Assembly (NCBI RefSeq): GCF_017352095.1
Contig: NZ_CP071463.1
Coordinates: 1 to 64,000, forward strand
Source of the DNA: Natrinema longum
GTDB taxonomy: Archaea; Halobacteriota; Halobacteria; Halobacteriales; Natrialbaceae
DNA length: 64,000 bases
Direction of reading: 5' to 3'
Part shown: positions 1-64,000 of the stretch, in pieces
Position numbering within the stretch: the first letter of the stretch is position 1
Layout: each line of letters starts with the position of its first letter
The notes under the pieces: model-generated
Seen by the model: only the letters and a program-made list of their open reading frames with translations
Database searches by the model: none
What the model was told of the DNA's origin: nothing
Translations under genes and position numbers: made by a program

Positions 1-30
1 ACCGGCGGGAGGCTCGCAGCCGGGCCGGTG

Positions 31-67
31 TTTCGGAAGTTTCGGAACCACCCCGGCGTCGCTTAAG
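31..67 (+). promoter_or_regulatory. Promoter region of the Orc1/Cdc6 gene with a short direct repeat
   Basis: Two copies of TTTCGGAA (31-38 and 40-47) are followed by a TATA-like CTTAAG at 62-67, about 25 nt upstream of the GTG start at 92. This spacing implies a leaderless transcript. The repeat may be a transcription factor or Orc1 self-binding site, but it does not clearly match a haloarchaeal origin recognition box. Confidence 0.4.
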
Positions 68-91
68 ACGATCGAGACCGAACCGGACGGT

Positions 92-1120
92 GTGATCGTC
101 GACGGCCGCGTCCTGCGCGACGATTTCGTGCCCAGCGAGGTAGTCCATCGTCACGACGAGGTGACCCTCCTCTCGGAAACCCTCGAGCCGCTGTTGTCCG
201 ACGGGCGGCCCGATCCCGCCTTCCTGTTCGGTCCGACGGGCGTCGGCAAGACCTGCATCGCTCGCTACACGCTCGCCCAGTTGCGCGAGCAGGAGCCGAC
301 CGTCCGGTTGGCGTACGTCAACTGTTGGCAGGAATACACCCGGTTTCGCGTCCTCTATCGGGTTCTCGAGGCGATCGACCGGGCGGTCGACGTCCACCGC
401 TCGACGCCGAAAGACGAACTGTTCGAGCGGCTCTCGCGGGCCGATGACGGGCCACTCGTCGTCGTTCTCGACGAGGTCGACCAGCTAGAGGAGACGGGCG
501 TGCTGTACGACCTCCACCGGCTCCCCCACGTCTCGCTCGTGTTGATCGCCAACCGCGAGGTGGAGCTGTTCGCGAGCTTCGACGATCGGGTTCGCTCGCG
601 GCTCCACGCCGGCACCCGAGTCCGGTTCGATCGCTACGGCACCGACACGCTCGCGGCGATCCTCGCCGAGCGGACGGACAAGGCCCTCGAGCCGGGCGCG
701 GTGAGCGACTCGCAGTTGCGAACGATCGCCGACGCGGCCTCGGGCGACGCCCGCGTCGGCATCGGGATCCTCCGGTCGGCGGCCCGGCGCGGGGAGCGAC
801 AGGGGATGGAATCGATCACCGACGAGATCCTCGGGGCGGCGATCCCAGACGCCCGGTCGGCGATCCGCCGGAAAACGATCGAGGGGCTGATCGAACACCA
901 GCGAGTGCTGTACGACGTGATCGCCGAGGCCGGCGAGATCGAACCGGGCGAACTCTACGCGGCGTACGAACGACGGGTCGACGAGCCGAAGACGAACCGG
1001 ACGCTGCGCAACTACCTGACGAAGATGGTTCACTACGACCTGATCGAGGCCGTCGGCAAGCGGCGGGGCCGAACCTATCGGCTCGTCGACGACGACGGCG
1101 AACCGGACGGGGATCGGTGA
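92..1120 (+). CDS. Orc1/Cdc6 family replication initiator AAA+ ATPase
   Basis: This is a cytosolic AAA+ ATPase of the Orc1/Cdc6 family, which in archaea marks origins and loads the MCM helicase. The Walker A motif GPTGVGKT is at residues 47-54, the Walker B motif LDEVD is at 126-130 and a sensor-1 Asn is near 154. The C-terminal 90 residues resemble a winged-helix DNA-binding domain. The start is a GTG placed about 25 nt after a TATA-like box. At 342 aa it is shorter than typical chromosomal Orc1 proteins (about 370-420 aa), mostly at the N-terminus. Haloarchaea carry many orc paralogues and most are not tied to an active origin. No obvious origin repeats are visible in the downstream 1 kb; an origin upstream of the window cannot be excluded. 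Confidence 0.9.
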   Translation: MIVDGRVLRDDFVPSEVVHRHDEVTLLSETLEPLLSDGRPDPAFLFGPTGVGKTCIARYTLAQLREQEPTVRLAYVNCWQEYTRFRVLYRVLEAIDRAVDVHRSTPKDELFERLSRADDGPLVVVLDEVDQLEETGVLYDLHRLPHVSLVLIANREVELFASFDDRVRSRLHAGTRVRFDRYGTDTLAAILAERTDKALEPGAVSDSQLRTIADAASGDARVGIGILRSAARRGERQGMESITDEILGAAIPDARSAIRRKTIEGLIEHQRVLYDVIAEAGEIEPGELYAAYERRVDEPKTNRTLRNYLTKMVHYDLIEAVGKRRGRTYRLVDDDGEPDGDR

Positions 1121-1187
1121 CCGATCGGGACCGCTCCGGTACACCGTCGGCCGAAAGAGAGGTTAGCAGGCCGCTCCTAACGGACGC

Positions 1188-2051
1188 ATGAGCCGATCTC
1201 CGACGCTCCCAGCTGGGACCCGTCTCGGTCGGACCGCGCTTCGCGTCGCCGACACCGCGACGACGATCGAGTTCTACCGCGACGTCGTCGGCCTCAGCGT
1301 CGTCACCCGAACCGAGACGGGGGCGACGCTCGGCATCGATGGGACGCCGTTGCTCGTCCTGGAAGCCGCTCCGGACACCGAGCCACGCGGCGATCGAGAA
1401 ACCGGACTCTACCACAACGCCTTCAAACTCCCCTCGCGGCCGGCGCTGGGAGCCGCCCTCGAGCGGATTCGCGACCGCTGGACGCTCGAGGGAGCCGCCG
1501 ATCACGGCGTCAGCGAGGCCCTCTACTGTACCGATCCCGAGGGAAACGGCGTCGAACTGTATCGCGACCGGCCCCGAGACGCGTGGCCGCGCGCCGACGA
1601 CGGAACGCTCCGGGCGACCGGCGGCCCGCTGGATCTCGCCGCCCTCGCGGCCACGGCCGACGATGTCACGACGGCGAACGGGTCACGATTGGCACCGGAC
1701 GGAACGACCGTCGGTCACGTCCATCTCGAGGTATCCTCGCTCGAGGCGGCCCGATCGTTTTACGCGGAGACGCTGGGGTTCGACGTCTCCATGTCCTACG
1801 TGCCGGGATCGCTCTTTTTCGCGGCGGGGGACTACCACCACCACGTCGGCGTGAACCGCTGGAACGAGCGGTCCACGCCGACGGACGGACTGGGGCTGGC
1901 ATGGTTCGAACTGCTCGTTCCGGCTGCCGAAGCGGTCGAGGCGATCCGGGAGCGGGCGGCCGACGAGGCCGCCGTGATCGCGGAGTTCCAGGGGGGCATC
2001 GAACTCGCGGATCCGGACGGGATCGCGGTTCCGGTCCGGCCCACAGCGTAG
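1188..2051 (+). CDS. VOC superfamily protein with two glyoxalase/dioxygenase-like domains
   Basis: The protein has 287 aa and two vicinal-oxygen-chelate modules, about residues 8-125 and 165-283. Each starts with the characteristic alternating strand followed by an FY..(T/V)LGF-like helix (residues around 28-36 and 185-195). The second domain keeps His in VGHVHLEV. The first domain has Arg-Thr-Ala at that place, so only some of the usual metal ligands are present. The layout resembles extradiol catechol 2,3-dioxygenase (CatE-type) proteins, but the substrate cannot be told from sequence. It is monocistronic, with the ATG 67 nt after the orc stop. Confidence 0.85.
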   Translation: MSRSPTLPAGTRLGRTALRVADTATTIEFYRDVVGLSVVTRTETGATLGIDGTPLLVLEAAPDTEPRGDRETGLYHNAFKLPSRPALGAALERIRDRWTLEGAADHGVSEALYCTDPEGNGVELYRDRPRDAWPRADDGTLRATGGPLDLAALAATADDVTTANGSRLAPDGTTVGHVHLEVSSLEAARSFYAETLGFDVSMSYVPGSLFFAAGDYHHHVGVNRWNERSTPTDGLGLAWFELLVPAAEAVEAIRERAADEAAVIAEFQGGIELADPDGIAVPVRPTA

Positions 2052-2270
2052 CGACGTGGTCCGCTTTCGGAAGCGAAAACGGAACTCCAAACCTCGCTCG
2101 AGCGATCCGGTAGCCGACGGTCGGGCCCCGTCGGAACTGTCGGAACGCGGGTTCCGTCGCTTGTGCATCGCTCGCTGGAGGACTCGTGTATGCATCGGTT
2201 CGCCCTCGAGCCCGGAACGACGCTGCTGACGTTCCCTCGCTGCGATCGGAGAGGTCGATGCTCGAAACGC

Positions 2271-2609
2271 TCAGTTCGATCGCAGTTCGTCGGAAACCGC
2301 ATCGTAGACGGCATCGATGCTCACGGCCAGCGTGTACACCGGCCGTCCCTTCCCGGTTGGTGACGTTTCCGTCGAGTCGACCTCGTCGACCAGGCCGACG
2401 TCCTCGAGTCGGTACAGCGACCGGATGACGTCCGCTTCCGAGAGCGTGCCGACGGGCTCGGTGTCGATCTCGGAGAGCTGTTGCCGGCAGTGCTGTCGCA
2501 GCTCGTGTGTCTGGATCGGCGTCTCGTCCTCGCGGGCGAGGTCGGCGACGCTCAACAGGACGAGCTGATTCGTCAGCGAAATGGATTCGAACGGAGAATC
2601 GTCGCTCAT
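2271..2609 (-). CDS. Small winged-helix DNA-binding protein
   Basis: The product is 112 aa if translation begins at the ATG at 2607-2609; an upstream in-frame extension is Arg-rich and unlike haloarchaeal protein. The pattern is a winged-helix fold: helix LTNQLVLLSVADLARE, a second helical segment, then a recognition helix with SEADVIRSLYRLEDVGLVDEV and a beta wing ending at GRPVYTL. It resembles small haloarchaeal transcriptional regulators. No ligand-binding domain is present, so the signal is unknown. It lies alone between a VOC gene and the pspA-like gene. Confidence 0.7.
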   Translation of the reverse strand: MSDDSPFESISLTNQLVLLSVADLAREDETPIQTHELRQHCRQQLSEIDTEPVGTLSEADVIRSLYRLEDVGLVDEVDSTETSPTGKGRPVYTLAVSIDAVYDAVSDELRSN

Positions 2610-2806
2610 ACCGTTTCCTTGAACGTGAACGGTCCTAACAGTTTCTCTCCAATGTATAAACCGACGCCGTCGCCGAGGAGTGGACGTCACGCTGCCACAC
2701 TACTCGCTGCTCGGCGTCGCTGACGGATACCGCGAAGCCCAGCCCCACGACTCGGATCCCGCGATCGGCTCGAGCGGGAAGGGAGACCGGAAGGAGAGCG
2801 TCGACG

Positions 2807-3646
2807 CTACGCGTTCTCTTCGTCCTGTAGCTCCGCGAGTTCGGCCTCGACGTCCTCCTGGTCCTCGTTTTCGAGCTCCGTGAGGTCCTCGTCGTCGACC
2901 TCGGCCGCGGCGTCGGCCTCGGTCTCGGAGTCCGCCGTCGATGTCTCCTCCCCACCGACATCGGATTTGAGCGTCTCGAGTTCGGCTTCGACGCCGCTGT
3001 CGGTCGAGAGCTGCTCGAGTTCGCGGTCGATGTTGTCCTTGTCGGACATGACGTCCTCGAACGCGCCCGATTCGTGGAGTTCGTCCATTGCGGCGGCGCG
3101 GGCCTCCATATCTTCGGTCTGTTCTTCGGCGCGCTCGATGGCCCGGCCCACGTCCTCGAACTCCTCGCCGGTAGCCGTCATGGCCTCCGAAACCGTGGAG
3201 CTGGCTTTTGCGGCCTCGTGGCGTGCTTTCATCGTCTCCTTTTTCGTCCGGAACTCCTCGATGCGGCTCTGGAGTTCGTTCTTCTGTTCGATCAGCCGGT
3301 CCTGTTGGCCCTGCAGGTCCGAAATCTGGCGTTCCAGATCCTCGATCTGGTTCATTTTCGTCTTCTTCTTCTCCAAGGCGCGTCGCGCCAGATCTTCTCG
3401 GTCCTGCTCGACCGCGGTGCGGGCTTGCTCGTTGTGTTTCTCGACGTTCTCCTCGAGGCGGCGTTTCTGCATCTCGAGGCGCTTTTTCTGCGTCGTGAGA
3501 TCGGCGATGCCGCGTTTGACCTGCTGGAGCTGGTCGCGCATCTGTTCGTAGGAGTAGTCCAGCGTTTCGGTCGGATCTTCCGCCCGGTTGAGCACCGAGT
3601 TGAGCTTCGATCGAATGACGTAGGAGGCCCGAGAGAGGATGCCCAT
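2807..3646 (-). CDS. pspA: PspA/IM30 family membrane-associated coiled-coil protein
   Basis: The protein is 279 aa, starting at the ATG at 3644-3646 (MGILSRASYV). It has the family signature of an N-terminal amphipathic segment followed by about 170 residues of Lys/Glu/Gln-rich coiled coil (residues 40-200), then an acidic haloarchaeal tail rich in Glu and Asp. PspA/Vipp1 proteins are ESCRT-III relatives that bind and remodel stressed membranes. It is the last gene of a minus-strand trio with a membrane-anchored winged-helix protein and a secreted protein, although palindromic elements and gaps of over 100 bp separate them, so separate promoters are likely. Confidence 0.85.
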   Translation of the reverse strand: MGILSRASYVIRSKLNSVLNRAEDPTETLDYSYEQMRDQLQQVKRGIADLTTQKKRLEMQKRRLEENVEKHNEQARTAVEQDREDLARRALEKKKTKMNQIEDLERQISDLQGQQDRLIEQKNELQSRIEEFRTKKETMKARHEAAKASSTVSEAMTATGEEFEDVGRAIERAEEQTEDMEARAAAMDELHESGAFEDVMSDKDNIDRELEQLSTDSGVEAELETLKSDVGGEETSTADSETEADAAAEVDDEDLTELENEDQEDVEAELAELQDEENA

Positions 3647-3752
3647 ACTCGCTACGTATCGCTCCCCGGCCTTAAAAACATCACTTCGGCAACAGTCGAT
3701 TCCGATGCCCCGTCCGTAGGGCACGGGAGCCGAGACGACTCGTCTCCCCCGC

Positions 3753-3830
3753 TCATACGGTTTGTTGTGCCGGTGGGACCGGGACCCGCCCTGCGGTCCC
3801 ACCGGCACTGACGGACAGGAGACCGTCTCA
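3753..3830 (-). repeat. Palindromic element, copy A, at the stop codon of the membrane wHTH gene
   Basis: A 78-bp imperfect palindrome. Read on the minus strand it begins TGAGACGGTCTCCTGTCCG, whose TGA is the stop codon of the gene at 3828-4373, and it ends CCGTATGA. An inner hairpin has a perfect 15-bp stem (3767-3781 with 3794-3808, GTGCCGGTGGGACCG and its complement) and a 12-nt loop. The first 23 nt are identical to copy C at 44351. Two further intact copies lie at 4519 and 54675. Confidence 0.9.
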
Positions 3831-4373
3831 GAGGAGCATGACGACGTTGCCGGTTCCCCGTCGTTTCCGTTCGACGAGTCCTTTGCTCTCGAGCGTATCG
3901 AGCGTTCTGCTCACGGTCGCTTTCGAGAGGTCGGTCTCCTCGACGATTTCGCGCTGGGCCCGGACGCCGTCGGCGTCGAGAACGGTTTCGTAGATGACGC
4001 GTTCGGTGTCCGCCAGCTCGTCGGTCGTCTCCTCCCACTCCCGTCGCCGCGCCTCGAGCAGATCGTCGCTCCGCTGGAGCGTCGAACGACCGTCGGTCAG
4101 GGCGCGTGACTGCCCCGGATCGGGGGCCGAACTCGATCGGTGCTGGAGCAACAGGACCGCCGCGCTCGCGCCGCAGAGACACGCGGCGACGGCGACGACG
4201 CCGATCTCCCGATAGGTGAAGTAGCTGCCGACCGCGGTCACGTCGGCACCGGCACCGCTGGCCGCGACCACGATTCGGGGCGGGTTCAGTATCTGTCCGG
4301 CGAGGACGACCGTCGACGCGACGAGGACGGTCGCCGTGACGAGCCGAGTATTCTGGAGGACTCGGAGGACCAT
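3828..4373 (-). CDS. Membrane-anchored winged-helix transcriptional regulator
   Basis: The 181-aa protein has two hydrophobic segments (about residues 10-28 and 52-75) flanking a short loop, then a linker and a C-terminal winged helix. The segment QREIVEETDLSKATVSRTLDTLESKG is a MarR-like recognition helix region, followed by a basic wing (RKRRGTG). This suggests a regulator tethered to the membrane that binds DNA on the cytoplasmic side. Similar proteins are common in haloarchaea but their signals are mostly unknown. The stop codon TGA is the end of palindromic element A. The gene upstream on the same strand encodes a secreted protein and the one downstream encodes PspA, so an envelope-sensing role is plausible but inferred. 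Confidence 0.8.
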   Translation of the reverse strand: MVLRVLQNTRLVTATVLVASTVVLAGQILNPPRIVVAASGAGADVTAVGSYFTYREIGVVAVAACLCGASAAVLLLQHRSSSAPDPGQSRALTDGRSTLQRSDDLLEARRREWEETTDELADTERVIYETVLDADGVRAQREIVEETDLSKATVSRTLDTLESKGLVERKRRGTGNVVMLL

Positions 4374-4518
4374 GGCTCAACCACGTTCGTTCCACCCCTA
4401 AGTATCATCGATTTGTCGTCGTGGGTGCCGTTGAGCCGTTCTGTGTCCGGATACGGGCAGTACTCGAGACGGCCGAGTCTGACGGACCGGTACGGGCGGG
4501 CACATCGCAGCCCCCGAT

Positions 4519-4603
4519 TCATACGGTCTCCTGGACCGATCTACTGGTGTCACCGCAAGGCAGTTCGGAGTACACCGTCACTGACGGACAGCAGCGCGTC
4601 TCA
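4519..4603 (-). repeat. Palindromic element, copy B (degenerate), at the stop codon of a secreted protein gene
   Basis: An 85-bp copy of the same family. On the minus strand it begins TGAGACGCGCTGCTGTCCG and ends CCGTATGA; the first TGA (4601-4603) is the stop codon of the gene at 4601-5263. The outer arms are well kept. The inner stem is eroded, leaving a GGTGT/ACACC core, so it is an older or less constrained copy. Confidence 0.8.
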
Positions 4604-5263
4604 TCCCGCGACGAACTCCAGACGGAGCAGTCGTTCGACGGTTTCGGACTCGAGATCGATCACGGTCCGGTATTCCACGGGTTCGCCCACGGGTTCGACG
4701 ATCACGAGTGCGCGATCCTCACGGATCGCCGACGTGTTCTGCGAGCGCACGATCACTCGGTTGGGGCCCGCCGAGCGCGTCTCGAAGGTCGGTTCGTCGA
4801 CGGCCCCGTTCCGTACTCGGCCCCCGTCACGATCGATTTCGGCTAGTTCGGCCCGTTCTCGAGGGAGCGTTCCCGCACTGATCGGGATCACAGTGACCGT
4901 CGCACCGCCGGTCGTCTCGAGTCGATCTGCGATCGTCGCGTTGGTCAGCGCGGTTCGTTTCGCGAGTTCTCGGCGGTCCTCGCTCAACCGCGGCGGGTCG
5001 CGGGGCTCCGTCGTAACGGCGAATCCGCCGGTCTCGTGGGAGATCTCGATCCGCTCGAGGTCGCTCACGTCGTCGACGATCGTCGTTTCCGTCCCGTCCC
5101 CCGCCGCGAACGTCAGCGAACCGTCGTCGATCGCGAACGTACCGGCGGGTTCGCTCGTCAGCACCGACGTGGCTCCGGCGACGCTGGCGAACGCGGCGAC
5201 GCTGATCCCGAGGACGACGAGTGACAGGACGAACGCGACTCGAGGTGGATCGACGGCGGTCAT
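4601..5263 (-). CDS. Secreted or membrane-anchored protein of unknown function
   Basis: The 220-aa product starts at the ATG at 5261-5263 (MTAVDPPRVAF) and has one N-terminal hydrophobic segment (residues 8-32) followed by an acidic, beta-rich exported part. No catalytic motif is evident and I do not recognise the family. The stop codon coincides with palindromic element B. It is divergently transcribed from another exported protein at 5502, and the shared intergenic region carries an array of GAAACG half-sites, suggesting co-regulation of the two. Confidence 0.65.
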   Translation of the reverse strand: MTAVDPPRVAFVLSLVVLGISVAAFASVAGATSVLTSEPAGTFAIDDGSLTFAAGDGTETTIVDDVSDLERIEISHETGGFAVTTEPRDPPRLSEDRRELAKRTALTNATIADRLETTGGATVTVIPISAGTLPRERAELAEIDRDGGRVRNGAVDEPTFETRSAGPNRVIVRSQNTSAIREDRALVIVEPVGEPVEYRTVIDLESETVERLLRLEFVAG

Positions 5264-5316
5264 CGTTCCGTTGCCCTCGCAGCCCACCGTATGAATACTG
5301 CGATTCGTCGCCGTTC

Positions 5317-5381
5317 GAAACGGATGAAACGCGTCTGAAACGGCTCCGAAACGCGTTTCGAACGCGTTTCACGCCCGTTTC
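5317..5381. promoter_or_regulatory. Array of seven GAAACG/CGTTTC half-sites between divergent genes
   Basis: GAAACG occurs at 5317, 5326, 5337 and 5348, and its complement CGTTTC at 5354, 5365 and 5376. Spacing is 9, 11, 11, then 11 and 11 bp, so most sites fall on one face of the helix. The centre GAAACGCGTTTC (5348-5359) is a perfect 12-bp palindrome. It lies between the secreted protein genes starting at 5263 (minus) and 5502 (plus). A cooperative operator is the simplest reading. Confidence 0.6.
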
Positions 5382-5501
5382 CAACGGGGTTTGAAAGGGG
5401 CTTTCTGCTAACGGTCGAGTGGAGCGATCGGGGCGACCGGTACCGAGATCCTCTCGGTGACGATGGCGTCGTCCGGATCGCCGTCCACGAACGTGGTCCC
5501 C

Positions 5502-7025
5502 ATGAAACAAGACTACAAGTACGCGATCTACGTGCTCGCACTCGCGACGACCGTGACCCTCGCGACGGGTCTGCTCGTCGTTGCGGGCGACACGGGCACG
5601 AACGGTTCAGGAGACGAACAGCTCGACGATACCACCGTCGAACTAGTCGGCGACCTCGACGCGCTGACAGACGACGAGGCGGACCGACTCCCACACCTCG
5701 TCTGGGAGGACGAGGCCGTGCGCAGCTACTTCGACGACCCCGACGGCTTAGAGTTCGAGGTCACCGAACCGACGACGTACGACGAGGACGACGACGAGTT
5801 CGTTCCCGCCGACGACACGGTTCGGGTTCAGGTTTCGCCCGTCGACGAACGCCTTCCCTACGCGTTCGTGACGGTCGATCTGGACGAAGACACGGCCAGC
5901 CTCGAGCAAGGCTTGCACTCGGTCGACGACGTCGACGTCGAATTCGGCGAGGGCAAGCACCGATTGACCGACGACGAGCGCGATCGGGTCGCGCAGATCC
6001 TGCTGGACGATCCCGACGTCGAGTGGGAGATCAAGACGCTGCTCGAGGAGCCCGCAACGGTCGACGCTGCCGTCGTCGACCGCGAGGGCGACCGGGTGAG
6101 CGTCGCGCTCACTGCGTCCGACGGACAGTCGTCGACGGTCCACGCCGACGTCGATCTCGCGTCCGGATCCGTCGAGAACCGGTCCGTTTCCGGCGCACTG
6201 ACGGTAAACGAGAGCGACAGCGGGTCCGTTGCCGTCGACGTCGAAGCCGACGGGAACGGAACCTACGTGCTCTCCGGGAACGCGAGCGAAACGATTTCGG
6301 CCGACGCCACGATCGACGAGTCGGTGGCCGGAACCGCGGTCGAAGTCACCACTTCGAACGAGACGAAAACGAGCGTCGAACTCGACGACGTCACCGTTTC
6401 CCTGGTCGAGCACCGCGAGTCGCTTTCGGAACACGACCCCGAGGAGTTCGCGGCGCTCGTCTGGGCGAGCGAGGACGTTCGGCGGTACTTCGACGACCCC
6501 GAACGGATCGAGATGGACGTGAAACAGGATCGAGAACTCGACGCGGAAACCGGCGAGTTTACCCCCACCGACACGATGACCGTCCGCGTCACGCCGACGG
6601 ACGACCGACTTCCCAACGCGGTCGCGGTGGTCGATCCAGCGGCGGAGACGGTGACGGTGAAACGAGGGCTCCCGGCGCTCGAGCCCGTCGACCTCGAGTT
6701 CACCGACGAAACGGGTCTCGTGACCGATGCCGACCGCGACCTGATCGAGGACGTCGTCCGTGCCGACGACGCCGCGAGCTACACCATCCAGAGTCAGTTC
6801 GACGATCCCGACGACCTGGACGCGACCGTCACGGCCGCGACCGGCGACGGGCCGGAGACGGTGACCATGGAACTGGCACCCCCAGGAGTCGAGACGGCGT
6901 CGGTCTCGGTGACCGTCGACCTCGAGAACCGGACGGTTACGCGATCGTTCGTCGTGATCGAGGCGCTCGATAGCGAGGTGATCGATATCGAGGACAGCGA
7001 CTACGAGATCGAGACCGCCGAGTAA
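5502..7025 (+). CDS. Exported acidic protein with two homologous ~180-aa domains
   Basis: The 507-aa protein starts at the ATG at 5502 (MKQDYKYAIY). One N-terminal hydrophobic segment (residues 7-28) acts as a signal or anchor. Residues 45-225 and 297-482 are an internal duplication: LVWEDEAVRSYFDDP (66-80) matches LVWASEDVRRYFDDP (319-333), and the later LTDDERDRVAQ segment (155-165) matches VTDADRDLIED (407-417). A beta-rich spacer separates the two. No enzyme motif is seen. The YFDDP repeat units may be binding modules on the cell surface. The function is unknown. Confidence 0.7.
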   Translation: MKQDYKYAIYVLALATTVTLATGLLVVAGDTGTNGSGDEQLDDTTVELVGDLDALTDDEADRLPHLVWEDEAVRSYFDDPDGLEFEVTEPTTYDEDDDEFVPADDTVRVQVSPVDERLPYAFVTVDLDEDTASLEQGLHSVDDVDVEFGEGKHRLTDDERDRVAQILLDDPDVEWEIKTLLEEPATVDAAVVDREGDRVSVALTASDGQSSTVHADVDLASGSVENRSVSGALTVNESDSGSVAVDVEADGNGTYVLSGNASETISADATIDESVAGTAVEVTTSNETKTSVELDDVTVSLVEHRESLSEHDPEEFAALVWASEDVRRYFDDPERIEMDVKQDRELDAETGEFTPTDTMTVRVTPTDDRLPNAVAVVDPAAETVTVKRGLPALEPVDLEFTDETGLVTDADRDLIEDVVRADDAASYTIQSQFDDPDDLDATVTAATGDGPETVTMELAPPGVETASVSVTVDLENRTVTRSFVVIEALDSEVIDIEDSDYEIETAE

Positions 7026-7173
7026 CCCGATCGAATCCGCGACGCTCTCCACACGCTTCGTCGTCCCCACCCCCGCTGACGCATCGCCCTCCGTCATTTT
7101 TGACCCATCCTCGTCGTTCGTCTCGCTCCCTGCACGGGCGGACCTTGATTACCGACCGGCGGAAACGTCCACC

Positions 7174-7794
7174 ATGGACGTGCTGATCCCCGCCGAACGC
7201 GACGTTCGCGGGACGCTCGAGGAACCGACCGACGAACCGCGGGCGATCGTCGTCGCCTGTCCGCCCCATCCACAGCAGGGCGGTTCGCGAAGCGACCAGC
7301 GCCTCGTCGCGGTCGCGGAGGCCCTTCGCGAGTCCGGAATCGCCTGTCTCCGCTTCGATTACGGCCCGTGGGACGAGGGCGTGGGCGAACGGCGCGACGT
7401 TCGCAACGCCATCCAGTGGGCTCGCGAGTGGGGTGACGACGCGTCGACCGATAGCCGTCCGGTCGGCGTCTTCGGCTACAGTTTCGGCGCGTCACTGGCG
7501 TTGCTCGCGGCTGCGGACACCGACCCCGACGCGGTCGCCGTCCTCGCACCGACGGCGCGACTCGACGACGATCTCGACGCCCTCGAGGCACTCGAGGGGA
7601 TCGAATCGCCGGTCCACGTCCTGTACGGCGAGCGTGACGGGACCGTCGACTGGGAACCGATCGTCGAACGGGCGCGGGACCGGAGCGACGAGACCACTGC
7701 GTTGGCTGGCGATCACTTCTTCCTGGGGGCCCGCGACGAGATCGCGAGCACCGTCGGAACCTTCTTCGAGCGGACGCTGCTCGAGACGACGTGA
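7174..7794 (+). CDS. Alpha/beta hydrolase (dienelactone hydrolase-like)
   Basis: The protein is 206 aa, a compact alpha/beta hydrolase without a lid domain. The nucleophile elbow GYSFGA places Ser near residue 103. An Asp follows strand 7 (YGERDGTVDW) and a late His lies in LAGDHFFLG (about residue 184), completing a plausible triad. The early CPPHPQQGG loop is typical of the KANL3/Tex30-like branch often annotated as a hydrolase or phosphoribosyl transferase in haloarchaea. The substrate is unknown. It is a cytosolic single gene. Confidence 0.85.
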   Translation: MDVLIPAERDVRGTLEEPTDEPRAIVVACPPHPQQGGSRSDQRLVAVAEALRESGIACLRFDYGPWDEGVGERRDVRNAIQWAREWGDDASTDSRPVGVFGYSFGASLALLAAADTDPDAVAVLAPTARLDDDLDALEALEGIESPVHVLYGERDGTVDWEPIVERARDRSDETTALAGDHFFLGARDEIASTVGTFFERTLLETT

Positions 7795-7959
7795 GCGACA
7801 CCAGGGGTGAAATCGACCGCCTGCTCGAACTCCCGTCGTTCGTCGGCCGGTGCGAGAAACGGGTGAGATCGATCCCCGCCTCCGTTCGGCACGCCGATGG
7901 ACGATTAGTTTTGACAGTAAATCGATCATATAATACTCCATACATAGGGGATTCCCGGA

Positions 7960-7987
7960 CGCATTCGTTCTAGCTTACACGAATGCG
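7960..7987. promoter_or_regulatory. Inverted repeat upstream of the molybdenum hydroxylase operon (dyad 1)
   Basis: CGCATTCGT (7960-7968) is perfectly complementary to ACGAATGCG (7979-7987) with a 10-nt spacer. It could be a transcription factor operator or an RNA hairpin ending upstream transcription. It lies about 220 nt upstream of the FAD-subunit start. Confidence 0.45.
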
Positions 7988-8066
7988 AATCGAGCTATCG
8001 AGAGAGGGCGGCCGTATTTCCCGGTCTCGGTCGTCACTCTCGCGATAGCCGGATTCCGTCGTCAAC

Positions 8067-8098
8067 GTTTATCGTTCTACTATGCTGTTACGATAAAC
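8067..8098. promoter_or_regulatory. Inverted repeat upstream of the molybdenum hydroxylase operon (dyad 2)
   Basis: GTTTATCGT (8067-8075) and ACGATAAAC (8090-8098) form a perfect 9-bp dyad with a 14-nt spacer, about 1.5-2 helical turns between half-site centres. The position, 109 nt upstream of the ATG and just ahead of the AT-rich promoter tract, fits an operator for the operon. Confidence 0.5.
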
Positions 8099-8206
8099 TG
8101 TACATATTAGATAAAATAATTATATTCATATTAGGTTTTTCAGGCACTTTTATGCCGTCCGATAAGGTACGGGCGGTCGTGATTGTAGTTATCACATGAC
8201 ACAACC

Positions 8207-9133
8207 ATGAAACCCACCGCATTCCACTATCAACGGCCCGAAACGATCGACGACGCCGTCGACGTCCTCGCGAGTGAGGGCGAGGAGGCGACGGTTCTCG
8301 CGGGGGGACAGAGCCTCATCCCGCGGATGAACTACCGCACCGCCAAGCCGGACGTCGTCGTCGATCTGAACCACGTCGCCGACCTCGAGTACGTTCACAG
8401 AGAGGGGGACGAACTCGCGATCGGTGCGATGACCCGTCAGTCGGACGTCCGCGACCACTCGGACGTAACGGAGCACTGCCCGCTCCTCGCCGACGCGCTC
8501 CAGTACGTCGGCCACAAGCCGACTCGGCATCGGGGAACGATCGGCGGCAACCTCGCGAACGCCGATCCGCGATCCGAACTGCCGGCCGTCGTCACCGCTC
8601 TCGAGGGAGCGCTCGTCGCCCGAAACGAGGACGGGGAGCGCGTGATCGACGCCGCGGACTTCTTCCACGGGGGGATGGACACGGCGCTCGAGTCCGACGA
8701 GTTGCTGACCGAACTCCGCGTCCCGGTGCAGGAAGACGGCGTCGGCTACGGCTTCCAGGAAGAGGCGATCGTCGACTCCGACTGGCCGATCGCCGGCGTC
8801 GCAGCGACGCTCGAGGCTGCCGACGGCGAGTGCCGGAGCGCCCGGTTGGCCTACGCCGGCGTCGACGCCAGCCCGACGCGTATCGAGGACGCGGAAGCGG
8901 CGATCGAGGGCGAACCGGTCGGCCCCGATAGCTTCGAGGCGGCGGCGACGGCGGCTCGAGAGAACGTTTCCGTCACCGAACAGGAAACCGCGGAATCGGC
9001 GGAGCTACGCGTCAACCAGGTCGGCGAATCCGATCACCCGAGCGCGACGGTTCACGCCGATCCCGGGTACAAGCGGGAGCTCGTGGGTGCGCTCACCTAC
9101 CGAGCCCTCGAACAGGCACACGACCGAGTCTGA
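8207..9133 (+). CDS. Molybdenum hydroxylase FAD-binding subunit (CoxM/XdhB-like)
   Basis: This 308-aa medium subunit of a xanthine/aldehyde oxidase-type hydroxylase carries FAD between the 2Fe-2S clusters and an external acceptor. The FAD signatures are LAGGQSLIP (residues about 31-39) and the RGTIGGNLANADPRSEL loop (about 107-123). The C-terminal domain is the CO dehydrogenase flavoprotein type. It is the first gene of a three-gene operon, with the small subunit starting 16 nt after its stop. Haloarchaeal copies are often labelled carbon monoxide dehydrogenase, but the large-subunit active site argues against CO as substrate. Confidence 0.9.
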   Translation: MKPTAFHYQRPETIDDAVDVLASEGEEATVLAGGQSLIPRMNYRTAKPDVVVDLNHVADLEYVHREGDELAIGAMTRQSDVRDHSDVTEHCPLLADALQYVGHKPTRHRGTIGGNLANADPRSELPAVVTALEGALVARNEDGERVIDAADFFHGGMDTALESDELLTELRVPVQEDGVGYGFQEEAIVDSDWPIAGVAATLEAADGECRSARLAYAGVDASPTRIEDAEAAIEGEPVGPDSFEAAATAARENVSVTEQETAESAELRVNQVGESDHPSATVHADPGYKRELVGALTYRALEQAHDRV

Positions 9134-9149
9134 GATCAGCCACCACACG

Positions 9150-9692
9150 ATGCCATCCATGACATCCGATACCATCGAACCGGAATCGATTACGATCACG
9201 ATCAACGGAGAGGAGTACGAACGCGAGGTCGAACCACGGCGGCTGCTGAGCGATTTCATCAGGGAGGACGTCGGTTTGACCGGCACCCACGTCGGCTGCG
9301 AACACGGTGCCTGTGGAACGTGTAACGTCCTGATGGACGGGCAGACCGTCCGCTCCTGTCTGACGTTCGCAGTACAGGCCGACGGTGCCGAGATCGAGAC
9401 TGTCGAGAGCCTGGGGACCGTCGACGACATGCACCCGATACAGGAGGCGTTCCACGAGAACCACGGCCTCCAGTGTGGCTTCTGTACGCCCGGAATGTTG
9501 CTCTCGACGAAGGAACTCCTCGAGGAGAACCCCGATCCGGATCGGGAGGCGATCAAGGAAGCGCTGGGCGCAAACGTCTGCCGCTGTACGGGCTACGCGC
9601 CGATCATCGAATCGGTCGAAGCGGCGGCCGAACGGATCCAGGCACCGGCCGAAGCGGAGGGAGAAGAGCTGTCTACCGCGGGTGATGACTGA
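9150..9692 (+). CDS. Molybdenum hydroxylase 2Fe-2S subunit (CoxS/XdhC-like)
   Basis: The 180-aa small subunit binds two 2Fe-2S clusters. The plant-ferredoxin-type cluster uses Cys 50, 55, 58 and 70, and the second uses Cys 109, 112, 144 and 146 (LQCGFCTPG and VCRCTGY). All eight ligands are present. Two close ATG codons (9150 and 9159) are possible starts; an upstream extension would overlap the FAD gene. Its TGA overlaps the ATG of the large-subunit gene (ATGA at 9692), indicating translational coupling. Confidence 0.92.
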   Translation: MPSMTSDTIEPESITITINGEEYEREVEPRRLLSDFIREDVGLTGTHVGCEHGACGTCNVLMDGQTVRSCLTFAVQADGAEIETVESLGTVDDMHPIQEAFHENHGLQCGFCTPGMLLSTKELLEENPDPDREAIKEALGANVCRCTGYAPIIESVEAAAERIQAPAEAEGEELSTAGDD

Positions 9693-12175
9693 TGAGTAAA
9701 TCCGATCGCACGCCGGACGACATCGCCGAGAAACGGAACAAACCGCCAGCGGAAGAAACGGAGGACGGCGAGTTCGAGGTCATCGGAAAGAACATCGACC
9801 GCGTCGAAAACCCACGACTGCTGACCGGTCGCGGCGAGTACATCGACGACGTGCAACTCGCCAATATGGGCCACGCAGCGGTCCTTCGCAGCCCCCACGC
9901 CCACGCACGGATCGTGGACATCGACACGAGCGAGGCCGAGCAACTGGACGGTGTCGATCTCGTCCTCACCGGCGAGGAAGCCGCCGAGAAGACCGGACCG
10001 CTCCCGACGTTCTCGAGCCCGCCCGTCGAACAGTACTGTATCGCCAAAGACCGCGTCCGTCACGTCGGCGAGGCCGTCGTCGCCGTCGTCGCCGACGACC
10101 GCTACGTCGCGGAGGACGCCCTCGAGCGGATCGACGTCGAGTACGAGCAACTCCCGGCCGTCACCGACGCCCGGGAGGCCCTCGAGTCGGAGGGTGAGGA
10201 GGTGCTCCATCCCGACCGCGAGGACGGTCACGACTCGAACGTCTACCTGCAGAACACGTTCACGGCGGGCGATCCCGACGACGAGTTCGCCGACGCCGAC
10301 GTCGTCGTCAGCCGGGAGCTCAGGTGGCCCCGTTCGGGCGGTCAGCCCATGGAAACCGTCGGTGCCGTCGCCGAGTACGACGAGGGGACTGGCAAGTTCA
10401 CCATCCACGCCAACACCTCCATGTACAACTACATGGGCTGGCTGATCGCCACGACGCTCGGGGTTTCGACGAACAAGATCAACATCGTCCCCAAGATCGC
10501 CGGCGGGAGTTTCGGGAGCAAACTGTTCGCCCACAAGGTGTCGACGCTCGCCGCGACCCTGGCCCGCGAGGCCGGGCGACCGGTGAAGTTCATCGAGGAT
10601 CGGGTCGACAACATCACGAGCTGCGACAACCACGGCAGCGATCGATACTACCGACCCGCGGAACTCGCACTGGACGAGGACGGCACCATGCGTGCGCTCC
10701 GCATCGACGTGCTCGACGACTACGGCGCGTACTTCCAGTTCGAGGTCGGTCACCACGGGAACGCCATGGCACAGGTGACCGGCCCCTACACCATCGAGAG
10801 TATCGACTACAGCGTAACCGCCGTCGCGACCAACAAATCCCAGCAAGGTGCCTACCGAGGGTTCGGTTCGGAAGTCCAGAACTTCGTCCTCGAGCGACTC
10901 ATCGACGCGGCGGCGGACGAACTCGAGATGGACCCCGTGGAACTCCGACGCGAGAACTTCATCCAGCCCGAGGAGTTCCCCTACAAGATCCCAAGCGGGA
11001 ACATGTACGACAGCGGCGACTACGAGGCCGTCCTCGAGGAAACGCTCGAGCTGGCGAACTACGAGGAGTGGCGCGAGAAACAGGCCGACGCCCGCGAGGA
11101 CGGCCGCCACATCGGGATCGGCGTCGTGACCTGCCAGGAGCGCAGCGTCTTCAGTTCGACCGAGTTCTGGTTCTGGAACGACGATCCCGACTTCCCGATC
11201 ACCAGTTCGCCCGAGAGCGCGTCGGTCAAGATCGACGAAACCGGCCAGGCGATCGTCACGCTCCACTCGCCGTTCTGGGGGAACAGCCCCGAGACCGTCG
11301 CGACGCAGATCGTCGCCGAGGAACTCGCGATGGACCCCGAAAACATCGAGGTGAACTACGCCGATACCGACTCGGGGCTCAAGGGAACCGGGCCGGGCGG
11401 CAGCCGGTACACGGTGATGGTCTCCGGTGCCCTCGAGGGCGCGACCAGCCAGATCCAGGAGAAGATGTTCACCATCGCCGCGGACATGCTCGAGGCGGCC
11501 CAGGAGGATCTGGAACTCGAGGAGGGCGAGATTCGCGTCCGGGGTGCACCCGACAAGAGCGTCGGCATCCCCGAGATCGCGATGCAGGCACACGCCTTCG
11601 AACTCGACATGCCCGACGGCGTCGGGAGCGGGCTGGCCGCCGACCACACCTACGATCACCCCTACACGACGATGCCCGACGAGGACCGCGAGGATATGGG
11701 GGTGTTCTACCCGATCATGGGCCACATGTGTCACATCCCGGTCATCGAGGTCGACGTCGAAACCGGCAAGATCGAATTCCTCGATTACACCGCCGTTCAC
11801 GACTGTGGCACCGTCGTGAACCCGGAGACCCTCAAGGGGCACATCACCGGCGGGACGGCCCAAGGGATCGGGACGGCACTCTACGAGGAATACCAGTACC
11901 AACCCGACGGACAGCTCCCGACGGACAACTACCACGACTATCCCCTCCCGACCTTCCACGACGTCCCCGACGACTACACCATCGGCCACGTCGAGACGCC
12001 GTCGCCGTGGACCGAGTACGGGATCAAAGGCGGCGGCGAGGGCGGCCGGATGGGCGCGCCGCCGGCGATCGCGGCCGCGATCGAGGACGCCCTCGAACCC
12101 TACGACGTGTCGATCGACGAACTGCCGGTCACGCCAAAGCGCGTTCGGGAACTGATCCGAACCGACGAGGAGTGA
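9692..12175 (+). CDS. Molybdenum hydroxylase catalytic subunit (xanthine/aldehyde oxidase family)
   Basis: The 827-aa large subunit carries the molybdopterin cofactor. The N-terminal Ald_Xan_dh domain (about 35-150) is followed by the Mo-cofactor domain with the GGSFGSK loop (271-277). The active-site loop reads AYRGFG (387-392). Form I CO dehydrogenase has AYRCSFR with the Cu-binding Cys and form II has AYRGAGR, so this enzyme is neither. The catalytic Glu is expected in GGGEGG near residue 783. The likely role is hydroxylation of an aldehyde, purine or aromatic N-heterocycle; the substrate is unresolved. No cofactor-maturation gene (CoxD/XdhC) is adjacent. Confidence 0.9.
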   Translation: MSKSDRTPDDIAEKRNKPPAEETEDGEFEVIGKNIDRVENPRLLTGRGEYIDDVQLANMGHAAVLRSPHAHARIVDIDTSEAEQLDGVDLVLTGEEAAEKTGPLPTFSSPPVEQYCIAKDRVRHVGEAVVAVVADDRYVAEDALERIDVEYEQLPAVTDAREALESEGEEVLHPDREDGHDSNVYLQNTFTAGDPDDEFADADVVVSRELRWPRSGGQPMETVGAVAEYDEGTGKFTIHANTSMYNYMGWLIATTLGVSTNKINIVPKIAGGSFGSKLFAHKVSTLAATLAREAGRPVKFIEDRVDNITSCDNHGSDRYYRPAELALDEDGTMRALRIDVLDDYGAYFQFEVGHHGNAMAQVTGPYTIESIDYSVTAVATNKSQQGAYRGFGSEVQNFVLERLIDAAADELEMDPVELRRENFIQPEEFPYKIPSGNMYDSGDYEAVLEETLELANYEEWREKQADAREDGRHIGIGVVTCQERSVFSSTEFWFWNDDPDFPITSSPESASVKIDETGQAIVTLHSPFWGNSPETVATQIVAEELAMDPENIEVNYADTDSGLKGTGPGGSRYTVMVSGALEGATSQIQEKMFTIAADMLEAAQEDLELEEGEIRVRGAPDKSVGIPEIAMQAHAFELDMPDGVGSGLAADHTYDHPYTTMPDEDREDMGVFYPIMGHMCHIPVIEVDVETGKIEFLDYTAVHDCGTVVNPETLKGHITGGTAQGIGTALYEEYQYQPDGQLPTDNYHDYPLPTFHDVPDDYTIGHVETPSPWTEYGIKGGGEGGRMGAPPAIAAAIEDALEPYDVSIDELPVTPKRVRELIRTDEE

Positions 12176-12218
12176 CCCGCCGGCCGGTTTGTCCCGTCGT
12201 CCCCGTTCGTCGCCGCGG

Positions 12219-14072
12219 TCAGTCCCGTCCGTGACGGGTCAGACACGTCGGAAGCCCGATCAGTTCCACGGGTTCGGAGTTGTCCGGCGAGTAGACGACC
12301 ATCTGTCCTTTCTCCATGTAGGGGACTTTCGACTCGAGGTTGCTCGGAATGTTCACGCTCTTGATGGCGTCCTCGTCGCCGAGGTTGAGCACGACGGTGG
12401 TGTTGATCTGTTTGAAGACGGCGTCGTGGATGTCCTGTGGATCCTGCGTGATGAGGAAGAGTCCGAGGCGCTCTTTCCGGCCCTGTTTGGCGGCCTCGGT
12501 GAACTTCGTGATCACCTTCCCGGCCTGGACCGAGTCGGCGTCGGTCAGGAAGTTGTGGGCCTCGTCCATGCCCAACACGAGCGGCGTCTCCTTGATCCGG
12601 TCGTACTCCGGATCGTTCGAGAGCTTCTGGTCGATGACGAGCGAGGAGACCGCGAGCACGATGGCCTCGGTCGCCCGACTGTCGTTGATGTGGTAGGTCG
12701 GCACCACGGTCAGCCCGCCGGGGCGGACGAACTCGTGAACGAGGTCGGTGATCGGGCGCGCGTCCTGATCGAAGACGTGACCGAAACCGAGTACCCGCCG
12801 GCGAACGGCGTCGAAGGTTGCCTCGTGGACCCGTCCCGACTCGTCGAGTTCCTCGCGCAGGGCGGGGTCGTCGAGGAACGTCGTGAACTCCTCGTAGGTC
12901 CCTCCCGAACCGTACTGCTTCCGGAACCGCGGCAGGAGGACGGTCGTGAGCGCGCCGTACTGGTTGTCGTTCAGCCCGCTGCCGGCGACCAGCCACGGGT
13001 TGTCGTGGACCATCGAGAACGGGATCGTGAACTCGACCTGTTCGGCGCGGTGGTGGCCCGCCGCGTACGACGCCGACCCGACTTTCGGGATGAACGCGGT
13101 CGTATCGTCGTGACCGCCGTAGGCGATTCCCTCGCGCTCGAGGCGTCGCGCGAAGTCGCTATCGAGGTCGGGATTGTCGTCGTGCATCTGGGCGTACTCG
13201 TCCTGGGGATCGAACTGGACGACGGCGGGGCTGACCTCGCGCCCGTCGTCCATCGGATACGTCCGATCGTCGGCGAGATACTGGCGCAGGATGTTCTTCG
13301 CGCCGTGGGTCTTCCCCGACCCCGTGCCGCCGGCGATCAGCGAGTGACGGAAGACGAGCGGATCGCCCGCGTCGTAATCGTCTTTCAGCCGGTAATCGAT
13401 GGTCGGCGGGGTGGCCGCCGTCCGCACCTTCTCGCCGCCGACCGAGAGGTGCCCCAGGAAGACCCCGTCGTCGGGCATCTTCAACCCGGTTTTGATCTCC
13501 TCGGTGTCGTCGGCCTGCCGGATCACCGTCTGGGGTTTCGGCACGCGGTCGGTCATCCGTCGTTTCAGTTCCCCATCGTCGTCGTACAGCACCGCGACGG
13601 GCTCGAGTTCGGCGACGAACTTGTAGTCGGACTCGTCGATTTCGTCCGTTCGCATCGCCCGCCGGGCGTGGATCTCCGTCGCGTCGTCGGCGTGGTACTG
13701 CTGGGCGTACTCGAGGCCGACGATCCGACAGAAAAGCGTCTCGCCGTCGGGATAGGGCGCGAGCAGGTAGCTCCCGATGCGGATCGACGAGCGGTTGCCC
13801 CGCGTGACGTATGCCCGGAGGGTGGTGTCGTCGCCGTCCTCGGCGACGCGCAGGCCCTGCGAGACGCAGATCGTTCCGATGCCGACGTCCTCGCCGCTCG
13901 GTTCGACGGTCGTCGCTTCGAACTCGTCCGTTCCTCTCTCGGTCGTCGACCTCGTATTCGCCGGTTCAGTGGGTCCCGAAGACGACGGCGACGAGCCGGC
14001 TGCGTCGGCCGACGCGCCGTCTTCGGAGCCGGCGTCGGCGTCGAAATCGCCGAAGTCTCCCAGATCGGTCAT
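12219..14072 (-). CDS. herA: HerA-like DNA translocase ATPase
   Basis: The 617-aa protein has a low-complexity acidic N-terminus (1-60), a HAS-barrel-like beta domain (about 60-200) and a FtsK/HerA ATPase core. Walker A is GGTGSGKT at 248-255 and Walker B MDEAH at 502-506. HerA hexamers work with the NurA nuclease in archaeal end resection. Here no nurA lies next to it, so the assignment is to the HerA superfamily rather than proven HerA. It is convergent with the molybdenum hydroxylase operon, with 43 nt between stops. Confidence 0.85.
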   Translation of the reverse strand: MTDLGDFGDFDADAGSEDGASADAAGSSPSSSGPTEPANTRSTTERGTDEFEATTVEPSGEDVGIGTICVSQGLRVAEDGDDTTLRAYVTRGNRSSIRIGSYLLAPYPDGETLFCRIVGLEYAQQYHADDATEIHARRAMRTDEIDESDYKFVAELEPVAVLYDDDGELKRRMTDRVPKPQTVIRQADDTEEIKTGLKMPDDGVFLGHLSVGGEKVRTAATPPTIDYRLKDDYDAGDPLVFRHSLIAGGTGSGKTHGAKNILRQYLADDRTYPMDDGREVSPAVVQFDPQDEYAQMHDDNPDLDSDFARRLEREGIAYGGHDDTTAFIPKVGSASYAAGHHRAEQVEFTIPFSMVHDNPWLVAGSGLNDNQYGALTTVLLPRFRKQYGSGGTYEEFTTFLDDPALREELDESGRVHEATFDAVRRRVLGFGHVFDQDARPITDLVHEFVRPGGLTVVPTYHINDSRATEAIVLAVSSLVIDQKLSNDPEYDRIKETPLVLGMDEAHNFLTDADSVQAGKVITKFTEAAKQGRKERLGLFLITQDPQDIHDAVFKQINTTVVLNLGDEDAIKSVNIPSNLESKVPYMEKGQMVVYSPDNSEPVELIGLPTCLTRHGRD

Positions 14073-14128
14073 ACCAACCCCATCCGGCCCATCCGTAAAA
14101 CGCGTTTCCCTCCGGATGGACGGACTGT

Positions 14129-14929
14129 TTATCCTCGTGGACCATCACGAACGGCTGCCAACAGGAGCACCGCGAGGCCGACGACGGCAACGGTGACGGC
14201 GATCGTAACGCCGGAAACCGGATCGCTGCCGTCGGTTTCGCTCGGTTCCTCGTCGGGATCGGTCGGATCGGCCCCCGCGCTCGACGCCTCGGGCTCGCGG
14301 TCGATTTCGTCGGCGTCGGGGTGGTCGAACGGCTCGAGTGGCTCGTCGCCGCCGTCGATCGCGACCGTCGCGGATTCGTCGACGACCGCGATCGGCCAGT
14401 CCCCGGTGAGATCGACGGCGCTCTCGTCGAGGGAGACGGTCGTCGTTCCGGCCGGCGCGTCGTCCGCGACCCGGAGCGTCACCGTCGCGATCCGCCCGTC
14501 CCCGGTCGTCCCGCCGGCGGTCGGCTCGCGGCGTTGCTCGAGAATCGCCGTCCCCTGCTCGTGGGCGATGGTCTCCGACGCCTCGACCTCGGTCTCGGTC
14601 CCCTCGAGCCACGGCCCCCGATCGACGTCGGTGATCTCGAGGTAGTCGGGGTGGTACTGGGCGATCACTGTCACCGCCTCGACGCCTTCGCCGCCGTGAC
14701 CGCCCCGGCTTCGAAGGGTCACGTCGAGTTCGATCGTCTCGCCGGGTGTGGCATCGACGGTCGCCCGATCGGGCGAGAGGATCGCGACCTGATCGATCGC
14801 GACAGCCGTCCCGACGAGGCTCATCGAGGCAGCACACAGAACGGCAATGCTGGTGATGACGACAGCAGCGAACACAGTACCCGACGTGCGGTCGAACGAG
14901 GCGTCATCGTCGTCGTGGCCACCAGCCAT
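14129..14929 (-). CDS. Cohesin-domain-like surface protein with C-terminal membrane anchor
   Basis: The 266-aa protein starts at the ATG at 14927-14929. A hydrophobic segment (about 18-42) serves as a signal or anchor. Residues 45-175 resemble a cohesin-type beta sandwich (VDATPGETIELDVTL at the start, YHPDYLEI and ATVTLRVADDAPAGTTTV later). A Pro/Asp/Glu-rich stretch follows, then a second transmembrane helix (about 238-258) with a short basic tail. No dockerin partner is visible in the window; such domains in haloarchaea are usually generic cell-surface adhesion modules. Confidence 0.75.
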   Translation of the reverse strand: MAGGHDDDDASFDRTSGTVFAAVVITSIAVLCAASMSLVGTAVAIDQVAILSPDRATVDATPGETIELDVTLRSRGGHGGEGVEAVTVIAQYHPDYLEITDVDRGPWLEGTETEVEASETIAHEQGTAILEQRREPTAGGTTGDGRIATVTLRVADDAPAGTTTVSLDESAVDLTGDWPIAVVDESATVAIDGGDEPLEPFDHPDADEIDREPEASSAGADPTDPDEEPSETDGSDPVSGVTIAVTVAVVGLAVLLLAAVRDGPRG

Positions 14930-14963
14930 GATTCGGTACGGCCGGCTGTATGCTCGGAACGCT

Positions 14964-14969
14964 CTTATA
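14964..14969 (-). promoter_or_regulatory. TATA box for the cohesin-like gene
   Basis: TATAAG on the minus strand, about 35-40 nt upstream of the ATG at 14929, is a good archaeal TATA box and implies a short 5' leader. Confidence 0.5.
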
Positions 14970-15157
14970 CTGTGGGCCCTCGCCGCTCGAGGGAGCTTCA
15001 GGGACGGGGGCGGACACGAACCCGCGGTCGGACGACACGGGTGTTCGGGGGACCGCAGGCCGCTTTCGAGTGGACGGGAGTCGGCTACTATAGTCGGCAC
15101 TGAACCGATCGACACACTGATCGCAACGTCGTCGTGCGATCAGGTGTGCAACGACGG

Positions 15158-15790
15158 TCAGTTGCGACGATAGCTGACGGAGATTTCGGTCTCGTACTGC
15201 GTTATCAGTCGCGAGTCGTGATCGTAGCTGATGACACCGAGATCGGCTATCGCGGGCAGATGGGAGTGAGAGAGCGCGATCTTCGCGCGCTCGGGGTGGT
15301 CGAACGGCTCGCTCTCGGGACCGCTCAGCTGAGCGGCGAGTGTATCGACCGAGAGCGGCGGGTCACGGCCGTCGAGGACGGAGAGTAGCCGCAGCCGAAC
15401 GGGGTCGACGAGCGTCTCGAGCAGTGTCGTGGCGTTCTCGTGGTCACAGAACTCGAGGAGGACGGAGAGATCGGCGGGGCGAACCGGCGAGTCGTCGACG
15501 AGCCCGATACCGTCGTCGTCCCAGTCGACGATATCGAACTCCTCGAGTCGCGGGAGGTGGTTGTGAACGAGGCTAATCCGGACCTCGTGTCGTGTACTCG
15601 CGGTCGCTCCCGTCGGCCGTTCGACCAGTTCCGTCGCTAGGTCCGAGAGCGACAGCCGCGTTTGCCGACAATCGAGTACCTCGAGGAGACGAAGCCGAAC
15701 GGGATGCCGGAGGATGTCGTAACACTCCGCCGGGACGTTTTCGAGTGAACCGATCGTGCCGTCGCCGCCGAGACGAGCGTCCGAACTCAT
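15158..15790 (-). CDS. Tandem winged-helix regulator (DUF7344-type)
   Basis: The 210-aa protein is two copies of one haloarchaeal winged-helix module, about residues 22-105 and 118-205. Each has L(R/L)HPVRLRLL or VDPVRLRLL at its first helix and H(N/S)HLP near the recognition helix (HNHLPRLEE, HSHLPAIAD), followed by a short wing. Proteins of this type are abundant in haloarchaea as likely transcriptional regulators with unknown ligands. A divergent gene at 16156 lies 365 nt away. Family naming is from memory. Confidence 0.75.
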   Translation of the reverse strand: MSSDARLGGDGTIGSLENVPAECYDILRHPVRLRLLEVLDCRQTRLSLSDLATELVERPTGATASTRHEVRISLVHNHLPRLEEFDIVDWDDDGIGLVDDSPVRPADLSVLLEFCDHENATTLLETLVDPVRLRLLSVLDGRDPPLSVDTLAAQLSGPESEPFDHPERAKIALSHSHLPAIADLGVISYDHDSRLITQYETEISVSYRRN

Positions 15791-16155
15791 TACTCACACC
15801 AATCTTTGCAACGGGCATAAGGGCAGTTCCAAAACGATTTGGGCGAAACATTTCCGTTGGTATTCCCCGGCAGCTGAACACGCTCTGTAAGAGATCTTGT
15901 GATTGCACGTGAATTTTGTTAGATCTCAGTTCGAGGAGGGGACTCCCCCGATTCGTTCCGGCTCGAGAGGCCCGGAGAATCGCGTGCCACTTCCGGGACT
16001 CCGTCGTGAGACGGTCCGAATCGGGATGGGGTCGTCGGTCGTTCGCCGCTCCCGACGGCTGAGCCACTCGGTAGAAAGTACTGGCCGACGGTATCGTGAG
16101 TCACGTAGCGACCGATGCCACGACGTTTTTGCGTCCGCGAGGCGTAGACTGAGAT
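15791..16155. other. Divergent intergenic region, no gene seen
   Basis: This 365-nt gap separates the tandem winged-helix gene (minus) from the small gene at 16156 (plus). It has an AT-richer core at about 15795-15930 with a likely promoter for the minus gene (CTTATG on the minus strand near 15818). I see no convincing ORF, RNA gene or strong hairpin. Confidence 0.5.
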
Positions 16156-16497
16156 ATGCTTATGGTACGCGGTCGTGCGGGCGGGACGGAGCTCACCGGG
16201 ACGCTGTACGAACGGGGTGAACGCGCACCCTCGTTCAGCGGCGCGCCCGACGAAGACGCCGCGTACGTCTGGGTCTGCGACGAGTTCTACGAGGTCGATA
16301 GCGGCGGCACGACACAGCACGTCGACGGCCGGGACGTCAATCTCGCGTTCGAGTCGCCGATGCCGCGGGGCTTCGATACCCGCGAACAGGCCCTCGAGGG
16401 AGCCAAAGAACACGTCCGAACGCAGTTCGCCCGAATCGGCGTCGATCCGGACGACGTCTCACTCGAGGTCGAGAAAACCGACGCCGAATCCGCGTAG
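16156..16497 (+). CDS. Small conserved haloarchaeal protein (DUF7113-like)
   Basis: A 113-aa acidic protein opening MLMVRGRAGGTELTGTLYE, with a central YVWVCDEFYEV beta segment and a C-terminal helical part (TREQALEGAKEHVRTQF). The pattern matches a conserved haloarchaeal family that I recall as DUF7113; no function is known. An alternative start is the second Met, two codons in. It is a single gene on the plus strand. Confidence 0.7.
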   Translation: MLMVRGRAGGTELTGTLYERGERAPSFSGAPDEDAAYVWVCDEFYEVDSGGTTQHVDGRDVNLAFESPMPRGFDTREQALEGAKEHVRTQFARIGVDPDDVSLEVEKTDAESA

Positions 16498-16594
16498 TCG
16501 GAGTTCGACCGACAGCGGGACGCGATTCGAGCGCGAACCGGATACCGTCGGCCGATCGTCCCCGCGATACGACCCGCCGGAACGTCCGGGCCGG

Positions 16595-17128
16595 TCAGTA
16601 GTCGGGGGCCTCTTCGGGTTCTCCATCACGGGCGTTGACCACGCGAGCGAACGTGAACAGCCCATCCGAAAGGCGGTTGAGGTACTGCACCGCGTCCTCG
16701 TTGATCTGTTCCTCCGCGGCGAGCGCGACGGCCCGTCGTTCGGCGCGCCGACAGACCGTCCGGGCGTGGTGGAGCGCCGCCCCGTGTTCGCTGCCGGTCG
16801 GCAGAATAAACGAGGTCAACGGCTCGAGTTCCTCGTCGTACTCGTCGATCCAGTCCTCCATCGTCTCGATATGCTCGGCACGGATCGCAGGGTCGTCCTC
16901 GTCGGGGTCCGGGTTCGCGAAGTCCGCTTGCACGACGTGAAGGTGATTCTGAACGTCCGACAGTCGCTCGTTGATGTCGTCGTGGTCGGTCGGCCGGATC
17001 GTGCCGATCAGCGCGTTGAGTTCGTCGACGGTTCCATACGCTTCGATACGGGGGCTCGCCTTCGAGACGCGAGTCATGTCCCGCAGATCCGTCTCGCCGT
17101 CGTCACCGCGGCCGGTGTAAATCGACAT
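16595..17128 (-). CDS. pduO: PduO-type ATP:cob(I)alamin adenosyltransferase
   Basis: The 177-aa enzyme transfers the adenosyl group of ATP to cob(I)alamin, giving adenosylcobalamin. The N-terminal ATP motif IYTGRGDDGET (2-12) aligns with the family TKTGDxG loop, SPRIEAYGTVDELNA (25-39) is the conserved VDELNS region, and RRAERRAVAL (about 126-135) carries the family Arg/Glu cluster. The length is normal. Adenosylcobalamin would serve enzymes such as methylmalonyl-CoA mutase or class II ribonucleotide reductase; none is nearby. Confidence 0.93.
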   Translation of the reverse strand: MSIYTGRGDDGETDLRDMTRVSKASPRIEAYGTVDELNALIGTIRPTDHDDINERLSDVQNHLHVVQADFANPDPDEDDPAIRAEHIETMEDWIDEYDEELEPLTSFILPTGSEHGAALHHARTVCRRAERRAVALAAEEQINEDAVQYLNRLSDGLFTFARVVNARDGEPEEAPDY

Positions 17129-17260
17129 GCCTGGTCCGACGCACGGATTCTACTTAAGTACCTGTCACCGGACTCAGTGGGATCCGTCGTCGCTCCCGAC
17201 ACGCGCCCGCGTCTCGCAGGAATCAGTACGTTAAAATCGCTTCGCTCACTACCGCCACGC

Positions 17261-17437
17261 ATGGCTCTGGAACTCGTCCACGAGTGTCCCAACTGTGGCG
17301 GCGAGAAGACGTTCTACCGTGCTGCCAGCACGACGCTCCACCTCGGCGAGAAGGTCAAGTGGCACTGCCCGGACTGTGACTACGGCTTCGTCCGGATCGG
17401 CGACAACGGCACCGCCGTCGACTCGAGTACGGCATAA
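17261..17437 (+). CDS. Small zinc-ribbon protein
   Basis: A 58-aa protein starting at the ATG at 17261. CPNCGGEKTF (residues 9-18) and CPDCDYGF (35-42) form a Cys4 zinc ribbon with a beta-hairpin between. Such mini-proteins are widespread in haloarchaea (DUF7838-like by recollection) and are thought to mediate RNA, DNA or protein contacts, but none is assigned here. TTAAAATC about 25 nt upstream is a plausible TATA element for a leaderless transcript. Confidence 0.8.
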   Translation: MALELVHECPNCGGEKTFYRAASTTLHLGEKVKWHCPDCDYGFVRIGDNGTAVDSSTA

Positions 17438-17558
17438 CCCGTCGGTTTCGCTTCGTTTCGGTCGGCGCGGACTCCGGTTCGTCCACTGACCCATCTCGAT
17501 CCCACGGACACTGCTGGCATTTCAGTAACACTATTGCGGACGGATACGAGAACCCAGC

Positions 17559-17933
17559 ATGGGAGCGGACAGACAGTGGTTCAGCGTCGAACTGACGGCG
17601 ACTGGCGATCCGGACGCGGTCGTAACGGCCGTCGAGAACGGCACTGATCGGGTGGACTATCGGGCGACTCACAACGGCACCCTGGCGTTTTTCGGAATCG
17701 AGTACATCACCGAGGACGTCATCGACAGTCTGGAGTCGGTCATCGACCACGTCGATCGCGTCGCGCTCGTCCACGGCTACGACACGGCCGGTGTCGTGAG
17801 TGCCAGCTACTACGAACGGGAGCGACGGCGACTCGTCGAACGCGAGCGACTCGACCGCGAGACGGCCATGACGCTGCAGGAGGGGTTTTTCGACTACTTC
17901 GCTGCGAAGTACGGGATCCATGCCGTCGTCTGA
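17559..17933 (+). CDS. Conserved hypothetical protein preceding a HEAT-repeat gene
   Basis: This 124-aa protein has alternating beta strands and helices (WFSVELTATGDPDAVV, GTLAFFGIEYITEDVIDSL) and a charged C-terminal helix rich in Arg/Glu. I do not recognise the family. Its last 14 nt overlap the start of the HEAT-repeat gene in another frame, so the two are probably co-translated and may act together. Confidence 0.65.
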   Translation: MGADRQWFSVELTATGDPDAVVTAVENGTDRVDYRATHNGTLAFFGIEYITEDVIDSLESVIDHVDRVALVHGYDTAGVVSASYYERERRRLVERERLDRETAMTLQEGFFDYFAAKYGIHAVV

Positions 17934-19284
17934 CGACGACGAACCGTCGCCCGAGACGCTCGTCGATCGCCTCGAGGCCGACGACCCCGCGACGCGCCGC
18001 GAGGCGGCGAGTGCGCTCGCTCGACGGTTCCTCGAGGAGGGGCGATTCTACGCGGCTGAGAACCTTTTCGACGGCGAGACGCCCGAGGTGATCGCGGCTG
18101 GCCTCGACGATCCGGATCCGGAAGTCCGGGCACACCTCGCCATCGTCGCTCGCCGGATCCTCGGAATCCGGACCTTCAGCGAGGAGGGGGTCTACTGCGG
18201 TGCCGACGGGACGCTACTGGATCGGTATCTGGCACTGGCGGACGACGAGGACTGGCGCGTTCGCCAGAGCGTCGTCCACGTCGGGATGTTCGAGGAGCTT
18301 CTGAAAGCGGCCGTCGCGGACGAATCGAGGCCAACGGACCTGCAATCGCGACTGTCGTCGGTCCTCGTCGACCGGCTGGACGACCCCGTCGCCGTGATCA
18401 GGAAACGGGCGGGCGAGTTGCTCGTCGGCGATGGCGGCTTCGGCTACGCCGTCCGCGGCTACGACGAGGACGCCTACGACCACGGCGCAGCGGTGTTTCT
18501 CCGTCATCCCGACCCCGCTGGGGCCGTCCCGGTGCTGATCGAGGCGCTCTCGGACCCGGTCGACGGCGTCACGGGACGGGCTTCGAGAGGGCGCAGCCCC
18601 AGACATACCGCGGGAACCGTCCTCGCGTCGCTGGGCACGGAACGGCCGGATCTGCTCGAGCCCCACCGCGATCGCCTCATCGACGCGCTCGACAGCCCGG
18701 ACGACCGCGTTCGGGTGGCTGTCGCCGCCGCGCTCGCTCCGTCGCTGGACCGCTGGGACGACGCCGTCGAACCGGTCGAGGACGCGCTACTGGCGCTGAT
18801 ACGGGACGGATCCGACCAGCAGTGCCGGCGCGGGACGGAGATCGTCGTCGACACGATCGAGGGGAGCGGCCGCGACGCGCTGGATCGGCCGGCCGAGCTG
18901 GCGGCGGCGGCCCTCGACAACACGGCACGGATCCTCAACCGAGACTCCCCCGAAGGAACGGACTACAGGACGCGCTCGACGGTCGCCACGGCGTTCTCTC
19001 GAGCGCTCGGCTTCGCCTCGAAGTCACAGGGCCGATCGGCGCTCGAGACCGTGCAGGTGGGCGTCACCGCGTATCCGGCCAAGACACAGTCGGTCGTGCC
19101 GGGCGTACTCGCGTTCGTTCGCGAGTGTGGGGCGACCGAGAGCGCAGTCGAGATACTCGCGGCCGTCGCGGACGACGCCCCCGACGCGGTCCGGGAGGCG
19201 GGGCAAGCGTACGACGGTCCCGACGAGTTCCCCGATTCGGTCACCGCCGTTCTCGAGGGCGTCGATACCTGGTCGCCGGAGTGA
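17920..19284 (+). CDS. HEAT-repeat protein
   Basis: The 454-aa protein consists of helical HEAT-like repeats through most of its length, with typical Asp-Pro/Asp-Asp starts and DVR or EVR elements (DDPATRREAASALA at 22-35, DDPDPEVRAHLAIVAR near 65-80, DSPDDRVRVAVAAALAP near 255). It is cytosolic with no catalytic motif, so a protein-protein scaffold is likely. The start overlaps the upstream 124-aa gene by 14 nt. Convergent gcvPB ends 9 nt downstream. Confidence 0.8.
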   Translation: MPSSDDDEPSPETLVDRLEADDPATRREAASALARRFLEEGRFYAAENLFDGETPEVIAAGLDDPDPEVRAHLAIVARRILGIRTFSEEGVYCGADGTLLDRYLALADDEDWRVRQSVVHVGMFEELLKAAVADESRPTDLQSRLSSVLVDRLDDPVAVIRKRAGELLVGDGGFGYAVRGYDEDAYDHGAAVFLRHPDPAGAVPVLIEALSDPVDGVTGRASRGRSPRHTAGTVLASLGTERPDLLEPHRDRLIDALDSPDDRVRVAVAAALAPSLDRWDDAVEPVEDALLALIRDGSDQQCRRGTEIVVDTIEGSGRDALDRPAELAAAALDNTARILNRDSPEGTDYRTRSTVATAFSRALGFASKSQGRSALETVQVGVTAYPAKTQSVVPGVLAFVRECGATESAVEILAAVADDAPDAVREAGQAYDGPDEFPDSVTAVLEGVDTWSPE

Positions 19285-19293
19285 AACGACCAG

Positions 19294-20814
19294 TTACGAG
19301 TCGTCCTCGAGCGCCTGCCACGACAGCCGCGGGGTTCGTGCGGCGCTCGTCTGGTCGATCCGGCGGGCGGTCGTCCGTTCCGGGGCGGCCGCGAGCGTCT
19401 CGTCGTCCTCGTCGGCGACCGCGTTGAACGCGGCCGCGAGGCGATCCAAGGTGGCCTTGCTCTCGACTTCGGTCGGTTCGGTCATCAGCGCCTCGGGGAC
19501 GATCTCGGGCCACTTGGTCGTCGGCGGGTGGACGCCATAATCGAGCATTCGCTTCGCGACATCGGCCGCGTCCTGGTCGCCGGCGCTGGCGACGAACTCG
19601 TGGTGGAACGGACCGTAGGGGACGTCGTACTCGAGCCGTTCGGCGAGGTAGTTCGCGTTGAGCACCGCGGAGGCGCTGGCGTCCGCGAGCCCCTCGTCGC
19701 CGAGGCGGGCGATGTAGGCGAAGGCCTTGACGAGCACCAGCCAGTTGCCGTCGAAGCCGTGAACCTTGCCGATGGTGTGTTCGGGGTCGAACCGTTCGTA
19801 GATCGGCTCACCGGTCGTCGACCGCTCGTCGCGCTCGCGGACGCGGGGTGCGGGCAAGAACGGTGCGAGGTCGGAGGCGACGCCGACCGGGCCGGCACCC
19901 GGTCCGCCGCCGCCGTGGGGCGTCGCGAACGTCTTGTGGACGTTGTAGTGCATCACGTCGAAGCCCATGTCGCCCGGCCGAGCGCGTCCGAGGAGCGCGT
20001 TCAGGTTCGCCCCGTCGTAGTAGAGCAACCCGCCGACGCCGTGGACCATGTCCGCGATCTCCTCGATGTCGCGCTCGAACAGGCCGAGCGTGTTCGGGTT
20101 GGTCAGCATGAGCGCCGCGGTATTCTCGGAGAGGGCAGCCTCGAGCGCCTCGAGGTCGACCCGGCCCTCGTCGTCGCTGGGCAGCGAGACGACGTCGTAG
20201 CCGCCGAGGGCGGCGCTGGCGAAGTTCGTCCCGTGGGCGCTCTCGGGAACGATGACCTCGTCCCGATGACCCTCCCCGTTGTGCTCGTGGTAGGCCGCGG
20301 CGACCCGAATCCCGACGAACTCGCCCGCTGCGCCGGCGGGTGGCTGTAGCGTCACCGCGTCCATCCCGCCGATGCGACCGAGGTAGTCCTGCAGGCGAGC
20401 GAGAAGTTCGAGGGTCCCCTGGACGGATCCCTCGGATCGATCGGGGTGGACGGCAGCCGACGGCAACGCGGCCACGTCTTCGACGAATTTCGGGTTGTAC
20501 TTCATCGTACACGATCCCAGCGGGTAGGGACCGCTGTCGATCCCGTAGATCATCTGGGAGAGACGCGTGTAGTGGCGGGCCAGTTCCGGCTCGGAGAGTT
20601 CGGGGAGTTCGAGGGAGTCGCGTGTGAGGTCGTCGGGGAGGGGCGAGTCGCCCGCGCCGTCGGTATCGGTCGCATCGCCGCCGCCGATCTCGACTCGCGT
20701 CCGGTCTTTCTCCGAGAGTAGCGGCTCGTACTCGCCGTTCTCGACGTATCGTGCCTGATCGTACCCCGACTGTGCGTCGTCGTCGCCGGGAGCGTCGGAT
20801 CGGTCGCCGGTCAT
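19294..20814 (-). CDS. gcvPB: Glycine dehydrogenase (decarboxylating) subunit 2
   Basis: The 506-aa C-terminal half of the split P-protein of the glycine cleavage system. It decarboxylates glycine with PLP and passes aminomethyl to lipoyl-GcvH. The PLP Lys lies in [18 protein letters not shown], the diagnostic glycine-rich loop. [13 protein letters not shown] near residue 105 is also typical. An N-terminal extension of about 35 acidic residues is haloarchaeal. The start overlaps the gcvPA stop by 4 nt. GcvT and GcvH are encoded 18 kb away, so the system is split into two transcription units. Confidence 0.95.
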
Positions 20815-22148
20815 CGTGTCACCTCCTCGAGGGCCGCGGCGAAGCGATCGATCCGCTCGTCGGAGACGCCGGCGATACAGACCTGTATCTCGTGGTCGCC
20901 GACGACGTGGACCGCGAAGCCGCGGTCCTCGAGGTCGCCCGCGACGGCTCGAGCGGGCTGGTCGACGTGGGCGACGAACTCCCGGAGATGGTACCGGTCG
21001 TGAACCGGCGCTTCGATTCCGACCATGTCGTCGAGACGCGCCGCGAGCGCCCGCGCTCGCCGGACGTCTCGTTTCGCGAGTTCGACCATCCCGCTCGGTC
21101 CGAGCGCGGCGGCGTGCATGGCGGTCCGAAGCGCCACCCAGGCCTGGTTCGTACAGATGTTACTCGTCGCGCGTTCCCGCCGAATGTGCTGTTCGCGGGT
21201 CTGCAAGGTGAGCGTGAACGCCCGGCGGTCGGTCGCGTCCTCGCTCGCCCCGACCAGCCGACCGGGGACCTGCCGGAGGAACTCCTCCCGGGTCGCGAAC
21301 AGCCCCAGACCCATCCCGTAGCTCGTCGGAAGCCCGAGGACGCTCGCGTCGCCGACGACGACGTCCGCACCGACGTCGGCGGGTCGCTCGAGCAGGGCGA
21401 GCGCGATCGGATCCGACCCCAGCGTAAAGAGGGCGTCGTTGGCCGCGGCGAGTTCGCCGACTTCCGCGAGACTCTCCTCGATCGTTCCCCGAACCGTCGG
21501 GTTCTCGGCGTAGAGCATGACGACGTCCTCGTCGACGAGTTCCTCGAGCCCCGCGAGATCGACGGTGCCGTCGTCGGCCGGATACGTGTCGACCGTGAGC
21601 GCCGTGCCGGCGACGTAGTTCTCGAGGGTGCTTCGGCGCTCTTCTCGCAGGCGTTCGGGGACGAGCACGCGGTGGCCCGTGGTGGCGCGAACCCGCTCGG
21701 CAAGCGTCGCTGCCTCGCCGAGTGCGGTCGCGGCGTCGTACATCGAGCAGTTGGCGACCTCGAGACCCGTTAGTTCGACCAGCAGCGACTGATACTCGAA
21801 CAGGGCCTGCAGGAATCCCTGGGAGATCTCGGGTTGATACTGCGTGTAGGACGTGAGAAACTCCGAGCGATCCGCGAGGTGGTCGACCAGCGACGGGACG
21901 TAGTAGCCGTAGTGGCCGCGTCCGAGCAGTTCCGTCTGGTCGTCGTTGCGACCCAGAATCGACCGCACCAGCCGCCGCGTCTCCCGTTCCGTCCGCGAGT
22001 CGATATCGAACTCTCCCTCGAACTCGATCGTGGCCGGGATATCGAAGAGTTCCTCGACTGACGCCGCGTCGACCGCCTCGAGCATCGCCGAGCGGTCCTC
22101 CTCCGTGTGGGGAGCGTACGGACTCCCCGTGACGTGTGATCCGTGCAT
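20811..22148 (-). CDS. gcvPA: Glycine dehydrogenase (decarboxylating) subunit 1
   Basis: The 445-aa N-terminal half of the split P-protein, which pairs with GcvPB. The start is taken at the ATG at 22146-22148 ([18 protein letters not shown]), which matches the family N-terminus; 14 upstream in-frame codons are unlikely. Family markers are [32 protein letters not shown] and a late [10 protein letters not shown]-like segment ([14 protein letters not shown]). It is the first gene of the gcvPA-gcvPB operon with a 4-nt overlap. Confidence 0.95.
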
Positions 22149-22364
22149 GATTAGCAGTCGTCTCGATCGATCGGACCGGTCGGTCCCCACCCGCGTCGAT
22201 TACAGCGTTCGATCCGAGACACGATACCCGCCTCTAGCGGCCAGGGGGTAATGAACGCACCCGTTTGGGAGCACGCCGGTCGGTCCCCTAATCCACGCTG
22301 CCACCGCGGCCCCCTGCAGTCGCTACACGGACCACTATGCACGACGGCGGTGTCGGACGGTGCC

Positions 22365-23144
22365 ATGGTCGACGAAAGCGACGCTCGTGGGCCGACCGAT
22401 CGCGACCGTCGGGACGGCTCGCTCGAGGGGGACGGCGGGGACGACCGAGCCGACCGTAACGGGCCACTCGATCGCGGCGACCAGGAGATCGGTGCGACGG
22501 TCGCCGGCGATACCGATTCGCTGCTCGGCGTCCTCCCACACTTCTACCGCGGCGAAGTCAGCCAGGCCACCACCGCACAGGATCGGATCGATCGGACGAC
22601 CGACTGGGCGATCACGCTGCTGGCTGCGGTGCTCTCGCTCGTCTTCTCGAGCCGGAACATGCCGGCGTTCCTGCTCCTGATCGGGATGTTCGTCCTGTCG
22701 ATCTTCCTGATATTCGAGGTGCGTCGGTACCGGTTCTACGACCACTGGCGCGCCCGCGTCCGCTTCGTTCAGGAGAACGTGTTCGCGAACGCGCTGGAAC
22801 CGACGGGGGTCGAACATCCCGCCTGGCGCGAAGAGCTCAGCGACGATCTCAGACATCCGACGTTCAAGGTCTCGAGTTGGGAAGCGCTTTCCCGGCGGAT
22901 ACGACGGGTCTATGGCCTGTTGTTCTCGGTGGCCGTAGTCGGCTGGATATTCAAGGTCACGCTGTTCACGCCGGAACAACGCTGGACGGAAGCCGCTGAA
23001 CTCCCCGGCGTTCCTGGCACGTTGGTGGCGGTACTCCTGGGCGTTTTCTTCGGGAGCGTACTCGCCCTCGGAGTCCGGCCGAGCCGGCGGCAAGCGAAAG
23101 GCGAAATCCACGGCCAGAAGCCGGGGAAGTGGAAAAACGACTGA
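22365..23144 (+). CDS. DUF2270 family membrane protein
   Basis: The 259-aa product starts at the ATG at 22365. A disordered acidic N-terminus (1-48) precedes the conserved HFYRGEVSQATTAQDRIDRTTDWA segment (about 59-82) that marks DUF2270. Two close transmembrane helices follow (about 83-120), then the RRYRFYDHWRARVRFVQENVFANAL segment, and two further hydrophobic stretches near the C-terminus. The function of the family is unknown. It is convergent with the AI-2E family gene. Confidence 0.85.
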   Translation: MVDESDARGPTDRDRRDGSLEGDGGDDRADRNGPLDRGDQEIGATVAGDTDSLLGVLPHFYRGEVSQATTAQDRIDRTTDWAITLLAAVLSLVFSSRNMPAFLLLIGMFVLSIFLIFEVRRYRFYDHWRARVRFVQENVFANALEPTGVEHPAWREELSDDLRHPTFKVSSWEALSRRIRRVYGLLFSVAVVGWIFKVTLFTPEQRWTEAAELPGVPGTLVAVLLGVFFGSVLALGVRPSRRQAKGEIHGQKPGKWKND

Positions 23145-23267
23145 TACCGTTGGACACGCGTCCGTGAACGAATGAACTATCGATCGAGACGCACTCCGGT
23201 TCTCCCGCTCGATCCGACGGAGCCACAGTGGGCGACGTCTGCGGCAGCACGAGGCACCGACAGTCGG

Positions 23268-24407
23268 TCACGAGTCGGCGTCGCCGTCTCCGTCCGAATC
23301 GGTCGTCGACTCGGTTTCGTCGGTCGGACCCACGGTATCAGCATCCGGATCCTCGCTCTCGGGAGCGGCTCCGGGCGGGGGATCTCCGGTCTGTACTCGA
23401 GCGAAGCAATCGAACGCGAGTTTCGCGCCGCCGAGGACGACGGGGCCGATGAACAGCCCGACGGCACCGAAGACGACGAGTCCGCCGAAGATGCCGACGA
23501 CGACGGTCGCGGAGTTGAACGCGCTGGTCCGACCGATCAGCGCGGGACGGAGGTACGAATCCGAGAACGTGACGAGCAGTCCGTAGAGGGCCATCGCCCC
23601 ACCGGCAGTCGGCCGGCCGATCGCGACCAGGTAGACTGCTGCCGGGATCCAGATCCCGAACGCACCGACGAGCGGGAGCAACGTCAGGACGAACGTCGCG
23701 ACGGTGAGGAAGACGACTGCGGGGACGCCGGCGATCGCTAACCCGACGCCGAGCATCCCTGCCTGAATGCCTGCGACGGCGACGTTGCCGACGACCGACG
23801 CCCACATGAGTCGATCCAGCCCCGTGCGCAGTTCCATCAGGATCTCGTCGTCGATCGGCAACACCCACTGGAACCACGCGACGAGTTCTTTGCCGTCCCG
23901 TAACAGCGCAAAGAGGACGAACAGCGTGACCGTCAACCCGATGAAGAGATTCGGCAAGGTGCCGAGGATATCGATCGCGCCCGACGTGACCTCCTGGATG
24001 GCGGTCGCGATTCGGCCCTGATTCGATTCGTAGAGATCGATGAGATCGACGGCGTAGCCGTTTGTCTCGAGAACCTCCTCGATCGTCTCGATGTCCACCG
24101 CTCCCTGCCTAATGGAACGGACGACCCGAAGCGACTGTCCGACGGCGACCGAGAGGATGTAGACGAGTGGGATCAAAACGACGACTAACGTGGCGATCAC
24201 CACCCCGATCGCTGCGAACGTGGGTCTCACGTATCGCTCGAGGCGTTCTTGGACGGGAAACATGATATACGCGAGGACGACACCGAAGAGGACGTACTGG
24301 AGATACGGCAGGAGAACGAACAGTGCGAGAAGCCCACTCAGTAGTGCGACCGCCGTCAACCCGGGTTGCTCGACGATCCAGTCGGGGGGATCGGGACTGT
24401 CTGACAT
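23268..24407 (-). CDS. AI-2E family transporter (PF01594-type permease)
   Basis: This 379-aa integral membrane protein has about eight hydrophobic helices and a central soluble loop (about residues 95-150). The arrangement, including PLVGAFGIWIPAAVYL and the late SDSYLRPALIGR segment, is that of the AI-2E/PerM family. In bacteria members export autoinducer-2 or act as Na+/H+ antiporters; in haloarchaea the substrate is unknown. The C-terminal 45 residues are an acidic, disordered tail. Confidence 0.88.
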   Translation of the reverse strand: MSDSPDPPDWIVEQPGLTAVALLSGLLALFVLLPYLQYVLFGVVLAYIMFPVQERLERYVRPTFAAIGVVIATLVVVLIPLVYILSVAVGQSLRVVRSIRQGAVDIETIEEVLETNGYAVDLIDLYESNQGRIATAIQEVTSGAIDILGTLPNLFIGLTVTLFVLFALLRDGKELVAWFQWVLPIDDEILMELRTGLDRLMWASVVGNVAVAGIQAGMLGVGLAIAGVPAVVFLTVATFVLTLLPLVGAFGIWIPAAVYLVAIGRPTAGGAMALYGLLVTFSDSYLRPALIGRTSAFNSATVVVGIFGGLVVFGAVGLFIGPVVLGGAKLAFDCFARVQTGDPPPGAAPESEDPDADTVGPTDETESTTDSDGDGDADS

Positions 24408-24427
24408 ATTCAGGGATATGTCAGCCC

Positions 24428-24433
24428 TATAAA
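24428..24433 (-). promoter_or_regulatory. TATA box for the AI-2E family gene
   Basis: TTTATA on the minus strand lies about 21-26 nt upstream of the ATG at 24407, the spacing expected for a leaderless archaeal mRNA. Confidence 0.5.
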
Positions 24434-24543
24434 TTAGTCCACTGATACAACGAGCCGGGGTGACTGGGTCTCCGAACAGGAGACGCCGGGACTGGTATTC
24501 CTACGACGGACTCGATCCCAAAGCTATCCGGGAAAAACGGCCG

Positions 24544-25881
24544 TTATTCGACGTATCGGTACTTCCGCTCGCCCATGCGGCCCCAGCCGTCGAAAACGAA
24601 CTCCTCGCTTGGCGTCGTGAACTCCTCGACGTCGACGTCCATCTCGTGGTTGTGGGCGTCGTGGATCTCCTCGTAGTCGTCCCACGTCATCTCGTAGCGC
24701 TCGGCGAGCTGTTCGTCGATATTCAACGCCGTGATCTCCTCGGCCCAGCCGTCCCGGACGGTCTCCGAGTGGATTTCCGCCTGGGCACCGCTGCCGTAGG
24801 AGCCGATGAGCAGTTTCTTACCGGTCATCTCGCGGTCGCTCTCGAGGGCGTGTTTCAACGCGCTCGCGCGGGCGACGTGAACGGAGCCGGTGTACCAGTT
24901 GCCGACCTCGCGGGCGATCGTCAGCGTCGGATCGATCGTCGCCTCGTACCACTCGGCGTAGCGGTCGGTGCGTTTCAGCGAATCCATGTACTCCCGGAGG
25001 GCGTCGCGGTACTCGTCGTCGGAGTCGAACGCCTCGGGGCGGGGCTGCCGACCGATTTCCGTGGCCAGATCGTCCTCGATCTCCGTATCGCGGATGACGT
25101 GGCGGTAGGCCAACAGGGCCGCCTTCCGGACCATGCCCGGGAACGGGGTGTGGAAGGGCGCGTAGACGAAGTCCTCCTCGTGGACCTCGCCCGCGACGCT
25201 CTCGAAGTCCTCGAGGGCTTCGCGCATCCGCGCGAGGTACACCTGCACGGAGCGTTTGCCGTCGACGGACGGGAACTGCTGGTTGGGTTTGAGGAAGTCG
25301 GTTTCGTCGGCCGACCCGTACCCCTGTTCGGCGGAGAGTTCGACGAGGTTCGGGTCCTCGCTGATGAGCATCGCGACGGCACCGGCACCTTGCGTCGCCT
25401 CACCGTCGTCGCCCCGTGCGTACAGCGCCGTGTCGGTCGCGATGACCAGCGCGGAGCGACCGCGACTGCGGCCCGCGCGAATCCAGTTGTACGCGTCGTC
25501 AAGGCTCTGTGTTCCCGCGATGCAGGCGAACTTCCGCTCGCCCTTGTTCGCGTGGTGGAAGTCCCCGTCGTAGACCTGCTCGAGGCAGCCAGCGACGTAC
25601 GTCGAAACCGGCTTCGAGTTATCGAACGCGCTCTCGGTCGCGACGTCGATACGGCCGATATCGTCGGGCTCGAGGCCTTTACGTTCCATTAGACGGTGGG
25701 CAGCGTTCGCACCCATCGTGACGATGTCCTCGTAACTATCAGGAAAGGAACTGGCGTTGAGGCCGAGCCCTTTCGTATACTTTTCCGGGTCTTCGCCCTT
25801 TTCGGGGGCGAACGTGCCGGGAAGGTCGAGTTTGAGGTTCCCGGTCCAGATCTCGACGGCGTCGATACCGACTGCAGTCAT
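24544..25881 (-). CDS. hmgB: Hydroxymethylglutaryl-CoA synthase
   Basis: The 445-aa thiolase-fold enzyme condenses acetyl-CoA and acetoacetyl-CoA to HMG-CoA, the entry to the mevalonate route for archaeal isoprenoid lipids. The catalytic Cys is at about residue 120 (KFACIAGTQ), the general base Glu at 83 (ATES) and the conserved His in APFHTPFPGMV. The full length matches haloarchaeal homologues rather than the shorter acetoacetyl-CoA-thiolase-associated archaeal form. HMG-CoA reductase is not in the window. Confidence 0.95.
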   Translation of the reverse strand: MTAVGIDAVEIWTGNLKLDLPGTFAPEKGEDPEKYTKGLGLNASSFPDSYEDIVTMGANAAHRLMERKGLEPDDIGRIDVATESAFDNSKPVSTYVAGCLEQVYDGDFHHANKGERKFACIAGTQSLDDAYNWIRAGRSRGRSALVIATDTALYARGDDGEATQGAGAVAMLISEDPNLVELSAEQGYGSADETDFLKPNQQFPSVDGKRSVQVYLARMREALEDFESVAGEVHEEDFVYAPFHTPFPGMVRKAALLAYRHVIRDTEIEDDLATEIGRQPRPEAFDSDDEYRDALREYMDSLKRTDRYAEWYEATIDPTLTIAREVGNWYTGSVHVARASALKHALESDREMTGKKLLIGSYGSGAQAEIHSETVRDGWAEEITALNIDEQLAERYEMTWDDYEEIHDAHNHEMDVDVEEFTTPSEEFVFDGWGRMGERKYRYVE

Positions 25882-25964
25882 ACGTTGTCAATACAGGTGA
25901 CGGTACAAGGTATTGTCGTTCGCCGTTTCGACGATCGTCGAACTATTGGCGCTATCGACTCGAG

Positions 25965-25982
25965 AGTGAGCCCTGACTCACT
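25965..25982 (-). terminator. Weak hairpin overlapping the stop codon of the pilin-like gene
   Basis: AGTGAG (25965-25970) pairs with CTCACT (25977-25982) around a 6-nt loop and includes the TGA stop of the gene at 25978. The stem is only 6 bp with no T tract. Confidence 0.3.
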
Positions 25983-27654
25983 GTTGCTGAAAATAGAACT
26001 GCTGCTCGGTTCCGTCGCTCAGTACCAGCGTGACAGTCAGGTCCGCATCGGCAGCGGAATCGACCGTCTCGAGTGCTCCGAGGTCCTGATTGAAGTATCT
26101 GATATCGACCTCGACATCGTCGTCGTCCACGCCGAGCGTGGCGTACTGACCCTGATTTCCCTGACTATCGGCTTCGATGTCGTATCGCGTCCCGTCTGCG
26201 GGGAAGGGATCGTTGTTCCGTCCCGCTGTACCGTCTTGTACGCTCGTCCGGAAGATCGTCACCTCATCTGCGTTCCCATTGCCGTACGTTATCCCGCCGT
26301 CGATCGCCGTTGCGTCGACCGCGAACTGCTCGACGGTGACCTGCTCACTGCCGGTGTTTTCCAGCCGGAACACCAGCCGGTCGCCGGTATCTCGCGTTTC
26401 AACCGGCTGAAGGACTTGGTCCGCGGTGGGACCACCCTCCCGGGAGATCGTGAGGTCGATTCGATCACTGTCGCCGCCGCTCGAGGTGTAGACGGCGACT
26501 GGCTGGCCGTCGTTCGCATCCGGATCGATTTCGAACGTCGTGGTATCCGTTCCGTCATCCGCGGTCGTTCCAGCGAATCTCGTGAGCGTGCCGGCACTCG
26601 TGTCGTTCACCGCGTAGTCGACGCCGGTTCTGGCAGCGACGTCGTTCGTTTCCATCGTCAACTCGGCATCACCCGTCACGACACAGGCATCGGAACTGCA
26701 GTTATCGTCGTCGACGCCGGGCTGCCCGGAGGGATCCTGCCAATCGACGCGGTATTCCGGACTGTCGGTCGGGAGACTGGGTTCCTCCCGAATATCGAAC
26801 GGGTCGTCCGGCGGTACACTCGCATCACCGACGCCGACGCGAGCCATCCGGAGTTCGTACTCCGTGTCACCCTCGAGTTCGACCCTCAGCTGGCCGTCCG
26901 CGTAGCCGGTGACTCTCGCGTGTTCCGCCCCGGAGGCCGGCCCGAACTCGGTCCCGATCGATTCGTTCCACGCGTTCGGCGACGCCGTCGGAACCGTGAT
27001 CGTGATATTGTCGCCGTCGTCTTCGAGGGCGATCGGATCAGTGGGCCCACTCAGGATCCTGGTATCGACGGCCGTCGCGCCCCTCGAGGACGTCGACAGG
27101 TTACCCTCGACGAGGACGATCGTGAGCCGGTTGCCGTCGATCAGGGGCTGGTCGGTGAGCGCGACCGACGCGTCGCTGAACTCGTTGAACGCGAACCCGT
27201 GCTCGAGCCGGGTCGTCGGTGCGTCGCGGTACTCGTTGTACGACGGCTCGTAGCTGAGTGTCCGCGTCTCGAAGTCCTCCCCCAGAAGCTCGTCTGCAGT
27301 CGTTGTGTATCTGCCGTCGAATTCGGCGTTGTCGATACCGACGGCTCCGGTCTCGCTCGTTCGAAGCGTTCCCGTCGGGTCCGTCGGGTTGGTGAGAAAG
27401 GTTCGGGGCGGATACCGGGTGCCCAGGGTGACCGAGACCGATTCCGAACCGCCGCTCGTCCCGACGTTACGGATCGCGTTCCGCAAGTCCTGCAGTTCGC
27501 CGTGGACCTGCTGGTTGTGTTCGCTCTCGATCGCGCCGTTCTGGGCCGGAACGACGTTGACCTGGTAGAGCGCGAGCGCGGCGAAGAGGATCGCAAGCAG
27601 GAGGACCGCCCCGATCTGGACGGTGACTGCACGCTCGTCTCCCCGGTGTGACAT
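25978..27654 (-). CDS. Large pilin-like (class III signal peptide) surface protein
   Basis: The 558-aa protein begins with a short basic stretch then a hydrophobic helix (RAVTVQIGAVLLLAILFAAL, about residues 8-27) typical of haloarchaeal proteins processed by the prepilin peptidase PibD. The rest is a long acidic, Ser/Thr-rich beta structure ending in QQFYFQQQ. Two Cys (CSSDAC) may form a disulfide. This places it outside the membrane, possibly as a minor pilin or surface fibre subunit, though it is much longer than ordinary pilins. No pil assembly genes are adjacent. Confidence 0.72.
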   Translation of the reverse strand: MSHRGDERAVTVQIGAVLLLAILFAALALYQVNVVPAQNGAIESEHNQQVHGELQDLRNAIRNVGTSGGSESVSVTLGTRYPPRTFLTNPTDPTGTLRTSETGAVGIDNAEFDGRYTTTADELLGEDFETRTLSYEPSYNEYRDAPTTRLEHGFAFNEFSDASVALTDQPLIDGNRLTIVLVEGNLSTSSRGATAVDTRILSGPTDPIALEDDGDNITITVPTASPNAWNESIGTEFGPASGAEHARVTGYADGQLRVELEGDTEYELRMARVGVGDASVPPDDPFDIREEPSLPTDSPEYRVDWQDPSGQPGVDDDNCSSDACVVTGDAELTMETNDVAARTGVDYAVNDTSAGTLTRFAGTTADDGTDTTTFEIDPDANDGQPVAVYTSSGGDSDRIDLTISREGGPTADQVLQPVETRDTGDRLVFRLENTGSEQVTVEQFAVDATAIDGGITYGNGNADEVTIFRTSVQDGTAGRNNDPFPADGTRYDIEADSQGNQGQYATLGVDDDDVEVDIRYFNQDLGALETVDSAADADLTVTLVLSDGTEQQFYFQQQ

Positions 27655-27730
27655 AGGCGAGAATAGTCACCACGGCTTAAACGTCTGGTGGCTTCTCGAG
27701 GCGACGCCGTGGTCGAACCCGTCGACCGCG

Positions 27731-28309
27731 CTACTCGTCTTCCTCGACGACTTCCGGATCGCTCATCGCGCTCTGGAGGCTATCGAGTCCGTTGATCCAT
27801 TCGGTAACCAGCCCGTACTCGAGGTCCTCGGCGACGGTCATGTCGAGGTCCTGGTCGTCGATGATGAGCGTCCCCGCCTGCGCCGCGTAGCCGAGCGCGG
27901 CGTCGAGATCCTCCTCGGCTTCGGCGTCGGCCGCAGCGCCGAGATAGTCGCCGACGCTGCCGTCCTCGGCCGGGCCGTTCGCGACGTACTCCTCGGCGGC
28001 GAAGAAGACACAGACCAGGCTCGTCTGGACGCCGTCGACGAGGATCAACTTCTCCTCGTCTTCGATGTCGATCTCGCTGAGAACGATCTCGCGGACGTCG
28101 TTGATCTCCTCGAGTGCGTCCTCTTGCTCGAGTTCCCCGTCGTCGTAGGCGGCGACGATCTTCGCGATCGCGATCGCCGTGTCGTCCTGCAGGTTCAACA
28201 GGAGCCGCGCCGAGGATTCGTCTTCCGGATCGATGTCTTCGTCTTTGATGCGATCGATCCAGTTCTGCCAGCGTTCCTCCGAGTAGAACTCGGTCGGGGG
28301 ATTGCTCAT
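27731..28309 (-). CDS. DUF2150 family protein
   Basis: A 192-aa very acidic cytosolic protein opening with FYSEERWQNWIDRI, then LLNLQDDTAIAIAKI and YDDGELEQEDALEEI, the DUF2150 pattern of haloarchaea and some other archaea. It is all-helical by appearance. No catalytic residues are apparent and no function is known. Single gene. Confidence 0.85.
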   Translation of the reverse strand: MSNPPTEFYSEERWQNWIDRIKDEDIDPEDESSARLLLNLQDDTAIAIAKIVAAYDDGELEQEDALEEINDVREIVLSEIDIEDEEKLILVDGVQTSLVCVFFAAEEYVANGPAEDGSVGDYLGAAADAEAEEDLDAALGYAAQAGTLIIDDQDLDMTVAEDLEYGLVTEWINGLDSLQSAMSDPEVVEEDE

Positions 28310-28477
28310 ACAGACACCTACACCGGCCGCTTGAAATGCCTTTCTCTACACTAGCCGTCGAAACTGAATGTTTGGGTGGACAGGTTGGTCGGCTAGTATC
28401 AGCATACAGCCGCTCGGACGCCCATCAAGGCCGCCTTCACTCCGTCGACACCTTCGCTCGAGCGACCCTAATAGTTA

Positions 28478-29329
28478 TTATCCGTCTCGCTCGAGGGTCG
28501 CTTCCGTGTCGATGCCGTAGACTCGCCGTGGCGTTTCGACGTGGGCGATCCGGACCGCCTCCTCGTGGCCGTTCTCGAGGAGCCACCGGACCCGTCGCGG
28601 AACCGTCTTGGGACCGAGTACCGCGCCCGGCCGATCGGGATCGTCGATGTAGTCGGTCTCCATCAGGAACGGCTCGCCGCGCTCGGCGGCGGTTTCGAGG
28701 CGGTCTTTATTCGACATCACGCTCGGCGTGGGGCCCTCGAGGCGGCCGCCCGCGTAGTGTTTGACGACGCGACGGGACGGCAGCCCCGCATCCTCGGCCC
28801 ACTCCGCGACCTCGGTCATGTCCTCACTGGCCTCCGCGTGGAGCTGGACGGCACACTCGAGGGCTGCTCCGTGCTCGAAGGCGTGGCGCATGACCGCATT
28901 GGAGGCCGCCCAGACGTCGTCCTCGACCTCGTAGTGTGGGCGACCGGACTTCAGGGCCAGCGCCTCGCCCGACTCGACGTACTCCGCCGCGACGTCGAGT
29001 CCGGCCTGCATGAGATCACGGGCATCCGCGGGCGACATGCCGCGCTCGTCGACCAGCCGCGATATCAGTCCGGGGTGGACGCCCAACACCGGCCACGCCC
29101 GCCCCGCGAGTTCGCTCGAGGCGTCGTCGACGATCTCGATCGTCCGATCGAAGACCGCACGAAAGTCCTCGCCGGTCTCGGCCTCGACGCCGAGGTGCCA
29201 GGAGGGTTTGTTGACGACGAGCAGATGGGTGCCGCCGACGCGAGCGAAGTCTCTGACGGCATCGATGCCGCGATTGTTGTCCGGGTCGAGGTGGAGGTGA
29301 TCGTCCAGTACCGGCCGATCGTCGATCAT
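28478..29329 (-). CDS. TatD-like metal-dependent hydrolase
   Basis: The 283-aa protein starts at the ATG at 29327-29329 (MIDDRPVLDDHLHLD). The HLHLD motif (about 11-15) supplies the first metal ligands of the amidohydrolase barrel. Later metal or catalytic candidates are in GVHPGLI, QLHAEAS (His), RVVKHYA and METDYIDD (Asp). This corresponds to the archaeal TatD-related branch (COG1099-like), probably a phosphoesterase or nuclease. Downstream-frame extensions upstream of 29329 lack protein character. Confidence 0.85.
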   Translation of the reverse strand: MIDDRPVLDDHLHLDPDNNRGIDAVRDFARVGGTHLLVVNKPSWHLGVEAETGEDFRAVFDRTIEIVDDASSELAGRAWPVLGVHPGLISRLVDERGMSPADARDLMQAGLDVAAEYVESGEALALKSGRPHYEVEDDVWAASNAVMRHAFEHGAALECAVQLHAEASEDMTEVAEWAEDAGLPSRRVVKHYAGGRLEGPTPSVMSNKDRLETAAERGEPFLMETDYIDDPDRPGAVLGPKTVPRRVRWLLENGHEEAVRIAHVETPRRVYGIDTEATLERDG

Positions 29330-29554
29330 ACGTGCGACTGGGCGAGCCACGCTGGAATAGCCTCCGACTTTCGGGCGGAACGCCGGCCGGGACCGACGTC
29401 CCGTGTCCGCCGCGGGCCGGATCGAAGTCGATGGATAAATGATAGCCGTCACCCGTATTGGCTCAGACACCGATGGTGGACGACCCTCACAGCGGCTCAG
29501 TTTTGTCAACAATGGTTATTATGACCCATCCAGATAGATCGAACGTGTTTCAGT

Positions 29555-29572
29555 ATGAGTGATCGACTATGA
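29555..29572 (+). other. Five-codon upstream ORF overlapping the nhaC start
   Basis: ATG AGT GAT CGA CTA TGA ends with a TGA that overlaps the ATG of nhaC (ATGA). The TATA-like TTATTA near 29517-29522 would give a transcript including it. Chance is a realistic explanation; coupling of nhaC translation to this minicistron is the alternative. Confidence 0.25.
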
Positions 29573-31140
29573 GCGAAAACGGAGCGACGCCATCCGACGA
29601 GGATCCGTCCGACCAGTTCATCGGCGGGGAGACCGGCGACGGACCGCGAGTCGAGTTCTACGGCGGCCGCGGAATGAGCGCGTTTCCGATCGCGTTTTTC
29701 ATTCTGTGGGCCATCGTCCAGACCGCCCTCTGGCGAATCGGCGATACGGGCGGTCTCATCGTCGGGATCCTGGTCGGGCTCATCGTCGGGATGTTCTTCG
29801 TCCGCGGGAACTGGCAATCGTACGCCAACACGATTTTCGAGGGGATGACCCAGCCAGTCGCGGTGACCGCTATCGTGGCGTGGATCTGGGCCGGCATGTT
29901 CGCCCAGCTCCTGCAGGACGGCGGCTTCGTCGGCGGCCTCGTCTGGCTGGCCGACACTGCGGGCGTCGGCGCGGCGCTGTTCCCGGCGATCACGTTCGTC
30001 CTCGCTGCCGTCTTCACGACCGGGATCGGGACCGGCTACGGTGCGAGCGTCGCCTTCGTCGGCCTCTTCTTCCCGGCCGGCGTGTTGCTCGGCGCGAATC
30101 CCGTCCTCATGTTCGGCGCGATCCTCTCGGGAGCGATCTTCGGCGACAACCTCGCGCCCGTCAGCGACACGACGATCGTCAGCGCCGTCACGCAGGACGC
30201 CGACATCGGCGGCGTCGTCGCCTCGCGGTTCAAGTACGTGATCATCGCCGCCGTGATCTCCTTCCTCGGCTACATCGTCGCCGGCGGCGCGATGGACGGC
30301 CTCGAGATCGGTGCGGAAGCCCAGTCGATCTTCCTCGAGGGAAGCGAGGCGATCGGGCTCGTCCACGTGATCTCGATGCTCGCCGTGATCGGTGCGGCGG
30401 TCGCCGGCCGCCACATCGTCGAGGCGATCTCGTGGGGGATCGTCATCGCCGTCGCGTTCAACCTCGTCTTCGACCTGACGACCCTCGGTGACATCGTCAT
30501 GTTCAACGCGCCCGCGGACGCGCCGCTGGCCCAACCCCTCGAGTCCCTGCCGATCCTCACGATCGTCGAGGAGTCCGATGCAGTCGGTGTCACCGGAAGC
30601 CTGATGAACGGCGTCGCCGGCTTCCTCGAACTCTCGATCCTCGTCCTCCTGATCATCGGCGCGGCCCAGATCATGATCCGGGGCGGCGCGTTCGAGGTCC
30701 TCCTCGAGTGGTCGATCGAGAACCTCGCGACCAGCGTCCGCAACGCCGAACTCACGATGGTCGCCACTGCGGCGCTGATCAATGCGATCATCACGATCAA
30801 CACGGCCGCCGAGGTCGCGATCGGCCCGTACATCTCGAAGATCGGAGAGCGATTCAACCTGAACGGCTACCGCCGGGCGAACATCTTGGACGGCCAGACC
30901 GCTGCCATGGGCTACATCTTCCCGTGGTCGGGCGGTGTTCTCGCCGGGTACGGCGCGATGCAAACCCTGCCCGGAGAGTACGAGTGGCTCGACCAGTCGA
31001 TGCTCGTCACGCCGATCGACGTCGTTCCCTTCGTCTTCCAGGGGTGGTTGCTGGTGGCCGTCTTCGTCCTCGCGGCACTGACCGGCTTCGGCCGCGAGTA
31101 CATTACCGATCGCGAGACCGAGGAGGTGGCTCGCGTATGA
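29569..31140 (+). CDS. nhaC: NhaC-family Na+/H+ antiporter
   Basis: The 523-aa integral membrane antiporter has about 11-12 transmembrane helices after a 35-residue acidic N-terminus. Conserved motifs of the NhaC/ion transporter superfamily are visible: TTGIGTGYGASVAFVGLFFP and IFGDNLAPVSDTT, the latter carrying the Asp residues of the ion path. It would expel Na+ in exchange for H+. The TGA overlaps the ATG of a 90-aa gene, so the two are an operon that ends at a hairpin at 31411. Confidence 0.92.
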   Translation: MSENGATPSDEDPSDQFIGGETGDGPRVEFYGGRGMSAFPIAFFILWAIVQTALWRIGDTGGLIVGILVGLIVGMFFVRGNWQSYANTIFEGMTQPVAVTAIVAWIWAGMFAQLLQDGGFVGGLVWLADTAGVGAALFPAITFVLAAVFTTGIGTGYGASVAFVGLFFPAGVLLGANPVLMFGAILSGAIFGDNLAPVSDTTIVSAVTQDADIGGVVASRFKYVIIAAVISFLGYIVAGGAMDGLEIGAEAQSIFLEGSEAIGLVHVISMLAVIGAAVAGRHIVEAISWGIVIAVAFNLVFDLTTLGDIVMFNAPADAPLAQPLESLPILTIVEESDAVGVTGSLMNGVAGFLELSILVLLIIGAAQIMIRGGAFEVLLEWSIENLATSVRNAELTMVATAALINAIITINTAAEVAIGPYISKIGERFNLNGYRRANILDGQTAAMGYIFPWSGGVLAGYGAMQTLPGEYEWLDQSMLVTPIDVVPFVFQGWLLVAVFVLAALTGFGREYITDRETEEVARV

Positions 31141-31409
31141 GCTTCCTCGAAAAGTACCTCAAAGGCTGGCGGTTCCGGACGTCTCGCCCCTCCCTCGAGC
31201 CCGGAAGCGAGGTCACCGTCTTCATCGCGGAGTCGAACGGCACGGCAGGTCGCGCATATATCGGCGACACCGAACTGATCGTCGAGGACGCCGGGCCGGA
31301 AACAATCGAGAAGCAGGTGCGGGTCCGCGTGACCGAGTTCGACGACGCGGCCGCAACCGGTCGCGGCGAGTTCATCGAGATCGTCGGCCAGAGTTCCTAC
31401 GCGGAATAG
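31137..31409 (+). CDS. Small beta-barrel protein coupled to nhaC (TRAM-like)
   Basis: The 90-aa protein starts at the ATG at 31137, overlapping the nhaC stop by 4 nt. MSFLEKYLKGWRF is followed by five short strands (EVTVFIAESNG, AYIGDTELIVED, KQVRVRVTEFD, RGEFIEIVG), a compact beta-barrel like TRAM or OB folds. It is seen elsewhere in haloarchaea as a small DUF (DUF7513 by recollection). The tight coupling suggests an accessory or regulatory role for the antiporter, but no function is established. Confidence 0.7.
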   Translation: MSFLEKYLKGWRFRTSRPSLEPGSEVTVFIAESNGTAGRAYIGDTELIVEDAGPETIEKQVRVRVTEFDDAAATGRGEFIEIVGQSSYAE

Positions 31410-31410
31410 C

Positions 31411-31433
31411 GTTCCCGGCTCCGAACCGGGAAC
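31411..31433 (+). terminator. Hairpin after the nhaC operon
   Basis: GTTCCCGG (31411-31418) pairs with CCGGGAAC (31426-31433) around a 7-nt loop, 2 nt after the TAG stop. No T tract follows, so it may stabilise the mRNA 3' end or act with nearby signals rather than as a classic terminator. Confidence 0.5.
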
Positions 31434-31509
31434 GAGGATCGCTTAGACGGCTTTCAGACAACCTCTCTGATGATTTGTCACGCCAGAACGGAACCGCAAC
31501 TGCGTAGCG

Positions 31510-32175
31510 TTATGCGTTTCCTTCAACGCCGAGTTCTGCGCTGAACTGCACGAAAAACTCCTCCATAAAATCCCATCGAGCGGTTCCAAGCTGGCGTCCG
31601 GGGGGCGTATACAGTGCATCGAGACGTTCTTTGGCCCACTCTCGAAGGAGCGAGACGTCCGGCCCATCCGACGGCTCCATCTCGAGAGCAGATGTATCGT
31701 CGATAACAGCGTATTTTCCGCCCGTCCGACCTGACCGTTCCCCGACGATACAGGCCAGCCGAACGAGACCACGTGCTCCGACGGCGTCCAACTTGTCCGC
31801 GTCGAAGAGTAACTTCGCTTCGAGCGTCGCTGGCTCCGGAGAGGACGTTCGAATACTGTGTGATCGAAGACAGTGACCGATCGCCTCGATGCGATCGGAC
31901 GGCACCGATTCAGCCGCGAGACGTGCTGACGCTTCAGCTGCGGCCCACTCTCCGTGATCTTCTATCTCTCCCCTTCGTTCTCGCGGCCGGCCGATATCGT
32001 GTAACCAAGCCGCCGCTGACAGCACGTCTCTATCAACAGTGCCCTCGCACTCGTTCGCTAACCGAATCGAGACGTCACGGACCCGTTTGGCGTGGAACCG
32101 ATCATGCGCCGGAAGGGCATCCTCGTAGTACGGGAAGGATAGCTCTCGAGCGAGGGGACCTAATTCCTGCGTCAT
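31510..32175 (-). CDS. HD-domain phosphohydrolase
   Basis: The 221-aa protein starts at the ATG at 32173-32175; an in-frame TTG eight codons upstream is less likely. Metal-binding HD motifs are HDRFHAKRV (about 27-35), AAWLHDIGR (HD pair near 63-64), a mid His in HCLRSHS and FDADKLDA (Asp near 134). It belongs to the family of HD hydrolases acting on nucleotides or cyclic nucleotides; the substrate is unknown. Codon third positions look less GC-rich than in neighbours, which hints at recent acquisition. Confidence 0.85.
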   Translation of the reverse strand: MTQELGPLARELSFPYYEDALPAHDRFHAKRVRDVSIRLANECEGTVDRDVLSAAAWLHDIGRPRERRGEIEDHGEWAAAEASARLAAESVPSDRIEAIGHCLRSHSIRTSSPEPATLEAKLLFDADKLDAVGARGLVRLACIVGERSGRTGGKYAVIDDTSALEMEPSDGPDVSLLREWAKERLDALYTPPGRQLGTARWDFMEEFFVQFSAELGVEGNA

Positions 32176-32406
32176 CGGAGCGTGACAGTTGACTTTCAAA
32201 CGGCATAGTAGCTATGAAAGGCGCAGACAGCGGGCCAACTGCGTCGCTGCGCCGTGGGTATGGGAAAGACGGGATCGAGAGGGGAGGGCATCGCTTCTCG
32301 TCCGTCCCTACGTCAATACGAGGCCGTATCAGTGTATTCGGGAGCGGAGACGGCGTGAGTCCGCCTGGGAACAACTAAACCACCGATAAAACGCCTCGAG
32401 ACTCCC

Positions 32407-32865
32407 TCAGACGTCGAGCGTCACTGCATCGTCGGCCGCGTTCTGTAGTGCGTCCGAACGGCCGTGTGATCCCGGTGCGATCGCGATCGTTTCGACGCCG
32501 ACGGTGCCCGCGTACTCGAGGACGGGTTTGAAATCCGTATCCCGCGAGGCGATCGCGAGCCGGTCGATGGTGCCCTCGCCGGCGAACGCGGTCGCATCGA
32601 CCGCGAGTTTGACGTCGACGTCGCCGCTGGTGACGATCACTTCGAAGCCCCGGGCCTCGGCGGCCTGGATGAGACCGGGAGTCGCGTGTTCGTCGAGGTA
32701 GAGACGGATGACGCCGACCCGTCCGAGCCGGCGGACCGTCTCGCGGAGATCGTCCAGATCGACATCGAACTCGTCGCGGAAGACGTTCGGCCCGTCGACG
32801 AACAACCCCACTGCCGGCTCGGTTTCGGTATCGGGCGCGAGACGGGTACGAACGCGGTCGAACAT
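32407..32865 (-). CDS. NYN-domain protein (PIN-like RNase fold)
   Basis: The 152-aa protein starts at the ATG at 32863-32865 (MFDRVRTRL). The NYN signature GLFVDGPNVF (about 20-29) gives the first acidic residue. GDVDVKLAVDATAF and ASRDTDFKPVLEYA supply the other Asp residues of the metal site. NYN domains are PIN-like and usually process RNA. Homologues in archaea are conserved single-gene units (TIGR00288-like). Confidence 0.85.
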   Translation of the reverse strand: MFDRVRTRLAPDTETEPAVGLFVDGPNVFRDEFDVDLDDLRETVRRLGRVGVIRLYLDEHATPGLIQAAEARGFEVIVTSGDVDVKLAVDATAFAGEGTIDRLAIASRDTDFKPVLEYAGTVGVETIAIAPGSHGRSDALQNAADDAVTLDV

Positions 32866-33190
32866 AGTCAGTTGCCCGCTTTTTCCCGCGCCCGGAGATA
32901 GGTGTGGCGAAACGCCAGCGTCGTCGCTATTCTTGCCGGCTCGACCGGAGTCCCGATCGAAATCGGTTCGATACCGGTGAGCGGAGCGAAAATACACGTT
33001 ACAGAAGCCAGAATAAACAGCTATTTGGTTTATTATCTACTAAAACTGCGGACCGAAGATCGCATCCCGGTAGTATCTAATAGCAATAGCGCCTCTCTCG
33101 ACATATCATACCATAACTAACTATATTGAACTAAACAATACTATGTTTAAAAATTCTTTAATACAAGTGTGTAATTCTTTCATTTGCATC
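32866..33190. other. AT-rich promoter region upstream of the first subtilase
   Basis: This 325-nt gap turns strongly AT-rich from 32995 to 33190, a marked contrast with the surrounding GC-rich genome. Several TATA-like tracts are present, the nearest being TTTAAAAATT at about 33145-33154. I see no ORF or RNA gene. The AT island is probably the protease promoter and its regulatory zone. Confidence 0.5.
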
Positions 33191-34870
33191 ATGCCTGAGG
33201 ACAACAACTCGTACGTGAATCGACGGTCGCTCCTCGAAGCAGTCGGCGCGTTCGGTGCGCTTGTCGGTCTCGGCGGCGTTACGTCCGCAACGCCGGGACG
33301 CGAACCAGGGCCAAAAAAGGACGAACTGATCGTCGGTGTCGACTCCGACGTTTCGGACATCGAAGCGGCAGTCGGGCCGAAACTCCCGAGCAACGCGAAT
33401 ATCGTACACACGAACGAAACGCTCGGCTACGTGTCGGTAGCGATGGCCGACGAAGCTCCCATACAGGCCAAGGAAAACGTCAAGCGAAACCTCATGGACG
33501 TCAACGAGGTCCAGTACACGGAGGACAACGTCACCTACCAGGCACTCGATGCCGAGCCTCTCGAGTCGGGAACCGACGACGAGACGGCGGACGCACAAGG
33601 TGGTTCGTCGCCGCTGTACACCCCGAACGATCCGCGCTTCGGGAGCCAGTACGCGCCACAGCAGGTCAACTGTAAAGAAGCCTGGGAGGAGACCCTCGGC
33701 GATCCGGACGTGACGATCTCGATCGTCGATCAGGGAATACAGTACGATCATCCGAATCTCGCGGAGAACATGGACGACAGCGTCTCGAACAACGGCGATG
33801 ACTTCGTCGACGCCGACGGCGATCCGTATCCGGTAGACGCGAGCGAAAACCACGGTACGCACGTCGGCGGGATCGCCGCCGGCGGCACCGACAACGGGAC
33901 CGGTCACGCCGGTGTTTCGAACTGTTCGCTCCTCTCGGCCCGCGCGCTCGGGTCCGGTGGTGGTGGGTCGCTCTCGGACATCGCCGACGCGGTCCAGTGG
34001 TCGGCCGATCAGGGTGCAGATATCATCAATATGTCCCTCGGCGGCGGCGGTGAGACGGACCTGATGCGACAGGCCTGTGAGTACGCGAACTCGCAGGGTT
34101 CGTTGCTCGTCGCGGCCGCCGGCAACGATTACGGCAGCCCAGTCTCGTATCCGGCCGCCTACGACACCGTTTTGGCCGTCTCCTCGCTCGACGAGGGCGA
34201 GACGTTGTCGGACTTCTCGAACGTCGGTCCGAAAATCGAACTGGCCGCACCCGGTGGCGACGTCCTCTCGACGATTCCCTTCGACGACTACGATACCTTC
34301 GGCGGTACCTCGATGGCGTCGCCGGTCGTCGCCGGCGTCGCCGGACTGACGCTGTCGGCCTGGCCGGATCTCTCGAACGAGGAGTTGCGGACGCACCTCA
34401 ACGAGACGGCCGTCGACATCGGTCTGGACGATACCGAACAAGGAAACGGTCGTGTCGACGCTGGGAACGCCGTCACCACCGAGCCCGGCACGACCCCCGA
34501 TCCGGACCCGGACCCGGATCCCGAACCCGGCGAATGCGGCGACGAAGTGAACACGGCCAGCGGAGAGGGCCAACTCAGCGGCGGCTGGTGGGGCAATCCA
34601 AGCGACACCTACACGTATACACTCAAGACGGCGAACCCCTGTAGCGCCACCGTCACCCTCGAGGGGCCGGGGACTGCGGACTTCGATCTCTACCTGACCC
34701 TCGACGGACGAACGCCGACGCAGCGGGACTACGATGAACGGTCGGCCGGCGGCGATTCGACCGAATCGATCGACGTGGATCTCAGCGGCGACGAGGAGTT
34801 CGGTATCCTCGTCAGGCGATACAGCGGCAGCGGTTCCTACACGGTGAGCGTCGAAGAGCGAGGCCGATAG
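33191..34870 (+). CDS. Tat-exported subtilisin-like serine protease (halolysin-like) with C-terminal PPC domain
   Basis: The 559-aa preproenzyme starts at the ATG at 33191. A twin-Arg signal ([20 protein letters not shown], about 10-29) is followed by an I9-type propeptide (about 43-115) and an S8 domain with Asp180 (IVDQGIQ), His221 (HGTHVGG), oxyanion Asn312 and Ser374 (GGTSMASP). A Pro-Asp linker (near 440-455) leads to a pre-peptidase C-terminal domain ending VSVEERGR, with a Cys pair (GECGDE, NPCSAT). It is an extracellular protease. A close paralogue follows in tandem at 35136. Confidence 0.93.
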
Positions 34871-35021
34871 AACCCGTCACCTCGGACTCGCCGACCACAG
34901 CCACCGCTCGAGGTCACTGACAGGAGCAGTTCGGTAACTCGTCGTATCGTTTCGGGAAACCCAAAGCCCGTTTCTCGGGTTTCGATCGGTTGTGATAACT
35001 GATCGGCTTCATATGCTCACG

Positions 35022-35039
35022 CACTATTCGCGAATTGTG
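35022..35039. promoter_or_regulatory. Palindrome upstream of the second subtilase
   Basis: The 18-bp sequence CACTATTCGCGAATTGTG is palindromic except at one position pair, with a perfect 10-bp core ATTCGCGAAT. It lies about 97 nt upstream of the ATG and just ahead of an AT-rich promoter tract, so it may be an operator. Confidence 0.4.
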
Positions 35040-35135
35040 TTTTGTTCTATCACCATAGTCCCGATTATTTCTCAAATAAATCACTCATAGTTCGATAAGA
35101 GTTTACTAATTTCAGGTATTGATGACTGTCGTCCC

Positions 35136-36752
35136 ATGACACAGAAGCGTCCACCGGACGGCGACGCCGATCGCACACACGACCGCCGATCGATCCTGAC
35201 TGGTGTCGGGTCGATCGCTATCGGCGGCTTGATCGGTGCGTCCGGTGTCACGAGTGCAACGCCCGACCGTGATCCGGGACCGAAAAACGACGAGATCGTC
35301 CTCGGCATCTCGCCCTCGGCCTCGGATGTAGCCGGTGAAGCACGCGCCGCCGCTCCCGGGAACGCAGACGTGGTTCATACGAACGAAACGATTCGCTACG
35401 CAGTCGTTTCGTTCCCATCGGACGCGCCCGATCGAGCCCGCGACGAGTTTCTCGACGCGGTCACTGACTCGCCCGCCGTCGAGTACGCGGAACCCAACGT
35501 CACGGTCCAGACGCTTTTCGAGCCCGACGATCCCTACTACGACTCTCAGCACGCCCCCCAGCAGGTCAACTGCGAGTCGGCCTGGGAGACCACGCGCGGG
35601 AGCCGGGACGTCGTCATCGCCGTGGTCGATCAGGGAATCCAGTACGACCACCCCGCACTCGAGCGCGTCGTCGACGATCGGATCGGTGCGGACTTCGTCG
35701 ACGACGACGGCGACCCGTACCCGACCGGCGGCGAGGATCACGGAACCCACGTCGGCGGGATCGCCGCCGGCGGCACGGACGACGGGATCGGCCACGCGGG
35801 TATCAGCGACTGTTCGCTCCTGTCGGTTCGCGCACTGAACGAAAACGGGGTCGGCTCGCTTTCGGACATCGCCGATGGGATTCAGTGGTCCGCCGACGCC
35901 GGTGCCGACATCATCACCCTCTCGCTGGGCGTCGACGGCTCCTACGAGACGCTGTCCGCAGCCTGTGAGTACGCGGCCGATCAGGGCGCGCTCCTCGTCG
36001 GTGCGGCCGGCAACGAGGGGAACGATCGCGTCTTCTCGCCCGCGAACGAGGACACCGTCGTCGCCGTCTCCGCACTCGAGGCCGACGACTCGCTCGCCTC
36101 GTTTTCCAACACCGGATCGGCGATCGAACTCGCCGCACCGGGCAATCGGCTCGTCTCGAGCGTCACCGGCGACGACTACAGCCGAATGTCGGGGACGTCG
36201 ATGGCGACGCCGGTGGTCGCGGGTGTCGCCGGGCTCGCCCTGTCTGCCCATCCGGACCTCTCGCGGGCGGAACTCCGCGAGCACCTTCGGGCGACCGCCG
36301 TCGATCTCGGCCTCCGCGATACCCAACAGGGGTACGGCCGCGTCGATGCGGCTGCAGCGGTCGAGACCGATCCGTTCCCCGACGAGACCGACCCCGACGA
36401 GGACGACCCTGGGGAGTGTGGCGACGAGACGATCACCGCGAGCGCGAGCGGCTCCCTCGATGGCAGCGGCTGGTGGGGCGAGAGCGACCGCTACAGCTAC
36501 TCGTTGAACGCCGCCGACCCATGTTCGGCGACGATCACGCTCGAGGGGCCTGACGACACCGACTTCGATCTCTACGTGACCACGGACGGCAGCAAACCCA
36601 CCAGGTGGGATCACGACGCGTCGTCCGCGGACGCGGGCACGAGCGAATCGATCACGGTCTCGCTCGAGGGCGACGAGGAGATCCGGCTCCAGATACACGC
36701 GGTCAGCGGGAGCGGCGAGTACAGGCTCCGACTCGAGGAACGGGGTCGATAA
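35136..36752 (+). CDS. Second Tat-exported subtilisin-like protease, tandem paralogue
   Basis: The 538-aa paralogue of the preceding gene. Twin-Arg signal DRRSILTGVGSIAIGGLIG (about 26-44), I9-like propeptide (about 52-122), S8 catalytic domain with Asp165 (VVDQGIQ), His202 (HGTHVGG), Asn293 and Ser355 (SGTSMATP). The linker is shorter and Asp/Glu-rich, followed by the same PPC domain with its Cys pair (GECGDE, DPCSAT). It has its own AT-rich promoter, so the pair may be expressed under different conditions. A 9-bp-stem hairpin follows the stop. Confidence 0.93.
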   Translation: MTQKRPPDGDADRTHDRRSILTGVGSIAIGGLIGASGVTSATPDRDPGPKNDEIVLGISPSASDVAGEARAAAPGNADVVHTNETIRYAVVSFPSDAPDRARDEFLDAVTDSPAVEYAEPNVTVQTLFEPDDPYYDSQHAPQQVNCESAWETTRGSRDVVIAVVDQGIQYDHPALERVVDDRIGADFVDDDGDPYPTGGEDHGTHVGGIAAGGTDDGIGHAGISDCSLLSVRALNENGVGSLSDIADGIQWSADAGADIITLSLGVDGSYETLSAACEYAADQGALLVGAAGNEGNDRVFSPANEDTVVAVSALEADDSLASFSNTGSAIELAAPGNRLVSSVTGDDYSRMSGTSMATPVVAGVAGLALSAHPDLSRAELREHLRATAVDLGLRDTQQGYGRVDAAAAVETDPFPDETDPDEDDPGECGDETITASASGSLDGSGWWGESDRYSYSLNAADPCSATITLEGPDDTDFDLYVTTDGSKPTRWDHDASSADAGTSESITVSLEGDEEIRLQIHAVSGSGEYRLRLEERGR

Positions 36753-36757
36753 CGACG

Positions 36758-36783
36758 TCGGTTCGATATCCCCGTCGAACCGA
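36758..36783 (+). terminator. Hairpin after the second subtilase
   Basis: TCGGTTCGA (36758-36766) pairs perfectly with TCGAACCGA (36775-36783) around an 8-nt loop, 6 nt past the TAA stop. No T tract follows. Confidence 0.5.
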
Positions 36784-36804
36784 TACCGAATCCGATGCGA
36801 CGAT

Positions 36805-36838
36805 AGTCCGAGCGAGAGATCTATATCTCCGACGGACT
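36805..36838 (-). terminator. Nested hairpin after the aldehyde dehydrogenase gene
   Basis: Outer arms AGTCCG (36805-36810) and CGGACT (36833-36838) enclose GAGAT/ATCTC with a 4-nt loop (36816-36829). It lies 9 nt beyond the minus-strand stop at 36848, in the convergent gap shared with the subtilase hairpin. Confidence 0.45.
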
Positions 36839-36847
36839 CGAGGACGA

Positions 36848-38329
36848 TTACTCGAAGACGAAGTAATCGCGTTCCTCGCCCTGGACGGAGATCCACTTTG
36901 GCTCGGTGAGTTCCTGTACGATCCACTCGCCGTGGTAGCGGCCGAGCCCGGACTGCTTGACGCCGCCGAAGGGCGCGTTGTGGTCCTCGTTGATCGGCTG
37001 GTCGTTGATGTGGACCATTCCGGCCTCGACCCGATCGGCGAGGTCGCGGGCACGCTCGGCGTCCTCGCAAAAGACCGACGCCGAGAGGCCGTACTCGGTG
37101 TCGTTGGCCAGTTCGATCGCCTCCTCGTCGTCCGAGAACGGGATCACGGGCGCGACGGGGCCGAAGTGTTCGTTACACGCCGTCGGCATGTCGTTGGTAC
37201 AGTCCGAGAGGACCGTCGGTTCGACGAACAGGTCGTCGGCCTCGCCGCCGGTCTCGAGGGTCGCGCCCGCCTCGAGCGAGCCCTCGATGAAGTCGACCAG
37301 GTCGTCGCGCTGGGTTTCGTTCTGGACCGGGCCGAACGTCACGTCGTCGTTTTCGGAGGGGTCGCCGATCACGAGCGACTCGGCGTGGTCGACGAGCAAG
37401 TCGACGTACTCGTCGTAGCGGTCTTCGTGGACCAGATGCCGGTTGATCGAGATACAGACCTGGCCCTGGTGGAAGAAGGAGCCGAACGCGCCGGCGCGGG
37501 CGGCCTTCTCGAGGTCGGCGTCGTCGGTGACGATGAACGGCGCGTTACCGCCGAGTTCGAGGGCCGGCAGCGCGAGGTTCTTGCCGGCCTGCTCGGCGAC
37601 GCCCTTGCCGACGGCCGTCGAGCCCGTAAAGGAGACAACCCGTGGGGTCGGGTGCCCGGCCATTCGGTCGCCGATCTCCGAGCCACGACCGGTGACGACG
37701 TTGATGACGCCGTCGGGGACGCCCGCGGCCTCACAGAGCTTCGCGACGAGGAGTCCGCCCGTGATCGGGGTGTCCGTCGCGGGCTTCAGGACGACCGTGT
37801 TGCCCAGCGCGATCGCCGGGGCGACCGCACGGAGGGTGAGATGCAGCGGGAAGTTCCACGGCGAGATGACGCCGACGACGCCGACCGGCTCGTAGACGAT
37901 GTGGTTGTCCTTGTCCTCGATCGACGGCGACGGCCGGACCTCCTCCTCGGGGGCCTCGAGTTCGAGTGCCATCTCCACGTCGCCGGTCGCGGTCGCGAAC
38001 TCGCCCATCGCGCGATAGCCCGGCGTCCCGGCTTCGGTCGCGAGCAAGCCGGCGATCGCCTCGAAATTGTCGTTGAGTTCCGCGAGCAGGTTCTCGACGA
38101 TCTCGTTGCGCTCCGCACGTGGGGTCTCCGCCCACGCCGGCTGTGCGGCCTCGGCGGCCTCGTAGGCCGCGTCGACGTCGGCCTCCGTGGCCGCCGGGAC
38201 CTCCGTAAACACTTCCTGTTTCGCCGGGTTCTCTACCGGGATCGTGTCGCCGCTCGAGGCATCACGCCACTCGCCGTCGATGTAAATCCCGTTCCAGTCC
38301 GCCTGCGGCTCGAGTGCTGGGCCAGTCAT
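36848..38329 (-). CDS. NAD(P)-dependent aldehyde dehydrogenase
   Basis: The 493-aa enzyme oxidises an aldehyde to its acid. Motifs: SPWNFP with Asn159, LKPA with Lys182, FTGSTAVGK (NAD-binding, about 234-242), catalytic base Glu258 (LELGGNAPF) and nucleophile Cys292 (GQVCISINR). GQVC..INRHLVHE resembles the benzaldehyde/vanillin/generic ALDH branch, but the substrate is not determinable. Single gene, convergent with the subtilase. Confidence 0.93.
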   Translation of the reverse strand: MTGPALEPQADWNGIYIDGEWRDASSGDTIPVENPAKQEVFTEVPAATEADVDAAYEAAEAAQPAWAETPRAERNEIVENLLAELNDNFEAIAGLLATEAGTPGYRAMGEFATATGDVEMALELEAPEEEVRPSPSIEDKDNHIVYEPVGVVGVISPWNFPLHLTLRAVAPAIALGNTVVLKPATDTPITGGLLVAKLCEAAGVPDGVINVVTGRGSEIGDRMAGHPTPRVVSFTGSTAVGKGVAEQAGKNLALPALELGGNAPFIVTDDADLEKAARAGAFGSFFHQGQVCISINRHLVHEDRYDEYVDLLVDHAESLVIGDPSENDDVTFGPVQNETQRDDLVDFIEGSLEAGATLETGGEADDLFVEPTVLSDCTNDMPTACNEHFGPVAPVIPFSDDEEAIELANDTEYGLSASVFCEDAERARDLADRVEAGMVHINDQPINEDHNAPFGGVKQSGLGRYHGEWIVQELTEPKWISVQGEERDYFVFE

Positions 38330-38716
38330 CGTACGACGCAGGTACGGGAGGTTCGATGAAATGTTTTTGTCAACCGGAGACGGTCAGGTTACAAGTTCGT
38401 AACCGCGATTATTTATGTGTCGAGCAGTGGCGGGTCGATCGCGCGCGGTTCGCCTCGAGAGCCCTCGTTTCCGTGGTCCGCCTCGGGAGAGGGATCGAGA
38501 AGCGCTCTCGTGTCCGTTCACATGGTCTACGGGACCGTTAGTCTCGTACCAGTCGCACAGTTCGTGGAACCGTCGGTTCGCGCGATTCGTTTTCCGAGGC
38601 ACTCGTTGTCTCGTTCGTTCACCGCGGTCCAGCGCGCTTCCTCCACGCCAGTTACGAGGGACGCGGGTCGCTGGCCGACGAAAAGACATTACTACGCTGC
38701 GGCTGATAGCTCGAGT
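38330..38716. other. Divergent intergenic region, no gene called
   Basis: This 387-nt gap holds promoters for the aldehyde dehydrogenase (minus) and gcvT (plus). TTATTTATG at about 38409-38417 is an AT-rich TATA-like tract. Several long open frames cross it, but they are Arg/Ser-rich shadows typical of GC-rich noncoding DNA. Confidence 0.45.
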
Positions 38717-39817
38717 ATGCCGCTTCAGACGCCGCCGTTACGTGGGATACACGACGAGCGCGGGGCGAAGTTCACGGAGTTTGGCGGCTGGGACATGCCG
38801 GTCGAGTTCGATTCGATCCAGACCGAGCACGCCGCTGTCCGGGAGGACGTCGGGGTCTTCGACGTCTCGCATATGGGCCAGATCCACGTCACCGGACCGG
38901 ACGCGACGGCGTTGATGCAACGCCTGACGTCGAACGACGTCTCGCGGCTCGCGGTCGGCGACTCCCAGTACGCCGCGATCACCGACGAGGACGGGATCAT
39001 CGTCGACGACACCGTCGTCTATCGGCTCCCCGACGAGAGCGACGATCCGACCTACCTGTTCGTTCCCAACGCCGGCACCGACGAGGCGACCCACGAACGG
39101 TGGCTCAGCTACCGCAACGAGTGGGAGCTCGAGGCGACCGTCGACAACCGGACCGACGAGTACGCGATGTTCGCCGTCCAGGGACCGAACGCGGCTGACC
39201 GCCTCGAGCGCGTCACCGACGAATCGGTGGCCGATCTCGCCCGGTTCGAGGCGCGGTACGCGACGATCGACGGCGTCGACTGCTGGACGGCCCGGACGGG
39301 CTACACCGGCGAGGACGGCTTCGAACTGATCGTCCCCTGGGCGGCAGCCGAGGAGACCTGGACCGCGTTCGACTGCCAGCCCTGCGGGCTCGGGGCCCGC
39401 GATACGCTCCGGATCGAGGCCGGATTGTTGCTCGCCGGGCAGGACTTCGACGCGGAGTCGAACCCGCGGACGCCCTACGAGGCCGGGATCGGCTTTACCG
39501 TCGCACTCGAGACGGAGTTCGTCGGTCGGGACGCGCTCGCGGCGATCGAGGAGGCAGGCGTCGACGAGCGACTCGTCGGCTTCCAGTTGATCGATCGCGG
39601 CGTCCCCCGACACGGCTACGACATCACGAACGCCGAGAGCCGGGTCATCGGCACCGTCACCAGCGGGACGATGAGTCCGACCGTCGAGAAACCGATCGGT
39701 CTGGGCTACGTGCCCGTGGCGTACGCGGAGCCGGGGACCACGCTGCAGGTCGTCGTCCGCGGCCAATCGAAGAAAGCACGAGTCGAAACCACACCCTTCA
39801 TCGAGACAGTACAATGA
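38717..39817 (+). CDS. gcvT: Glycine cleavage system aminomethyltransferase (T-protein)
   Basis: The 366-aa T-protein takes the aminomethyl carried on GcvH and yields ammonia and 5,10-methylene-tetrahydrofolate (or the archaeal pterin used). The start at the ATG at 38717 gives the family N-terminus ([18 protein letters not shown]). Markers are [20 protein letters not shown], the Asp in that segment, and late GFEL and [11 protein letters not shown]. Its stop overlaps gcvH by 4 nt. The P-protein genes are elsewhere (19.3-22.1 kb). Confidence 0.95.
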
Positions 39818-40197
39818 GCTTCGACGTTCCAGACGAGAGACGGTATCTAGAATCACACGAGTGGGCACTCGAGACAGACGGCGTCGTCCGCGTGGGCATC
39901 TCCGATTTCGCACAGGACGAACTCGGCGACGTGGTCTTCGTCGAACTCCCCGACGAGGGCGACGTCCTCGAGGGGGGAACGGAGTTCGGCGTCGTCGAAT
40001 CGATCAAGGCCGTTTCCGACCTCTACGCGCCCGTCGGCGGCGAGGTCGTCGCGATCAACGAGGCGCTGTTCGACGCCCCCGAACTCGTCAACGAGGACCC
40101 CTTCGGCGAGGGCTGGATGCTCGAGATCGACGCCGACGATCCCGACGAACTCGAGGCCCTGCTGACCGCCGACGAGTACGAAGACCAGATCGCCTGA
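39814..40197 (+). CDS. gcvH: Glycine cleavage system H-protein
   Basis: The 127-aa lipoyl carrier shuttles aminomethyl and electrons between P, T and L proteins. The lipoylated Lys is residue 65 in [12 protein letters not shown]. The hybrid-motif barrel is complete. It is translated from an ATG overlapping the gcvT stop by 4 nt. No lipoate ligase or L-protein gene is in the window. A decayed palindromic element appears to follow the gene. Confidence 0.95.
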
Positions 40198-40206
40198 CTC
40201 GCGGCC

Positions 40207-40250
40207 CATACGAACGCCTCTCCGTCAGTGACGGCACAACGAAAGGCGGT
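40207..40250 (+). repeat. Possible decayed palindromic element (copy E) after gcvH
   Basis: The segment from CATACG to about 40250 matches the outer arms of copy A (minus strand): 18 of 23 positions on the left arm, including TCCGTCAGTG, and GGCACAAC-AAA on the right arm, while the inner hairpin is missing. Flanking ACTCGCG (40197-40203) and CGCGAGT (40252-40258) add an outer stem. Unlike copies A-D it starts 12 nt after the stop codon. Confidence 0.4.
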
Positions 40251-40353
40251 TCGCGAGTGCGCCGGCAAGTCGACTGATTGCGGAGGGAAGTGCGGGCGTA
40301 CAACGGCAGGACACCGTGTGGGAGTACGTACCGTTGGGCCACCGGACGAGACG

Positions 40354-41064
40354 CTACTCGAGACTGACGAGGTACTCGAGCATCTCGTCGAGGGGTGCGT
40401 TCGTCACGGCCAGCGAGTAGCCGTCGATCCGCGCCAGATCGGCAGCGTGGTCCCAGAGGTCGCCCTCGTCGATACCGTGGAGGATAACGGCGTTGGGCGT
40501 CGGGTTGACGACCCGAAGCGCCACGAGCGGCGACTCCCCGCGCGTCACGCCCGTAAACACGAGGACGCGGTTCGTGCTCTGCCCGTAGAGCCGGAAGAAC
40601 TCCTCGCTCGAGAGGCGCGTGATCGCTTTGATGCTGTCGATAACGGTGTGCCCGCTGACGCTGTCGGTACTGCTCGAGGCGATTTCGGTCGCCTCGAGGT
40701 CGTCGTAGAGCCTCTCGAGGGGAAGGGACGTAGCGTACTCGCGGAGATCGTAGACGACATCGCTCTCGAAGCCCGCCGAGAGGACGCGACCGTACTGTCG
40801 GATGCGCTCGCCGCCGCGGCGTTCGTCGATCGCGAGCAACCCCTCGACGAGTCGGCCGACGACGCCGATGCCGGGACTCTCGCGGCGGCCGCTCTCGTAG
40901 TCGGAGATGACCGACGACGAGACCTCGAGTTCGGCCGCGAGGTCGGTCTGTGAGACGTTGAAGTCGGTGCGCCACTTGCGCAGGGTCGCACCGGGATCGT
41001 CGCTCAACGTGATCTCACCGGCGATCTTCTCCGCGAGTTCTCGTTTCGGTCCGCGTCCGCCCAT
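40354..41064 (-). CDS. XRE-type HTH transcriptional regulator (COG1395-like)
   Basis: The 236-aa protein has an N-terminal helix-turn-helix (about 28-75, WRTDFNVSQTDLAAELEVSSSVISDYESGRR) of the Cro/C1 type, then a C-terminal domain of about 150 residues conserved in archaeal putative HTH-type regulatory proteins (SGHTVIDSIKAITRLSSEEFFRLYGQ). Such regulators occur singly in most haloarchaea and their targets are unknown. It is transcribed toward gcvH. Confidence 0.85.
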   Translation of the reverse strand: MGGRGPKRELAEKIAGEITLSDDPGATLRKWRTDFNVSQTDLAAELEVSSSVISDYESGRRESPGIGVVGRLVEGLLAIDERRGGERIRQYGRVLSAGFESDVVYDLREYATSLPLERLYDDLEATEIASSSTDSVSGHTVIDSIKAITRLSSEEFFRLYGQSTNRVLVFTGVTRGESPLVALRVVNPTPNAVILHGIDEGDLWDHAADLARIDGYSLAVTNAPLDEMLEYLVSLE

Positions 41065-41176
41065 ATCCGTCGGTCGAGCGGTCGGTCCAAGTAGCTACCG
41101 AAGACGAAGTGGTCGTCTCGAGGCGGAACGAACGTCGACGACCGGCGTCTACTCGGGTCGTCCGTCGCGGTGTCGA

Positions 41177-41863
41177 ATGCCCCAACAGTCAAGCCCCCGC
41201 GGTTCGAGTCGGTGGGATGTGCCATCGACCGTCGTCCACGTCGCGTTCGCAGGACTGATCGGGGTCGCCTTGCTCGGCGACGAGTTCGACACGCGGGCGA
41301 TCGCGATCGTGATGGCGTGTAGCGCCGTGCTGGATCTCGACACGTTGGTCGGCATCGTGGTGCCGGGCACCCACCGCGCGGCCTTTCACAACCTCTGGAT
41401 CGTCCTCGTCCCCGCCGCCGCCCTGCTGTGGGACGGTGCGATCCGCGATCGATCGATCGTCCGGGACCGGTGGGGCGAGTACGGCCACCGCATCGCGTGG
41501 GCCAGTTTGGCCGGACTGCTCTTCGCACACGTGCTGTTCGACGCGTTCTTCAACGGCGTCAACCTCTTCTGGCCGGTCCACGACCGGTTTTACGACCTGT
41601 CCGGATCGCTCCTCGTGACCGACCAGCGCGGGCTCGTCCAGACGTTCGTCGAACTCGATGCCGGAACCGTAGCCGAGTCGACGGCCCGCGGGACCACCGA
41701 AAACACCCACTACAGGACCGGGTTCGATCCCACTCGAGACGAATCGGCGACCGCCGTCGAACGGATCTTCCCCATCGCGGCGACCGGCGAACGGTTCGTC
41801 CTCGCCGTCGCCGGCTTCGCGACGGTTCTCGTGCGGATCGTCGAAGACCGACGGGGAGACTGA
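41177..41863 (+). CDS. Membrane-bound metal-dependent hydrolase-like protein (YdjM/DUF457 family)
   Basis: The 228-aa protein starts at the ATG at 41177 (MPQQSSPRGSS). It has four or five hydrophobic segments. Potential metal ligands are DLDT (about 52-55), THRAAFHNLWIV (His pair, about 65-76) and a later HVLFDAFFNGVN segment, the HxxxD pattern of the LexA-regulated inner-membrane hydrolase family. The reaction is unknown. Single gene convergent with the CinA-like gene. Confidence 0.8.
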   Translation: MPQQSSPRGSSRWDVPSTVVHVAFAGLIGVALLGDEFDTRAIAIVMACSAVLDLDTLVGIVVPGTHRAAFHNLWIVLVPAAALLWDGAIRDRSIVRDRWGEYGHRIAWASLAGLLFAHVLFDAFFNGVNLFWPVHDRFYDLSGSLLVTDQRGLVQTFVELDAGTVAESTARGTTENTHYRTGFDPTRDESATAVERIFPIAATGERFVLAVAGFATVLVRIVEDRRGD

Positions 41864-41903
41864 CGTCGGCCCGAGACAGGGTCGATCGGGTTCCCCGCGA
41901 CCG

Positions 41904-42653
41904 CTACTCGCTTGCGGACGGTGGCGCGGTCGTCTCCACGCGCTCGCGGAGCCACGCGATCGCCGCCTCGACCGTCTCCGGGTCGGTACTCGAGACGCGG
42001 ATCCGCCCGGGCCGGTTCTCGCTTCGCGGATAACTCCCGACCGAAACGTCGAACCGGTCGGTGACGCCCTCGAGTACGTCGTGCAGCGATCCCTCGGGTG
42101 CCGGCGTGTACAGCGTGTCCGCGGTCGAATCGCCCTGAAACTCGTCGGCCACCGCGTCGAACATCGCCCGCATCTCGTCGGGGATGCCGGCGAAGACGTA
42201 GACGTTCTCGACGACGCAGCCGGGTGCCCACCCCTCGTCGACGACGATGGGCGTCGCACCCTCCGGGATCGAGGCCGCGGCATCGATATCGAGATGGAGC
42301 TCGTACTCCTCGACTAGGTCGGGGTTTTCCTCCCGGAACGCCGCCGCCTTCTCGATCAACCCCGCTCGAATCTCGCCGTGGACGACGAACTCGCGCTCGA
42401 GGCCGTCGGCGACCGCCTCGACGGTCACGTCGTCGGGGGTCCCGCCGATCCCGCCAGTGACGATCACGGCGTCGAACTCGTCGCTCCACCGGGCGACGGA
42501 GTCGGCGATGAGTTCGCGGTCGTCGGGAATCGTCAGGATTCGCTGTACTGTGCTGCCCCGCTCGGTGATCCGCTCGGCCAGCCACGACGCGTTGGTATTG
42601 GTCGTCGACCCCGCGAGAATCTCGTCGCCGACGGTGACGATCGCGACGTTCAT
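41904..42653 (-). CDS. CinA-like molybdopterin-binding domain protein
   Basis: The 249-aa protein matches the N-terminal (MoCF-like) domain of competence/damage-inducible protein A: VGDEILAG (8-15), T.TN..WLAERI, then VTGGIGGTPDDVT (about 65-77). It lacks the C-terminal nicotinamide-nucleotide amidohydrolase domain. Stand-alone archaeal versions are sometimes suggested to hydrolyse ADP-ribose-type nucleotides, but the role is unproven. The gene ends 40 nt from the convergent membrane hydrolase gene. Confidence 0.88.
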   Translation of the reverse strand: MNVAIVTVGDEILAGSTTNTNASWLAERITERGSTVQRILTIPDDRELIADSVARWSDEFDAVIVTGGIGGTPDDVTVEAVADGLEREFVVHGEIRAGLIEKAAAFREENPDLVEEYELHLDIDAAASIPEGATPIVVDEGWAPGCVVENVYVFAGIPDEMRAMFDAVADEFQGDSTADTLYTPAPEGSLHDVLEGVTDRFDVSVGSYPRSENRPGRIRVSSTDPETVEAAIAWLRERVETTAPPSASE

Positions 42654-43006
42654 AACCGGTATTCGAGTTCCGGGCAGTTATCCGCTCCGGCATCCGGTCG
42701 GCAGTCGATGCGGAAAACAGCGCTCGAGCGCTCGCCGAGACGGCTGTGCGCACTCGGCGGTCCGGGGAACCGTCGGTTGCCGTCCGTCATCGATCGCCAG
42801 CGCCACGGTTTTGTAAGCCGTGTGCCAACTGCACGTATGGTCGTTGACACGGGCGACGGGAGTATCGCTGTCGCCCCGTCGCCAAGCGATGCGTGCCGTT
42901 CCGCCGATTCGAACCCGATGGACGATCGAATCGGCCGTAGAACACGGAGCGAGTCCGCCCGTATATCGCCGGTCTCGAACCGCTCACAGCCGTCACGGAG
43001 GGAACG
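42654..43006. other. Divergent intergenic region, no gene called
   Basis: A 353-nt gap between the CinA-like gene (minus) and the transporter gene (plus). Open frames cross it on the plus strand but are Arg/Pro/Ser-rich. I see no RNA gene or repeat. Confidence 0.4.
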
Positions 43007-44353
43007 ATGGTAGCGGCGGATCTCGCCTTCTCGTTCGGGCGACTCCTCTTTGCCTTCTTCCTGGTCTTCCTGAACGGCTTTTTCGTCGCCGCAGAGTTCG
43101 CGTACGTCCGCATCCGGCCGACGCAGATCCAGACCCTGGTCGACGAGGGCCGGTCGTCGGCGAAACTCGTCCAGGAGGCCGAGGAGAACCTGGACGACTA
43201 CCTCGCGACGACCCAGCTGGGGATCACGATCGCCTCGCTGGGGCTGGGGTGGGTCGGTGAACCCGCCATCGCTTCGCTTCTCGAGCCCGTGTTAGGGCCG
43301 ATGCTCCCCGCGGGAACGCTTCATCTCGTGTCGATCGCGATCGGATTCAGCATCATCACCTTCCTACACGTCGTCTTCGGGGAGCTCGCGCCCAAGACCC
43401 TCGCCATCGCCGACGCCGAACGGATCGCGTTGCTCGTCGCCGCGCCGATGAAGTTCTTCTACTACATCTTCATCCCCGGGATTATCGTGTTCAACGGCAC
43501 GGCGAACTTCTTCACCCGACTCATCGGCGTCGCGCCGGCCTCCGAGCGCGACGAGAGTCACAGCGAGGAAGAGATCCTGCGGATCGTTTCCCAGTCGGGC
43601 CGACAGGGTGCCGTCGAGATGGCGGAAGTCGAGATGATCGAATCGATCTTCGACCTCAGCGACACGGTCGCTCGAGAGGTGATGATCCCCCGCCCTGACG
43701 TCGTTACCGTCCGCGCCGGGATGCCACTCTCGGAGCTCCGGGGCGTGGCGGCCAGCGGGACCTACACCCGGTTCCCCGTGGTCGACGAGGAGGCTGACCA
43801 GCCCGTCGTCGGATTCGTTCACGCGAAAGACGTGCTGCAGGCCATCGAGACCGCGGACGGCGGCGACGAACCGACCGCTCACGATCTCGCTCGAGACATC
43901 ATCATCGTCCCCGAGACTCGACGGATCGACGAGGTTCTCGGGGAATTCCGTCGGCAGAACGTCCAGATGGCCGTCGTCATCGACGAGTGGGGTGCCTTCG
44001 AGGGCATCCTCACCATCGAGGACGTCATCGAGGAAGTCGTCGGAGAGATCCAAGACGAGTTCGACGTCGCCGAAATGGAGCCCTCGGTCGACGAACTCCC
44101 CGACGGCCGCTACGCCATGGACGGCGGGGTCTCCCTGGCGGACGTCAACGAACTCCTCGGTACGGCGTTCGAAGGCGATGCGTTCGACACCATCGGCGGC
44201 CTCGTGTTGAGTCGCCTCGGCCGCGCACCGGAAATCGGCGACGCGATCGAAGCCGACGGCTACGAGGTGACCGTCGAGGACGTGGAGGGGACGCGGATCT
44301 CGAGCGTGATCGTGAGCGAGGTCGTCCCGGAGGCCGAGGAGTCGACCGATTGA
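43007..44353 (+). CDS. CNNM/HlyC-CorC family membrane protein with CBS domains
   Basis: The 448-aa protein has a DUF21 membrane domain (about 1-190, four hydrophobic segments, including LNGFFVAAEFAYVRIR and GELAPKTLAIADAERIA), a pair of CBS domains (about 205-345) and a C-terminal CorC/HlyC transporter-associated domain (about 360-440, DELPDGRYAMDGGVSLADVN). Relatives export or regulate Mg2+ or Co2+. The stop TGA is also the first triplet of palindromic element C. Confidence 0.92.
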   Translation: MVAADLAFSFGRLLFAFFLVFLNGFFVAAEFAYVRIRPTQIQTLVDEGRSSAKLVQEAEENLDDYLATTQLGITIASLGLGWVGEPAIASLLEPVLGPMLPAGTLHLVSIAIGFSIITFLHVVFGELAPKTLAIADAERIALLVAAPMKFFYYIFIPGIIVFNGTANFFTRLIGVAPASERDESHSEEEILRIVSQSGRQGAVEMAEVEMIESIFDLSDTVAREVMIPRPDVVTVRAGMPLSELRGVAASGTYTRFPVVDEEADQPVVGFVHAKDVLQAIETADGGDEPTAHDLARDIIIVPETRRIDEVLGEFRRQNVQMAVVIDEWGAFEGILTIEDVIEEVVGEIQDEFDVAEMEPSVDELPDGRYAMDGGVSLADVNELLGTAFEGDAFDTIGGLVLSRLGRAPEIGDAIEADGYEVTVEDVEGTRISSVIVSEVVPEAEESTD

Positions 44354-44434
44354 GACGGTCTCCTGTCCGTCAGGGCCGGTGGGACTGGGACCGCCTGCGG
44401 TCCCACCGAGAAATCGGGACAGCAAACCGTATGA
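44351..44434 (+). repeat. Palindromic element, copy C, at the stop codon of the CNNM-like gene
   Basis: An 84-bp copy starting TGAGACGGTCTCCTGTCCG, where TGA is the transporter stop codon, and ending CCGTATGA. Inner stem CGGTGGGAC (44377-44385) pairs with GTCCCACCG (44400-44408). Its first 23 nt equal those of copy A. Confidence 0.9.
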
Positions 44435-44623
44435 GACGCCGCGCGGGAACGCGACGCGGTTCGTGCTGTAATCGACGGGCTCTCCGCCGGATGTCATGTC
44501 GTGGGGCATTCCGTCTCGAGCCGATGGTCCGCCGTTGCGGACGGTCCCTCACAGATCCATGACTGTAATCAGATATAACATATCTGCGACATCTTTATGC
44601 TGTGAGATATGCTTCCTCCGGCT

Positions 44624-45538
44624 ATGGAACGACGGACTTTCATCGGCGTCTCGGGAGTCGGACTCGGACTTGCAGGCTGTCTCAACGCGGGTCTCGACGG
44701 ATCGGACGCCGCGAACGGGGCCGGAAACGAACCGGGCGAGACCACGGACGATTCGTTCGGCGACACGAATTCGTCCGGTGGCACCGGAACCGGGACGGAG
44801 ACCGACGACGATTCCGCTGTGGGGAGCGACGCCGAGAGCGAAGGTTCGGAGCGAACCGTCTCGTTTCCCTCCTGTTCCCGGGCAGAGATCACGGGCTCGT
44901 TCGAAGCCGACGATGTCGCCTTCGCGAGTACGGGGTTCTACGACGATGGCCTGTACGGAAACACCGTGGTCGAGGACGGGTTCGTCTTCGGCGAGGACGT
45001 CGACGCACCGTTCTCGGGCACGGTGGTGTTCGAGATCGGCGACGACTCCGCCGTCCACGAGAGCGACGACGAAATCACCGTCGAGATCCCGGCGTACGGC
45101 AGCGACGGCACCGTTATTTCGTCTCTCACGACCGACGAGATGGCGTATCGGACGGGAGGATCGACACACGGCAATCCGAACGCGCGTGAGTGTCTGCGCG
45201 AGATCGAGCCGGACGACGGCGAGACCGACGAGGGCGCGACGTTCGAACTGGTGAGCCTCGAGACGAACACCCCCATCGATTCCGGCGAGTTCCTCGAGGT
45301 GAGCGTCACAGTCGAGAACACCGGCGATGCCGCCGGCAGGCAGGACCTCGAGTTGATCGTCGGCCACAGCGCGGACCGAGTCGACCGGCACGCGGTGAGC
45401 CTCGACGGCGGGGAGCGGACGGTACTCACGACGGGGTACGAAACGCCACACGTCGACAGCGATCAGGAGTTTCCCGTCCGCATCGAATCGGCGGACGATT
45501 CGGCCGAGCGATCCGTGCTCGTCTACGGCGCGGACTGA
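44624..45538 (+). CDS. Tat-exported lipoprotein with CARDB-like C-terminal domain
   Basis: The 304-aa protein starts at the ATG at 44624. MERRTFIGVSGVGLGLAGC combines a twin-Arg motif with a lipobox (Cys19 after LAG). A Gly/Thr/Asp-rich linker (20-75) leads to a beta domain (about 76-190) and a CARDB-like adhesion domain (about 203-302, [19 protein letters not shown]). It is anchored outside the membrane; ligand unknown. A CTTTATG box lies about 30 nt upstream. Confidence 0.8.
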   Translation: MERRTFIGVSGVGLGLAGCLNAGLDGSDAANGAGNEPGETTDDSFGDTNSSGGTGTGTETDDDSAVGSDAESEGSERTVSFPSCSRAEITGSFEADDVAFASTGFYDDGLYGNTVVEDGFVFGEDVDAPFSGTVVFEIGDDSAVHESDDEITVEIPAYGSDGTVISSLTTDEMAYRTGGSTHGNPNARECLREIEPDDGETDEGATFELVSLETNTPIDSGEFLEVSVTVENTGDAAGRQDLELIVGHSADRVDRHAVSLDGGERTVLTTGYETPHVDSDQEFPVRIESADDSAERSVLVYGAD

Positions 45539-45579
45539 GAGGTCCCCTGTCCCGAGTGACTGACAGCGGTTCCGTCTGA

Positions 45580-45628
45580 GAACGCACCTGACGGTCCGTC
45601 CGCGGGCGTTCGATTCAGGGGTGCGTTC
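45580..45628. terminator. Long dyad between convergent lipoprotein and GCS2 genes
   Basis: GAACGCACC (45580-45588) pairs perfectly with GGTGCGTTC (45620-45628), with further CTGA/TCAG pairing inside after a bulge. It sits just beyond both stops (45538 plus, 45632 minus) and could serve both transcripts as a terminator or 3'-end hairpin. Confidence 0.45.
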
Positions 45629-45631
45629 CTC

Positions 45632-47146
45632 TCACGACCACTGCGCGACCGGCACGCCGCTCGTCGACCGGTCGACGTACTCGGTTTGCATCTCGAAGAC
45701 GGCCTCCTCGAAGTCCAGCCCTGCCTCGAGGCGGTCGCGGACACGATCTAGCTTCCACTGGCTCGGCGTCACCCGATCGGTCCATCGCCCCTCGAGCGGT
45801 GCGAGATAGTCCTCGATCGTGTCCGCGGGAACGCCCTGCTCGCGGAGGCCGCGCCGAGCGAACCCGAACAGTTCGTCGTAGATCACGGCCGAGTCAGTCG
45901 TTCGGTCGCCGTCGACGGTAACCCACGCGAGGTCGGCGTCGAGTCCGTTTTCGACGGCGTCGTAGAAGCTCCGTTCGGCGGCGTCTCGATCGAGGGTCGC
46001 GAGCGGATGATCGACCGCACACAGGCCGTGGACGAGTCCGGCGACCAGACACTGGAGGCCGACGTTTTCGACGATCGTGGGCTGGGTGGGAAGCGGGCGA
46101 TATTCGATGCGAATGGACCACCGATCGCCCTGCTCGACCGGCTGACCGCCGACGACGGTGCGGAGCCACCGCCAATACGTTCCTCGCTTGTGATTGAGCT
46201 CCCAGAACAGGTCCGGAAACGTCTCGCGGCCGCCGTCCCCGACCCACTCCCGGAGGAACGGGGCACACGTCGGATCGGCGCGGAGTCGGTCGATCGTCGC
46301 TGCCGTTCGCCGTATTTTCTCGGGAAATCGGACCTTCTCCCATGCCCCGTTGATCGACTGCTCGAACACCGGAATCCGGAGTTCGTGAGACGTCTCCTCG
46401 AGCAAGCGACCGGGATCGTCGATGTCGTACAGATCCGGCGGTAACAGCGGCGAGTTCGTCGCCAACGCGAGGACCGGGCCGAGCGTCCCCACGGCGGTGT
46501 TGTAATACCGTGGGAACTCCTCGACGTCGGGTATCTGGACGTGTGGCTGGATCGAACTCGTCAGTGACTCGAAGAGGATCGACGGGAACTGACGCTCGAC
46601 GCCCGGCACCGAGAGGGTGACCGATCCCCCGGTTCGTGCCAGTACGTCGTTGTCGATCGCACAATATCGCGGCGACGGCGTCATGTTCTCGGCGATCGAC
46701 ATCCCCTCGCTCTCGTCGACGGCCGCCAGATACGCGTGGCTCCCGTTCGACGGCGGAATCGTCCACATCGCATCCAGAACGATCGCTCTCCCCGCCCGGT
46801 CGGCCGCCTGCTGTGCGTTCCGGTAGTCCCGCCGGAGCGCCGCCGCCCCCGCAGCGATGCCGTCCCCGTCGAACGCCGTCGGCTCGGTGTTGAACTCGAC
46901 GTTGTGTACCCCGAGTTCCTTGTCACAGTGGCCGTCGAAGACGTCCTCGGGCACGCGAGCGAGCCGTCCGTCCGAATCGACCGCGTAGGCCTCGAGTTCG
47001 ATTCCGAGGCCGAAACTCGGGTTGTCGAGTCGCCCCGCCTGAAGGGCCTCGATGAGACGATCGGCCTGCTCGTCGACGCGGCGGTCGAACTCGCGTCGCG
47101 TGGCGTCCTCGAGCGATCGCGTGACGAGGTCGATGAACTCCGCCAT
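45632..47146 (-). CDS. gshA: GCS2-family glutamate-cysteine ligase-like enzyme
   Basis: The 504-aa protein belongs to the carboxylate-amine ligase/GCS2 family. FGLGIELEAY (about 45-54) carries the first metal-ligand Glu pair, VEFNTEPT (about 83-90) another, and later RIEYRPLPTQPT has the conserved Arg/Glu. Haloarchaea use gamma-glutamylcysteine as their main thiol, and GshA of this type makes it from glutamate and cysteine. Other members have different amine substrates, so the symbol is an inference. Confidence 0.8.
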   Translation of the reverse strand: MAEFIDLVTRSLEDATRREFDRRVDEQADRLIEALQAGRLDNPSFGLGIELEAYAVDSDGRLARVPEDVFDGHCDKELGVHNVEFNTEPTAFDGDGIAAGAAALRRDYRNAQQAADRAGRAIVLDAMWTIPPSNGSHAYLAAVDESEGMSIAENMTPSPRYCAIDNDVLARTGGSVTLSVPGVERQFPSILFESLTSSIQPHVQIPDVEEFPRYYNTAVGTLGPVLALATNSPLLPPDLYDIDDPGRLLEETSHELRIPVFEQSINGAWEKVRFPEKIRRTAATIDRLRADPTCAPFLREWVGDGGRETFPDLFWELNHKRGTYWRWLRTVVGGQPVEQGDRWSIRIEYRPLPTQPTIVENVGLQCLVAGLVHGLCAVDHPLATLDRDAAERSFYDAVENGLDADLAWVTVDGDRTTDSAVIYDELFGFARRGLREQGVPADTIEDYLAPLEGRWTDRVTPSQWKLDRVRDRLEAGLDFEEAVFEMQTEYVDRSTSGVPVAQWS

Positions 47147-47330
47147 TACCGAACGAAGCAGTTCCAGTCGCTTAGAGCTACGGTTCCGAGCGTGATACTC
47201 GGAACCGAATTGGATCGCGAGTCACCCCGTTCGACGCACTCCACCTCGGCGAATCGACCGGTGGGACTACCGTCTCGAGCGACGACACGGACGAGAATAC
47301 GACACCTCGCCTCGACCTGACGACAGTAAC

Positions 47331-47349
47331 TGCGGAGTGACGCTCCGCA
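47331..47349. promoter_or_regulatory. Hairpin/dyad in the rfcL promoter region
   Basis: TGCGGAG (47331-47337) pairs with CTCCGCA (47343-47349) around 5 nt, ending 34 nt before the rfcL ATG and next to an ACTAAAC tract. It may be an operator overlapping the promoter. Confidence 0.35.
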
Positions 47350-47383
47350 ACCACTAAACGCGACTCGCACCAACCACTGTCCA

Positions 47384-48910
47384 ATGACCGACTGGACGGA
47401 GACGTACCGCCCGACGACGCTGTCGGAGGTACGCGGGAACAACAAGGCCCGCGACCAACTCGAGGAGTGGGCTAAAAGCTGGGACGACCACCGGAAGTCG
47501 GTGATCGTCCACGGCAGCCCCGGCGTCGGGAAGACCTCCGCCGCCCACGCGCTGGCCAACGACATGGGCTGGCCGGTGATGGAACTCAACGCCAGCGACA
47601 GCCGAGGGGCCGACGTCATCGAGCGGATCGCGGGGGAGGCCGCCAAGAGCGGGACGCTCACCGGCGGCGAGTCGGGTCGGCGGCTGGTCATCTTAGACGA
47701 GGCGGACAACTTCCACGGCAACGCCGACTACGGCGGCTCGCGGGAGGTTACCCGCGTCGTCAAGGACGCCAACCAGCCCATCGTGCTCGTGGCAAACGAG
47801 TTCTACGACATGAGCCAGTCGCTGCGCAACTCCTGTGAGACGATCGAGTTCCGTGACGTCTCGAAACGGTCGATCGTCCCCGTGCTGCGGGACATCTGCC
47901 GACGCGAGGGCGTCGCGTTCGAGGAGGAAGCCCTCGAGAAGATCGCCGAGTCGACGAGCGGCGACCTTCGGTCGGCGGTCAACGACCTGCAGGCGGTCGC
48001 CGAGGAGACCGAGCGGTTGACCGTCGAGGACGTGGTGACGAGCGAGCGCGACACCACCGAGGGGATCTTCGATTTCCTCGACGAGCTAATCAAAGAGAAA
48101 GACGCCGAAGGTGCGCTACGAGCCTCCTACGATGTCGACGAGACGCCCGACGACCTGCTCAACTGGATCGAGGACAACGTCCCGAAGGACTACGAGGGGG
48201 CCGAACTCGCCGACGCCTACGAGTTCCTCTCGAACGCCGACCGCTGGCTGGGCCGGGTTCGAGCCACGCAGGACTACTCCTACTGGCGATACGCGACCGA
48301 CAACATGACCGCCGGCGTCGCCGCCTCGAGACGCGGCGACAAGGGTGGCTGGACCCGCTATGGCCCGCCGAGCTACTGGTCGAAACTCGGCCGGACCAAG
48401 GGGACCCGCAACACCCGCGATTCGATCGCCGAACGTATCGCCGAACGGGAGGGTGCAAGCGTCGCCACCGCTCGCCGGGAGATCCTCCCGTTCCTCTCGG
48501 CGATGACCCACCACTGCAAGAACCGAGATCTGACCGTCCGCATGGCGGCTGCCTACGATCTCGACGAGGCCGACGTCTCGTTCGTCACCGGAAGCGGGAA
48601 AGACACCAACAAGGTCGCGTCGATCGTCGAGGACGCCGACGAACTGAAAACCACGGAAGCGGTCGAGCACTCGGGCAACGCCTTCTTCACGCCGGACGAC
48701 TCGCGTTCGGACGCCGACGAGACGATCGACGGGGAGGAAAACGGCGGCGAAGAAGACGGCGACCAGAACGGGCAACGGACGCTTACGGCCTCGGAAGACG
48801 ACGATCCAGACCGATCGGCCACGGCGGCGGGTGACCGATCGGCGTCCGACGATTCGGCGACGGCCGACGAACCGGACGACGATCAGTCGGGATTGAGTGA
48901 CTTCATGTAG
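47384..48910 (+). CDS. rfcL: Replication factor C large subunit
   Basis: The 508-aa clamp-loader subunit helps place PCNA on primed DNA with ATP. Walker A GSPGVGKT is at 44-51 and Walker B LDEAD near 105. LNASDSRG is the RFC box. The archaeal RfcL C-terminus includes RYGPPSYW and an acidic tail (about 430-500) ending QSGLSDFM, a QxxLxxF-like PCNA-interacting peptide. All features are intact and the length is typical for haloarchaea. Confidence 0.95.
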   Translation: MTDWTETYRPTTLSEVRGNNKARDQLEEWAKSWDDHRKSVIVHGSPGVGKTSAAHALANDMGWPVMELNASDSRGADVIERIAGEAAKSGTLTGGESGRRLVILDEADNFHGNADYGGSREVTRVVKDANQPIVLVANEFYDMSQSLRNSCETIEFRDVSKRSIVPVLRDICRREGVAFEEEALEKIAESTSGDLRSAVNDLQAVAEETERLTVEDVVTSERDTTEGIFDFLDELIKEKDAEGALRASYDVDETPDDLLNWIEDNVPKDYEGAELADAYEFLSNADRWLGRVRATQDYSYWRYATDNMTAGVAASRRGDKGGWTRYGPPSYWSKLGRTKGTRNTRDSIAERIAEREGASVATARREILPFLSAMTHHCKNRDLTVRMAAAYDLDEADVSFVTGSGKDTNKVASIVEDADELKTTEAVEHSGNAFFTPDDSRSDADETIDGEENGGEEDGDQNGQRTLTASEDDDPDRSATAAGDRSASDDSATADEPDDDQSGLSDFM

Positions 48911-49058
48911 ACCCGCCCGCTCCGCCGAGGATCCGGGGGTGGCAGATCCCGTCGGGCGTCGATCTCCGAGGTGTGTTGCGAACGGATTCATCTATTTATT
49001 GACTGATCGACACTATTACGTCGATGAACGATGAGAGTACCTCGTGGTGATCGGCAGA

Positions 49059-49256
49059 ATGACAGACCCACACGGCTGCCCGCTCTGTACCGAGCGATAC
49101 GACGACCGTACCGATCTTCGGGTCCACCTCGAGGTGGAACACCGGAAATCGGAAGTGGTCTCCTATCTCGTCGAACTCGAGACGGAGGAGAGCGAGGTTT
49201 CGATCGACCGGGAGGGACCGACGGTCGGCGAAGAGCGACCAGCGCCGTCGGCCTGA
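49059..49256 (+). CDS. C2H2-type zinc-finger mini-protein
   Basis: The 65-aa protein starts at the ATG at 49059 (MTDPHGCPLC). CPLC (7-10) and His pair in HLEVEH (about 22-27) form a single C2H2 finger, followed by a Glu-rich tail. Similar one-finger proteins are common in haloarchaea and some affect lipid or biofilm phenotypes, but this one is uncharacterised. An upstream in-frame ATG at 49044 would add five residues. Confidence 0.75.
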   Translation: MTDPHGCPLCTERYDDRTDLRVHLEVEHRKSEVVSYLVELETEESEVSIDREGPTVGEERPAPSA

Positions 49257-49270
49257 GTGGACGCGGAGCG

Positions 49271-49978
49271 TTACCGAGGCGTTTCTACCGGAAGGCGATC
49301 GTACAACGCCGGCGAGAGTGCGTCGCTGACGCCGGCAGCGAACTCCCGCGGCGTCGTCTCACCGTCGTCACCGTTCGCCAGCGGCGGCACCGTCTCGACC
49401 GAATAGCCGGTCATCCGCTCGAGTTCGTCGGGATTGGTCCGTTCGGCGAGCGTTTCGCCTGCGTACTCGTTGACGACGATCCCACGGACGTCGATCCCGC
49501 GGGCCTCGAGCGCGTCGATCGAGAGCGCGGTGTGATTGAGGGTGCCCAGTCCCGACCGCGTGACGACGACCGCCGCGGCCTCGAGGTCGGCGACGAGGTC
49601 GATCACTTCACGGTCGCCGGCCAGGGGCACACGGAGACCGCCGATTCCCTCGACGATCGGGACCGGCGTCGCCTCGATCTCGCGTTCGCAGGCCTCGCGG
49701 ATACGTTCGTACGCGAGCGGTTCGTCGGCGACGGCGGCTGCGACGCGGGGAGCCAGCGCCGGCTCGAGGAAGCGTGGACAGGTCGCGGCGTCGGGATCGT
49801 CACAGGCCGCGGCGACGAACTTGGCGTCGTCGTCCGGCGGGTGGCCGGTCTGGGCCGGTTTGATCGCTCGTGCCTCGTGGCCGGCGTCCCGGAGCATGTG
49901 TGTCAGCCCGGCCGTAATAACCGTCTTCCCGACGCCGGTCCCGGTCCCGACCACGGCGATCGGCTGGGTCCCAGTCAC
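49271..49978 (-). CDS. bioD: Dethiobiotin synthase
   Basis: The 235-aa ATP-dependent carboxylase closes the ureido ring of dethiobiotin from 7,8-diaminopelargonate and CO2. The P-loop is GTGTGVGKT at 11-19. KPAQTGH (about 40-46) and EGIGGLRVPL (about 109-118) match the family substrate loops. It overlaps the bioF stop by 4 nt and is the last gene of the biotin locus. Confidence 0.95.
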   Translation of the reverse strand: MTGTQPIAVVGTGTGVGKTVITAGLTHMLRDAGHEARAIKPAQTGHPPDDDAKFVAAACDDPDAATCPRFLEPALAPRVAAAVADEPLAYERIREACEREIEATPVPIVEGIGGLRVPLAGDREVIDLVADLEAAAVVVTRSGLGTLNHTALSIDALEARGIDVRGIVVNEYAGETLAERTNPDELERMTGYSVETVPPLANGDDGETTPREFAAGVSDALSPALYDRLPVETPR

Positions 49979-51198
49979 AGTACCCCAACCTCCTCGCCCG
50001 CCGCCTGGAAGGCCTCGAGACAGGTGATGATGTCGTCCTGATCGTGCGTAGCCATCGGCACGACGCGAAGACGACTCGTTCCCTCCGGGACGGTTGGTGG
50101 CCGGATCGCCGGGACGACGACCTCACGCTCCCGGATCCCATCGGCGAGTGCGATCGCGTCTGTCCGGTCGCCAACGACCACCGGGAGGATCTGCGAGTCG
50201 CCCCAGACCTCGAACCCCATCGACTCGAGGCCGTCGCGGAGGTGGGCGACGTTCTCCCAGAGCTGGTCTCGCACGTCGCTGTGACGGGCGACGTGCAGCG
50301 CCTCGCTGGCGGCCGCAGCGGCCGGCGGCGTGAGGCCGGTCGAGAAGACGAACGACCGCGCGTCGTTGATCAGACAGTCGATCAACGCCGCGCTGCCGGC
50401 GACGTAGCCGCCCTGACTCGCCAGGGCCTTCGAGAGCGTCCCCATCTGCACCTGGACGCGGTCCTCGAGCCCCTCCGCCTGAACGACGCCGCCGCCGTTG
50501 GCGTAGAGCCCCGTCGCGTGGGCCTCGTCGACCATCACCCACGCACCGAACTCCTCGGCGGCGTCGCAGATGGCAGCGAGCGGGGCGACGGTCCCGTCCA
50601 TACTGAACACCGAGTCGGTGACGATCAGCCACGATTCCGCGTCCGGGTCTCGACCGTCCTGGGCAGCCGTTCGGGCGCGTTCCTCGAGCTTCGATCGCAG
50701 GCTCGCGGCGTCACAGTGGTCGTAGACGACGGTGTCGGTGTCCGCGAGCCGACAGCCGTCGATGATACTCGCGTGATTGAGTTCGTCCGAGAAGACGACG
50801 TCCGGCTCGAGGGCAGTGATCGTCCCGAGGTTCGCGGCGTACCCGGAGGAAAAGGTCAGCGCGCGATCGGTCCCCTTGACCTCGGTGAGTAGCCGTTCGA
50901 GGTCGCGGTGGACCAGCGTGTCGCCGGTGACGAGCCGACTCGCGCCGGCACCCGTTCCGACGGTCGCGGCGGCCCCCCGAGCCGCGTCCTGTACCCGCTG
51001 ATCGTCGGTCAATCCCAGATAGTTGTTCGACGCGAAGACCAGCGCCTCGGCCGAGTCGAGGACTGGCAGGTCGCCGCCGGAGGGGTCGGCGAAGTAGCCG
51101 CGCTCGGCGACCCGATCGACGGGCGATAACGAACGTTTCAAATCGTCATCCTCGAGGGTTTCGAGTCGGTCCTCGAGGTCGAACCCGCGGTCGGCCAT
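49975..51198 (-). CDS. bioF: 8-amino-7-oxononanoate synthase
   Basis: The 407-aa PLP enzyme joins pimeloyl thioester and alanine. The start is taken at the ATG at 51196-51198 (MADRGFDLEDRL); a GTG 8 codons upstream is also open. SGYAANLG, the VDEAHATG segment (PLP Asp and His) and the Schiff-base Lys in GTLSKALASQGG are present. It overlaps bioD by 4 nt. A weak BirA-like dyad lies at its start. Confidence 0.94.
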   Translation of the reverse strand: MADRGFDLEDRLETLEDDDLKRSLSPVDRVAERGYFADPSGGDLPVLDSAEALVFASNNYLGLTDDQRVQDAARGAAATVGTGAGASRLVTGDTLVHRDLERLLTEVKGTDRALTFSSGYAANLGTITALEPDVVFSDELNHASIIDGCRLADTDTVVYDHCDAASLRSKLEERARTAAQDGRDPDAESWLIVTDSVFSMDGTVAPLAAICDAAEEFGAWVMVDEAHATGLYANGGGVVQAEGLEDRVQVQMGTLSKALASQGGYVAGSAALIDCLINDARSFVFSTGLTPPAAAAASEALHVARHSDVRDQLWENVAHLRDGLESMGFEVWGDSQILPVVVGDRTDAIALADGIREREVVVPAIRPPTVPEGTSRLRVVPMATHDQDDIITCLEAFQAAGEEVGVL

Positions 51199-51202
51199 TC
51201 GC

Positions 51203-51229
51203 CTAAACGGACTCAGTGCCACGGTTTGA
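51203..51229 (-). promoter_or_regulatory. Weak BirA-like half-site pair at the bioF promoter
   Basis: CTAAACG (51203-51209) and GGTTTGA (51223-51229), 13 nt apart, partly match the GTWAACC/GGTTWAC arms of the bioB operator (5 of 7 positions each arm). The location immediately upstream of the bioF ATG is suggestive, but the match is imperfect. Confidence 0.3.
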
Positions 51230-51358
51230 CTCTCACGATTCCGGTCGCACGGCTGATTCGGCTCGCTCTCGGCTCGAGCCGATCGATACGTGGCCGTTTC
51301 GGGTATTCTGGTGAGGCACTCATAGAAGAGTCGCGTGGACGGTATCGGCGCGGGCGGC

Positions 51359-52417
51359 TCAGAAGCCGGGCATCAGATCGGCCGGTCCGAACACGCCGTA
51401 TTCGCCGGCGCGATTCCGCCGCACGCCGGCTTTCAGGTAGCCCAGCGCGGGGCCGTTGACGTTGGCTTCCATACTCGTTTCGTCGCCGAGCTGGAAGGTG
51501 TTCGTCGCCGTCTCGCCGTCGAAGGTCCGGCCGGTCACGCGAACCGTGGTCGTCGTCGGCTTCTCGTCGTTGCGCACGTCGAGGATCCCGCCGACCGCGA
51601 CGTCCTCGGCGTCGCAGACGCCCGCGCGCTCGAGGAGGACGTCGTCGGCGTGTTCCATGTCCTCGAACTCGATGACGCCGTCGTGGTCGTCGATGATCGC
51701 TTCGATCTCGTCCTCGGAGAGTTCGCGGGCGGTCTCGATGTCGTACTCGGGGAGGTGGGCGATGTCCTCGCGGACCGTCCCGCGATTGTCCTCGTAGCCG
51801 GACTTGAGGCCGACGCCCCACCAGATGTCGACGGACGTGACCTCGACGAACGACTGGGCCGCAAGCGCCGCCGCACCGGTGAGCAGCCCGGGCGTCGCGC
51901 CCGCGCCACAGATGAAGGTGATGCCGGCGTCCTCGAACTCGTCGCTGCGATCGTCGAGCATGTCGATCACGCGCGAGCGCTTGAGCACGTCGATCATGAC
52001 CCCGGAGTAGTCCCCCTCGGCGAAGCGGTCGGCGGTTCGGGGAATGAAGTCGTGCTCGTAGTTCGGCAGGGCGAGCAAGACGGCGTCGATCCGGTCGCCG
52101 TGGTCGATGATATCCTGAATCGGATCTTCACTGCGTCGAGCCTGGCTCGAGGCGACGACGCCCTTCCGTTCACCGTGTTGTTTGACGCCGCTTTCGGCTG
52201 CAGTTGCACCCGTCCCTCCATCGGTCGCGACCTCGTTGTCGATATTCCCTTCCGTCGCCGCGAGCAGTTCGTCGACGTCGAGGCCGTCGAAGTCGACGGC
52301 GACGCCGTGGCGGTCACACGCCGCGACGGGCGTCAACGCGTCCTTGTGCTGGCTCACTTCGAATGCTCGTCGGCCGATACCGCCGGTTCCGAGTACCGCA
52401 AACGTGATTTCGTCCAT
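51359..52417 (-). CDS. bioU: BioU-like oxidoreductase in the biotin locus
   Basis: The 352-aa protein has an N-terminal Rossmann fold (VLGTGGIGRR, 8-17) and a catalytic domain similar to saccharopine/GAPDH-like dehydrogenases, which is how such proteins are usually labelled. It lies between bioB and bioF while no bioA (diaminopelargonate aminotransferase) is present. In cyanobacteria BioU, an NAD(P)H-dependent enzyme, replaces BioA and uses a Lys side chain as amino source. A Lys in DVLKRS (about residue 146) after the nucleotide domain is a candidate counterpart. The start is 30 nt after bioB, so they form an operon. Confidence 0.75.
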   Translation of the reverse strand: MDEITFAVLGTGGIGRRAFEVSQHKDALTPVAACDRHGVAVDFDGLDVDELLAATEGNIDNEVATDGGTGATAAESGVKQHGERKGVVASSQARRSEDPIQDIIDHGDRIDAVLLALPNYEHDFIPRTADRFAEGDYSGVMIDVLKRSRVIDMLDDRSDEFEDAGITFICGAGATPGLLTGAAALAAQSFVEVTSVDIWWGVGLKSGYEDNRGTVREDIAHLPEYDIETARELSEDEIEAIIDDHDGVIEFEDMEHADDVLLERAGVCDAEDVAVGGILDVRNDEKPTTTTVRVTGRTFDGETATNTFQLGDETSMEANVNGPALGYLKAGVRRNRAGEYGVFGPADLMPGF

Positions 52418-52447
52418 GTTTGTTGGTTTGTTGTTAGATTCGCGTGA

Positions 52448-53554
52448 CTAGTCGTCGCTCGGTTCCGCACCCGTACTCGCCGTTCCGTCGGTCGACGATT
52501 CCACAGCGCCGCTGTGGCGGGCCTTGACTTCCTCGGGATCGAACTCGTTGGTGTCCATGTTCGGCTCCAGCCCCGCGCGCTCGATGATTTCGATGTCGTC
52601 GCCGGGCGACTGGCCCTCGGTCGTGAGGTAGTCCCCGGTGAGGAGCCCGTCCGCGCCGGCTTCCAGCGGCAGGTGCTGCTCGTCGGGCTCGAGGTTGACC
52701 TCGCGGCCGCCGGTCAGGCGGACCCGCGAATCGGGGTGGAGCAGTTTGTACACCGCGACCGTCTTGACGATCTCTTCGGTGCTGATGTCGACTCCTCGCT
52801 CGGCCAGCGGCGTCCCGGCGACCGGGTTGAGGACGTTGACCGGCAGCGAGGAGATCCCGATGTCCTGCAGGGCGATCGCGGCCTCGACCCGGTCGGTCGG
52901 CGTCTCGCCCATCCCGAGGATCACGCCCGCACAGAGGTCCATGCCGGCCTCCTTGGCGACCTCGAGGGTCCGGACCCGGTCTTCGAACCTGTGGCTCTCG
53001 ACGATCTCGGGGAAGTAATTCGGGGAGGTCTCGATGTTGTGATTGTAGTGATTGATCCCCTCCTCGGCGAGGATCGCGGCCTCCTCCTCGGTGAGAATCC
53101 CGAGGGAAGCGTCGACCTCGAGGTCGCACTCGTCACGGACGAGCCGAATGGATTCGAGGACCTCCGCCCACTCTTCGGGCCGGTGTTCCTTCGAGACACC
53201 CTTCTCGGCGACGACGATCCCGAACCGCTGGGCCCCGTCGGCCTCCGCACGCTTGGCGGCCTCGAGGATCTTCTCCGGACCGAGGAAGCCGTAGGTGTCG
53301 ATGCCGGTGTCGAAGTGGACCGACTGGGCACAGAACCCACAGTCCTCCGCGCAGTTGCCCGCCTTCGCGTTGACGATCGAGCAGGCGTCGACCGTGCCGT
53401 CACCGAAGTGATCGCGCACGGTCGCGCCGGCCTCCGCGAGCGCCTCGACCGGTTGGGCCATCAACGCGAGCCCGTCCGTCCGATCGAGCCGCTCCCCGGC
53501 CATGACCTGCTCGAGTGCGTCGTCGACCGTCTCGTTTCCAGTCTCGTAAACCAC
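52448..53554 (-). CDS. bioB: Biotin synthase (radical SAM)
   Basis: The 368-aa radical-SAM enzyme inserts sulfur into dethiobiotin. The 4Fe-4S motif CAEDCGFC gives Cys68, 72 and 75 (numbered from the GTG start at 53552-53554). The upstream in-frame part is Arg-rich and cannot be real. The GTG lies 20-30 nt after a TATA box, so the mRNA is probably leaderless. The start codon sits inside a BirA-type operator. It is first in bioB-bioU. Confidence 0.93.
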   Translation of the reverse strand: MVYETGNETVDDALEQVMAGERLDRTDGLALMAQPVEALAEAGATVRDHFGDGTVDACSIVNAKAGNCAEDCGFCAQSVHFDTGIDTYGFLGPEKILEAAKRAEADGAQRFGIVVAEKGVSKEHRPEEWAEVLESIRLVRDECDLEVDASLGILTEEEAAILAEEGINHYNHNIETSPNYFPEIVESHRFEDRVRTLEVAKEAGMDLCAGVILGMGETPTDRVEAAIALQDIGISSLPVNVLNPVAGTPLAERGVDISTEEIVKTVAVYKLLHPDSRVRLTGGREVNLEPDEQHLPLEAGADGLLTGDYLTTEGQSPGDDIEIIERAGLEPNMDTNEFDPEEVKARHSGAVESSTDGTASTGAEPSDD

Positions 53555-53573
53555 ACTCCCGAATGTGGTTAAC
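53546..53573 (-). promoter_or_regulatory. BirA-type biotin operator at the bioB start
   Basis: On the plus strand GTAAACC (53546-53552), 14 nt, then GGTTAAC (53567-53573). This matches the known BirA operator pattern of GTWAACC arms separated by 14-16 nt. The arms are extended by a CACA/TGTG match, giving AACCACA..TGTGGTT. It covers the GTG start and the gap between TATA box and start, where a bound repressor would block transcription. Confidence 0.75.
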
Positions 53574-53576
53574 GGA

Positions 53577-53584
53577 AATATAAT
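53577..53584 (-). promoter_or_regulatory. TATA box of bioB
   Basis: TTATATTT on the minus strand is about 25 nt upstream of the GTG at 53554, immediately flanking the operator, as expected for a leaderless promoter. Confidence 0.55.
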
Positions 53585-53756
53585 GTTTTTGGATGGTCGT
53601 TTCGGTCGACCGGTCGGTACGCGGCGTCGACACCGCGGGCCTCGAGGCAGTCGGACGGAATCACATGGGGCCTGCCGGCCACCCGATTCCACCAACGGAT
53701 AACTAGTTCATCTCGGTTCCCCAACGTTTGTGTAATGGTATACGGTACCGTGTCGT

Positions 53757-54677
53757 ATGGTTGTTAGTGTCCCAGCGGAACGATTCGAGGACGTGCCGGA
53801 TTTCGACTACGACCCACAGTACGTAAGCGTCGGCGAGCTGGACATGGCGTACGTCGAAACCGGTGATGAGAGCGCCGACGGGGGCGACGAAACGTTCCTC
53901 TGTCTGCACGGCGAACCGACGTGGTCGTTCCTCTACCGGAAGATGATGCCCATCCTCGCCGAGCGCGGCCGCGTGGTCGTGCCCGATCTGATCGGATGCG
54001 GGCGATCCGACAGGTACGAGGACCGCGAGGAGTACACCGTCGAGATGCATTACGACGCGCTCCGGACGTTCGTCGAGGAACTCGAGTTGACGAACGTCAC
54101 GCTGGTCTGCCAGGACTGGGGTGGACTGTTGGGGCTCTCGTTGGCGGCGAATCAGCCCGAGCGGTTCGCCCGTCTGGTCCCGATGAACACCGGCCTTCCG
54201 GACGGCACACAGGAGATGACCGAGACCTGGCACGCGTTCGCCGAGATGGTGGCGACCGCCGAGGAATTGGATATCGGCGACCTCGTCGAAAACGGCTGTT
54301 ACCGTGAGCTCTCCGCGGACGTGGTCGACGCCTACCGTGCGCCGTTCCCGGACGAACGATACATGGCAGGTGCTCGGACGTTTCCGGGGCTGGTACCACA
54401 GTCACCCGACGATCCCGGGGCAGAGCTGTTCGCGGACGCCCGGGATCGACTCGCCGAGTGGGAGAAGCCGGCGTTCGTCCTCTTCGCCGAGCACGATCCG
54501 ATCACGGCCGACAACCGCGATCCGTTGCGCGAACTCGTTCCGACTGCGAGCGAGCAACCCGACGTCTGGATCGACGAAGCCGCACACTTCCTGCAGGAAG
54601 ACGCCGGCGAGAGAATCGCGAGGCGAATCGTCGACTTCGTCGATCGGACACCGTCGACCAGCAGTAGCAGCTCCTGA
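53757..54677 (+). CDS. Haloalkane dehalogenase-like alpha/beta hydrolase
   Basis: The 306-aa protein has the haloalkane dehalogenase (HLD-I-like) pattern. HGEPTWSFLYRKM (51-63) has the halide-binding Trp56 and oxyanion segment; the nucleophile is Asp120 in CQDWGG; Asp246 (AEHDPIT) and His276 (EAAHFLQED) complete the triad; a cap-domain Trp near 157 could be the second halide ligand. It would hydrolyse carbon-halogen bonds, releasing halide and alcohol. Activity of haloarchaeal members may differ. Its stop codon TGA begins element D. Confidence 0.88.
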   Translation: MVVSVPAERFEDVPDFDYDPQYVSVGELDMAYVETGDESADGGDETFLCLHGEPTWSFLYRKMMPILAERGRVVVPDLIGCGRSDRYEDREEYTVEMHYDALRTFVEELELTNVTLVCQDWGGLLGLSLAANQPERFARLVPMNTGLPDGTQEMTETWHAFAEMVATAEELDIGDLVENGCYRELSADVVDAYRAPFPDERYMAGARTFPGLVPQSPDDPGAELFADARDRLAEWEKPAFVLFAEHDPITADNRDPLRELVPTASEQPDVWIDEAAHFLQEDAGERIARRIVDFVDRTPSTSSSSS

Positions 54678-54759
54678 TACGGTTTCCTGTAACGATTTAC
54701 CGGTGGGACCGCAGGGTGGTTCTGGTCCCACCGGCAATGACTTACAGGAAACCGTATGA
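54675..54759 (+). repeat. Palindromic element, copy D, at the stop codon of the dehalogenase gene
   Basis: An 85-bp copy with near-perfect 18-bp terminal arms, TGATACGGTTTCCTGTAA (54675-54692) and its complement (54742-54759, 17/18). An inner 11-bp stem CCGGTGGGACC (54700-54710) pairs with GGTCCCACCGG (54724-54734). TGA at 54675-54677 is the dehalogenase stop. By its inner sequence, this copy is inverted relative to its gene compared with A-C. Confidence 0.9.
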
Positions 54760-55182
54760 AACGATTGATACACCGATCCCACCGCTATCGCTGCCGAGCG
54801 AAGAACGCTCGGAGCAGGGGAGACCACGCCCCGAAGACGACTCCGAACGTCAACACGGCGTAGAAGCTCCCCCAGTGGCGAACGGGAATCGAATAGTCGT
54901 CGGCGTAGTGGTCGACCGCGATGGCACCAGTGAGGAACGTTCGTTCCGAATCGGGGACCGAAAGATTCCCACGACGGGGAGATCAGCGGGAGAAATCTCC
55001 TCTGACCCAAAATTGTGCTATCTTCCACCGTTCCAGTGCGTATTCTAGACGTTTGTCAACCGTTCCAACCGCTATTACCGGCTAGCGGCCAGTACGCTAA
55101 TATGACACTACTAGTATCGACTATAGCCGGAAAAATTGCAAAAATTAAAGTCGTGTGATAATCCACTAGCAGAAAACGGGCC
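54760..55182. other. Region between element D and the acidic protein gene
   Basis: This 423-nt stretch contains a likely gene remnant (54785-54982, minus). The rest is an AT-rich promoter zone (about 55040-55182) with TATA-like tracts such as AAAATTAAAG (55142-55151) serving the gene at 55183. CCGGCTA (55078-55084) and TAGCCGG (55134-55140) form a loose 7-bp dyad. Confidence 0.5.
54785..54982 (-). pseudogene. Remnant of a membrane protein gene
   Basis: A minus-strand frame of 65 codons bounded upstream by a stop and lacking a start codon. It has protein-like content: SVPDSERTFLTGAIAVDHY, then a hydrophobic segment (RHWGSFYAVLTFGVVFGAW) and a basic end (LLRAFFARQR) with a TAG at 54785. This looks like the C-terminal tail of a lost membrane protein. 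The 5' part is not found in any nearby frame. Confidence 0.45.
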
Positions 55183-55998
55183 ATGACAGAGAGTACAACG
55201 GAGCCCCCGGCCGACGCCCCACTCGAGGTAGACTCGAGCATCGACGCCCTGTTCGAGGAACTCGAGGAAACCGACTCCGGCGGTGACCACCGGACCGAAA
55301 CGACGGACGGCGACGAGACCGGGGAGGGGGACGCCGACGGAGTCGAGGACCAGACGGCAGCCGACGTCTTCGACCAACTCCGTGCTGGCGGGACCGACGG
55401 GGACGCCGACGACGTTCTCGCCGACGAGACGCCGGACGATATCATCGCGAGTGTGGACGAACCGGCACCCACACCGGCAACGCCCGTCGACGACGAATTG
55501 TTGGCCGACGACGACGAACTGACGGAGTTCCTGCTCACCGGTCGCACGAAAGACGAGGAGTTCCTCTGGGTCGAGACGGACGAACCGGACGAAGGAAGCG
55601 ACACGGGCGCTGAGACGGACGAGCCGGACGAGCCCGACGCCACCGGGACGGACCCTGGGACGGACGACGCGACCGAATCCGAACGCATCGACGAGCGTCC
55701 TGGAACGGACGATCCTCACGGGACGGCCAGCGAGCAGCCACCGGAGACCGAGCCGGACGCCGACGGCGAGACGGCACGGAACTCGAGTCCCGCCGTTTCG
55801 AGCGAGGAGGGTGTGACGGACTCGACTCCGGACATCGACTCGGACGAGCCCGTGGCTGAGAGGGAGACCGATGACACCGGAGACGACGAGACGGAGAGCG
55901 ACGTCGACGCTGGAGACGACGAGCAATCCACGACGGCCGACGAGGAACCGTCGGGATTCCTCGGTCGGCTGTGGTCGAGGCTTCGGGGCCTGTTCTGA
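55183..55998 (+). CDS. Highly acidic low-complexity protein with amphipathic C-terminus
   Basis: The 271-aa protein is dominated by Asp, Glu, Thr and Ser. A more conserved-looking core occurs at about 103-130 (DDELLADDDELTEFLLTGRTK). The last 15 residues (GFLGRLWSRLRGLF) form a basic amphipathic helix that could dock to membrane or a partner. No enzyme motif is seen; the family is not recognised. The start ATG follows an AT-rich promoter. Confidence 0.65.
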   Translation: MTESTTEPPADAPLEVDSSIDALFEELEETDSGGDHRTETTDGDETGEGDADGVEDQTAADVFDQLRAGGTDGDADDVLADETPDDIIASVDEPAPTPATPVDDELLADDDELTEFLLTGRTKDEEFLWVETDEPDEGSDTGAETDEPDEPDATGTDPGTDDATESERIDERPGTDDPHGTASEQPPETEPDADGETARNSSPAVSSEEGVTDSTPDIDSDEPVAERETDDTGDDETESDVDAGDDEQSTTADEEPSGFLGRLWSRLRGLF

Positions 55999-56120
55999 CC
56001 GGCCCGCTGCTCTCCGGCCAGCCGGACGCCTCGGAACGGATCGCGGCGTTCGTCAGACGCTCCTCGTGGCCCGGATGCCCGCCTGTTTTCCGCAATTCAC
56101 GTCATGGACCGTGACCTCGA

Positions 56121-56276
56121 TCACGAGTCGGGATGCCACCCGAGTCCGTTTCGGCGAACGGTGAACGGTTTCTCACCGCAACGGGGACAGGTGGTACCGC
56201 CCGTTTCCGGATCGTCCCGACGGTCGGGAATCGTCTGCTCGGACCCGCAGCCGTCACACTCGAGGGAGACTGGCAT
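56121..56276 (-). CDS. Small zinc-ribbon protein
   Basis: The 51-aa product starts at the ATG at 56274-56276 (MPVSLECDGCG); an ATG ten codons earlier is possible. CDGCG and CPRCGEKPF supply a Cys4 zinc ribbon. The tail WHPDS is short. It is typical of haloarchaeal mini zinc-finger proteins with unknown roles. Confidence 0.7.
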   Translation of the reverse strand: MPVSLECDGCGSEQTIPDRRDDPETGGTTCPRCGEKPFTVRRNGLGWHPDS

Positions 56277-56423
56277 CGCAGTCGAGCCCACGGTAGCCAG
56301 GCACATGATCGGCCGGCAAGCGAGCGAGCGTGCGGGCTCCTGTCGTTCGTGTCGGAGCGACGGTCAGGATCGAAACGCGGGTCGAAAACTGCGACGATAG
56401 CGAACGATGCGAGCGACGGATCG

Positions 56424-56443
56424 CCCGCGAGTTCGCTCGCGGG
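56424..56443 (-). terminator. Hairpin after sucD
   Basis: CCCGCGAG (56424-56431) and CTCGCGGG (56436-56443) form a perfect 8-bp stem with a 4-nt loop (CGAA on the minus strand), 2 nt after the sucD stop. It is GC-rich with no T tract. Confidence 0.55.
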
Positions 56444-56445
56444 AG

Positions 56446-57318
56446 TTACGCGAGGAACTCTTCGATGTGGTCGGCGACTTCCTCGGGGGTGTCGCCGACG
56501 GGGACGCCGGCGTCGTTGAGCGCCGAGATCTTGCTCTCGGCGGTCCCGGTCCCGGAACCGGAGACGATTGCGCCGGCGTGGCCCATTCGCTTTCCTGGCG
56601 GGGCCGTGCGGCCGGCGATGAAGCCGGCGACCGGCGTGTCGACGTAGTCGTCGATGAACGCGGCCGCTTCCTCCTCGTCTTCCCCACCGATCTCACCGCA
56701 CATGACGATGGCGTCGGTGTCGGGGTCGTCCTCGAACAGTTCGAGGGCGTCGACGAAGTCCGTCCCGATGATCGGGTCGCCGCCGATACCGATGGCCGTG
56801 GTCTGTCCGATACCACGGTTGGTCAGGCTATCGACGACCTGATAGGTCAGCGTTCCCGATCGGGAGACGAGTCCGACGTTGCCCTCGGCGAAGATGTTGC
56901 CGGGGAGAATGCCCAGTTTGGCCTCGCCGGGCGTGATGAGGCCGGGACAGTTCGGGCCGATGAGGCGGGTGTCCGTCTCGGAGAGGCGCTTGTTGACCCG
57001 CGCCATGTCCTGGGTCGGAATTCCTTCGGTAATCGCGACCGCGAGGTCGAGACCGGAGTCGAGCGATTCGAAGACCGCATCGCCGGCAAAGGCCGGCGGG
57101 ACGAAGATCACGGACGTGTCCGCGTTCTCCTCGTCGACCGCTTCGTGGACCGTGTCGTAGACGGGAACGCCGCTGACTTCCTGCCCGCCCTTACCGGGGA
57201 CCGCGCCGGCGACGACGTCGGTCCCGTACTCCATCATCTGCTCGGCGTGGAACTTGCCTTCCCCACCGGTGATGCCCTGTACCACGACGCGCGTGTCGTC
57301 GTCGACTAGTACGCTCAT
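56446..57318 (-). CDS. sucD: Succinate-CoA ligase alpha subunit
   Basis: The 290-aa alpha subunit binds CoA and carries the phospho-His used by the TCA cycle enzyme that converts succinyl-CoA to succinate with nucleotide triphosphate formation. [14 protein letters not shown] (11-24) is the CoA loop. [16 protein letters not shown] and the active-site His in [10 protein letters not shown] (about 252) are intact. It overlaps sucC by 4 nt and is the distal gene of sucCD. Confidence 0.96.
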
Positions 57319-58466
57319 TGGTCGTTCACCTCCCCAGCGTACTCGACGGCACGCTGGACCGCGTCCTCGAGGGTCTGTTCGACCGTCACGAGGTCCTCGT
57401 TCAGAATCTCCATGCCCTCCTCCCAGTTGGTCCCGGCCAGTCGGACGACGACCGGCTTGGGGATCTCGTCGAACTGCTCGAGCGCTTCGTTGATCCCGCG
57501 GGCGACCTCGTCGCCGCGCGTGATCCCGCCGAAGATGTTGAAGACGACCGAATCGACGTTGTCGTCGGAGAACACCATATCGAGCGCGTTCGCGATGCGG
57601 GCGGCCTTCGCGCCGCCACCCACGTCGAGGAAGTTGGCGGGTTCGCCGCCGTAGTAGTCGACCAGGTCGAGCGTCGTCATCACGAGCCCCGCACCGTTGC
57701 CGATGATGCCGACGTTACCGTCCAGTCGGACGTAGTCGAAGCCGTACTCGTCGGCCTTCTGCTCGAGTTCGTCGCCGCCGGCCGCTTCCTCTTCCATCTC
57801 GGCGAGTTCGGGCTGGCGGAACAGCGCGTCCTCGTCGATGTTCATCACGGCGTCGGCCGCGATGACCTCGTCGTCGGCCGTGACCATCAGCGGGTTGATC
57901 TCGGCGTCGGCACCGTCCTTGTCGTCCCAGAGCTGATAGAGCGTCGTGAGAACGCTCGAGACGTCGCGCGCGACCGACTGATCGACGCCAGCGTCGTAGA
58001 CGGCCTTGCGGGCCTGATAGGGATGCATCCCGAAGGAGGGGTCGATGTGTTCGCGGGCGATCGCGTCGGGGTCTTCCTCGGCGACCTCTTCGATGTTGAC
58101 CCCGCCTTTGGTCGAGACCATCGCGACGGGTTTGCCTTCGCCCCGATCCATCGTGATCCCGACGTAGAGTTCGTTCACGAAGTCGACCGCTTCCTCGACG
58201 AGGACGCGATCGACGTGATACCCCTTCAGATCCATGCCGAGGATCGAGTCGGCCGCGTCCCGAGCCTCGTCCGCGTCCTCGACGAGTTTGATCCCGCCGG
58301 CCTTCCCCCGGCCGCCGACCTGTACCTGCGCTTTCACCGCGACTGGATACCCGATTTCCTCCGCCGCGTCGACGACGCCGTCGACGTCCGAAGCGAGCTT
58401 CGAATCCGGCGTCGGAATCCCGGCATCGGCGAAGACGCCCTTCGCCTGATACTCGTGTAATTTCAT
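57315..58466 (-). CDS. sucC: Succinate-CoA ligase beta subunit
   Basis: The 383-aa beta subunit has the ATP-grasp nucleotide site. The start is the ATG at 58464-58466 ([12 protein letters not shown]), the family N-terminus. [16 protein letters not shown] (about 45-60) is the ATP-grasp loop. [11 protein letters not shown] and [14 protein letters not shown] are conserved. A 4-nt overlap couples it to sucD. Confidence 0.96.
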
Positions 58467-58493
58467 GCCATTCAAACGGGCGTGCCGCCCTTG

Positions 58494-58500
58494 CTTAAAT
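58494..58500 (-). promoter_or_regulatory. TATA box of sucCD
   Basis: ATTTAAG on the minus strand, about 28-34 nt upstream of the sucC ATG, implies a leaderless or nearly leaderless mRNA. Confidence 0.5.
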
Positions 58501-58847
58501 CCTGCCAGTTTCCACTCGCCACGGGATATCCATCGACGTGTATCAACTACTCCGGGTTCGTCAGTACCGGACTGTGTTCCGTCCACCCTTCTTTGTGTGG
58601 GTTCTCAACTGAAGGTGGGTGTGACGTACCCGCACATCCGAACTCGGCCCCAACTCCCCGCCACGACTAGTCGATTTTCCAGTTGCTGACTGAGTCGAGA
58701 CGCGATTTCGGGGCCGACGGTCGATCGGCGGCAGTTCCCTCGAGCGATCGTGACGCCCCGGGTTCCCTCGAGCGAGATCGGGGTTGGGAACCCGACACAG
58801 CATTCAAACGTGGGCTCTCCCAACGTCTCACACGAGGCCAACTCGCT

Positions 58848-59720
58848 GTGAGGAACTCTACTGCTCCGCATCGAACACCGGGTTTGGCGGCATCCGTCAA
58901 GCACGCGCTCCGGGTTCTGGTTCACAGCAACCTTTTCATTTCGCTGGCGACGGTTAGCGTCGCCGTGACGACCGTCCTCCTCGCGGACCTTCCCCTCGAG
59001 CCGGTGCCGCTTTTCATCGTCTTCGCGGCCACGGTATTCGTCTACACCGTCAACCGATTTACCGACCTCGAGGAGGACGAGCAGAACGTCCCGCAACGTG
59101 CGGCGTTTACGAAGCGATACGGTCGGTTCTGGTTGACGTTCGGTATCGTTCTCTACGTCGCTGCGATCGGGGTCGGCGTCGCGCTCGGACTGGCCGGTGT
59201 GGTGTACATGCTTCTCCCGCTGGTCGTCGTTTTCCTGTATTCCGTCGGCGGCGTCAAGCAACTCTTTCTCGTCAAGAACCTCGTCGTCGGCTTCGCCTGG
59301 GGCGCGATCCCGCTGGGCGTGGGCTACTACTACGATCGACTGCTCGCCCACGAGATCCTGTTCCTGTTCGCCTACATCACGATCATGATCACCATCGCTG
59401 CGGTGATCTTCGACGTCAAGGACATCCAGGGCGACCGTTCCGAGGGGATTCCGACGATACCCAACCGCTACGGCCCGCGGCGGACCCGACTCCTGTCCCT
59501 GGTCGCGACCGTCGCTGTCGCTGCGGGTGTCGTCGCTCTCGTCGGCTTCGGGACGCTCTCACAGGAGTTCCTCGTCGTCCTCGCGATGAACGCCTACGTC
59601 TGTCTCTACATCCCGTTCGCGACCCCCGATCGCGGCCCGCTGTACTACGGGTTCGTCGTCGACGGCGAACACGTCTTCCTCGCCGCCGTCGTCGTCGTCC
59701 TCGAGTGGCTGGTCTGGTGA
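58848..59720 (+). CDS. UbiA family prenyltransferase-like membrane protein
   Basis: The 290-aa protein is called from a GTG at 58848 (start uncertain; an in-frame TTG at 58683 would add 55 non-conserved residues). It has about eight transmembrane helices. The two Asp-rich motifs of the UbiA fold are NRFTDLEED (near 65) and DVKDIQGDRSEG (near 190), which bind prenyl diphosphate through Mg2+. The acceptor is unknown; haloarchaeal members serve menaquinone, lipid or heme-type pathways. Confidence 0.82.
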   Translation: MRNSTAPHRTPGLAASVKHALRVLVHSNLFISLATVSVAVTTVLLADLPLEPVPLFIVFAATVFVYTVNRFTDLEEDEQNVPQRAAFTKRYGRFWLTFGIVLYVAAIGVGVALGLAGVVYMLLPLVVVFLYSVGGVKQLFLVKNLVVGFAWGAIPLGVGYYYDRLLAHEILFLFAYITIMITIAAVIFDVKDIQGDRSEGIPTIPNRYGPRRTRLLSLVATVAVAAGVVALVGFGTLSQEFLVVLAMNAYVCLYIPFATPDRGPLYYGFVVDGEHVFLAAVVVVLEWLVW

Positions 59721-59917
59721 CGAACGGGTCGACGTGAGACGCGGCTTCCCTCGTCGGGCATCGATCCGACGAACGGATTGTTGCCCACGGCTGGGACCGT
59801 CGGGTGAGTGACGGGACCGAGGGTGGTGCCGGGTTCGAAGTGACCGGCGCAAGATTCGCTACTCGACGAGCGGTGCTGGGCAGAAACGCGCCGGTTTCGA
59901 GGCGATCGCGGCGACGA

Positions 59918-60145
59918 TCAGTCCCGGTCGTCCTCGCTCCAATCACACTCCTGGCACTTCCAGCCGGTGACGAGTTCGGTGACCGACGGCATGTAGGTCA
60001 CCTGCAACACGTTACTGCCACACTCCGGGCACTTCCTGTCGGCCTCCTCGATCGAATCGACTTCCATCACGGAGTCACCTTCGACGAGCTCCGCGAGTTT
60101 TTCGGCCGTCACCATTCGCCCCTGAACGACGCGATTCTCGCTCAC
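59918..60145 (-). CDS. Small zinc-ribbon protein (DUF5795-like)
   Basis: The 75-aa product starts at the GTG at 60143-60145 (SENRVVQGRMVTAEKLAEL). CPECGSNVLQ and CQECDW form a Cys4 ribbon separated by a YMPSVTELVTGWK strand region. This matches a conserved haloarchaeal family that I recall as DUF5795. An internal ATG ten codons in would still keep the ribbon. Function unknown. Confidence 0.72.
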   Translation of the reverse strand: MSENRVVQGRMVTAEKLAELVEGDSVMEVDSIEEADRKCPECGSNVLQVTYMPSVTELVTGWKCQECDWSEDDRD

Positions 60146-60316
60146 GTTCGGGGGTATCGAGCGCGATACCCTAAGCGTTTCCTGAAATCGATCACCAGTT
60201 CCAGGCATCGGTCGTCCCGAGTCCAGGTTCCCGACATCGTCGCTCCGTTCGACGGCATCCAGTGGCCTGTATCTGCGGGCACAACCGTATAGATCGTTAC
60301 GCTCGAACGGGCAGCC

Positions 60317-60646
60317 ATGGAGACGCGATGGGCGACCGTCGACGGGGTCACTCTCGAGCTACCGACCGACAGTACCGTCCACGAACTCAGAGACGCGCTC
60401 TACAAACCCGACGACGCGGTGTTGATCGCGGTGACGGGTGACCTCGTATCGGTCGTCCACGACGAAGATCGACGGCTCTCGGAACTGGTCGCCGGCTGTG
60501 CGGATACCTACTACTTCCGGCGGCCCGGAGAGCCCGATCGAAACGAGGTGCTGGCCGCACCCGAACTCGAGAAGGCGCTCGCCGGGGCGGCAGACGACGC
60601 CGACGGGGCCGAAACGACGTTCCAGCGCCCCGGAATCGATCACTAG
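60317..60646 (+). CDS. Conserved hypothetical haloarchaeal protein
   Basis: The 109-aa protein starts at the ATG at 60317. The order WATVDGVTLELP, a helix TVHELRDALY, then AVLIAVTGDLVSVVHD suggests a small beta-grasp-like fold. The C-terminal third is acidic and helical. I do not recognise a function. Its stop overlaps the convergent MOSC gene stop by 4 nt. Confidence 0.6.
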   Translation: METRWATVDGVTLELPTDSTVHELRDALYKPDDAVLIAVTGDLVSVVHDEDRRLSELVAGCADTYYFRRPGEPDRNEVLAAPELEKALAGAADDADGAETTFQRPGIDH

Positions 60647-61413
60647 TTCTCGATCTCGACCGGATCGCCGACGCGGAGCGTCCCGCCGCGGTGGGCCTCG
60701 GGAACGCGCGTGATGATCATCAGCGTATAGTAGTGGTCGAACGCGGCCGCGTCGGCCCACTCGGGGAACGTTTCCTCACGCTTCCGGACGAACCGTTCCC
60801 GGAATTTCTCGGTCGGTTCTCCCGTGTCGGGATCGCGTTGCGGGACGACACAGCGGCCACAGGGCGTCACACCGTCGAACCGGACGTCGCCGATCGCGAA
60901 CGACGGCGCGTCCTCGCCGACGAATCGGTCCTCCCAGAAGGGATCGACGCCACCGACCTCGACGTTCGCCCGCAGCCGTCGCCGTGCTCCCTCGACGGTC
61001 ACGTCCTCGAACCAGGACGCGAGGGTCTCGAGCGTCGCCGTACTGATCACGGATGGCCCCATCTCGCGTCGATCGACGAACCCCAGCGACTCGTCCCGCT
61101 CGAGGGAGAGCGTCGTCTCGAAAACGTCGCTGAACCAGGCGGCTGCGCGCTCACGGTCGGCATCGAGGTCGAACGACGCCGTCTCCCCGTCGGGGGTCTC
61201 GACGGTGAGTGCACTCGTCGCCGGATCGAACCCGGTGTCGAGGGCGTGGACGCGATCGGATCGTTTGCCGTTGAAAACGTCGCCGTCCGCGTCGAACAGC
61301 GCGAACTCCCGATCGTGGGCGATCGTCCCGCCCTCGCGTATCGCCGCCGTCTCGAGTTCGATGCCGTCCAGCCCTTTGACCGGATACACGGTGAGCCGGT
61401 TGAGTCGTGCCAT
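60643..61413 (-). CDS. MOSC-domain protein (YcbX-like)
   Basis: The 256-aa protein starts at the ATG at 61411-61413 (MARLNRLTVYPVKG). An N-terminal beta barrel (1-100, YPVKGLDGIEL, DREFALFDADG) precedes a MOSC domain with the conserved Cys in VTPCGRCVVPQRDP (about 190). Such proteins bind Mo cofactor and reduce N-hydroxylated compounds (mARC/YcbX). The electron donor is unclear. It may share Mo cofactor supply with the hydroxylase at 8-12 kb. Confidence 0.88.
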   Translation of the reverse strand: MARLNRLTVYPVKGLDGIELETAAIREGGTIAHDREFALFDADGDVFNGKRSDRVHALDTGFDPATSALTVETPDGETASFDLDADRERAAAWFSDVFETTLSLERDESLGFVDRREMGPSVISTATLETLASWFEDVTVEGARRRLRANVEVGGVDPFWEDRFVGEDAPSFAIGDVRFDGVTPCGRCVVPQRDPDTGEPTEKFRERFVRKREETFPEWADAAAFDHYYTLMIITRVPEAHRGGTLRVGDPVEIEN

Positions 61414-61781
61414 TAGCACTTCCTATCGGTCGATGCGCCATTAGTGTTCGTTCGAACGAGACCGAATCCTCACGCCAGCCGACGGCCGACGTTCCCGAGC
61501 GCCAGCCATCTCGGTTTTCTTGGGACAGGTGATAGCTAGTTCAGTGCTTGCTACATTCCCTTTTTCCATCGAATTAGAGGATAGATGTCCAATCCTAGTA
61601 TGGCCTTCTAGACCGTGAGTGGGGACACGGCACTAAATTCCGATATAGAACGAAGAATGGATACTTTTTCGCAAATATTGTTGTCCGCGTATGTATTTAC
61701 GGCCTCTGTCCGCATTATACGAGCTGTGATGAAAATTCGTTTTACGACGATCTCCGGCAACGTGCTCGGAGTGATCGGCGA
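61414..61781. other. Divergent region upstream of the urease operon
   Basis: This 368-nt gap is AT-rich between about 61520 and 61740. It contains a TATA-like CATTATAC at 61713-61720, a strong candidate for the urease promoter. An 18-codon ORF (61729-61785) stops over the ureB ATG. No RNA gene is evident. Confidence 0.5.
61713..61720 (+). promoter_or_regulatory. TATA box of the urease operon
   Basis: CATTATAC lies 62-69 nt upstream of the ureB ATG, giving a predicted transcript start near 61742 and a leader of about 40 nt. Confidence 0.45.
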
Positions 61782-61785
61782 ATGA
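61729..61785 (+). other. 18-codon upstream ORF ending on the ureB start
   Basis: [18 protein letters not shown] is encoded at 61729-61782 with its TGA (61783-61785) overlapping the ureB ATG. If the TATA box at 61713 is used, the transcript would begin inside this ORF, so translation is doubtful. Confidence 0.25.
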
Positions 61786-62168
61786 CCGAGTTCGTTCCGG
61801 GGGAACTACTCCCGGCAGCCGAACCGGTGCGGATAAACGAGGGGCGGCCGACGGCGACCGTCACGGTCGAGAACACCGGCGACCGCCCCGTCCAGGTCGG
61901 TTCGCACTTTCACTTCTTCGAGGTCAATCCCGGCCTCGCGTTCGACCGCGAGGCCGCGTACGGAACTCGGCTGGACATCCCGGCGGGCACGGCGATCAGG
62001 TTCGAACCGGGCTGTGAACGCGACGTCGATCTCGTCGATATCGCCGGCGATCGGATCGTCCACGGAATGGGCGGGCTGGTCGGCGGCGAACTGGACGACG
62101 AGGACGTGAAAGCGACCGCGCTCGAGCGCGCTCGAAAGCAGGGCTACGTCTCGGAGGGCGACGAATGA
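61782..62168 (+). CDS. ureB: Urease beta subunit
   Basis: The 128-aa structural subunit packs with alpha and gamma in the Ni-urease. [20 protein letters not shown] (about 27-46) is diagnostic. The C-terminal extension ends in an acidic tail. It precedes ureC, overlapping by 4 nt, so subunits are made together. Gene order beta-alpha-then gamma fits known haloarchaeal urease operons. Confidence 0.95.
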
Positions 62169-63871
62169 GCCGCGACCTGCCGCGGACGGAGTACACGGAA
62201 CTGTTCGGCCCGACCGAAGGCGACCGACTCCGACTCGGCGATACGAACCTGCTGGCGAAGATCGAGCGCGATCACGGCGTTCCCGGCGAGGAGGCGGTCT
62301 TCGGCGGCGGAAAGACGATGCGCGACGGGATGGGGATGCAGTCGGGGACGACACAGGCCGAGGGCACGCTCGACTGGGCCTTTACGAACGTCGTAATCAT
62401 CGACCCCGTTCTGGGGATTCGAAAGGGCGATATCGGCGTCCGAAACGGAAAAATCGTCGGCGTCGGCAAGGCGGGCAATCCGGACACGATGGACGGCGTG
62501 GACATGGTGATCGGGCAGAGCACCGACACTATTCCCGCCGACGGGCTAATCGCGACGCCCGGCGCGCTCGACATTCACGTCCACTTCAACAGTCCGCAAC
62601 TGGTCGAACACGCCCTCGCCTCGGGAGTGACGACCATGTTCGGCGGCGGCTTCGGCGGTGGTGCGACGACCTGCACGCCGGGTCCGCGGAACATCCAGCG
62701 GTTCCTGCAGGCCGCCGAGGAGTGGCCGGTCAACGTCGGCTTCTACGGGAAAGGTAACAGTAGCCGACCGGAGTCGTTGCGCGAGCAGGTCGAGGCCGGC
62801 GCGGCCGGACTCAAACTCCACGAGGACTGGGGGTCGACCCCCGCTGCGATCGACACCTGCCTCGAGGTCGCGGAGGCCGAAGACGTCCAGGTCTGTATCC
62901 ACACGGACACGTTAAACGAGTCGGGCTTCGTCGAGGACACCTTCGACGCCATCGACGGCCGCGCGATCCACACCTTCCACATCGAGGGAGCCGGCGGCGG
63001 CCACGCACCCGACGTCCTCGAGTTGATCGGCCACGAGCACATGCTGCCGTCGTCGACGAACCCCTCGATGCCCTACACCGAGAACACGTTCGACGAGCAC
63101 CTGGATATGGTGATGGTCTGTCACCACCTCAACCCCGACGTTCCCGAAGACGTCGCCTTCGCCGAGTCGCGCATCCGTGCGGAGACGCTGGGCGCGGAGG
63201 ACGTCCTCCACGACACCGGCGCGATCTCGATGATGACGACCGACTCGCAGGCCATGGGCCGGATGGCCGAGATGGTCTGTCGAACGTGGCAGACCGCCCA
63301 CAAGATGAAGGCCCAGCGCGGCCCCCTCGAGGCCGACGCTGGGACCGACGCCGACAACGCACGGATCAAGCGCTACGTCGCGAAGTACACGATCAACCCC
63401 GCTATCACCGCGGGGATCGACGACTACGTCGGCTCGCTCGAGCCCGGAAAACTCGCCGATATCGCGCTGTGGGAGCCGGGCTTCTTCGGGATCAAGCCGC
63501 AGGCGGTGATCAAGGGCGGCTTCCCGGTCTGGTCCCAGATGGGTGAGGCCAACGGCTCGCTGATGACCTGCGAACCGGTCATCGGCCGCGAACGCGCGGG
63601 GGCACAGGGCCGAGCGAAACACGCCCTCTCGGTGTCGTTCGTCAGCGACGCCGCCTACGAGAACGACGTCGGCGACGCCTACGACCTGCAGACGCCGGTT
63701 CGGCCGGTCGAGGGGACCAGGTCGGTCCGGAAGTCCGACATGCTCCACAACGACCACTGTCCCGACGACATCGAGATCGACGCCCAGACGTTCGAAGTCG
63801 AGGTGGACGGCGAACACGTCGCCTGCGACCCCGCCGACGAAATCCCCCTCGCACAGCGGTACCTGCTCTGA
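62165..63871 (+). CDS. ureC: Urease alpha (catalytic) subunit
   Basis: The 568-aa Ni-binding subunit hydrolyses urea to ammonia and carbamate. Ligands are visible: His138 and His140 (HVHFNSP), carbamylated Lys217 (GLKLHEDWG), His246 ([10 protein letters not shown]), His272 ([13 protein letters not shown]) and the late Asp in TDSQAMGR. The flap Cys is in MVCHHLNPD. All catalytic residues are intact and the length is normal. Confidence 0.97.
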
Positions 63872-63991
63872 ATCCATGACTCACGGACACACACTTACGA
63901 CGACGATCGCGGCAGTATCGGCGACGCGAACAGGCGGCTCGAGCCGGTCCGTACGGACGGCTCGGTCGACCCCGCGGACGGAGGTGAGCCG
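63872..63991. other. Gap between ureC and the next urease gene
   Basis: A 120-nt gap. A 39-codon ORF (63876-63995) ends with an ATGA overlap on the next ATG. Another frame, in phase with that next gene, has acidic haloarchaeal-like codon use but no start codon. Neither is firmly supported as a gene. Confidence 0.35.
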
Positions 63992-64000
63992 ATGAACCTC
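63992..64000 (+). CDS. Start of the next urease operon gene, probably ureA (cut by the window edge)
   Basis: ATGAACCTC (Met-Asn-Leu) fits the common UreA gamma-subunit start. The gene is cut after three codons, so the assignment rests on operon context only. Confidence 0.4.

Follow-up and report, generated by a model that had tools for sequence, protein, structure and literature searches.

A phased array of half-sites as probable operator of a membrane-anchored winged-helix regulator in haloarchaeal genomes

The intergenic region between two divergent genes for exported proteins in Natrinema longum carries an array of half-sites on an 11-bp lattice. Judged from sequence, it very probably serves as operator for the membrane-anchored winged-helix protein encoded next to it, here called A2. 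A2 would bind it cooperatively and control the promoters from which the exported proteins A1 and A3 are expressed. A2, A1 and A3 together form a conserved module. Coordinates refer to the window, the whole stretch of 64,000 nucleotides that was analysed, and are listed in Table 1.

Table 1. Features of the module locus in the window
Feature	Position	Strand	Basis and remarks
Operator array (candidate)	5317..5381	.	4 direct and 3 inverted half-sites, 11-bp lattice; kept at module loci of many genera
A3 promoter element	5377..5405	+	GTTTC 5377, TATA-like TTTGAAA 5390-5396, CTTTC 5401-5405; geometry shared by A3-type promoters across the class
Probable A1 TATA-like box, GTATTCATAC (A1 strand)	5289..5298	-	Position conserved in arrangement I relatives; function inferred
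A2, putative membrane-anchored winged-helix regulator, 181 aa	3828..4373	-	Pfam DUF7343, hydropathy, conservation
A1, exported/anchored protein, 220 aa	4601..5263	-	N-terminal TM 10-28, beta-rich extracytoplasmic part
A3, exported protein, 507 aa	5502..7025	+	N-terminal TM 9-27; start set by homologue alignment

Exact GAAACG half-sites start at 5317, 5326, 5337 and 5348 on the forward strand and exact CGTTTC half-sites at 5354, 5365 and 5376. The steps from start to start are 9, 11, 11, 6 (across the palindrome), 11 and 11 bp, and the array is centred on the dyad GAAACGCGTTTC at 5348-5359. The sequence-only reading from which we started had described seven half-sites with mostly 11-bp steps, and all seven are exact and in place. 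GAAACG as such is mildly enriched in the 64-kb window, with 82 occurrences vs 57 expected. The phased-lattice score reaches 6.3 at 5348 and elsewhere in the 64 kb is at most 2.15. The same reading had proposed a genome-wide count of such arrays; in the whole Natrinema genome, a single contig of 3.59 Mb whose closest named relative in the searches is N. ejinorense, the exact core occurs at this one place. With two mismatches allowed, the genome gives six other core sites vs one for the reversed control.

Among 391 genomes of the haloarchaeal class, the core pattern GAAACGCGTTTC-N6-GTTTC finds 36 arrays in 35 genomes, and the reversed pattern finds none. We inspected all 36 places, and homologues of A1 and A2 are present at each of them (36/36). 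Arrays in unrelated DNA and a lack of conservation in relatives had both been named beforehand as observations that would speak against an operator. Neither occurred, and array and spacing are kept across genera. The A1 gene itself is present in 70 of the 391 genomes and in 27 of 86 genera. For a broader locus set, composed of the array loci, the other A1 loci and 58 named loci of GTDB genomes, a lattice was called present at a score of at least 2.5. It is found in 81 of 87 distinct loci with A1 and A2, at neither of two A1 loci without A2 and in none of 300 random stretches of the window. In five or six module loci the lattice is weak or escapes detection; of these, at least L151 is a contig end. 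A distant blastn search with the intergenic region alone matches plasmids of Haloarcula and Halomicrobium; the five plasmid matches that we opened all have the three module genes around them. In Haloarcula hispanica, the module is on pHH400. Modules are found on chromosomes and on plasmids in many genera. Among the wider neighbours, the A3-like gene is the only conserved one. The PspA/IM30 membrane-stress gene (2807-3643), which adjoins A2, was considered as a functional partner and rejected, as it is not a conserved neighbour.

The module occurs in two gene arrangements. In arrangement I, seen in the window, Haloarcula and Halomicrobium, A2 and A1 are read away from one side of the array (A1 proximal) and A3 from the other. 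In arrangement II, seen in Halorubrum, Halorientalis, other Natrinema and many more, the array separates divergent A1 and A2 genes, which are mostly about 135-150 bp apart. An A3-like exported gene lies downstream of A2 in most of these loci, and many of these A3-like genes are preceded by a second set of half-sites. That the array is kept while the surrounding genes rearrange argues strongly for its being part of the module.

The 11-bp lattice is kept in both arrangements, and the sequence between half-sites is free. Over 87 distinct intergenic regions, exact GAAAC/GTTTC sites number 4.37 per region vs 0.77 expected. Sites in the same orientation are most often 11 bp (133 pairs) or 22 bp (51 pairs) apart, and the spacings of inward-facing pairs peak at 7, 18, 29 and 40, all equal to 7 modulo 11. 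In arrangement II, most dyads lie close to 57 or 68 bp from the A1 start. The switch of orientation moves by whole 11-bp steps, with the lattice about fixed relative to the gene. This register extends into the core promoter. A (C/T)TTTC element follows a TATA-like box, mostly at a distance of 24, 35 or 46 bp (24+11n) from a GTTTC half-site, and this holds in three promoter classes: A1 in arrangement II, A3 in arrangement I and A3-like genes in arrangement II. A strict pattern finds (C/T)TTTC in 32 of 55 A1 promoters (II) and 15 of 30 A3 promoters (I). At the A3 promoter of the window, GTTTC and CTTTC are 24 bp apart, and the A1 TATA-like box lies about 30 nt upstream of the A1 start codon. The A3 promoter pattern has 29 matches in the 391 genomes, 28 of them at the module: 27 at known modules and one beside an incomplete A2 where a contig ends (G363). 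The remaining match lies in unrelated coding DNA (G319); as the reversed control matched four times, one stray match is to be expected.

This geometry also bears on whether the repeats are an operator at all. Direct and inverted repeats can mark mobile or replication elements, and several modules do sit on plasmids. But a genome has just one or two arrays, which always sit at the same promoters, and it is the phase relative to the TATA-like box that is conserved, not the sequence between the sites. The window contains no comparable cluster by chance. Both a repeat or recombination element and a chance cluster are rejected on the genome and class-wide searches, and we regard them as extremely improbable.

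A2 has two TM segments near its N-terminus, at about residues 11-29 and 57-75 by hydropathy, and a C-terminal DUF7343/MarR-type winged helix-turn-helix (wHTH) domain at 120-180. It matches PF24034 (DUF7343) with 49 bits (curated cut-off 27.6, E 5.5e-13) and PF12802 with 36.7 bits (cut-off 27). A wHTH domain and TM segments in one polypeptide are the layout of membrane-bound one-component regulators. The recognition helix SKATVSR is nearly invariant among homologues. We found no A2 relatives in phages, and a sequence search found none among solved structures. A2-like proteins in loci of Altiarchaeota, Diapherotrites and Methanomassiliicoccus (L176, L178, L180, L182) come without a detected A1. 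The Natrialba lineage (L118, L122; L157 and L158 are the same loci) has the helix SEATVSR, with Glu in place of Lys151 of A2, and its half-sites are GAAAT/ATTTC or degenerate. The joint change of helix and half-site in this one lineage is suggestive of a change in recognition.

The two flanking genes had been called divergent envelope genes. They are divergent, and export is a fair description given one N-terminal hydrophobic segment in each product; for "envelope" there is no support beyond that segment. A1 residues 84-219 give a weak cystatin/PepSY-like match. The A1 structure model (pLDDT 78.7) has a best Foldseek E of 0.07 and VIA Z scores of at most 8.8, with the YpeB C-terminal domain at Z 6.6 and a designed cystatin fold at Z 8.3. 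The A3 model (pLDDT 63.9) shows a weak cystatin/PepSY-like resemblance, and a profile comparison of A1 with A3 gives a weak match over 36 columns. Searches of Pfam, NCBIfam, PHROGs and PDB returned nothing convincing on the function of either protein. The A3 reading frame has a further opening at GTG 5457. The Natrinema A3 of about 507 aa contains an internally repeated domain; most homologues, at about 320 aa, contain it once.

The linkage ties the array to the module and not specifically to binding by A2 itself. We infer A2 as the binder because it is the only recognised DNA-binding protein that is always present, because its recognition helix is nearly invariant and because the half-sites change along with the helix in Natrialba. 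The sequence-only reading had already named the nearby membrane winged-helix protein as a natural candidate. A2 proves to be the constant partner of the array, the two A1 genes that lack A2 also lack the lattice, and in arrangement II the A2 gene is itself read directly away from the array. A soluble regulator encoded elsewhere could instead bind the array, with A2 and A1 merely as its targets; A2 does have wHTH relatives elsewhere in the genome. A search of the genome and the class for the array or the A3 promoter pattern outside the module found no wider regulon, G319 in coding DNA being the exception. The array travels with A2 over genera, between chromosomes and plasmids and through both gene orders, is missing where A1 stands without A2, and has no wider conserved neighbours except the A3-like gene. 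We therefore consider a regulator from elsewhere quite unlikely.

With A2 as the binder, several A2 molecules, held at the membrane by their two TM segments, would bind half-sites on one face of the DNA, and the 11-bp phasing would let them cooperate. Half-sites that all lie on one face suit a protein approaching the DNA from the membrane. The half-sites of the central palindrome are centred 7 bp from each other, a tight fit for both recognition helices if a classical wHTH dimer were to bind there. In the window, A2 on the array would control two divergent promoters, that of a probable A1-A2 operon and that of A3. As A2 lies within this probable operon, it would also regulate itself. A1, and perhaps A3, would probably feed an extracytoplasmic signal to A2; a role of these proteins in relaying an external signal is a guess from gene order.

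The position of the array alone is compatible with activation or repression. The sites lie upstream of the TATA-like box in a fixed register, and the core promoters of A1 and A3 look weak. On these grounds we find it somewhat more likely that A2 activates, by a route in which it would aid recruitment of TFB/TBP. A2 might also act as a repressor, its occupancy beside BRE/TATA blocking TFB/TBP until a membrane signal releases it. A fixed-register position abutting the core promoter fits this too. Many MarR-type proteins are autorepressors, and the co-directional A2 and A1 genes of the window make negative autoregulation plausible. A repressor would be expected less readily at sites upstream of, and not over, the TATA-like box and start, nor is it favoured by A1 and A3 core promoters that look weak like activated ones; A2's own promoter in arrangement II, with a TATA-like TTAAA consensus, lies further from the array. 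Repression is possible in our estimate, and somewhat less probable than activation.

The mRNA leader of A3-type genes appears to be a conserved hairpin as judged by folding. In arrangement II, the leader from the promoter to the A3-like start codon folds into a long hairpin, with a mean z of -2.9 vs dinucleotide shuffles and 72% of 43 leaders below -2. In the control, A2 coding sequence of equal length, the mean z is -0.2 with 5% below -2. Examples downstream of A2 are L074, L095, L103 and L121, and the hairpin is weaker at 5406-5501 of the window. Leader sequences differ between clades, and the clades do not align with each other. An Rfam search of 4300-5600 gave no match at gathering score. 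Elsewhere in the locus, the intergenic stretches 3746-3835 and 4515-4600 both contain TCATACGGT...CACTGACGGACAG, which resembles a dispersed intergenic repeat of the Natrinema genome. A more speculative and rather unlikely picture would combine leader and lattice. The lattice would serve as a docking strip: A2 molecules lined up in the cytoplasmic membrane would fasten the promoter DNA to it along one face, and A1 and A3 would begin to be transcribed at the membrane, where their products are exported, with the structured A3 leader as a second control step.

In the open-access literature, we found no paper under the name DUF7343, a family without described function, and no description of the array or the module; GAAACGCGTTTC appears there only in an unrelated paper. 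By its sequence, the module is very probably a new and previously undescribed case of membrane-bound one-component regulation. Known membrane-bound transcription factors of archaea are few, and so regular an array is a good substrate for studying how a tethered regulator reaches the DNA and acts on TFB/TBP. The module is testable in haloarchaea, as it offers a single candidate regulator with very few targets and an exact operator and promoter geometry over many genera. It is also a first clue to the function of the DUF7343 family and of two uncharacterised families of exported proteins.

The closest known systems are ArnR and ArnR1 of Sulfolobus acidocaldarius, membrane-bound one-component regulators that oligomerise and bind two inverted-repeat boxes (PMC6396743). 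The HTH of ArnR is N-terminal and its TM segments are C-terminal, and the protein also has HAMP-like and sensor domains (PMC6396743). Like A2, it is an archaeal HTH protein with two TM segments, and its repeated boxes upstream of surface-structure genes recall the repeated half-sites here, for which use by A2 and oligomerisation are proposed. This likeness is one of layout and site arrangement, compared by description. In contrast to ArnR, A2 has its TM segments first and the wHTH last, without a recognised cytoplasmic sensor domain, and this reverse domain order places it outside the ArnR family proper. ArnR has two boxes, whereas the A2 module usually has 3-7 sites on an 11-bp lattice. Two further systems compare at the level of the sites. 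EarA is described in PMC6396743 as having four TACATA sites at the Methanococcus fla promoter, and CsmR of Haloferax has the motif TATCA-N4-TGATA upstream of BRE/TATA, read as positive control (PMC13286277). As in the array here, the sites of both lie just upstream of the core promoter, theirs at surface-structure genes, and EarA shares the feature of several site copies at one promoter. The reading of the CsmR motif as positive control counts in favour of the proposed role of A2. The array differs from both in its motif, in its restriction to one module per genome and in a proposed regulator that is anchored in the membrane.
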